Shown in pieces: positions 1 to 32,709 of a stretch of 32,709 nt of DNA (its first letter is position 1; each line of letters starts with the position of its first letter). Made by a program: the position numbers and the translations under genes. The stretch comes from Bacteroidales bacterium. Lineage in GTDB: Bacteria; Bacteroidota; Bacteroidia; Bacteroidales; PXBB01. The notes below the pieces were generated by a model. It did not search any database. It was given only the letters and a program-made list of their open reading frames with translations, and had not been told where the DNA came from. The stretch covers positions 1 through 32,709 of the forward strand of contig JAQVVM010000052.1 of the NCBI GenBank assembly GCA_028698995.1. Reading direction: 5' to 3'.

Positions 1-2243
<2,243 letters not shown>

Positions 2244-2274
2244 TTAAACATTTTATTCACTAAATATATTTAGA

Positions 2275-5200
2275 ATGGATTTAAAAAGTAAAATTATTAA
2301 AAGTTCCCAACACTCTTGTGCTGCAATTTTAGTATTTTTATTTTTGTTCATAAACATTTCTTTTTCTAAAGCGCAAGGTGTGGCTGTCAATGATGGCGGA
2401 GCTCCTCCCGATTCCAGTGCCATGCTTGATGTCTCCTCTTCCATAAAGGGTATGCTGGTTCCTCGCATGACGACTGTTCAGCGTTTGGCCATACCTCAGC
2501 CTGCAACCGCCTTACTTGTATATGATACTGATACTAATCAGTTTTGGTATTTCAATGGTACTCAATGGGTACTTGCAATTGGTCCAGTAGGTCCAACAGG
2601 CCCCACTGGCCCTATAGGTGCGACAGGAGCCGATGGGGCACAAGGATTACAAGGCACTACCGGCGCTACCGGAGCTGATGGTGCACAAGGTTTACAAGGT
2701 CCGACAGGCGCCACAGGAGCCGATGGTGCACAAGGATTACAAGGCCCGACAGGTGCCTCAGGAGTTGATGGTGCGCAAGGTTTACAAGGACCAACAGGAG
2801 CAACAGGTGCTGATGGCGCACAAGGATTACAAGGCCCTACCGGTGCCACAGGAGCCGATGGAGCACAAGGATTGCAAGGTCCGACAGGTGCCACAGGAAC
2901 CGATGGTGCACAAGGATTACAAGGCCCAACTGGTCCAACCGGTGCCGATGGTGACAAATATGCCAATTGCAATTCTGAAAATATTGATTTAAGCACAATT
3001 TTCCCATTAAGTACAGTCAATATGACTTTTGATATTGGTTTGGCATATACAGCCGGCCAAACAGTTATAGTTGCAAGTAATGGCACAAACTTTTTTGAAG
3101 CCTTCGTGCTGTCATACAATCCATTAACAGGACAAATTTCATTGCAAGTAACTTCAGTAACAGGAACAGGAAATTTTAACTATTGGTGTATTAATTTAGC
3201 TGGTGCGCCAGGTCAAGCAGGAGCTGACGGTGTCACCGGTCCAACCGGCCCCACAGGAGATACAGGAACTGCCGGTGCGGATGGAGCCACAGGCCCAACC
3301 GGCCCCACAGGAGATACAGGAACTGCCGGTGCGGATGGAGCCACAGGCCCAACTGGCCCCACAGGAGATACAGGAACTGCCGGTGCTGACGGAGCCACAG
3401 GTCCAACCGGCCCCACAGGAGATACAGGAACTGCCGGTGCTGACGGAGCCACAGGTCCAACCGGCCCCACAGGAGATACTGGAACTGCCGGTGCGGATGG
3501 AGCCACAGGCCCAACTGGCCCTACAGGAGATACAGGAACTACTGGTGCTGACGGAGCCACAGGCCCAACTGGTCCAACCGGTGCCGATGGTGACAAATAT
3601 GCCAATTGCAATTCTGAAAATATTGATTTAAGCACAATTTTCCCATTAAGTACAGTCAATATGACTTTTGATATTGGTTTGGCATATACAGCCGGCCAAA
3701 CAGTTATAGTTGCAAGTAATGGCACAAACTTTTTTGAAGCCTTCGTGCTGTCATACAATCCATTAACAGGACAAATTTCATTGCAAGTAACTTCAGTAAC
3801 AGGAACAGGAAATTTTAACTATTGGTGTATTAATTTAGCTGGTGCCCCAGGTCAAGCAGGAGCTGACGGTGTCACCGGTCCAACCGGCCCCACAGGAGAT
3901 ACAGGAACTGCAGGTGCAGATGGAGCAACTGGTCCTACCGGAGCAACCGGTGCTACAGGAGCTGATGGCCCACAGGGCATACAAGGCCCAACCGGTGCTA
4001 CAGGAGCCGATGGAGCACAAGGATTGCAAGGTTCGACAGGCGCTACAGGAGCCGATGGAGCACAAGGATTACAAGGCCCTACTGGAGATGCCGGAATCGC
4101 CGGTACGGATGGAGCTACGGGTGCAACCGGCCCTACAGGAGATACAGGAACTACTGGTGCTGATGGAGCTACGGGTCCAACCGGCCCTACAGGAGATACC
4201 GGAACCGCTGGTGCTGATGGAGCTACGGGTGCAACTGGTCCTACGGGATTAGATGGGGATAAATATGAAAATTGTTCATTAAATAATGCTCTTAATCTCA
4301 GTACACTTTCACCTTCTGATGTAATCACATTAGCTTTTTTCCCAGGATTGGCATATACGCCAGGACAAATTGCTATAGTATCGCATGATGGATTTAATTA
4401 TTTAGAAGTCCTAATTATTTCATACAATAGTTCTAGTGGGATGTTTAGTGTACAAATACTTTCAGTTACAGGAACTATTAATCATAATTCATGGTGTATT
4501 AATTTAGCTGGTGCCCCAGGTCAAGCAGGAGCTGACGGTGCCACCGGCCCAACCGGCCCCACAGGAGTGACAGGAGCTGACGGTGCACAGGGTTTGCAAG
4601 GTCCTACTGGGGCAACTGGAAGCGATGGGGCGACCGGAGCGACTGGTGCTGACGGAGTACAAGGTTTACAAGGTCCAACAGGTGTTACAGGTGCTGATGG
4701 CACACAGGGCATACTGGGCCCTACCGGAGCGACTGGAGCCGATGGGGCTCAAGGTTTGCAAGGTTCTACAGGTGCTACAGGAGCCGATGGTGCACAAGGA
4801 TTACAAGGTCCGGCAGGTGCAACTGGTGCTGATGGCCCACAGGGAATACAAGGCCCTACCGGAGCTACTGGAGCCGATGGTGCACAGGGATTACAAGGTC
4901 CGACAGGTGCAACTGGTGCTGACGGAGTACAAGGTTTACAAGGCCCCACAGGTGCTACAGGAGCCGATGGTGCACAAGGATTACAAGGTCCGACTGGGGC
5001 AACTGGAAGCGATGGGGCGACCGGAGCGACTGGTGCTGACGGAGTACAAGGTTTGCAAGGCCCGACCGGAGCTACTGGAGCTGACGGTGCTCAAGGATTG
5101 CAAGGACCAACCGGAGCTACCGGAGCTGATGGTGCAAGTGGTTCAACAGGAGCTACAGGACCAACCGGACCTCTGGGGTGTACAACAGCGAATGTAATTA

Positions 5201-8200
5201 TCAAATCAGATGGCACGACTGCGACCTGCACACAGGCACCTATATTTGAAACCTCAACAGCACCCTATAATGTAGGCATTGGTACCCAAACACCTGCTTC
5301 CAAATTTGTGGTGGCAAATGGTGCCGGCACTCCTGTGGTTACATTTGCTGTTGAGGCACCGGCTTCAATAAATGGCAGTGGTAATACATTTGCTGGTGTA
5401 GGGGCTGGTTTGGCTTCGCTTTCTGCTTATTCAAATTCATTTTATGGATATCAGGCAGGTTACAATATCAATCATGGATACAATAATACTTTAATAGGTT
5501 ACAAAACTGCATACAATAGTGCTGGAGCATATAATAATATATTTATAGGTAATGAATCAGGATATAATAATACTTCCGGTTATGAAAATATATTTATTGG
5601 ATACAAATCAGGCTATACAGGGACAACATCAATAAATAACCTTTTTCTCGGCAATTTAGCTGGATACTTTAATACAGGCAATAATAATACATTTTTGGGC
5701 ATGGGCTCAGGTTCCAACAACACTTCAGGAGAAAATAATGTTTTTACCGGTAATGGGAGTGGTTGGACAAATACAACTGGAAATAATAATACTTTCATAG
5801 GCTCAGCATCAGGTTCAAATAATTCTTCAGGTGAATTTCTACTTTTTTCTGGTTCTAGAGCAGGACTTAATAATACAACTGGTGAAAATAATGTGTTTTT
5901 AGGTGCGAGTGCTGCATTATTAAACACGACAGGAAGCTCCATTGTAGCCATTGGCTCTAATGTCTTATATAGCAATTCCGGGAATTCGAGAACTACAGCT
6001 ATCGGTTATAATGCAATGTCCAATGCAGATAACAGGACTGTGGGAAGAGAAACATATAATACAGCTGTGGGTTATGAAGCACTATATGGCAGCATTGTCC
6101 CGATAAGTAACACAGGCAGATTTAATACTGTAGTTGGTGATCAATCTCTTTATTCTAATACATCAGGAAATTATAACAATGGACTTGGTTTTCAGAGTTT
6201 ATACAGCAATACTTCTGGCCAAAATAATGTGGCAATTGGTCATCAGGCTTTGTTGTCTAATACTATTGGAAATGCGAATGTTGCTATAGGAAATGGGGCA
6301 TTACTTACAAATACAACTGGTGCTATGAATAGCAGTTTGGGAACCGGCTCCATGCAAAGTAATTTGTCAGGTTATGCCAATACTTCGTTAGGTTATAACA
6401 GTTTATTTAATAGTACAACAGCTTATCAGAATGTAGCAATTGGTTTCTTAACTCTATTTTCTAATGTGGCAAATTATTACAGTACTGCAGTTGGTGCTGA
6501 AGCAATGAGATATGCAAATAGTTCATCTACACCTACTCCTACATATAATACTGCTTTGGGCTTTACTGCATTAAGAGGTAGTACTACAGCCTCAGCAAAT
6601 ACAGGACAATGTAATACTGCGATTGGTAATGCCTCTCAAATGAATATTACATCAGGAAATTACAATACTGCTGTTGGACACATGTCATTATACAATGCAG
6701 CATCAGGAGGACAAAATACTGCACTTGGCAGTTCAGCAGGTTATAGTGTAACCACCGGTTCAGGTAATGTATTCATCGGTTTAAGTGCAGGATATAATGA
6801 AACAGGTTCAAATAAATTGTATATTGAAAACACAAATAGTAGCAAACCTCTTATCTATGGCGAGTTCGATAATGACCTAATCAGAATAAACGGCAAATTT
6901 GGAGTTCTCGAAACAGGTACATCACCCACGTATTACACCACCTTCCAGGGTGGCGACCAAAGTGCTAATATCACCTATACATTACCCATAGCTGATGGAA
7001 CTTCCGGGCAGCTGCTATCTACTAATGGTTCAGGTGTACTCAGCTGGGCTACAGCAGGAGGGAGTTCTCTATCTGGTTCCGGTGTAGCTACCAGAATCGC
7101 ATTTTGGTCTGACGCTTCAACCCTTAGCAGCAATGTAGATTTATTTTGGGATAACAACAATAATCGCCTTGGTGTAGGCACTGCTACACCTGCTGCGAAA
7201 TTTGAAGTAGCTGCAAACGATGCGCTTATAAACGAATTAACTGTTGGTAAAGGTGGAGGAAATATAAATACAAATACTGCTTTTGGAAGAAATGCTCTGA
7301 GTACTAATACAACCGGTGCTGCGAACTTGGCAATTGGCTATATGGCCTTATACGGTAATAGTACAGGTGGACAGAATACTGCCATTGGCATGCAGGCTCT
7401 TTATCATAATAAAGCAAATTCTCGTAGTACAGCTATAGGGTATAATGCCATGTTTAATGCTGATAACAGAACAACTGGCAGAGAAACAAATAATACTGCA
7501 GTTGGTTATGAGGCTATGTACGGTAGTCTCACAGCCGCAAATAATACAGGCAGGTGGAATACATCGGTCGGATATAGAACACTTTATAAAAATTCTTCAG
7601 GAGAAAATAATAATACCTTGGGATACCAAACAATGTATGAAAACACAGAGGGCTCCCGGAATATTGCCATTGGTAATGAGGCATTGCATAAAAACACGGA
7701 TGGACACTACAACAGCGCTGCAGGTAATGGTGCTATGTATTGGAATGTTTCAGGTGAAAAAAACAGTGGGTTTGGGGCCGGTGTCATGCAAAGTAATACT
7801 TCTGGTAATAATAATACAGCCATTGGTTATCAAGCAAGTTTCTATAATCAAACTGGCAATAATAATACAGCCATTGGTTATCAAGCAGGTGTTAACAATA
7901 ATTCTGGAAGTGGTAATGTTTTTATCGGACATGAAGCCGGTTACGTTGAAACTGGCTCTAATAAGCTTTATATTGACAATACAAACACAACGAAACCACT
8001 AATTTATGGGGAGTTCGATAACGACTTAATAAATATTAATGGCAAGTTTGGCATCCTCGAAGGCGGCTCTTCGCCTACCTACTATACAAAATTCCAAGGT
8101 GGAGACCAAGCCGCTAACGTCACTTATACCCTCCCCACTGCCGATGGTACAAGTGGACAAGTTTTGTCAACAAATGGTAGTGGTACATTAAGCTGGGCTT

Positions 8201-9072
8201 CAGCCGCTACAGGTACTGTAACAGGTAGTGGCACAGCCACCAGAGTTGCATTTTGGAATGGAAGTTCTTCTTTAAGTAGTAACGCCTCTCTTTATTGGGA
8301 TAACTCCAATAATCGACTCGGTATTGGCACAGCAACTCCCGGCTTTGCATTAGACGTAACTGGCAGAGCCAGAATAAAATATGGAGGTGGTACAGCAGGC
8401 ATTTGGTTTACAAATTCTTTAAATACATTAGACAGGGCCTTGATTGGTATGCATTCCGATGACTATGTTGGTTTATATGGAAGCGGCGGCGCTGGCTGGG
8501 GCTTGGCTATGAATGTAAACAATGGTTATATTGGAATAGGAAACACATCTCCATTAGCCAAATTACACATTTATCAAACTGCAGCTGCTACTGCTCTTAA
8601 AGTGGCACTAAGCAGTGGTGTTAAATTTACTGTGGCCTCCAATGGTGGTGTAACCATTGGAACGCTTGAGGATGTACCTCCTGCCAATGGCTTATATGTA
8701 TATGGGGATGTCGGCTTTGGAACAGCTACACCATCTGCCCAACTACACACTACAGGCAGCGTCCGTTTTGCAGGTGCAGGAACTCCCGGTGCAGGGAAAG
8801 TACTTACATCTGATGCCAGTGGCAATGCTACTTGGCAAACCCCAAGCATTACTGATGTATGCGATCAGATGACTGCTACCGACCTTCAATTAAGCTTCAC
8901 GCTTACTCAAACGCCTGCCACAAACAGCAAGGTTAAAATGTTTATCAATGGGGTGAGAATAAGCAATATGGCTTACAGCGTAAGTGGCACAACAGTATTC
9001 TATGATCCAACAAACAACGGTTCTTACGATTTAGAAGCAGGGGATAGGATACAGTTTGATTATTTTAGGTAA
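2275..9072 (+). CDS. Giant collagen-like protein with YadA-head-like repeats (2265 aa)
   Basis: A signal peptide (hydrophobic residues about 15-31, cleavage near SKA-Q34) precedes the Bacteroidota module [20 protein letters not shown] and a [17 protein letters not shown] segment. Four Gly-X-Y blocks follow (about residues 103-226, 313-439, 526-661 and 748-968). They are separated by three Cys-containing modules that start DKYxNC and end [10 protein letters not shown]; the first two are nearly identical and the third has diverged. After an IKSDGT hinge and a VGIGTQTP motif come two runs of repeats such as [10 protein letters not shown] and NTAVGYEAL (about 1036-1512 and 1662-1895), resembling the beta-roll heads of trimeric YadA-type adhesins. 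Each run ends in the same cap: [28 protein letters not shown]. The C-terminus (2195-2265) is a small domain ending RIQFDYFR. I see neither a YadA membrane anchor nor a T9SS tail. An adhesive surface fibre is my inference. Confidence 0.9.
2617..2931 (+). repeat. Seven 45-bp units encoding [15 protein letters not shown]
   Basis: Seven consecutive 15-residue collagen units occur at the start of the stalk of the 2265-residue protein. They differ at a few positions (GTT for GPT in unit 1, GASGVD in unit 4, GATGTD in unit 7) and at synonymous sites. The same unit recurs, more mixed, in 4570-5150. Confidence 0.9.
2922..3272 (+). repeat. Copy A of a 351-bp nearly identical direct repeat
   Basis: Compared by eye, 2922-3272 matches 3561-3911 (offset 639 bases, 213 codons) with a single difference, g at 3207 against c at 3846 (synonymous, both Ala). 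It encodes the DKYANC...[10 protein letters not shown] module and the start of the next collagen block. Confidence 0.9.
3256..3579 (+). repeat. Six tandem 54-bp units encoding [18 protein letters not shown]
   Basis: Six head-to-tail 18-codon units start at 3256, 3310, 3364, 3418, 3472 and 3526. They vary only at a few sites; the last has TTG instead of TAG in the protein unit. Shorter runs of related units occur after the second Cys module (near 3895 and 4135-4240). Confidence 0.9.
3561..3911 (+). repeat. Copy B of a 351-bp nearly identical direct repeat
   Basis: Second copy of the 2922-3272 segment, with the one difference at 3846. Near identity at synonymous positions points to recent duplication or gene conversion rather than protein-level selection; the third, related module at about 4258-4512 is clearly diverged. 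Confidence 0.9.
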
Positions 9073-9127
9073 AGTTTTTATTATATGCCAAAAGACAATA
9101 AGATACACGAAGTGATGGGTTTTATGG

Positions 9128-9267
9128 ATTGTAAATTGTAAAATTCAAATTGTAAATTTTAAATTTGTTAGATGAAAATTTTACGAAATATATATAAATT
9201 AAAAAAATTGACAGACAGCTTCAATTTACAATTTACAATGCGTAGCTTAAAATTTACAATTTACAAT
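9128..9267. repeat. Three copies of a 15-bp repeat, one inverted, around the FISUMP start
   Basis: TTTACAATTTACAAT is present at 9225-9239 and 9253-9267, and its exact reverse complement at 9128-9142. The first direct copy ends on the ATG at 9238. In RNA the upstream arm could pair with either downstream copy, but the preceding promoter candidate would exclude the upstream arm from the main transcript. Similar AT-rich words occur widely in such genomes, so the role is open. Confidence 0.7.
9136..9167 (+). promoter_or_regulatory. Bacteroidota-type promoter for the FISUMP gene
   Basis: TTG at 9136-9138, a 21-base spacer and TAAATTTG at 9160-9167 match the Bacteroidota consensus TTG-N17-23-TAnnTTTG. 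Transcription would start near 9173-9174, on top of the upstream ATG at 9172. This favours the in-frame ATG at 9238 as the translation start. Confidence 0.55.
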
Positions 9268-11001
9268 AATACATTAAAGCTTATCATTTTGATAATCAGC
9301 TTTATGCCTCTTTTTTTAACTGCACAAAACGCTGTAACTAAACAAGGTGAAAGCACTTCCTCCGGTACTGGTTATGTAGATCATAATGGTAGAATTGTTG
9401 GATACACGGCCCTTACAAAACAAGGCGAAATACTATTTCCTTGTGAAACTCCATTTACTGACAGTCGAGATGGCAATGTTTATCCTATTGTGCGTATTGG
9501 GAACCAGTGTTGGATGGCTGAAAATTTAAAGTTTTTGCCGGAGGTGGTTGGCCCTCCAACAAATTCTTCAGGTATTAAATATTATTATGTTTATGATTAC
9601 AATGGAACAGATGTAAGCATTGCTAAATCTACTCCTGAGTATGCTTTATATGGTGTTCAATATAATTTTATTGCTGCAACAGATGGTAATTTTACGGGAA
9701 GTAGTTCAAATCCAAGCGGCATAAAAGGTGCTTGTCCTTCAGGTTGGCATTTGCCAAGCGACAGTGAATGGAAAGAGCTTACCGATTATCTTTCTTCAAA
9801 TCCACAATATTGGTGTGGAGGAAATTCAAGCAATACAGCTAAATCACTTGCAAATACTTTTGGATGGCTAACTAGTCCTACATCTTGTCATGTGGGTAAT
9901 GATCAAACATCTAATAATACTGCATCGTTTAATGGATTACCTGGTGGTTACTATAATACTGCTTCTTTTACATTTAAAGAAAATAGTGCTTTATGGTGGA
10001 GTGCAACTCAACAATCTCCTACTTTAAGCTATCTAAGAAGAATGTATTACAATGGTGCATCACCTGTAGCAGCTATTATTCAAAAAAGCTATGGTTTATC
10101 AGTAAGATGTATCCGTAATGATTGCGAATACTTACCTCCACCTACTTCTGCAACACATACTACAACCCCAACTTCAATAATTTGGAATTGGAGCGCTATA
10201 CCTCATGCCACAGGCTATAAATATAACACAACAAATAACTATTCAACAGCCATAGATATTGGCAATGTAACAAGCTTTACACAAAGTGTAACAAATGGTA
10301 CATGCGGCGAATTTACCTTATATGTATGGGCTTACAGCCAATGTGCTTTGTCTGAAGTAGGGATTTTAAAAGAATACAATTACATTACAGACGCAAGAGA
10401 CGGGAATCAATACAAAACTGTTCAGATAGGCAGCCAGTGCTGGATGAAAGAAAATCTTAAGTATGCAGCTTCGGGCTCTTGGTGCTATGATAATAATGTA
10501 TCCAATTGTATTACCTATGGACGTTTATATGATTGGGCTACCCTTATGAATGGCTTTTTAAGTAGCAGCAGTAACCCAAGTGGCGTACAGGGACTATGCC
10601 CAAGCGGATGGCATCTGCCCAGTGATGCAGAATGGACACAATTAACAGATTATTTATCCGCAAACAGTACTTATTGGTGTGGAGTTGTATCAACTCAGAT
10701 TGCAAAGGCTCTTGCCAATACCTCAGGTTGGGCTAATAGTGGCATAAGCTGTCATGTGGGAAATTCTCAAACATTTAATAACTCTTCTCAGTTCACTGCT
10801 TTGCCAAGTGGTAAACGACAATATATTATTACACCTCCTTATTATTCTTATAATTCAATAAATAGCTTTTGTCAATGGTTTTCCTCAACAGAAAATGTAT
10901 CTGCAGCTTGGACACGAGCATTGAATTCGACTTACGAAAGTGTTTACAGATGGGCTGAAGATAAGCAGAACGGATTTTCTGCCAGATGTGTAAAAAATTA
11001 A
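9238..11001 (+). CDS. Secreted protein with two FISUMP domains
   Basis: Two Fibrobacter succinogenes major paralogous (FISUMP) domains are visible. Each opens with D-RDGN-Y, has IG(N/S)QCWM(A/K)ENLK and CPSGWHLPSD(S/A)EW, and ends near S(V/A)RC(I/V)(R/K)N. A fibronectin-III-like linker of about 80 residues (TSIIWNWSAIPHATGYKY) joins them. The reading frame opens earlier, at ATG 9172 (609 aa), but I prefer ATG 9238 (587 aa). It begins MRSLKF and leads directly into a signal-peptide core ending FLTAQ, and a promoter match would place the transcript start at about 9173. Paired Cys in each domain suggest disulphides in an extracytoplasmic protein. The molecular function of FISUMP domains is not known. 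No T9SS tail is seen. The gene lies 165 bases after the giant collagen-like gene and appears to have its own promoter. Confidence 0.85.
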   Translation: MRSLKFTIYNNTLKLIILIISFMPLFLTAQNAVTKQGESTSSGTGYVDHNGRIVGYTALTKQGEILFPCETPFTDSRDGNVYPIVRIGNQCWMAENLKFLPEVVGPPTNSSGIKYYYVYDYNGTDVSIAKSTPEYALYGVQYNFIAATDGNFTGSSSNPSGIKGACPSGWHLPSDSEWKELTDYLSSNPQYWCGGNSSNTAKSLANTFGWLTSPTSCHVGNDQTSNNTASFNGLPGGYYNTASFTFKENSALWWSATQQSPTLSYLRRMYYNGASPVAAIIQKSYGLSVRCIRNDCEYLPPPTSATHTTTPTSIIWNWSAIPHATGYKYNTTNNYSTAIDIGNVTSFTQSVTNGTCGEFTLYVWAYSQCALSEVGILKEYNYITDARDGNQYKTVQIGSQCWMKENLKYAASGSWCYDNNVSNCITYGRLYDWATLMNGFLSSSSNPSGVQGLCPSGWHLPSDAEWTQLTDYLSANSTYWCGVVSTQIAKALANTSGWANSGISCHVGNSQTFNNSSQFTALPSGKRQYIITPPYYSYNSINSFCQWFSSTENVSAAWTRALNSTYESVYRWAEDKQNGFSARCVKN

Positions 11002-11039
11002 TGCATTTTAGTGTTGAAAAATTGACACATTGGTATAAA

Positions 11040-12866
11040 TCACTTAAACCTTTTTGGATATATTTTTTCAAATAAATCAAGTCGTTTGCGGCTTGTCAAA
11101 ATTTGACGTATCATAGGAATATTTTCCTTTTTGGTAAAATAAAAAAAACTTTTTTGTTTGGTTTTCTCTTCATTACTTTTTGCAACATAAATACCCTTCT
11201 TTGTATAAGGGTCAAATCCGGTGTAATATATCACTGAAGATAAAGTCATGGGTGTGGGCGTGAAATCCTGTGCCTGCTCAATAATAAGGTCATGTTTTTT
11301 TGCACATAATGCCAGCTCTGCCATGTCATCGTAAGTAGTATCCGGATGTCCAGAAATAAAGTAGGGAATAATCTGATAATTTAAATGGTGTTGCTTATTC
11401 AGTAAATCAAATTGTGCCTTAAAAAGCAGAAAGTTGTTGAAAGAAGTCTTGCGCATTGCTTTAAGTACTTTTTCTGAAGTATGTTCGGGAGCTACTTTTA
11501 AACGCCCTGAAACATGTTTGAGTATGAGTAGTTTTAAATATTCCTTGGCATACTTCTCTTTATCATTTAAACTTCCAATAAACAAATCATATCTTATACC
11601 GCTGCCAATGGTAATTTTCTTTATGCCTTCAACTTGTGAAGCTTTTTCATACAAATTTACAAGTGCTTTGTGGGAATTGTTCAGATTGGTGCAAATGTTT
11701 GGAAATATGCAAGAAGGGCGTGCACATTTTTCGCACATTTCCAAGTTTTCCCCTTTCATTTTATACATATTTGCAGAGGGACCTCCCAGATCACTTATGT
11801 GCCCTTTAAATTCCGGAAAACTTGCTATTGTTTCCAACTCTTTTAAAATAGAATCCTCAGTTCTGCTGCCGATAAATTTTCCCTGATGTGCAGATAGAGC
11901 ACAAAAAGCACAGCCCCCAAAACATCCACGATGTATGTTTATTGAATCTTTAATCATTTCAAATGCCGGTACACCTGATTTGTCATATTTTAAATGTGGT
12001 TTTCTCAAAAATGGCAAACCATAAACAGCATCGAGTGCAGCACCATCAAGTGGGGGATAGGGTGGGTTAATGATTACTTTCTTGTTGGAAATCAATTGAA
12101 CTATAGTTGCAGGATACATTTTGTTGTATTCTTTTTCTGTCTTAATAAATGCTTCTGAGAAAACCTTTTTATCCTTTAGACAACTTTCGTGCGAGGGTAA
12201 TTCTACAATATTGCTGATATCTAGTTTTTCATCATTTTTTGACAGATATGCCAATTGTCTGATATGTCGAAGTGAGGCATTTTTATCGGTTTTTAGAGTG
12301 TCAACAATGGCTCTCAGAGGTTGCTCTGCCATACCGTAAACAAGATAATCTGCCCTGCTTTCCGTTAAAATACTTGGTTTAAGGCTGTCAGACCAGTAAT
12401 CGTAGTGAGTTAAACGTCTCAAAGAGGCTTCAATACCACCAATAATAAGCAGTGAATCAGGAAAGATATCTTTAATGATTTTACCATAAACAACAGTTGC
12501 ATAATCCGGTCTTTGACCAGCCTTGCCACCAGCCGTATAAGCATCCTCAGACCTTAAACGTTTTTGGGCAGTATAGTGATTAACCATCGAATCCATATTG
12601 CCGGCACTGACAGCAAAAAATAAATTTGGTTTACCAAATTTTTTAAAATCTCTTAAATCATCCCTCCAATTTGGTTGTGGAACTATGGCTACCTTCAATC
12701 CTAAACTCTCTAAAAATCGTCCTATCAAAGCATTCCCGAACGATGGATGATCAACATAGGCGTCTCCACTGAACAGTATAACATCAACACACTCCCAACC
12801 AAGTCTTTCCATTTCTTTAACACTTGTTGGTAAAAAATATTCTCCAATTTTATAAGTTGTTTTCAA
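11040..12866 (-). CDS. ygiQ: YgiQ family radical SAM protein
   Basis: The 608-residue protein carries the radical SAM cluster motif CFGGCAFC with Cys315, Cys319 and Cys322. Upstream is the YgiQ-specific N-terminal domain (FLPTSVKEMERLGWECVDVI, DAYVDHPSFG, GGIEASLRR), whose start fits a family of about 600-700 residues. A second Cys cluster, CEKCARPSCIFPNIC, follows the radical SAM core. The family is widespread in Bacteroidota and Proteobacteria, but its substrate is unknown to me. It is the last gene of a minus-strand run gap-rsgA-ygiQ, 10 bases after rsgA. It ends 38 bases from the convergent FISUMP gene, with no convincing terminator hairpin between them. Confidence 0.93.
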   Translation of the reverse strand: MKTTYKIGEYFLPTSVKEMERLGWECVDVILFSGDAYVDHPSFGNALIGRFLESLGLKVAIVPQPNWRDDLRDFKKFGKPNLFFAVSAGNMDSMVNHYTAQKRLRSEDAYTAGGKAGQRPDYATVVYGKIIKDIFPDSLLIIGGIEASLRRLTHYDYWSDSLKPSILTESRADYLVYGMAEQPLRAIVDTLKTDKNASLRHIRQLAYLSKNDEKLDISNIVELPSHESCLKDKKVFSEAFIKTEKEYNKMYPATIVQLISNKKVIINPPYPPLDGAALDAVYGLPFLRKPHLKYDKSGVPAFEMIKDSINIHRGCFGGCAFCALSAHQGKFIGSRTEDSILKELETIASFPEFKGHISDLGGPSANMYKMKGENLEMCEKCARPSCIFPNICTNLNNSHKALVNLYEKASQVEGIKKITIGSGIRYDLFIGSLNDKEKYAKEYLKLLILKHVSGRLKVAPEHTSEKVLKAMRKTSFNNFLLFKAQFDLLNKQHHLNYQIIPYFISGHPDTTYDDMAELALCAKKHDLIIEQAQDFTPTPMTLSSVIYYTGFDPYTKKGIYVAKSNEEKTKQKSFFYFTKKENIPMIRQILTSRKRLDLFEKIYPKRFK

Positions 12867-12876
12867 TGCTATGATT

Positions 12877-13812
12877 TTATCTCATGTAGTCTTCTTCGTA
12901 TTCGTTCGGATTATTGAATATGTTGACATAATTATTGTATCTGCTTTTTGCCATATCTCCGTTATTATATGCCTCAATTATGGCGCAGCCAGGTTCACTC
13001 GTATGGCTGCAGTTGTTGAATTTGCAGTTGTTCATCAGGCTACGCATTTCGGGAAAATACTGTGAAATCTCTTCCTTGCTGAAATCATATAAGCCGAATT
13101 CCTTGATACCGGGAGTGTCTATGACATATCCACCGAAAGATAATTTGTGAAGTTGTGCAAATGTTGTGGTATGTTTTCCTTTAAGATTAAAATCAGATAA
13201 TAAATCGGTCTTTAAATTCAATGAGGGTTCTATTGCATTTATAAGTGCTGATTTACCAACACCTGAATGTCCTGCAACCAGAGAAGTATGACCTTGTAAC
13301 AGTTCTTTAAATGCATCAAGATTGTACTTTTCCTTAACAGAAGTTATCAGACATTCGTAACCAATTTGTTCATAGATTTTAATCAGATTCGAGAGCTCCT
13401 TTTTCTGTTTCAAGTTGTAAAGGTCGTATTTGTTGAAAATAATCTTAACAGGAATATGGTAAGCTTCGGCTGTAACTGTGAATCTGTCAATAAAACCTGT
13501 AGAGGTTCGAGGTAGTGCCAGAGTAACAATCAGAATAGCATGGTCTAAGTTTGATGCAATAATATGCGATTTCTTTGAAAGTTTGGTGGCTTTTCGAATG
13601 ATGTAATTAAAACGTGGTAGAATATTTTCAATAAGCCCGATGCTTTCTTCTTTTAAAATTGAAAACACCACTCTGTCGCCAACAGCTATAGGATTGGTAT
13701 ATTTAAAACCTTTGATTTTGAAGTTGCCTTTAAGCTTGCAGTTAAAATACTCATTGCAGGATTCTACAATATACCAGCTACCTGTTGATTTGACAACTAT
13801 TCCTTCTGGCAT
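12877..13812 (-). CDS. rsgA: Ribosome small-subunit-dependent GTPase A
   Basis: RsgA (YjeQ) is a circularly permuted GTPase that checks late maturation of the 30S subunit. The sequence shows the permuted motif order: an N-terminal OB-like region (about 1-70), G4 as NKYD (127-130), then G1 GHSGVGKS (181-188) and G3 DTPG (232-235). The C-terminal zinc-binding group is Cys263, Cys268, His270 and Cys276. Switch region KGKHTTT lies at 211-217. The length of 311 residues is normal. The ATG at 13812 lies 3 bases after the gap stop codon, so it is probably translated from the same messenger. Confidence 0.96.
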   Translation of the reverse strand: MPEGIVVKSTGSWYIVESCNEYFNCKLKGNFKIKGFKYTNPIAVGDRVVFSILKEESIGLIENILPRFNYIIRKATKLSKKSHIIASNLDHAILIVTLALPRTSTGFIDRFTVTAEAYHIPVKIIFNKYDLYNLKQKKELSNLIKIYEQIGYECLITSVKEKYNLDAFKELLQGHTSLVAGHSGVGKSALINAIEPSLNLKTDLLSDFNLKGKHTTTFAQLHKLSFGGYVIDTPGIKEFGLYDFSKEEISQYFPEMRSLMNNCKFNNCSHTSEPGCAIIEAYNNGDMAKSRYNNYVNIFNNPNEYEEDYMR

Positions 13813-13815
13813 TTG

Positions 13816-14823
13816 CTAAAGTGCAATCTTTTCAATCAAATCAGCTACTCTAGAGGAATAGCCCATTTCATTATCATACCATGATACTACCTTAACAAGA
13901 TTTCCGTGCTGAACTTGGGTTAAGAGAGAATCAAAAATTGAAGAATGACTGCTACCAATAATATCAACACCGACAATGGGTTCATCACAATAATACAAAA
14001 CACCCTTCATAGGTCCGTCAGCAGCTTTCTTCATAGCTTCGTTAATCTCTTCTTTTGTTACATTACGCGCCAGTTCACAGGTTAAATCAACAATTGAACC
14101 ATCGGGAGTAGGCACTCTTAATGCATAACCGTCGAGTTTTTTATCCAGTTCAGGAATAACAAGGCCAATTGCTTTGGCCGCACCTGTACTTGTAGGTATG
14201 ATAGACATGGCTGCTGCCCTTGCCCTTCGTAAGTCCTTATGTGGGGCATCTAGAATTATCTGGTCGTTGGTATATGAATGTATGGTGTTCATCAAACCCT
14301 TTACAATACCAAAGTTATCATTCAGAACTTTTGCAATAGGTGCTAAACAATTTGTGGTGCATGATGCATTAGAATAAATTTTGTATTCGGAATGAATATC
14401 CTTGTTATTTACGCCAAGTACGATTGTTGCATCCACATCTTCCTTTTTATCAGATGGTACCGTGAGAATTATTCTTTTTGCACCGGCTTGTAAGTGTTTT
14501 TCAATTTTTTCACGATTTCTGAAAATTCCTGTTGCTTCAACTACAACATCTATCTGATGGTCTTTCCAAGGAATATTGGCTGGATCTTTTTCTGCATAAA
14601 CCCTGATAGATTTGCCATTTACTATAATATTATTTTCATCTGAGCTAATATCTCCAGAAAATTTGCGATGAATTGAATCGTACTTTAACAAATGTGCCAG
14701 TGTCTTGCTGTTTGTAAGATCGTTTACTGCCACGAGTTCGAGATTTGGATGGTTTTGCATAGCCCTGAAAGTCAGTCGCCCTATACGACCAAAGCCGTTT
14801 ATTCCAACTTTAATTTTTTCCAT
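13816..14823 (-). CDS. gap: Glyceraldehyde-3-phosphate dehydrogenase, type I
   Basis: This is the cytoplasmic glycolytic enzyme converting glyceraldehyde-3-phosphate, phosphate and NAD to 1,3-bisphosphoglycerate. The Rossmann motif GINGFGRIGR starts at residue 8, and Asp35 in VAVNDL is typical of NAD-specific forms. The catalytic loop SNASCTTNC places the nucleophile at Cys155. The length of 335 residues is canonical. It is the first gene of the gap-rsgA-ygiQ run. An exact -7 promoter octamer lies 38-45 bases upstream of the start. Confidence 0.97.
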   Translation of the reverse strand: MEKIKVGINGFGRIGRLTFRAMQNHPNLELVAVNDLTNSKTLAHLLKYDSIHRKFSGDISSDENNIIVNGKSIRVYAEKDPANIPWKDHQIDVVVEATGIFRNREKIEKHLQAGAKRIILTVPSDKKEDVDATIVLGVNNKDIHSEYKIYSNASCTTNCLAPIAKVLNDNFGIVKGLMNTIHSYTNDQIILDAPHKDLRRARAAAMSIIPTSTGAAKAIGLVIPELDKKLDGYALRVPTPDGSIVDLTCELARNVTKEEINEAMKKAADGPMKGVLYYCDEPIVGVDIIGSSHSSIFDSLLTQVQHGNLVKVVSWYDNEMGYSSRVADLIEKIAL

Positions 14824-14860
14824 TTTATTAAAGATTAATTATTTGATGAATTATTTAAAG

Positions 14861-14868
14861 CAAACTTA
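14861..14868 (-). promoter_or_regulatory. Candidate -7 promoter element upstream of gap
   Basis: On the minus strand the octamer reads TAAGTTTG, an exact fit to TAnnTTTG, with a predicted start about 30 bases before the gap ATG. A second identical octamer lies at 14898-14905. I do not see a well-placed -33 TTG for either. Confidence 0.4.
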
Positions 14869-14897
14869 ATGTTTTTTTTTGGATTCGTTAATAAAAA

Positions 14898-14905
14898 CAA
14901 ACTTA
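14898..14905 (-). promoter_or_regulatory. Second candidate -7 element upstream of gap
   Basis: This is a second minus-strand TAAGTTTG, 37 bases upstream of the first. It overlaps one arm of a 9-bp inverted repeat (AATGTTTTT at 14868-14876 with AAAAACATT at 14905-14913). Two promoters in tandem, or one plus a chance copy, are both possible. Confidence 0.28.
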
Positions 14906-14942
14906 AAAACATTTAAAGGGTAATCTGAAAAGAATTAATTCT

Positions 14943-15323
14943 TTATTTCTCGTCTTCTGCGAATGTGAGGTAAAAGCCATCAAGATCTTTAATAGTAAAT
15001 TCTTTGGCTCCGTAGAATGTCAGCTCAGGTGTTTTTACAACAGATACTTTGTCTTTAATATTTTCATAAAAGAATTGAAGTTCTTTCATCTTGATGTAGA
15101 ATAACAATGGTCCACCACCGTTTGCACAATTTATACCCGGTAACTCATTACCTATGCTATCTAAAGATTGAAGCATAATTGCTACATTGCCATTGTTTAA
15201 CATTACCCAAACAGGGTTCCCCTCTTCAGGGACTGCCATGGTAATATTAAAACCAAGTATATTATAAAAATCTATTGACTTATCAATATCTTTTACAAAA
15301 AGATTAATTGTTAAACTTTCCAT
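14943..15323 (-). CDS. VOC family (glyoxalase/bleomycin-resistance fold) protein
   Basis: The 126-residue protein has the two-half VOC pattern. It opens with LFVKDIDKSIDFYNILGF and closes with KEFTIKDLDGFYLTFAE, where the DLDGFYLTFAE strand matches the usual C-terminal 'DPDG...E' with Glu123 as a possible metal ligand. The family includes dioxygenases, glyoxalases and antibiotic-binding proteins. The substrate cannot be read from this sequence, and the first-half ligand is not obvious. It lies 26 bases downstream of the CHU_C protein gene on the same strand and may be co-transcribed with it, though no functional link is apparent. Confidence 0.85.
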   Translation of the reverse strand: MESLTINLFVKDIDKSIDFYNILGFNITMAVPEEGNPVWVMLNNGNVAIMLQSLDSIGNELPGINCANGGGPLLFYIKMKELQFFYENIKDKVSVVKTPELTFYGAKEFTIKDLDGFYLTFAEDEK

Positions 15324-15349
15324 TAAATATTGTGATTGAAAAATAAATC

Positions 15350-17302
15350 CTACCTTATCAGTGTTACTGTTCCATCAAGGATGTGTCTTTTGCTATGCCC
15401 ATCACGGTAAACAACCCGATAAGGGTAAACACCCTCAGGAACTTTATTGTTGTTGACTTTACCATCCCATCCCATATGCACATCATCCGTGAAAAACAGA
15501 AGTTTTCCCCATCTGTCAAAAATTCTCAATTCTATCTCTGTAACCCCATCTCCATAAATATAAAACATATCATTTTTAAGATCCTCATTTGGAGAAAAAG
15601 TATTGGGAATATAAATAGTAAACATGGGTTGGATATAGATTGAGCCAAAAGTCGAATCCATACACCCGTATTGATTAGAAACGGTAAGGGCTATCTCATA
15701 ATAGCCTGTGTCCGTAAATGTATGCGTAAATACAGGGACATAATAATGGGTGTTATCTTCAATATACCAGTGCCAGCTAGTTGCACCTGTAGAATTGTCA
15801 AAAAAGTTAATAATGGGTTCGAGTATTGGGGCTATTTTAGGGTCAGCTTGAAAATCTGCAATAGGATTGGGATGTAAAGTCAAAGGTACCGAAATGCTAC
15901 TCTCACAGCCGTATGCGTCACTTACAACAACGGTATAGGTCGTTGAGGTATTTGGTGAAACCATAATTATTGGAGAGGTGTTCTGGCTGCCTATAGTAGG
16001 GTCTGATGGACTGGAAGTCCATAGATAATTTGTTCCCCCTCCAGCAACAAGTGAAGCAGATTCACCTCGACAAAGTGCAGGATTTTCTGGTTTAATCGAT
16101 ACAGGAGGTAATTGATTAACTGTAACAACAACACTATCTGCTGAAGAACAGCCAATACTGTTCGAAACAGTTACGGTATAAGTAGTAGTTGAAGTGGGGG
16201 TTACTGTTATGGTCTGGGTTGTTGAAAAAGCACTCCAAATATAGGATGCACCGCCCGAAGCTGTCAGGCTAACAGAGTTGTTGACACAAATGGTGGTATC
16301 TTCGCTTATGATTATCTGAGGATTATCTGCAACACTTATAGTTTCAGTTACTGAATCAGCACAACCTTCGGGTGTAGAATAAGCATACTGAATAGTATAA
16401 GTACCAGGACCAACAGAAGATGGTGAGAACATATCACTTGTTACACCCTGTCCGCTGTATGTGCCTCCGGCTGGATCACCTCCGGTAAGAGCAAAATCAG
16501 GAATATCTCCACAAACATTCTGAAAAGGTGCTAATGTTACAATGGGCATAGGATTTACAACAACAACTGTTGTAACAGCAGGACTGGTCTGTCCATTAAC
16601 AGTAATAGTCATGGAATAAGTTCCTGCATCACCAGTAGTTACATTTGGAATAGTAATATCCATCAAATTTGATGTAAAGCCGTTTGGGCCAGTCCAGTTG
16701 TATGTGGCATTAGGATTTGGATTAGTAACAGTTATCTCAAGTGTTTCACCTTCGCATAAGGGTCCGTTGTTCTCAATAGGAGGAGCAAGAATACCGCAAT
16801 TAGTAGTACCATGATTAGGATTTCCGGTATTGGATTGGTGAAAATTTATGTTACATGGTTGATTTGAATAATTGCATATCAATAAAATATATATTTGGCC
16901 TGCTTGTGCATTAGGAATATTGCAGGTCTCGTTCCAAGCAGTTGAATAGCTGCAATCAACAGTATTTCCTGATGTCAGTTGAGCAACACAAGGTGATGTC
17001 TGATTAGTGAAAGGACCCCAGCACGAAAAATCAATGTCAACTTGAGGTGTACTGCTCATGTATATGTCAATTGGTCCGTTGTTCAAAACTTCCATATAAT
17101 ACCATGCAGGGTTTGGTTGTGTTCCTAAACAAGTATAAGCAGCTCCTGATTGTGCTGTTCCTGCATTTACACCGGCAGGAAAATTATAAACAGTGTCTGT
17201 GCAGAAAGGAAGAGAATTTTGACATAAATTATTTTGTGCACGAAGAGAAAAATGAAAAAATAATAATAACAATAATGGTAAAATCAATGCGGTTTTTCTC
17301 AT
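15350..17302 (-). CDS. Secreted Ig/PKD-repeat protein with CHU_C (T9SS) C-terminal domain, 650 aa
   Basis: A signal peptide (MRKTALILPLLLLLFFHFSLRA) is followed by an N-terminal Cys-containing domain (about 22-165). Several Ig/PKD-like repeats follow, recognisable by CEGETLEITV, CVNNSVSLTASGG and CRGESASLVAGGG. A PKD domain is at about 480-555 (NFFDNSTGATSWHW). The last ~90 residues are the gliding-motility-associated C-terminal domain: YIPNTFSPNEDLKND, LRIFDRWGKLLF, GWDGKVNN and the terminal DGTVTLIR. This type B tail directs export through the type IX secretion system and often links to motility adhesins. The start lies 11 bases after the stop of the upstream 771-residue paralogue, with which it shares the last ~170 residues in outline. 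Adhesin or enzyme function is not determinable; the Ig repeats favour adhesion. Confidence 0.92.
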   Translation of the reverse strand: MRKTALILPLLLLLFFHFSLRAQNNLCQNSLPFCTDTVYNFPAGVNAGTAQSGAAYTCLGTQPNPAWYYMEVLNNGPIDIYMSSTPQVDIDFSCWGPFTNQTSPCVAQLTSGNTVDCSYSTAWNETCNIPNAQAGQIYILLICNYSNQPCNINFHQSNTGNPNHGTTNCGILAPPIENNGPLCEGETLEITVTNPNPNATYNWTGPNGFTSNLMDITIPNVTTGDAGTYSMTITVNGQTSPAVTTVVVVNPMPIVTLAPFQNVCGDIPDFALTGGDPAGGTYSGQGVTSDMFSPSSVGPGTYTIQYAYSTPEGCADSVTETISVADNPQIIISEDTTICVNNSVSLTASGGASYIWSAFSTTQTITVTPTSTTTYTVTVSNSIGCSSADSVVVTVNQLPPVSIKPENPALCRGESASLVAGGGTNYLWTSSPSDPTIGSQNTSPIIMVSPNTSTTYTVVVSDAYGCESSISVPLTLHPNPIADFQADPKIAPILEPIINFFDNSTGATSWHWYIEDNTHYYVPVFTHTFTDTGYYEIALTVSNQYGCMDSTFGSIYIQPMFTIYIPNTFSPNEDLKNDMFYIYGDGVTEIELRIFDRWGKLLFFTDDVHMGWDGKVNNNKVPEGVYPYRVVYRDGHSKRHILDGTVTLIR

Positions 17303-17313
17303 GTCAATCTATT

Positions 17314-19629
17314 CTATCTTACTAAACTTACTGTACCTGTAATTCTTTTCCTTTTATTAAAGCCGTCTAAATAATCAACTTTGTAGAAATATACATCCAC
17401 AGGAGCATCTTTGTTATTTAATGTCCCATCCCAGCCGATATTAATATCATCTGTACGGAAAACAAGTTCACCCCATCTGTTGAATATTCGTAATTGAAAT
17501 TCCATAATGCCTTCACCATATACATAAAACATATCGTTTTTTAAATCATCGTTGGGTGTAAAAGCATTAGGAACATAAATTGTAAAATTGGGTTTAATTG
17601 TAACATAATTAGTTGTAGAATCAACACAACCGTAAATGTTGTAAACAGTTAATGTAACCTCAATTGTGCCTGTATCACTGAATGTGTGCTCAAAAGAGGG
17701 GGAGGTGTATTGAGAACCATCACCCAGTTGCCAATTCCATATAACAGCTCCCGTTGAATTGTCAAAAAAGTTAATGTGGGGTTCAAAAATATTTACAACT
17801 TTTGGAGTAGCATAAAAACTTGCAACAGGGTTCGGATTAAGAATTACCTGTCCGGATGCGGTATTAGTGCAACCTATACTATCGGTTGCAACAACTGAAT
17901 AGGTTGTTGTGTATCTTGGAGAAACTAATAATATCTGATTGCTTGATTGGTTTCCCATTGTTGGGTCCGAAGGTGCAGCTGTCCATGCATAAGTAACTCC
18001 TGCACCGGCTACAAGGCTTACGGATTCCCCTTTGCAAATAGATTGAGTGGGAGGTTTCACTGTGACTTCAGGTAAATCCTTTACACTGACAAAAACACTG
18101 TCATAACCATCACATGCTCCATAAATTGTAACAAAGTAGTTGGTGTTTTGTGTAGGTTGAACCGTTATGGATGCAGTAGTTGAACCTGTACTCCATAAAT
18201 AGGAATTTCCACCTGCTGCCCATATAGTGCCGGAACTTCCACTGCAAATAAGGGTGTCATTACACACAGAACCATATCCTGATCCAACACCAATAGAAAT
18301 CTGATCTGTATGTACCTGGAAGCAATCATCAGAAATAGTAACAGTATAAACTGTTGGTTGTGAAGGGCTGACTGTAATAATGCTTCCGGTTGAGCCATCG
18401 CTCCAAGCATAGGTGTAGGGCGGAATACCTCCGGTTGCTTCAATAAATAAATCTATAGTATCCCCACAAATTAATGTATCATTGCTTTTTACTAAAGTAG
18501 TTAAAAGCTCATTATTTAAGATAAAAATTACAACGGAGTCCATCCCCGAACATACGGTTGTTTGCGCTGTTAATATGACAGTAACGGTTGGACCGGGAAG
18601 TCCTGTAAAAAGGGGATAAATAGTAGTAGTTGCAGAATTCTGTCCGGCAAGAATTGTTACCGAATCGGCTATGGGAATATAATCCACACCCATAATCGCA
18701 GTGCCACCAAGTGAATAATGAATGGTGAAGTCATTCGTTACGTTTTGAGTTGTGGTAAATGTTATTATGGCATCACTGCAACCTCTGATGGCGGCGGTAT
18801 CTATTGCTGAATAAGAATAAGCTGTTGAGATACTTATTGCATTAGATGTAAAACTGTTTTCTTCTAGGAAAACAGCTGAATCGTAAGCAGAGTCACCGGC
18901 ATCTCCTACTGCAATTTTAATGGTATATTGAACACAAGGTGTTACAAGTGCCCAAGCAGTTAGTACGGTTGTAAAACCATCATACTGAACAGTAGCCCCA
19001 CTTGCATTGTTGACATAATATTGAGAATAGGAGCTTGCGTTGATATTGTCAATTGTAACAGGGAGCGTTGTCCCTGGTATTCGAGCAATATTATAGTTGG
19101 TATAGTTGCCACCTCCTGGATTAGGACCTGAAACAAAAAACCCAAAAACATCATTAAAACTTGACCCCACCCATTCAGGGTATTCATCTGAACCAAAAAC
19201 ATAACGGAATTTAATAGTGTCTGATTCCGGAACAAAATTAAATTGCAGATAACATGCATCATTTATTGTATAACCAGGGATGAGGGAAGCTAATTGAGGA
19301 TCACTACCTGTACCATTACTTGTTGTAATACTTCCTGACCCATTTGGACCAGGAGCATCCATAACACTACCCGATGATAAAATAATTCCTGATGTAATTC
19401 CAAGATTAGTAGGTGAGCCTGTTGTAAAACTTCCTCTGGAGTTTGCTGCTCCGCTAAAGGTAGGATTCGTAACAGTAACGCCACCACCAACCAATACATC
19501 GACCAGTTGCTGTGCACTTAAATTTGGTGTGATCTGTAATTGTGAAAAACTTCTTAAAAACGGGAAAGATACAATTATGATTATTATAATGAATCTGATT
19601 GCATTCAGACGTTTATATTTTTTACACAT
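17314..19629 (-). CDS. Secreted choice-of-anchor L protein with CHU_C (T9SS) C-terminal domain, 771 aa
   Basis: The signal peptide ends near SFSQ. A choice-of-anchor L domain occupies about residues 30-260 (QQLVDVLVGGGVTV, GIILSSGSV, YVFGSDEYPEW, NDVFGFFVSG). It is followed by a Calx-beta-like segment (GGTAIMGVDYIPI, DSVTILAG) and several Ig/PKD-like repeats with paired Cys. A PKD domain (INFFDNSTGAVIWNW) and a CHU_C tail (YVPNAFTPNDDLKND, LRIFNRWGELVF, ending ITGTVSLVR) close the protein. It is thus a T9SS substrate. The gene is the first of a minus-strand run with the 650-residue paralogue and the VOC protein. The 224-base divergent space to the dipeptidase gene holds a lone exact -7 octamer (minus strand, 19736-19743) but no well-spaced -33. 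Confidence 0.93.
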   Translation of the reverse strand: MCKKYKRLNAIRFIIIIIIVSFPFLRSFSQLQITPNLSAQQLVDVLVGGGVTVTNPTFSGAANSRGSFTTGSPTNLGITSGIILSSGSVMDAPGPNGSGSITTSNGTGSDPQLASLIPGYTINDACYLQFNFVPESDTIKFRYVFGSDEYPEWVGSSFNDVFGFFVSGPNPGGGNYTNYNIARIPGTTLPVTIDNINASSYSQYYVNNASGATVQYDGFTTVLTAWALVTPCVQYTIKIAVGDAGDSAYDSAVFLEENSFTSNAISISTAYSYSAIDTAAIRGCSDAIITFTTTQNVTNDFTIHYSLGGTAIMGVDYIPIADSVTILAGQNSATTTIYPLFTGLPGPTVTVILTAQTTVCSGMDSVVIFILNNELLTTLVKSNDTLICGDTIDLFIEATGGIPPYTYAWSDGSTGSIITVSPSQPTVYTVTISDDCFQVHTDQISIGVGSGYGSVCNDTLICSGSSGTIWAAGGNSYLWSTGSTTASITVQPTQNTNYFVTIYGACDGYDSVFVSVKDLPEVTVKPPTQSICKGESVSLVAGAGVTYAWTAAPSDPTMGNQSSNQILLVSPRYTTTYSVVATDSIGCTNTASGQVILNPNPVASFYATPKVVNIFEPHINFFDNSTGAVIWNWQLGDGSQYTSPSFEHTFSDTGTIEVTLTVYNIYGCVDSTTNYVTIKPNFTIYVPNAFTPNDDLKNDMFYVYGEGIMEFQLRIFNRWGELVFRTDDINIGWDGTLNNKDAPVDVYFYKVDYLDGFNKRKRITGTVSLVR

Positions 19630-19853
19630 TGTGAGTGATGTTTTTAGGGTTATAAAACAATAAATCAGACGAAGAAACGATTTTAAGTTGCCTTTTAACC
19701 CAGTACATTCTAATAAAATTGTTCTACTGAAATTTCAAAGATATGACAAATTTAATATTTTTCTTTTTACAACAATATTTTCTTTGTCATTTACCTAAAA
19801 AAAAGTAATTTTACTTAAAAAATCATAGTATAAATTAAAATTATTGAAAAGAA

Positions 19854-21230
19854 ATGGAAAATTTAAAGAATTATATTGAAACTAACAAAGAACGTTTTTT
19901 AAATGAATTGTTCAATTTGCTTCGTATTCCATCTATAAGCTCAAGTGAAGACCATAAAGGAGATATGATTAAAACAGCAGAATTGATTAAGCAAAGCCTG
20001 CTAAATGTAGGTGTTGATAAGGCTGAAGTTTGTCCCACTGAAGGGAACCCTGTTGTTCTGGCTGAGAAATTTATAAATGCATCCTTGCCAACAGTGGTTG
20101 TTTATGGACACTATGATGTACAACCAGAAGGAGACCTTGAACTATGGAAAACACCTCCATATGAACCAACAATTGTTGGTGATCAGATTTATGCACGTGG
20201 TGCTAATGATGATAAGGGGCAGCTTTTTATGCATGTTAAAGCCCTTGAATTTATGTTGCGTAATAATGAACTTCCATGTAATGTGAAGTTTATGATTGAA
20301 GGAGAGGAGGAAATTGGATCTCCTAATTTGTACAAATTTGCCAAAGAAAACAAAGAAAGACTTAAAGGGGATGTGATTTTGGTTTCAGATACAGCCATGA
20401 TAGCAAATGATATCCCTTCTATTGATGTTGGATTAAGAGGTCTGGCTTATGTTGAAGTTAAAGTTCAAGGACCGAATAGAGACTTACACTCAGGCGTTTT
20501 TGGTGGCGCCGTTGCGAACCCTTTAAATGTCCTATGTCAGATGGTTGCTTCTTTAACAGATGAAAACAATCAAATTACTATTCCCGGTTTTTATGATGAT
20601 GTTTTGATAGTGAGTGATTCTGACAGGGCTGAAATGGCCAAGGCTCCTTTTGACATTGATGAGTATAAATCTGATCTTGGTTTAAAAGAAGTTTATGGCG
20701 AAAAGGGATACACTACAAATGAAAGAACAGGCATAAGGCCTTCTCTCGACTTAAACGGAATTTGGGGTGGATATATAAAGGAAGGAGCAAAAACAGTTCT
20801 TCCTGAAAAAGCCCATGCCAAAATATCAATGAGATTAGTACCTAATCAGGACCCTGATAAAATTGCAGAACTTTTTGCAAAACATTTTAAAGCTATTGCA
20901 CCCCCTTATGTTGAGGTAGAAGTAAAGCCTTTACATGGTGGAAATGCTTATATTTCTCCAACAGATTCAATTGGTTTCATAGCTGCCTCAAAAGCAATGG
21001 AAAAAACTTTCGGCGTAAAACCTATTCCAACTCGCAGTGGAGGTAGTATCCCTATTATAGCCTATTTTGAAAAGGAATTGGGTATGAAGTCCATATTGAT
21101 GGGATTTGGACTTGAAACAGATGCTATCCATTCCCCCAACGAACATTATGGTTTGTTTAATTTTTTTAAGGGCATAGAAACAATACCATACTTTTACAGA
21201 AACTTCACAGAATTGTTTTTAAGAAAGTAA
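19854..21230 (+). CDS. M20 family metallodipeptidase
   Basis: This is a dizinc peptidase of the M20 family, CNDP2/PepV-like, that cleaves dipeptides in the cytoplasm; no signal peptide is present. Visible motifs are YGHYDVQP (metal ligand His86, catalytic-site Asp88), GANDDKGQ (bridging Asp119), EGEEEIGS (general base Glu152, ligand Glu153), VSDT (Asp179) and AIHSPNEH (ligand His426). A dimerisation domain insertion (about 195-350) carries DLHSGVFGGAV. The length of 458 residues is normal. The start at 19854 follows a weak purine stretch, gaaaaga. The next gene, a lipoprotein, begins 11 bases after the stop, so the two probably share a transcript. Exact dipeptide preference is unknown. Confidence 0.94.
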   Translation: MENLKNYIETNKERFLNELFNLLRIPSISSSEDHKGDMIKTAELIKQSLLNVGVDKAEVCPTEGNPVVLAEKFINASLPTVVVYGHYDVQPEGDLELWKTPPYEPTIVGDQIYARGANDDKGQLFMHVKALEFMLRNNELPCNVKFMIEGEEEIGSPNLYKFAKENKERLKGDVILVSDTAMIANDIPSIDVGLRGLAYVEVKVQGPNRDLHSGVFGGAVANPLNVLCQMVASLTDENNQITIPGFYDDVLIVSDSDRAEMAKAPFDIDEYKSDLGLKEVYGEKGYTTNERTGIRPSLDLNGIWGGYIKEGAKTVLPEKAHAKISMRLVPNQDPDKIAELFAKHFKAIAPPYVEVEVKPLHGGNAYISPTDSIGFIAASKAMEKTFGVKPIPTRSGGSIPIIAYFEKELGMKSILMGFGLETDAIHSPNEHYGLFNFFKGIETIPYFYRNFTELFLRK

Positions 21231-21241
21231 CAGAATCATAA

Positions 21242-22573
21242 ATGCAATTATTATCAGCAAAGGTAATTTACATTAAATTCAGAACTTGTATTTATTTGTT
21301 GCTTTTTCTGATTGGTTTGCTCTATTCATGCAAGAAAGAGAATGAAATTACCTTTCCTGTAATTGTTGTTGAACAACCTATAGCCAACCAGGTTTTTACT
21401 GTGCTTGATACTATTGTTGTTAAAGCAACCGTGAACCATGATAAAGTGTTGGAAAGTGTTTCGGTTGCTGTTCTGAACAATGAGATGATCTTGATTACTC
21501 CTCGTTTTATGATGTATCCACAGGGGAATAATTACACTATAAATACTTCCATTATTGTTGATGATATTGAAGCCCCTTCAGGGAACTATTACCTCCATAT
21601 TAAAGCATCGGATGGAAAGGAAATTACTAATAGTTATACGCGTATTTATTTGCATGAAGCACCTAGGATATTTGGAGGTGCTATTGTCATTACAAAATCA
21701 CCGGCTCAATTTCTTAACATAAACCACATTGATAACAATCTGCAGTATAGTTCCGTTGGTAATTTAAGTTCTGACTTTGGGTTTGCTGTATATGAACCGG
21801 TTGAAAAGCATTTGTATATAAGTGGTAAATTTAACAGATATTTGTATTGTTACAATTTTAAAGATTCTACACTAAAGTGGCAAACGCAGGTTTCGGGTAC
21901 ACCACCTGCTCCCTTTTTTAATGATATGGCTTTGTTTAAGAAGAAAGTTTATGTGGCAATAAAAAATCAGGCCATATTGGCTTATGATGCTAATGGCAGT
22001 TTAACTTCCATGATTAATACTGCAACTGATTTGTTCCCTGATAAAATCTTTTTTCACAATGATCTGATAATAACTTCTCAGTTGCTGCTTTCTGGTATGA
22101 ATTCTTTTTTGGTAGTTTATTTTCAGGTTTCAGGAGCTACAGCTCAAACACTTCAAACCAGTTTGTATCCTGTTGCATTTTTTGCAAAAGACGAAAACAA
22201 TATATTTGTTTTTGCAAATGATCTGAATGGGAATGCAGAATTAAGACTGTATGATTCTGAAAATAACAGTATTTGGGAACCCTATAATCTGCCGATAGGT
22301 TCAATTTGTAAAGTGGAAGAAATCGACAACAATAATTTCCTTATTGCTTATTCAGATAGGGTATATAAATATACATACAGTTATAACAGTCTGACTGTAT
22401 TTATTGATGACATTCAAGTTGAAAGCCTGAAATACGATGTTTTGAACCAAGGTATTTGGGTGGCCACAAAAGATAAAAGAATTGTTGTTTATAATTATCC
22501 TTTTGGACTGCTTCAAAATCAAGTAACATTGAACGACAGTATCAAGGAATTGATATTAGTGTACAACAAATAG
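21242..22573 (+). CDS. Lipoprotein with predicted beta-propeller-like C-terminal part
   Basis: The N-terminus has a hydrophobic stretch ending in a lipobox, LLYSC, with Cys30 the likely lipidated residue, followed by KKENE. The 443-residue protein has an Ig-like N-terminal segment (about 38-140: VVEQPIANQVFTVLDTIVVK, with SGNYYLHIKASDGKE). It continues with repeating beta-strand-rich stretches of WD40/PQQ type (YISGKFNRYLYCYNFKDSTL, VYVAIKNQAILAYDANGSL, NIFVFANDLNGNAELRLYD, IWVATKDKRIVVYNY). These resemble blades of a propeller, but I do not recognise a named family. It is placed on the cell surface or in the periplasm by inference. It is co-directional with the dipeptidase and converges on the S46 peptidase gene with a 6-base gap. 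Confidence 0.78.
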   Translation: MQLLSAKVIYIKFRTCIYLLLFLIGLLYSCKKENEITFPVIVVEQPIANQVFTVLDTIVVKATVNHDKVLESVSVAVLNNEMILITPRFMMYPQGNNYTINTSIIVDDIEAPSGNYYLHIKASDGKEITNSYTRIYLHEAPRIFGGAIVITKSPAQFLNINHIDNNLQYSSVGNLSSDFGFAVYEPVEKHLYISGKFNRYLYCYNFKDSTLKWQTQVSGTPPAPFFNDMALFKKKVYVAIKNQAILAYDANGSLTSMINTATDLFPDKIFFHNDLIITSQLLLSGMNSFLVVYFQVSGATAQTLQTSLYPVAFFAKDENNIFVFANDLNGNAELRLYDSENNSIWEPYNLPIGSICKVEEIDNNNFLIAYSDRVYKYTYSYNSLTVFIDDIQVESLKYDVLNQGIWVATKDKRIVVYNYPFGLLQNQVTLNDSIKELILVYNK

Positions 22574-22579
22574 AAAAAT

Positions 22580-24739
22580 CTATTCTACAATATTGAGTTC
22601 ATTAATTATATGTTGTGCACCTGCATATTTATCAATGATAAAAAGGATGTATCTGGCGTCCACAGATATGGTGCGTTGAACATCCGGTTCAAAAACAATA
22701 TCTCCGCTCATGGCTTCCCAGTTTCCATCGAAAGCCAATCCTACAAGTTGTCCTTCACCGTTTATAACAGGACTTCCGGAATTACCACCCGTAATATCAT
22801 TGTTTGAGATGAAGTTCACATGCATAACACCATTTTTAGCATAGCGTCCGAAATCTCTGTTTTTTATTAGTTCTTTAAGTTTTTGATCCACAACAAATTC
22901 CCAGTTATTGGGGTCTTCTTTTTCTAAGATACCGTCAACAGTTGTAAAATAGTTGTAATAAACACCATCTGCAGGGTAATAGTCAAGTACACGTCCATAG
23001 CTTAAGCGCATTGTCGAATTGGCGTCGGGATAGAAAATTCTATCGCTTTGCATTTCTCTCAAACCAGCGACAAATAAACGTGAAGCCTTTGACAAGAATT
23101 CGCTACCTGTTTTCATTTTTTCCAACATATCAAAATAACTGGTAAATGAAGCTTGCATCAGTTTAAAAACAGGGTCTTTTTCAAGGATTTGTGCATTGGG
23201 CCTATTCAGAAAGGCTTCTACTTTTGATTTATCAGCAAAAATGGTTTTTGAATACACATAAGTTGCATATTTGTTAAAGTCACCTCTGTATTTAGTATGA
23301 ATTTGTCCAAGTAAAGCAGGTTGTAGATTAGATGGAACATCAGCGTAGTACATCTGAAGCATGGCAATGAATATTTTTTTATCTGTTTCAAGGTTGTAGT
23401 CTTTGTAGAAATCGTTTAAAGAGGCGCGCAGGCTGCTGCTCATCCTTTCAATTTTTACCGGGTCCTTATCTGCTTTTTTAATTTCATTATACAAAGACTC
23501 AAAGCGTCTTGAGAACATAATAAGCTCTCCCCCTCTTGCAATTGCTTCCATGAAATACCATCGTGCTTGAGAAAATTCTCTTAATAATTCATAGGCTCTA
23601 CCAATACTGGGAACAATGTCGGTGTATCTTCTTCTAGCTTCTGCATTTGAATTTACCCACTGGATGAAATCATTTTCTAGGGCACGTTTACGTTCATAAA
23701 CATTTAATCTTTTAAGTCCACGGGTTTGTCCAATAAAGTATTTCCAGTAATTTGATGTTTGAGCATATTTTGCAGCATACTGGATACGCACGGCATCACT
23801 TAAATCCATGTCTTCGCGCATAATTGCCAGTTTTTTCTCACGAATTTTAACAATAGTAGGATTGCTTCGATCAATAGCTTCTCGGATTCCGTAAGATGTT
23901 AAGTATCTGTTGGTACTGCCCGGATACCCGATGGTCATTGTAAAGTCATTTTTTTCAAGGCCTTTAATTGAAAACGGTAAAAAGTGTTTGGGCTTATAAG
24001 GAATATTGTTTTCAGAATAGGTAGCCGGTTTTCCATCGGGTGACATGTATACACGAAATAATGAAAAATCGGCCGTGTGGCGTGGCCACATCCAGTTGTC
24101 TGTATCAGCGCCGAATTTTCCTATTGATGAGGGAGGTGCAGCAACAAGACGCACATCTTTAAAAACTTCGTACACCATCAGATAAAATTCATTTCCTTCG
24201 AAAAAAGTAGAAACTGAGGCTTCGTAATGTGTGTCTTTAATAGCTTCACTTTCTAATTTACTGCTGACTTCTCTTATCTTGGCAGCTCTTTCACTTTCGG
24301 ACATTGTATCGTTTAGCTCTCTTAGAATTTTTTGGGTAACATCATCAATTCGAACCAAAAAACGAGCTGTAAGACCTTCATTTGGTAATTCTTCAGCCTT
24401 TGATTCAGCCCAGAATCCATTCTTAAGATAATCATGTTCAACGGAGCTATGAAATTGAATCTGTGAATAACCACAATGGTGGTTGGTTAGTATTAGTCCT
24501 TCTTCGGAAATTATACTACCGGTACATCCTCTTCCAAATTGAATAATGGCATCTTTCAAACTTGAATTATTGATGTCATAAATTTGTTCTGGAGTCAGTT
24601 TGAGACCCATTGCCTGCATTTCGTTGTATTTCTGATGCTGAATTAAACTCAGAAGCCACATACCTTCATCAGCTTTAAGCTGTAAGGAAAAAACAATAAA
24701 AAGCGAAACAAAAATCAGAGTAATGCGTTTTGTAATCAT
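22580..24739 (-). CDS. S46 family dipeptidyl-peptidase, DPP7 type
   Basis: A signal peptide (about 1-23) precedes the mature start DEGMWLL, typical of S46 exopeptidases, which release dipeptides from the N-terminus of oligopeptides in the periplasm. The catalytic triad is visible: His88 in TNHHCGYSQIQ, Asp224 in WPRHTADFS and Ser654 in GGNSGSPV. The His-Asp distance of 136 residues equals that of Porphyromonas gingivalis DPP7. The position 18 residues after the serine is Gly672 (LAFDGNWE). In DPP11, which prefers acidic P1 residues, this position is Arg, so DPP7-like preference for hydrophobic P1 residues is inferred. The length of 719 residues is normal. It stands alone on the minus strand between a convergent lipoprotein gene and a divergent one. 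Confidence 0.95.
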   Translation of the reverse strand: MITKRITLIFVSLFIVFSLQLKADEGMWLLSLIQHQKYNEMQAMGLKLTPEQIYDINNSSLKDAIIQFGRGCTGSIISEEGLILTNHHCGYSQIQFHSSVEHDYLKNGFWAESKAEELPNEGLTARFLVRIDDVTQKILRELNDTMSESERAAKIREVSSKLESEAIKDTHYEASVSTFFEGNEFYLMVYEVFKDVRLVAAPPSSIGKFGADTDNWMWPRHTADFSLFRVYMSPDGKPATYSENNIPYKPKHFLPFSIKGLEKNDFTMTIGYPGSTNRYLTSYGIREAIDRSNPTIVKIREKKLAIMREDMDLSDAVRIQYAAKYAQTSNYWKYFIGQTRGLKRLNVYERKRALENDFIQWVNSNAEARRRYTDIVPSIGRAYELLREFSQARWYFMEAIARGGELIMFSRRFESLYNEIKKADKDPVKIERMSSSLRASLNDFYKDYNLETDKKIFIAMLQMYYADVPSNLQPALLGQIHTKYRGDFNKYATYVYSKTIFADKSKVEAFLNRPNAQILEKDPVFKLMQASFTSYFDMLEKMKTGSEFLSKASRLFVAGLREMQSDRIFYPDANSTMRLSYGRVLDYYPADGVYYNYFTTVDGILEKEDPNNWEFVVDQKLKELIKNRDFGRYAKNGVMHVNFISNNDITGGNSGSPVINGEGQLVGLAFDGNWEAMSGDIVFEPDVQRTISVDARYILFIIDKYAGAQHIINELNIVE

Positions 24740-24865
24740 GTTTATAAATTTTTGGTTATTATATTCATTGGATTTAATACTACAAAGTAAATCAAAATTT
24801 TGTAATTTTATCTCTGTAATTTTATTAATTAGATTATCTGTTTGATGTTAAGGATAAAGCGCTAA

Positions 24866-24893
24866 TTGTGTAATATTAATTATTTTACTTTTG
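24866..24893 (+). promoter_or_regulatory. Bacteroidota-type promoter match overlapping a TTG start codon
   Basis: TTG at 24866-24868, a 17-base spacer and TACTTTTG at 24886-24893 fit TTG-N17-23-TAnnTTTG. The last three bases are also the proposed TTG start codon of the small lipoprotein, so promoter and start cannot both be used as drawn unless transcription starts further upstream. Confidence 0.35.
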
Positions 24894-25412
24894 AAAAAAC
24901 AATTACTTTTAATTTTTATAATACTGTCTCAGACAATCTTTTTTTCTTCCTGTGGGGGTCTCAGAAATACCGGATGGGCAGCTTACTCAGGCCCTGATCT
25001 TGACCCTTTTCGTTACAATCAGTCAAATGATGGTTGGGCTGTTGATTTTGACTTAGATTTAAACCAAAAGCGTTTCAATAGGACTGGAAACGGTTTTTAT
25101 GTGATGCCAAGACCAAATTATGGACGAATAAAATTGTCAGGAGGTTTTGATGTTCAAGTTAAACAAATTAGGGGTGGTAATTTTTTTAGTGCAAAAGAAA
25201 GAAGAGTCCGACCTAAAAGAATTAGAAAACCTGTTACTGATGATTCATTTTCGGGTTCCGGAGTGAACAGAAATTATAATCAAAATAAGTTTGATAGAAG
25301 AAAAAGAAGAGTTGTGAAAAACAATCAATTTAAAAATAGTTACAGACCTTTCAAAAAACGTAAAAATTTGAATTTGGAATTATTTCCATTTGAAACAAGA
25401 GGTAATTCTTAG
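24891..25412 (+). CDS. Small basic lipoprotein, unknown function
   Basis: The 173-residue protein begins at a TTG codon; there is no in-frame ATG near the start, and a stop at 24855 closes the frame upstream. The TTG is chosen because it yields a good lipoprotein signal: MKKQ, a hydrophobic stretch, then FFSSC with Cys21 as the likely lipidation site. The mature part has DLDPFRYNQSNDGWAVDFDL, with Tyr, Trp and Asp, then an Arg/Lys-rich half (KERRVRPKRIRKP, DRRKRRVVKN, RPFKKRKN) that could bind a polyanion. I do not recognise a family. The gene stands alone between divergent S46 and co-directional arsR-type genes, with 184 bases of very AT-rich DNA after it. The start is uncertain because a promoter-like sequence overlaps it. 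Confidence 0.65.
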   Translation: MKKQLLLIFIILSQTIFFSSCGGLRNTGWAAYSGPDLDPFRYNQSNDGWAVDFDLDLNQKRFNRTGNGFYVMPRPNYGRIKLSGGFDVQVKQIRGGNFFSAKERRVRPKRIRKPVTDDSFSGSGVNRNYNQNKFDRRKRRVVKNNQFKNSYRPFKKRKNLNLELFPFETRGNS

Positions 25413-25585
25413 TAAAAATATGTAGATGAAAATAAATAAAATACAATTTGTTTGAATAAAACATTAGATTATAATAAATCTTTATTTTTATAAAAAACTT
25501 GCTATTAATGAAAATAATAATTAATATTGCAGAGCAAAACAAAATATATTATTTATTACATATATAATATTAAAACAAAATTAAC

Positions 25586-25590
25586 GGGAG
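25586..25590 (+). promoter_or_regulatory. Shine-Dalgarno-like GGGAG before the ArsR-family gene
   Basis: GGGAG lies six bases before the ATG at 25597. It fixes the start and is notable because most genes in this window lack such a site. Confidence 0.5.
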
Positions 25591-25596
25591 CATACT

Positions 25597-25893
25597 ATGG
25601 GTAAGACAGAACTAGATATACGCAAATTAGAGGAAATAGCCGGGAAATTAAGAGCTATAGCACATCCGATGCGAATTGCCATTATTGAATTGTTACAGGA
25701 TAATCCAAAATTAAATGTAACACAGATATATGAAACACTTAAAATTGAACAGGCTGGAGCATCACACCATCTGAACCTCCTTAAAAACAAAGGAGTTCTT
25801 GGGTCGAAAAGAGAAGGGAAAAACACATTTTATTATTTGAAATCAAATGCTATCAATCAAATTCTTGATTGCATGAGTAAATGTGGCTCTTAA
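25597..25893 (+). CDS. ArsR-family winged-helix transcriptional regulator
   Basis: The 98-residue protein has the ArsR/SmtB pattern: LRAIAHPMRIAIIELL (about 19-33), recognition helix region IEQAGASHHLNLLKNKGVL (50-68) and wing REGKNTFYYL (72-81). The metal-binding ELCVC motif of the alpha-3 helix is absent; that stretch reads KLNVTQI. Two Cys at the very end (Cys92, Cys96) could serve a thiol or metal sensor, but this is speculative. No metal transporter or arsenic gene is adjacent, so the target is not apparent. Its stop codon at 25891-25893 directly abuts the stop of the convergent glycosyltransferase gene. Confidence 0.9.
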   Translation: MGKTELDIRKLEEIAGKLRAIAHPMRIAIIELLQDNPKLNVTQIYETLKIEQAGASHHLNLLKNKGVLGSKREGKNTFYYLKSNAINQILDCMSKCGS

Positions 25894-26616
25894 TCAGACT
25901 TTAGGAAGATTCTTTTTAAACCGGTTTATTTCAAAAGCAAGTAAAAAAACGTCACAAACAGCTTTTGATACAATTTTTAAAGAAGCGCCCTTTGGCTTTC
26001 CCGTATGTCGGATTCCATAATTCGATTTTATTTCAATAAGTTTTTTATTGGTTAACATCATTTTGGCACAAATTTCACTTTCAACCAATGAACTTGTCAC
26101 AGCTAGATTTTTAATTTTTAGCTCCTCATTCTTATAGACTTTTATCCAGTTCACATCTTTCATTTTAATACCAAGAGCATAGCGATTTATTAATCGGTTT
26201 ATCTGACTTAAAATTTTTCTAAAAAAAGAATAAGATGTTTTTTTTTCTCTGTAAAAAGAAATAATGGTTTTTTTTGGTATAGAAGCAAAAGGGATGAGTT
26301 CTTCTGTATTAAACTGACCATCTGCCGGAATTGCACAGACATTTTCTTTTGATGCTACTGTGTATCCACTTATAAGAGCTTTCCCAATACCCATATTTTC
26401 CTTATGATTTATGAGGATAATTTTGTCCCTATTCAAGCAGAAATTGTTGATTTCAATAGCAGTGGTGTCGGTACTGCCATCGTTAACTATTATAAGTTCG
26501 TAATCTTTGGGTGATATTTGTTTTAGAACAGTCCATGCATCCTCCAAAGTCTTATAGATATTCCCTTCTTCATTAAAAGCAAAAACTATTATACTCCATG
26601 TTTGGGGTGCTTGCAT
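25894..26616 (-). CDS. Glycosyltransferase family 2
   Basis: The 240-residue GT-A type protein has the family 2 signature: SIIVFAFNEEGNIYKTLE near the N-terminus, LIIVNDGSTDTT (nucleotide-binding) and NMGIGKALISGY. PADGQFN replaces the usual D-x-D-type motif, as in several DPM1/GtrB-like members. No transmembrane segments follow the catalytic domain, unlike GtrB, so it is probably soluble or peripheral at the cytoplasmic membrane. It is the last gene of a minus-strand run, with its start 3 bases from the stop of the oxidoreductase. Donor and acceptor are unknown; modification of a lipid or polysaccharide is the usual role. Confidence 0.9.
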   Translation of the reverse strand: MQAPQTWSIIVFAFNEEGNIYKTLEDAWTVLKQISPKDYELIIVNDGSTDTTAIEINNFCLNRDKIILINHKENMGIGKALISGYTVASKENVCAIPADGQFNTEELIPFASIPKKTIISFYREKKTSYSFFRKILSQINRLINRYALGIKMKDVNWIKVYKNEELKIKNLAVTSSLVESEICAKMMLTNKKLIEIKSNYGIRHTGKPKGASLKIVSKAVCDVFLLAFEINRFKKNLPKV

Positions 26617-26618
26617 TT

Positions 26619-27635
26619 CTAAAGTTTGTAATTTAATAATTTCCCATTATTAACAATAGATTCTTGCGCTAACTCAAGAATTTTTACTGTTTCAAGTCCG
26701 GTGAGTATATCTGAAACAGGTTTCTTTCCTTGCTTAATTGCTAGTGCAAAGTCTTTTATCAATAAAGAAAGAGGCTCTTCAATCGAAAATTTAGGGATGG
26801 TGATATCTCCGACTCTATAATCAACAAGTATTTTCCCTTTGTCTTTTACTTTTAAAACATTTACTGAGCTGTCATAAATTTTTATTTTGTCCGATGGCTC
26901 AATGTCATCGTAAACAATCATTTTCTTTGATCCTCCAATTAACATCTTGCGGATTTTAACAGGCGACAGCCATGAACAATTCATGTGTGCTATCAATCCT
27001 GAACTGTAATGTAAAATTAGAAAAGCAATATTTTCTTTTACTTCGGAGTAGTAAATCTTTCCAATTGCCTGTACGTATTGAGGTTTTTCAGCCATTAAAA
27101 AATTAATGATTGAAATATCATGAGAAGCTAGATCCCATAAAACGTTTACATCATTCTGAAATTTTCCGAGATTGATACGTGTAGAGTCAATGTATTGTAT
27201 ATTTCCCAAGGATTTTTTGTCAATAATTTCCTTTATTTTTCTGACAGCTCCATTGTATAAAAAGGTATGGTCAATCATTACTTTGCGGTTAAGCTTCAGA
27301 GACAGTTCATAGATTTCAGCAGCCTTTTTAAAGGAATCTGTCATTGGTTTTTCAATAAGCACATCTTTTCCATTCAATAAAGCTTGACGAGCAAAATCGT
27401 AATGGGTATTCACAGATGAGGCTATAATAACTGCCTCAATCAAAGGGTTGTTTAGAACATCCTCAGGTTTTTCAGTAAGTTTGATATTGGGATATAATTT
27501 ACGGGCTTTCAGTAAATTATCTTTTTTTTCATCACAAATACATTCAAGTTTGAATTCCTTGCTTGCGTATAGATTCCTTGCCAAATTTGGACCCCAATAA
27601 CCAAAACCTATAAGTCCTGCTTTAATCATAATCAA
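26619..27635 (-). CDS. Gfo/Idh/MocA family oxidoreductase
   Basis: This 338-residue NAD(P)-dependent dehydrogenase carries the Rossmann signature GLIGFGYWGPNLARNLY, close to those of nucleotide-sugar dehydrogenases such as WlbA. The conserved EKP catalytic motif (VLIEKPM, near 95) and the catalytic-site His in LWDLASHDISI are present. The C-terminal sheet domain carries IAHMNCSWLSPVKIRKMLI. The second Met (residue 3) could also be the start. The gene lies between the B12-radical SAM gene and the glycosyltransferase on the same strand. This suggests oxidation or reduction of a sugar that is later transferred, but the sequence does not identify the substrate. Confidence 0.92.
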   Translation of the reverse strand: MIMIKAGLIGFGYWGPNLARNLYASKEFKLECICDEKKDNLLKARKLYPNIKLTEKPEDVLNNPLIEAVIIASSVNTHYDFARQALLNGKDVLIEKPMTDSFKKAAEIYELSLKLNRKVMIDHTFLYNGAVRKIKEIIDKKSLGNIQYIDSTRINLGKFQNDVNVLWDLASHDISIINFLMAEKPQYVQAIGKIYYSEVKENIAFLILHYSSGLIAHMNCSWLSPVKIRKMLIGGSKKMIVYDDIEPSDKIKIYDSSVNVLKVKDKGKILVDYRVGDITIPKFSIEEPLSLLIKDFALAIKQGKKPVSDILTGLETVKILELAQESIVNNGKLLNYKL

Positions 27636-27667
27636 CTTTTTTTATTTATATTTTGACTTAAGGCTTA

Positions 27668-27675
27668 CAAATGTA
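27668..27675 (-). promoter_or_regulatory. Candidate -7 element before the oxidoreductase gene
   Basis: Minus-strand TACATTTG fits TAnnTTTG exactly, with a predicted start about 25 bases before the ATG. No well-placed -33 TTG is seen. Confidence 0.3.
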
Positions 27676-27691
27676 ACATTTATTTTTAAAG

Positions 27692-29164
27692 TTATTTTGA
27701 CTTTAAGTGTTTTCTGGTCTTGATGATTGTTTCAGGAATAGCTATAATTCTGTTTATAACATAGCTCCAGTCCAATAATGGAATTGATAAAATGTTGATA
27801 AGTTTATGTGTAAAACTGAATTTTTTGCTTAATTGTTTAATTAATAAACGTTTTAAAGATTGATTTACTTTGTTATAGAGCGGTAAAATAGCATAAAATT
27901 TATAGATAAGTTGCTTATCCTGATTTTCGATGAAAGAATCGAGCTGATGCATAGAGCTTAGTCCTATCTTAACTTTTTTATAATTCTCAGGGGTTAAAAA
28001 AATATTCTCAATACAATAATCTGTTAAGCGGGTACGAGGGAATGGATAAAAAATAAAACTGCCGGTAAAATCAGCCTTGATTTTATCTGTAAGTTCGTAG
28101 GCTTTAATCATCTTATCGTAATTGTCACCGGGGAAACCAAAGATATATTCAGTAATGAGTTTTATGTTATAACTTTTAATTATGTGTGCTGCTTCTATTA
28201 CCTGTTCGTTACTATAGTGCCTGTTGAGAAGTTTTGTACGCACATCTGCACAACCTGATTGCACACCCATTATTACAGATTTGCATCCGCTCTTTTTGAG
28301 TAACGCTATGTTCGATTTTTTTACTGTATTTGGTGTAACATAGCATTCAAAAGGTATATTGATATGTAAGGGATAAAGCTCTGAAAAAAGACTGAGCCAT
28401 TCTTTATCATATGAGAAAACATCATCAAAAAATTGGAAAAAACGAGGTTTGTATTTTGTCTTATAAATTAGTAACTCTTCTATCACACTTTCAACACTTC
28501 TACGCCTGAGAAATTTTTCGTGTTCGTAGATTTTGTTTCTAAAACTGTTAATACAATATGAACAAGCATAAGGGCAGCCTCGTGATGTCATTACTAAAAT
28601 CCTTTTTGACAAAACACCATAGGTGTTAAAAGCTTCTTTATCAGGAAATGGTAGGCTGTCAAGATTTTTTATTAATGAACGTACAGGATTTTTAATTACG
28701 ATACCACTTTCCTTTTTAATCCAAAGATTGCGTATGTCATCAATGCTTTTATGTGTGGTCATTTTTTCTGCCAGCTCAGCAAGAGCCTCTTCTCCTTCGC
28801 CAATACAAATCATGTCCACCCATTCTTCTTTAATTAGCTCCTCGGGAAGTGAGGTAGCATGAAAACCTCCTGCAATTACAGGAATGTTAATTTCTTTTTT
28901 TAAATCCAACATGAATTTTCTAACAGCCAGATACTGGTTGGTCAAAAAGCTTACTGCAATAAGATCAGGGTTGTACTTTTTTGCTTTCCTTATAAGAAGC
29001 GAAGGATTGATTAAAGAGTTAAGAAATGGTAGGTTGAGGTAGAAGTTGTTACCGAGTTGGGGGTCAAATAATAATTCGCAACTATGTCCACGCTCTTTCA
29101 TGTATGACATTAATGCAGACACTCCCAGATTTTCGGAACCACAACAATAGAAAAGTATGCGCAT
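27692..29164 (-). CDS. B12-binding-domain radical SAM protein
   Basis: The 490-residue protein has an N-terminal cobalamin-binding-like Rossmann domain (about 1-135), with LIAVSFLTNQYLAVRKF, AGGFHATSLPEE and GEGEEALAELA. The radical SAM core follows, with the cluster motif RGCPYACSYC (Cys197, Cys201, Cys204). QFFDDVFSYDKEWL and YIFGFPGDNYDKMIKAYELT match the usual substrate-side strands. Such proteins perform methylations, ring contractions or C-C bond chemistry on lipids, hopanoids, phosphonates or antibiotics. The C-terminal 100 residues are Lys-rich and hydrophobic and may contact the membrane. It lies upstream of the oxidoreductase and glycosyltransferase genes. The exact reaction is unknown. 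Confidence 0.9.
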   Translation of the reverse strand: MRILFYCCGSENLGVSALMSYMKERGHSCELLFDPQLGNNFYLNLPFLNSLINPSLLIRKAKKYNPDLIAVSFLTNQYLAVRKFMLDLKKEINIPVIAGGFHATSLPEELIKEEWVDMICIGEGEEALAELAEKMTTHKSIDDIRNLWIKKESGIVIKNPVRSLIKNLDSLPFPDKEAFNTYGVLSKRILVMTSRGCPYACSYCINSFRNKIYEHEKFLRRRSVESVIEELLIYKTKYKPRFFQFFDDVFSYDKEWLSLFSELYPLHINIPFECYVTPNTVKKSNIALLKKSGCKSVIMGVQSGCADVRTKLLNRHYSNEQVIEAAHIIKSYNIKLITEYIFGFPGDNYDKMIKAYELTDKIKADFTGSFIFYPFPRTRLTDYCIENIFLTPENYKKVKIGLSSMHQLDSFIENQDKQLIYKFYAILPLYNKVNQSLKRLLIKQLSKKFSFTHKLINILSIPLLDWSYVINRIIAIPETIIKTRKHLKSK

Positions 29165-29177
29165 CAGATTTTGTTTT

Positions 29178-29208
29178 CAACGGATTCAATTTCAATTCTT
29201 CTCCGTTG
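29178..29208 (-). promoter_or_regulatory. Hairpin just upstream of the radical SAM start codon
   Basis: CAACGGA (29178-29184) and TCCGTTG (29202-29208) form a perfect 7-bp stem with a 17-base loop, ending 13 bases before the ATG at 29164. Neither strand has a T-run after it, so it is not a normal intrinsic terminator. It may affect ribosome access, or be chance. Confidence 0.35.
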
Positions 29209-29245
29209 CCATTTATATAAAAAAATAAAAATTTTCAAAGAATTC

Positions 29246-29740
29246 TTATTGGTTTTCGTATTGCTGGATTTCTTCAAAAATATATTCGATACTTACATTG
29301 GCTATTTTGAACATTTCTTCTGATTCCATCCCTGCATGATATTTTCGTTCACAAACAATTCTTGTAATACCGCAGTTGATAATGAGCATAGCACAAACCC
29401 TGCAAGGGGTCATGCGGCAGTAAAGGGTTGCGCCTTCAAGTGCAATACCGCTTTTGGCTGCTTGACAAATGGCATTTTGTTCAGCATGTACAGTTCTGAC
29501 ACAATGGTTTGTTGTGTGACCGTCTTCATGAACAACTTTTTTAAACTGATGACCTACTTCATCACAATGGGGCAAACCAACAGGAGAACCGACATAACCT
29601 GTCACAAGGATCTGTTTGTTTCTTACGATTACACATCCACTTCTACCTCGGTCGCATGTAGCTCTTTCTGAAACAGTATTGGCAATTTTCATAAAATATG
29701 CATCCCATGAGGGGCGAACATATTCTTTTGGTTTTTCCAT
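29246..29740 (-). CDS. dCMP deaminase family protein
   Basis: This is a zinc-dependent deaminase of the deoxycytidylate deaminase family, which converts dCMP to dUMP for thymidylate synthesis. The 164-residue sequence has the HAE motif (His85, Glu87) and PCRVC (Cys113, Cys116), which supply the zinc ligands and proton shuttle. RGRSGCVIV and TGYVGSPVGLPHCDEVGH are also conserved. Related ComE-type proteins exist, but no competence genes are adjacent. Its start is 3 bases from the ddl stop, so they are likely translated from one messenger. Confidence 0.93.
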   Translation of the reverse strand: MEKPKEYVRPSWDAYFMKIANTVSERATCDRGRSGCVIVRNKQILVTGYVGSPVGLPHCDEVGHQFKKVVHEDGHTTNHCVRTVHAEQNAICQAAKSGIALEGATLYCRMTPCRVCAMLIINCGITRIVCERKYHAGMESEEMFKIANVSIEYIFEEIQQYENQ

Positions 29741-29743
29741 ATT

Positions 29744-30730
29744 TTAAATGTGTTTTAAAGCGTTTTCAATGAGTGTTGTAAATAGTTTTCCAATTGAAAT
29801 ACCAGCGGCTTCAGCTTGTTTCGGAACTATGCTCTCATCTGTCATGCCCGGAATAGAATTAACTTCGAGGAAAAACATTTTTTCGTCATCAGTAAGTATA
29901 TAATCAAAGCGTACAACACCCTTGCAATTGAAAAAGACATATAGCTCTTTTGAAACATGCTGGCAATATTCCGTAATATGCTGAGGTAGAACAGCCGGTG
30001 TTATTTCATCTGCTTTGTTTTTGTCATATTTGGCATCGAAATCAAAATATTCATTTTTACTGATTATCTCGGTAATTGGAAGAGCCATAATTTCATTGTC
30101 AAAGTTTAGAACGCCACAAGTAATTTCTCGTCCCTTAACAAATTTTTCAATCACAACAGCCTGATCAACTGAAAAGGCCAAATCTATAGCTTTTCTTAAT
30201 TCATTCTTCTCTTTTACTTTTGAAATTCCAAGGCTCGAGCCCGCTTCATTGGGCTTAACAAAACAAGGTAATCCAACTTTATTGATAATTTCCGCATCCG
30301 AATAATTGGCACCTTTTCTTAATAAAACAGCATCAGCAACATGACAGATTTTTAAACCTGAAAGCAACTGAGAACAGAAAAACTTGTTAAATGTCAGTGC
30401 TGAAGTTATTAGATCGCATGAGGTATATGGTATGTTTAGTAAATCAAAATAACCTTGTAACTTTCCATTTTCTCCTGGAGTGCCATGAATGGCAATGAAA
30501 ACAGCATCAAATTTAACCTTCCTGCCATCAGCTATGATACTGAAATCATTTTTGTCGACAGTCTGTTTTATAACGCCGGTATGATAAATCCAACCTTCGT
30601 TGGTAATACTTATTACATAAGTGTCAAATTTTTTTCTGTCGATGTTGCTTTCAATTATTTTGGCGCTTTTTAGAGAAATATGCATTTCTCCTGAATCACC
30701 TCCTGTAACAATCGCAATTTTCTTTTTCAT
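29744..30730 (-). CDS. ddl: D-alanine--D-alanine ligase
   Basis: This ATP-grasp enzyme makes the D-Ala-D-Ala dipeptide of peptidoglycan precursors in the cytoplasm. Visible are the N-terminal IAIVTGGDSGEMHISLKSA, AIHGTPGENGKLQGYFDLL, PYTSCDLITSALTFNK and the central domain CFVKPNEAGSSLGISKV. The Mg-ATP site is FFLEVNSIPGMTDESIVPKQ. The length of 328 residues is normal. It is the first gene of the long minus-strand run and is divergent from the PASTA-domain gene, another cell-wall-linked function. The 109-base divergent space carries a -7-like octamer for ddl. Confidence 0.96.
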   Translation of the reverse strand: MKKKIAIVTGGDSGEMHISLKSAKIIESNIDRKKFDTYVISITNEGWIYHTGVIKQTVDKNDFSIIADGRKVKFDAVFIAIHGTPGENGKLQGYFDLLNIPYTSCDLITSALTFNKFFCSQLLSGLKICHVADAVLLRKGANYSDAEIINKVGLPCFVKPNEAGSSLGISKVKEKNELRKAIDLAFSVDQAVVIEKFVKGREITCGVLNFDNEIMALPITEIISKNEYFDFDAKYDKNKADEITPAVLPQHITEYCQHVSKELYVFFNCKGVVRFDYILTDDEKMFFLEVNSIPGMTDESIVPKQAEAAGISIGKLFTTLIENALKHI

Positions 30731-30756
30731 AATAATTTTTATAATACTATTTTAGG

Positions 30757-30764
30757 CAAAAATA
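30757..30764 (-). promoter_or_regulatory. Candidate -7 element before ddl
   Basis: Minus-strand TATTTTTG fits TAnnTTTG; the predicted transcript would start about 20 bases before the ddl ATG. No -33 TTG lies at 17-23 bases, and the region is very AT-rich. Confidence 0.28.
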
Positions 30765-30839
30765 ATCATTATTTAAAATTATGACTAATTTTACAACGGT
30801 TTTTATCTGATTAATTTTTTATACACAGTAAAGTAATTT

Positions 30840-31679
30840 ATGGATTTTTTTAAGTTTTTATTAACCAAGCATTTTCTGAAACATTTGGTTATACTGGTTG
30901 TTTTAATTATCCTATTTTTCATTGCGCTTAGTTTTTGGCTTAAATCCTATACAAAACACGGAGAATATATTACCGTACCTGATTTTACCGGCCTGATGTA
31001 TGATGAAATTGAAGATTTTGCTTCCCAAAGAGATTTGATTCCTTTGATAATTGATTCAGTATATGACAATACTAAAGTCAAAGGTTCTATTATCGGACAA
31101 GACCCTCCGCCTGATCAATTAGTTAAGAAAAACAGAAAGATATATCTGACTATTGTATCTCTTTCCCAAGAGATGGTCCGAATGCCCGATTTAAAGGACC
31201 TTACTTTGCGTCAGGCGATCTCTTCACTTGATGTGTATGGTCTCAAAACAGGACGTTTGAAATTTATTCCCCACATTGCAATGAATGCTGTTCTTTCGCA
31301 GGAATATAAAGGAAAGGAAATTGAACCCGGAACTCTTATTGAAAAAGGAAGTACAATTAACCTTGTTGTGGGTCAGGGGATTCGAAACGAAAAAACACCC
31401 CTTCCATTTCTTATAGGAAAAACAAGAGAAGAAGCAATTGAATTACTTAAACTTTCTTCTTTAAATGTGGGTGGAGAATTTTATGAGGCCGGTGCTGACG
31501 AAAGCAAAGCTTATGTTGTTAAGCAAAGACCTGTTTTTACCGAAGGTGCTTTCGTTAATTTTGGAACTGCTGTTGACCTTTGGTATAAACCTGCTCTTGA
31601 TTTCGATATAAATATAATTCAACAGATGTTGTTACAAGAAGAAAGCCTGAACAGCATCGAATCAGAAGAAATACAATAA
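30840..31679 (+). CDS. Membrane-anchored protein with three PASTA domains
   Basis: The 279-residue protein has a short cytoplasmic N-terminus and one transmembrane helix (about 14-36). Three PASTA repeats then lie outside the membrane, at about 43-107 (VPDFTGLMYDEIEDFASQ), 113-178 (MPDLKDLTLRQAISSLDVYG) and 187-250 (LPFLIGKTREEAIELLKLSS). PASTA domains bind peptidoglycan fragments or beta-lactams in serine/threonine kinases and PBP2x. No kinase or transpeptidase domain is fused here, so this is a stand-alone PASTA protein of the type common in Bacteroidota. It is divergent from ddl, which supports a cell-wall role. The start at 30840 is preceded by AT-rich DNA without a Shine-Dalgarno site. 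Confidence 0.93.
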   Translation: MDFFKFLLTKHFLKHLVILVVLIILFFIALSFWLKSYTKHGEYITVPDFTGLMYDEIEDFASQRDLIPLIIDSVYDNTKVKGSIIGQDPPPDQLVKKNRKIYLTIVSLSQEMVRMPDLKDLTLRQAISSLDVYGLKTGRLKFIPHIAMNAVLSQEYKGKEIEPGTLIEKGSTINLVVGQGIRNEKTPLPFLIGKTREEAIELLKLSSLNVGGEFYEAGADESKAYVVKQRPVFTEGAFVNFGTAVDLWYKPALDFDINIIQQMLLQEESLNSIESEEIQ

Positions 31680-31687
31680 CCCCTTTT

Positions 31688-31757
31688 AATAATTGTATAA
31701 TAATCTCATTTTCTAAAATGCTTCTATATTTCTAAAATTTTAGAAGCAACAATTATT
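31688..31757 (+). terminator. Nested inverted repeat after the PASTA gene, possible terminator
   Basis: Outer arms AATAATTGT (31688-31696) and ACAATTATT (31749-31757) enclose GCTTCTA (31720-31726) and TAGAAGC (31741-31747), and a perfect 16-bp palindrome, TTCTAAAATTTTAGAA, at 31730-31745. It begins nine bases after the stop codon. There is no clean T-run, so termination is only a reasonable guess. Confidence 0.4.
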
Positions 31758-31800
31758 CAATTTCCTGCTAAAAAATTAATGTCAACTCCTACAATATAAT

Positions 31801-31808
31801 TATCTTTG
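31801..31808 (+). promoter_or_regulatory. Candidate -7 promoter element for the right-end gene
   Basis: TATCTTTG matches TAnnTTTG exactly and would start transcription near 31815, about 32 bases before the ATG at 31847. The -33 position lacks a TTG. Confidence 0.4.
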
Positions 31809-31846
31809 TTTCGTATTAATAATTCAAATTTAGAATATTGATAAAT

Positions 31847-32709
31847 ATGAAAATTTATAAACTGATTTTTATACTGGGGATTTTTCCTTATTTTGCTTAT
31901 AGCCAAGAAATTATAACTGACCTTTCTGTTAATTTTCATAAAAAGGAACACGTAAAAGCAATAAAATACAATGAAAAATCTGAGAAATCGGTTTGGAATT
32001 TTCTCCCCTTTGTGGATGATTTTTCTATGATTGACATTTATCCCAATCAGGATTTATGGGCAGACAAGTATGCTTTTATTAACAACAGCTATCCCAAAAA
32101 TCCAATCACAATTGGTGTTGCAACATTTGATGCTTTAAATGACTCCGGAGCTATATATAGCCATGCAAATCCACAGTCATTCATTGCTGACCATCTGACT
32201 TCAAATTTATTGAGGCTTGATTCAATTTATTCTGGTTCTAATCTTGTTCCTGTTAAAACCTCCGACTCTCTTTACCTGAGCTTTTACTACCAACCACAGG
32301 GTATTGGAAATGCCCCCGAAGCTCATGATTCATTAGTTCTTGAGTTTTATTCACCAACTGACTCCATGTGGTATAACGTCTGGAGTACATATGGCCAATC
32401 ATACCAGAGTTTTATTAATACTTATCAAACAGACTTCAGGTTAATTATGGTGCCCATTACTGATTCTGTTAAGTTTTTTCATAAAGATTTTCAGTTTCGT
32501 TTTGTAAATTATGCCAGTATTGGTAATAATTATGAACCCTCTTGGGCAGGCAATGTAGATCAGTGGCACCTCGACTACGTATGTCTGAATATTGGAAGAA
32601 ATATCAACGATACTGTTTTTGAAGATGTGGCTTTTACCGGAAGCATGGGTTCTCTTTTTGTTAAATATCAATCTGTTCCTTGGAAACATTATTTACTTAA
32701 TCCTTCACT
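31847..32709 (+). CDS. Secreted protein, 3' partial, unknown function
   Basis: An open frame runs from ATG 31847 to the window edge without a stop (287 complete codons). It has a clear signal peptide, MKIYKLIFILGIFPYFAYSQ, with likely cleavage before Gln20. The mature part includes VWNFLPFVDDFSM, TIGVATFDALNDSGAIY, a repeated D-SL-L-F/S-FYYQPQGIGN strand pattern and GNVDQWHLDYVCLN. This beta-rich combination is familiar from long Bacteroidota extracellular proteins that end in a T9SS type A sorting domain. The tail lies outside the window, so secretion route and role are not shown. The lack of a stop explains why simple ORF lists may miss it. Minus-strand open frames at 31757-31951 and 32441-32689 lie within or across it and look like shadows. 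Confidence 0.82.
   Translation, partial: MKIYKLIFILGIFPYFAYSQEIITDLSVNFHKKEHVKAIKYNEKSEKSVWNFLPFVDDFSMIDIYPNQDLWADKYAFINNSYPKNPITIGVATFDALNDSGAIYSHANPQSFIADHLTSNLLRLDSIYSGSNLVPVKTSDSLYLSFYYQPQGIGNAPEAHDSLVLEFYSPTDSMWYNVWSTYGQSYQSFINTYQTDFRLIMVPITDSVKFFHKDFQFRFVNYASIGNNYEPSWAGNVDQWHLDYVCLNIGRNINDTVFEDVAFTGSMGSLFVKYQSVPWKHYLLNPS

What the first reader, a model, noticed from the sequence alone, without database searches (positions are those of the whole stretch)
2275..9072. Collagen stalk plus YadA-like head in one 2265-residue chain: a possible trimeric fibre without a known anchor
Collagen-like Gly-X-Y blocks and YadA-type head repeats are both normally homotrimeric, so their union predicts a three-chain fibre. 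The C-terminus is neither a YadA membrane barrel nor a CHU_C or type A T9SS tail, leaving export and attachment unexplained beyond the signal peptide. The last 70 residues ([15 protein letters not shown] to QFDYFR) are a candidate anchor or trimerisation cap.
Basis: partly seen in the sequence, partly recalled or inferred. Interest (0 to 1): 0.65.

Follow-up and report, generated by a model that had tools for sequence, protein, structure and literature searches.

The report
Phage-like surface fibre with tip-docking cap
This bacterium encodes a very long secreted fibre built from phage tail-fibre parts, whose conserved end is probably not a membrane anchor but a socket for a sugar-binding-type tip protein encoded by the next gene.

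Summary
In detail: 2275-9072 encodes one 2265-aa secreted chain with a signal peptide, 208 perfect Gly-X-Y triplets in four blocks, two blocks of 17-residue NNTxIG repeats, no YadA anchor and no T9SS tail. The reading changes. The last 72 residues are a compact beta-sandwich (AF2 pLDDT 91) closest to the XD2 docking domain of phage CBA120 TSP4 and to T4 gp10. They recur in 41 Bacteroidota loci, always as the last ~58-74 residues, behind very different upstream modules. In 29 of 41 loci (leave-one-out) a downstream gene, usually the next one, carries a ~40-aa 'TKxGxxT...YVNKNGxxG' motif, usually beside a lectin-like domain. In this genome cap and motif each occur once, in neighbouring genes (8854-9069; 9331-9453). 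Among 296 phylum genomes the motif occurs in 3 of 5 with the cap and 0 of 291 without. Best model: a phage-derived fibre whose cap is a socket for a separately encoded adhesin tip. Trimerisation, docking and export are inferred, not shown. The NNTxIG blocks are only loosely YadA-like.

The parts
2275..9072 (+). Fibre gene, 2265 aa
2275..2373 (+). Signal peptide, aa 1-33 (...NISFSKAQ)
   Evidence: sequence; no lipobox Cys seen
2374..2580 (+). N-terminal domain ('[34 protein letters not shown]')
   Evidence: same type on other fibres of this genome; phage relatives, 56% identity over 54 aa in Leptolyngbya phage Lbo-JY46
2581..2958 (+). Collagen block 1, 42 triplets
2959..3201 (+). Globular insert D1 ('DKYANC...YWCINLAG')
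   Evidence: 43% identical domain between collagen-like GTSGTSG repeats of a 2816-aa protein in a 735-kb phage
3202..3597 (+). Collagen block 2, 44 triplets
3598..3840 (+). Globular insert D2, 99.6% identical to D1 in DNA
3841..4263 (+). Collagen block 3, 47 triplets
4264..4509 (+). Globular insert D3
4510..5184 (+). Collagen block 4, 75 triplets
5368..6813 (+). NNTxIG repeat block 1, period 17
   Evidence: PHROG virion structural and tailspike families
6814..7254 (+). Linker with tail-fibre-type motifs ('[24 protein letters not shown]', 'LGVGTATP')
   Evidence: sequence
7255..7962 (+). NNTxIG repeat block 2, period 17
   Evidence: 20 of 99 genomes sampled in the order have such blocks; AF2 pLDDT 70
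7963..8853 (+). Linker modules before the cap
   Evidence: sequence
8854..9069 (+). C-terminal cap, 72 aa, predicted XD2-like docking domain
   Evidence: 41 loci; AF2 pLDDT 91.4; CBA120 TSP4 7rfv 157-250, VIA Z 10.1
9172..11001 (+). Predicted tip gene: signal peptide, docking motif, two FISUMP domains
   Evidence: Fib_succ_major E=5.5e-56; motif leave-one-out E=4e-7
9331..9453 (+). Motif 'AVTKQGESTSSGTGYVDHNGRIVGYTALTKQGEILFPCETP', just after the signal peptide
   Evidence: only match in this genome
3..2243 (+). Upstream second fibre: collagen plus right-handed beta-helix, cut by the contig end
   Evidence: Pfam Collagen and Beta_helix

Best explanation
The gene encodes a long secreted surface fibre assembled from phage tail-fibre modules. 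Three chains probably wind together through the collagen blocks, with the NNTxIG blocks as stiff segments. The N-terminal end faces the cell. The C-terminal 72-residue cap folds like the XD2 docking domain of phage baseplate and tailspike proteins, and offers a trimeric socket at the far end. The next gene makes a secreted tip protein: a ~40-residue plug motif followed by FISUMP (probably lectin-like) domains. The plug docks on the cap, so the same kind of fibre can carry different adhesin tips in different species. Shown by computation: the fold of the cap, its strictly terminal position, and the linkage and co-occurrence of cap and motif. Inferred: trimerisation, docking, adhesion, orientation and export route. 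Export past the outer membrane is unresolved. In relatives with another N-terminal domain type, a small T9SS type A tailed protein and/or an outer-membrane barrel gene lies just upstream and may provide it.
For: Cap fold: AF2 pLDDT 91.4; best PDB matches TSP4 XD2 (Foldseek rank 1, E 2.8e-3; VIA Z 10.1, 77 aligned, rmsd 3.9), then T5/DT57C neck, KP1 and T4 gp10 baseplate; 28 viral models at E<=1e-3, many of them tail fibres and tailspikes. XD2/XD3 of TSP4 and gp10 mediate binding of other trimeric proteins (PMC8825819). Position: last ~58-74 residues in all 41 loci with very different upstream modules. Linkage: 29 of 41 loci have the motif in a downstream same-strand gene, leave-one-out E<1e-3, with no such hit upstream or in the fibre. 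Uniqueness: one cap and one motif in this genome, adjacent. Co-occurrence: 3 of 5 cap genomes against 0 of 291 others (Fisher p 2.3e-6). Genomes whose contigs are not in the training set, G012, G216 and G274, have the motif downstream of the cap. Domains in the partner proteins include FISUMP, Lcl_C, LamG and a weak Fibrinogen_C. Modules have phage relatives. Upstream partners in other loci: T9SS-tailed protein in 13 and barrel in 10, including decayed copies.
Against: No multimer or complex prediction could be run, so trimerisation and docking are unproven. Foldseek E-values for the cap are modest (best 2.8e-3), and XD-like sandwiches also occur where no tip is known to dock. Some cap loci lack a detectable motif downstream, including two genomes with diverged caps (G318, G370) and five loci with an opposite-strand neighbour. 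In G120, G622 and G631 the motif is recognised only weakly or by eye. Many of the 41 loci are related Flavobacterium, so they are not independent. The motif's place varies (start, middle or end of the partner), which a simple plug does not explain. The upstream partners of this particular fibre are unknown.
Confidence: 0.55

Rival explanations
1. The cap is a new class of T9SS C-terminal sorting signal: a small terminal beta-sandwich recognised by the secretion machinery, with the downstream gene merely part of the operon.
For: Strictly C-terminal, conserved, and found in T9SS-bearing Bacteroidota; this genome has SprA (E=4.5e-181); type A CTDs are also beta-sandwiches (PMC12618676).
Against: No profile similarity to type A or B CTDs (hhalign probability 0.3% and 0.2%). 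Distant relatives are internal or terminal in viral proteins, where no T9SS signal is needed. About 20 sister fibres in this genome lack it. It does not explain the 1:1 link with the motif gene.
Confidence: 0.17
2. The cap only nucleates and registers the trimer, like a foldon, and the downstream lectin-like protein is an independent secreted protein that happens to be co-transcribed.
For: Collagen and phage fibres often need a trimerisation domain; XD domains occur in trimers (PMC8825819).
Against: Sister fibres manage without it. The motif tracks the cap across genomes even though the domains around it differ.
Confidence: 0.2
3. The C-terminus is an outer-membrane anchor of trimeric-autotransporter type.
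Against: Confident soluble sandwich with phage relatives. The window copy ends in Arg and others in NN or INE. No YadA_anchor over cut-off in the genome.
Confidence: 0.04
4. These are remnant or resident prophage tail fibres with no cellular role.
For: Modules are phage-like; one cap in G622 lies on a small contig with phage-type genes.
Against: Signal peptides, housekeeping neighbours (GAPDH, RsgA, dipeptidase) and no virion genes in this window; about 20 sister genes in the genome.
Confidence: 0.04

Closest known systems
Phage CBA120 TSP4 (XD2/XD3 domains) and T4 gp10
   Same: Same fold as the cap; trimeric docking platform for separately encoded trimeric adhesins (PMC8825819)
   Different: XD domains are N-terminal or internal there; here the cap is terminal, on a bacterial secreted fibre, and is far more conserved
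T-even phage gp37/gp38 (fibre plus separately encoded tip adhesin)
   Same: Long trimeric fibre with a tip adhesin from the next gene (from memory)
   Different: No sequence link tested; cellular, signal-peptide-bearing
Legionella Lcl and streptococcal Scl collagen-like adhesins
   Same: Collagen stalk; Lcl_C-like domain appears in some partner proteins
   Different: Lectin and stalk are one chain in Lcl; no LPXTG here; NCBIfam cut-offs missed
YadA-type trimeric autotransporters
   Same: Stalk-and-head plan; short repeats with NNTxIG flavour
   Different: No YadA Pfam match, 17-residue period, no anchor barrel
T9SS surface adhesins (SprB/SprF, RemA)
   Same: Same phylum; T9SS present; T9SS-tailed or barrel genes upstream of related fibres
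   Different: No CTD on fibre or tip

Membership tests
YadA-type trimeric autotransporter | C-terminal YadA anchor barrel | tested here: not met
   no PF03895 match in the protein or over cut-off in the genome
YadA-type trimeric autotransporter | YadA head repeats | tested here: inconclusive
   no Pfam YadA family; 17-residue period; low-confidence solenoid model without a significant match
T9SS substrate | type A (TIGR04183/PF18962) or type B (TIGR04131/PF13585) C-terminal domain | tested here: not met
T9SS substrate | secretion depends on SprA/PorV | not testable with these tools
   SprA gene present; dependence needs a mutant
XD (gp10-like) docking domain | XD2/XD3 jellyroll fold | tested here: met
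   VIA Z 10.1 to TSP4 157-250, Z 8-9 to several tail proteins; on a predicted model
XD (gp10-like) docking domain | trimer that binds a second trimeric protein | not testable with these tools
   only genomic coupling to the motif gene
Collagen-like protein | uninterrupted Gly-X-Y triplets | tested here: met
   42-75 triplets per block
Lcl / SclA / SclB adhesin | NCBIfam curated cut-off for the whole protein | tested here: not met
   310 of 500, 310 of 325 and 277 of 400 bits, best stretches in the collagen blocks

The most novel reading that the evidence does not exclude
A plug-and-socket surface-adhesin system spread across Bacteroidota: a phage-derived XD-type socket at the end of highly variable secreted fibres receives a short plug motif carried by exchangeable lectin-like, FISUMP, LamG or fibrinogen-like tip proteins, while the N-terminal domain type matches different outer-membrane or T9SS partners, so both ends of the fibre are modular.
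Probability: 0.45. Interest if true: 0.78.

Novelty: new variant of a known kind. Interest (0 to 1): 0.6.

Why it matters
It turns an unexplained C-terminus into a testable prediction: which gene product binds it, and where. If right, Bacteroidota have made phage receptor-binding architecture their own for adhesion, with a conserved socket and exchangeable tips. That would give a rule for annotating many orphan FISUMP, LamG and collagen proteins. It also poses a clear question on how CTD-less fibres cross the outer membrane in T9SS bacteria.

Tried and rejected
Cap as a known domain: Pfam, NCBIfam and PHROGs give no significant hit for the window copy, though some relatives match phage tail-fibre PHROGs. 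Cap as type A or B CTD: rejected. Joining contig C37 (PorP/SprF, then the N-terminal part of a fibre) to the window's truncated first gene: no overlap and different repeat DNA, so not claimed. Head block against the PDB: no Foldseek hit below E 0.03; VIA rows are generic beta-helices, YadA absent from the list. Literature searches found no description of this pairing, but only in the open-access library held. Weak motif hits in G139 and G447 lie in unrelated genes without a cap nearby and are taken as chance. In one search the first two sequences were mistyped by me (a chimera and a truncation); their results are not used.

Full report
OBSERVATION. The ORF at 2275-9072 encodes 2265 residues. 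Four perfect Gly-X-Y blocks hold 208 triplets. Three ~84-aa globular inserts separate them; two are 99.6% identical in DNA, so exact copy number in this draft contig is uncertain. Two blocks of NNTxIG repeats follow, with a period of 17 residues. The C-terminus matches no YadA anchor or T9SS tail.

CONTEXT IN THE GENOME. The window is contig C55 of a 4.47-Mb, 119-contig draft genome. It has 127 collagen matches on about a dozen contigs, in some 20 long secreted proteins. These share a few N-terminal domain types but end very differently: S74-chaperone-like, glycine-rich and others. So the C-terminus varies and the N-terminus is constant, as in phage fibres. SprA, the T9SS translocon, is present; no YadA anchor is.

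PHAGE RELATIVES OF THE MODULES. N-terminal domain: 56% over 54 aa in a Leptolyngbya phage. Insert D: inside a collagen-like 2816-aa protein of a 735-kb phage. NNTxIG blocks: PHROG tailspike and virion proteins. Cap: distant matches in five viral contigs, 28 viral models, and the end of a fibre on a contig with phage-type genes in G622.

THE CAP. Forty-one loci from Flavobacterium, Cytophagaceae, Chitinophagaceae, Cyclobacterium, Belliella, Pedobacter and others carry it, always as the last ~58-74 residues, with 44-74% identity, behind collagen, coiled-coil-like, NNTxIG or phage-repeat stalks. The model is confident (pLDDT 91.4). Its best structural match is XD2 of CBA120 TSP4 (residues 157-250, VIA Z 10.1), followed by phage neck and baseplate proteins including T4 gp10. 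According to PMC8825819, XD2 and XD3 form trimers across which trimeric partner proteins bind.

THE PARTNER. The gene after the cap usually holds a ~40-residue motif with consensus xTKNGxxSxxxxNYVNKNGAxGxxxGxxxxGxxxxxK. With each locus left out of the profile in turn, 29 of 41 loci have it at E<1e-3 in a downstream gene on the same strand, mostly the first one, and none has it upstream or in the fibre. In this genome it occurs once, 0.3 kb after the only cap; with the window row left out, the window hit has E=4e-7. In 296 phylum genomes the motif is in 3 of 5 cap genomes and 0 of 291 others (Fisher p 2.3e-6). In 149 genomes of the order, G012 and G037 have cap and motif in neighbouring genes. 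G037 is the training locus L049; G012, G216 and G274 have contig lengths not in the training set. G120, G622 and G631 show the motif weakly or by eye right after the cap gene; G318 and G370, with diverged caps, do not. In 395 class genomes the only strong hits are the same three; five weak ones (E 8e-4 to 6e-3) lie in genomes without a cap.

WHAT THE PARTNER CARRIES. In the window: a signal peptide, the motif at once, then two FISUMP domains. Elsewhere: Lcl_C/FISUMP, LamG, weak Fibrinogen_C, arabinofuranosidase-like and Ig-like modules. This is what tip adhesins would look like, but binding was not tested.

THE OTHER END. In 13 cap loci a small protein with a T9SS type A tail lies upstream (Por_Secre_tail E=1.7e-13 for L060), and in 10 a ~205-240-aa protein that looks like an outer-membrane barrel, including decayed copies. 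These go with 'YQAV'-type N-terminal domains, also on a cap-less fibre of this genome (L020). I infer that the N-terminus faces the cell and the cap faces outward. For the window's own N-terminal type the partner is unknown, since the upstream gene is a second fibre cut by the contig end.

HEADS. AF2 of block 2 with 22 relatives gives pLDDT 70: a solenoid-like monomer, with no significant Foldseek match. This neither confirms nor refutes a trimeric head.

VERDICT. A phage-derived surface fibre with a socket-like cap and a linked tip gene, confidence 0.55. The collagen-plus-repeat fibre itself is ordinary for this genome. The cap/motif pair is the interesting part and appears undescribed in the open-access papers searched.

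Noticed in passing
L131 (G631:C19:47000-57630), 98-3146: Four consecutive small secreted genes share an identical start 'AQRTMFGAQNNYVAP' followed by either FISUMP-like or LamG-like sequence, downstream of a cap fibre and its partner: looks like a cassette array of alternative tips with a second constant tag.
   Followed up: partly
L130 (G622:C196): A cap-like C-terminus at the end of a fibre gene on a 4.2-kb contig with phage-type genes, in a genome that also has the cellular version.
   Followed up: partly
window 15350-19629 (-): Two adjacent CHU_C (T9SS type B) proteins with PKD/Ig domains close to the fibre locus.
   Followed up: no
L018 (G000:C37:1-4000): A PorP/SprF-like gene and a type B tailed gene lie directly upstream of another fibre with the same N-terminal type as the window's fibre, at a contig end.
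   Followed up: partly
G000:C85 around 64921: An open frame of 11,730 aa in this genome, possibly a giant surface protein.
   Followed up: no
L009-L013: Clusters of long fibres with nearly identical N-terminal ~150 aa ('QVLTGNPVEPAIPNQNPFFDASTNHDPSVTFENNNNKGLVFPR') and unrelated C-terminal ends.
   Followed up: partly

Follow-up and report, generated by a model that had tools for sequence, protein, structure and literature searches.

The window, that is, the whole stretch of DNA that was analysed (32,709 bases), makes up contig C55 of a 4.47 Mb Bacteroidales assembly of 119 contigs. Three neighbouring genes on its minus strand encode a protein with B12-binding and radical SAM domains, a Gfo/Idh/MocA oxidoreductase and a family-2 glycosyltransferase (Table 1). 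All three proteins exceed the curated Pfam cut-offs and thus represent more than chance open frames. The preliminary description of this DNA, which had recognised three minus-strand genes, two of them (for the oxidoreductase and the glycosyltransferase) only 2 bases apart, and had given them these identities together with a sugar or glycolipid theme, was borne out on these points.

Table 1. Positions of the trio and of its neighbours in the window
Feature	Position	Strand	Product	Domain or family model	Remark
B12-binding/radical SAM protein	27692..29164	-	490 aa	PF02310, PF04055	
Gfo/Idh/MocA oxidoreductase	26619..27635	-	338 aa, TTG start	PF01408, PF22725	
Family-2 glycosyltransferase	25894..26616	-	240 aa	PF00535	
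Deoxycytidylate-type deaminase	29246..29740	-		PF00383	Context; upstream of the trio, outside it
D-alanine--D-alanine ligase	29744..30730	-		PF07478; NF002527 above cut-off	Context
ArsR/SmtB-type regulator	25597..25893	+		NF033788 above cut-off	Context; convergent with the trio

The radical SAM and oxidoreductase genes are separated by 56 bases, and no minus-strand terminator-like site was found between them. In the oxidoreductase gene an in-frame ATG at position 27629 is a likelier start than the TTG of the ORF. Promoter-like sites (31 found, 25.0 expected) do not constitute evidence. The trio is flanked on one side by the deaminase, the D-Ala-D-Ala ligase and a PASTA protein, and on the other by the ArsR-type regulator (its stop codon and that of the glycosyltransferase gene abut), an unassigned ORF of 173 aa and the large ORF at 22580-24739. 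As the preliminary description had stated, no flippase, polymerase or capsule gene was detected by Pfam among the 19 window ORFs scanned (the ORFs at 22580-24739 and 19854-21230 lay outside the scan). The G+C content of the trio (~30-34%) is slightly below that of the right-hand flank and not below that of the left-hand flank, and we therefore do not claim a recent transfer.

The oxidoreductase matched the Pfam families GFO_IDH_MocA (5.4e-22) and GFO_IDH_MocA_C3 (7.3e-13), both above the curated cut-off, and contains the motifs GFGYWG, EKP and DLASHD. We take EKP and D-x3-H to be motifs of Gfo/Idh/MocA sugar dehydrogenases; the fold and these motifs are common to many other Gfo/Idh/MocA enzymes as well. 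The best NCBIfam model was NF040723 (UDP-GlcNAc 3-dehydrogenase), with 134.6 bits and thus below its cut-off of 450. The same family scored highest for the three oxidoreductase relatives tested, none of which reached the cut-off. The fold search retrieved the Gfo/Idh/MocA family broadly, with GnnA (7bvj) at ranks 9 and 10 and with many family members whose function is different or unknown ranked beside it. Matches to the oxidoreductase were present in 14 of 392 other genomes of the order (1e-30) and in 730 plasmid records, the best of which showed 46.6% identity.

To describe the usual partners of these relatives, 15 oxidoreductase loci were opened, namely those of all 14 matched genomes of the order and that of a second genus. 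The DegT aminotransferase and hexapeptide acyltransferase queries were derived from two of the 15 loci (L093 and L090), where their identities were confirmed by Pfam, and the partners were counted in stop-to-stop frames, in which the oxidoreductase of L087 is visible. A relative of the DegT aminotransferase was found in the cluster in 11 of the 15 loci (1e-8), and the count for the acyltransferase was the same at this threshold. DegT was absent in four loci: L088 and L094 have neither partner, L089 has the acyltransferase only, and in L104 the contig begins in the gene. Moreover, the three plasmid loci opened from the 730 records (H11, H12 and H16; 43-47% identity) all have the order acyltransferase, Gfo/Idh/MocA oxidoreductase, DegT; in two of them polysaccharide ABC-transporter genes are adjacent, and the locus of the third includes an O-antigen translocase. 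Gene sets for the synthesis of 3-amino or 3-acylamino nucleotide sugars are laid out in this way. In contrast to the 11 of 15 loci for each partner, no DegT or hexapeptide acyltransferase relative was found in the 32.7 kb window, and the lack of these usual partners suggests a stripped or rewired 3-amino-sugar module. The genome itself contains ten matches to the DegT protein of G558, a genome from a different family of the order (two of the ten are possibly one gene); three matches are near 1e-77, and the best have 37-39% identity. One of these DegT genes (C8:6927-8012) lies about 1 kb from a weak oxidoreductase match (C8:9069-9446), and this closeness probably reflects a separate set of such genes elsewhere in the genome. 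With relatives that usually accompany an aminotransferase and candidate aminotransferases located elsewhere, the earlier proposal of a small stand-alone pathway is doubtful.

These layouts also bear on the question of whether the oxidoreductase could be a glycoside or inositol dehydrogenase acting in catabolism and not a nucleotide-sugar enzyme. The myo-inositol 2-dehydrogenase model is indeed the second best for this protein (97.7 bits, cut-off 355). However, the relatives occur in amino-sugar biosynthesis layouts at 11 of 15 loci, and the immediate partner is a glycosyltransferase both here and in two relatives, which makes a catabolic role improbable.

The glycosyltransferase belongs to family 2 according to PF00535 (Glycos_transf_2; 4.6e-17, 62.9 bits with a cut-off of 23.3), and the ArnC model NF007986 scored 45.9 bits with a cut-off of 529. 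Its PADGQ motif occupies residues 97-101, and P97 and D99 are invariant in a three-member alignment; the more distant relatives among the opened loci (L125-L131) have DGD or DAD. Because a phmmer search with one window protein overlooks generic family-2 glycosyltransferases that are detected by Pfam or by profiles, the adjacency counts are based on profiles, which were built from the window proteins and their relatives. Matches to the glycosyltransferase were found in 2 of 392 other genomes of the order (1e-20), and its profile matched 35 of 197 other genomes of the phylum at the same threshold. In the seven glycosyltransferase loci opened (those of the five best of the 35 phylum genomes, one paralogue from the genome itself and that of genome G782), no oxidoreductase or radical SAM relative was detected by profile, and the five best phylum relatives accompany other genes. 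In addition, 12 plasmid records matched, the eight listed having 26-34% identity, and the profile gave 10 weak loci in viral contigs.

The oxidoreductase-glycosyltransferase pair recurs in 2 of the 15 oxidoreductase loci. In the second genus, which belongs to the same family (G001), the pair is 61-64% identical to that of the window (64% for the oxidoreductase C-terminus, residues 276-334, and 63% for the glycosyltransferase). There the two genes overlap by 4 bases and adjoin a class II tRNA-synthetase-type gene; the contig begins inside the oxidoreductase gene, and the region upstream of the pair is missing. In G558 the genes for a DegT aminotransferase, the oxidoreductase (37% identity) and the glycosyltransferase (30-32%) stand in succession, with a carbamoyltransferase gene after them on the opposite strand. 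Divergently upstream of this row, the contig end truncates a radical SAM gene, of which the start is present. The fragment matched the radical SAM profile at 8e-9, gave no phmmer match at 1e-3 and no Pfam B12-binding match even at E 1, and its subfamily differs from that of the window protein. One of six other members of this family (G782) had a profile match, with a different layout. As to the extent of the recurrence, one of the two loci is cut by a contig end and the other is at 30-37% identity.

The site of the trio could also be followed into the second genus. In G001 the gene order of the window is kept for the ligase, the deaminase, the PASTA protein and the protein after it; there the deaminase gene is followed, in place of the trio, by a 621-aa ORF that begins with MCGILG and that we take to be asparagine-synthase-like, and the pair is located elsewhere. 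The site therefore differs between the genera, either by a gain here or by a loss or move there.

The radical SAM protein matched the Pfam B12-binding (6.4e-15) and Radical_SAM (5.1e-19) families, both above the curated cut-off. Its N-terminal B12-binding domain, its radical SAM domain, the CxxxCxxC cluster motif (CPYACSYC, residues 197-204) and its fold place it in the superfamily of radical SAM proteins with a B12-binding domain. By virtue of this domain the protein is a putative cobalamin binder; to our knowledge AprD4, which has the same fold, does not bind cobalamin. The AlphaFold2 model (mean pLDDT 78.2, pTM 0.77; pLDDT <50 at residues 39-51, 404-406 and 447-490) was most similar to MgmA (9ccb; Z 29.3, 374 residues, 3.1 A, 19% identity), AprD4 (6fd2; Z 28.1, 403 residues, 3.3 A) and OxsB (5ul3; Z 27.0, 419 residues, 3.8 A). 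The chemistries of these enzymes are C-methylation, diol dehydration and ring contraction, and the fold thus does not indicate which reaction the window protein performs. The cut-off was not reached in any of the 25 NCBIfam families listed of 30, the best being TIGR04013 (119.3 bits, cut-off 251). HpnJ (hopanoid), TIGR04072 (ladderane-type lipid), BchE and MgmA (TIGR04014) were ruled out, their cut-offs being missed by wide margins.

The closest relative of the radical SAM protein in 60 genomes, its own included, had 36% identity, with generic matches in 38 of the 59 others at 0.001. Matches were present in 11 of 392 other genomes of the order (1e-35) and in 3 of 394 other genomes of the phylum (1e-40), and the genome itself had 17 at 0.001, the query included. 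Genome contigs contained one distant Clostridia locus (29% identity over residues 182-355), no relatives were found in viral contigs, and the 82 matching plasmid records were all below 60% identity (20-27% for the ten listed). We opened 28 radical SAM loci, a chosen subset of the matches with six from the genome itself; the opened loci differ in length, several of the contigs being short. The oxidoreductase was found in none of these 28 neighbourhoods at 1e-5, and at 1e-3 there was one weak match (6e-4, in L043). The glycosyltransferase profile matched 5 of the 28 loci at 1e-3. A family-2 glycosyltransferase confirmed by Pfam is encoded immediately adjacent to the radical SAM gene in three of the 28 (L080, L083 and L086), these enzymes being longer (357-379 aa) and of other kinds. 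In L039 the genes for an LPG_synthase_TM protein and another ORF separate the radical SAM gene from a glycosyltransferase gene, also assigned to family 2 by Pfam, and in L045 the profile match is farther away. A glycosyltransferase near radical SAM relatives is thus not rare. In the loci examined, the complete trio did not recur outside the window. The preliminary description had named, as a result that would speak against it, that the three genes lie apart in most relatives: the radical SAM gene is indeed found apart in the opened loci, and only the pair recurs (in G001 the contig starts inside the oxidoreductase gene).

The three genes share a strand and are closely spaced with no terminator-like site in between, and this would agree with the idea, put forward in the preliminary description, of one operon and one pathway, in which the radical SAM protein C-methylates or rearranges the sugar produced by the oxidoreductase before its transfer by the glycosyltransferase. 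The radical SAM fragment of a different subfamily divergently beside the DegT-containing row in G558, and the location of some distant radical SAM relatives among sugar genes, point in the same direction. However, no radical SAM match exceeded 36% identity among those passing 1e-35 in the order and 1e-40 in the phylum, and the oxidoreductase was absent from all the opened neighbourhoods at 1e-5, so that we regard a single pathway as possible but rather unlikely. Alternatively, the neighbourhood could be due to chance: a rearrangement would have brought a B12-type radical SAM gene that is unrelated to the sugar pair, and that acts in another pathway, to its side. The abundance of such proteins in this genome, the different gene content of the site in the second genus and the lack of an oxidoreductase partner recurring beside radical SAM relatives are consistent with such an event, whereas the tight packing of the trio on one strand argues against it, and we give this explanation limited credence.

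The explanation that we prefer, with middling confidence, is that the core of the locus is a two-gene sugar unit from a rearranged 3-amino-sugar set, with the radical SAM protein as a lineage-limited partner. The substrate of the Gfo/Idh/MocA enzyme would be a nucleotide sugar, most likely one of the UDP-HexNAc type that is oxidised at C3. The oxidised sugar, or a form of it modified further, would be transferred by the DPM1/ArnC-like glycosyltransferase to an acceptor in the envelope, of which a polyprenyl phosphate or a glycolipid is the probable candidate. Genes at other places in the genome may provide the absent aminotransferase and acyltransferase. Our best reading is accordingly that the pair both synthesises a 3-oxidised or 3-modified sugar of the envelope and transfers it. 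The explanation as a whole draws on the recurrence in G001 and G558, the DegT and acyltransferase company of the relatives, the top score of NF040723, the presence of GnnA among the first ten fold matches and the further DegT genes in the genome, as well as on the radical SAM relatives beside family-2 glycosyltransferases (3 of 28, a fourth two genes off) and the lack of a terminator-like site. Against it we counted the large distance from the NF040723 cut-off, the fold matches of other function, the partners absent in the window, the recurrence at two loci only and the best phylum glycosyltransferase relatives without an oxidoreductase. Judging solely from the position of its gene, the radical SAM protein may act on the product of the pair; its reaction would probably be centred on carbon (C-methylation, dehydration or rearrangement), with that sugar or its lipid as the target. 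No tie to the pair was found beyond this genome in the loci examined.

A bolder version, which we consider quite unlikely, is that the radical SAM protein replaces the aminotransferase and the acyltransferase and acts on the 3-keto (or 3-hydroxy) sugar, giving a carbon-branched envelope sugar and a C-modified glycolipid. A three-enzyme route of this kind to a C-modified glycolipid was not found described in open-licence PMC papers, nor do we know of a description, and no paper in the same collection united the elements of the trio. Should the pair yield a 3-oxidised or C-branched sugar with its usual aminotransferase not adjacent, this would add a new branch to a common module for envelope sugars, and a concrete class of substrates would be at hand for one B12-type radical SAM protein out of the many that lack an assignment. 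All three families are already known, and their combination was not seen elsewhere in the loci examined. The trio is a good small biochemical lead and no new kind of system.

In comparison with known systems, the radical SAM protein has the domain order, the CxxxCxxC motif and the fold in common with MgmA, AprD4, OxsB, TsrM, HpnJ and BchE, but it reaches no NCBIfam cut-off among the families listed and its identity to MgmA is low. The glycosyltransferase shares the family-2 catalytic domain with polyprenyl-phosphate glycosyltransferases of the ArnC and DPM1 type; it matches ArnC weakly and presumably resembles DPM1. It differs from both in being shorter, in having PADGQ in place of a full DxD and in scoring far under the ArnC cut-off. 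The system of GnnA and GnnB, described in PMC7663294 as the UDP-GlcNAc 3-dehydrogenase and the aminotransferase of the UDP-GlcNAc3N pathway, has the Gfo/Idh/MocA fold in common with the window oxidoreductase, and relatives of the latter likewise accompany DegT aminotransferases, whereas the window has no aminotransferase and its oxidoreductase scores far under the family cut-off. Outside the family, the most similar oxidoreductases seen (43-47% identity) belong to 3-acylamino-sugar modules of polysaccharide clusters, such as those on Gloeothece and Sinorhizobium plasmids; of such a module, the oxidoreductase alone is present in the window, with a glycosyltransferase and a radical SAM gene as additions.

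When the radical SAM protein of the trio was used as a query against 60 genomes, the source genome of the window among them, 17 radical SAM matches at 0.001 were found in the source genome and 16 in G001, a genome from another genus of the same family, whereas the remaining 58 genomes had 0-9 matches each. The matches in the source genome were spread over its contigs C11, C28, C51, C56, C68, C84 and others. The window itself encodes a second radical SAM protein of a different type, which is listed below together with the PKD and collagen-repeat genes. The DNA of the two collagen-repeat ORFs is itself repetitive, with repeats 45 and 54 bases long, and its G+C content rises to about 50-58%.

Other features of the window
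Feature	Position	Strand	Basis
Large collagen-triple-helix-repeat ORF, 746 aa, open at contig end	3-2243	+	Pfam Collagen 3.1e-16
Large collagen-triple-helix-repeat ORF, 2265 aa	2275-9072	+	Pfam Collagen 5.1e-88
Second radical SAM protein	11040-12866	-	Radical_SAM_N 5.4e-120 + DUF3362
PKD protein with CHU_C type IX secretion signal domain	15350-17302	-	Domain content
PKD protein with CHU_C type IX secretion signal domain	17314-19629	-	Domain content

In genome G781 (locus L081, 5929-10370), two methyltransferase-domain genes are interspersed with two B12-type radical SAM genes, and a Solidesulfovibrio carbinolicus plasmid (L166, 4872-9380) carries three consecutive genes, all annotated as radical SAM, close to pseudaminic/sialic-acid-type sugar genes. 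In two other members of the phylum (L125, 7681-9337; L126, 7495-9190), a relative of the trio's glycosyltransferase directly follows an ORF that we judged by eye to be epimerase-like from its NAD-dependent-epimerase-type start, GGGGFIGSH; these two genes could possibly represent another sugar pair.
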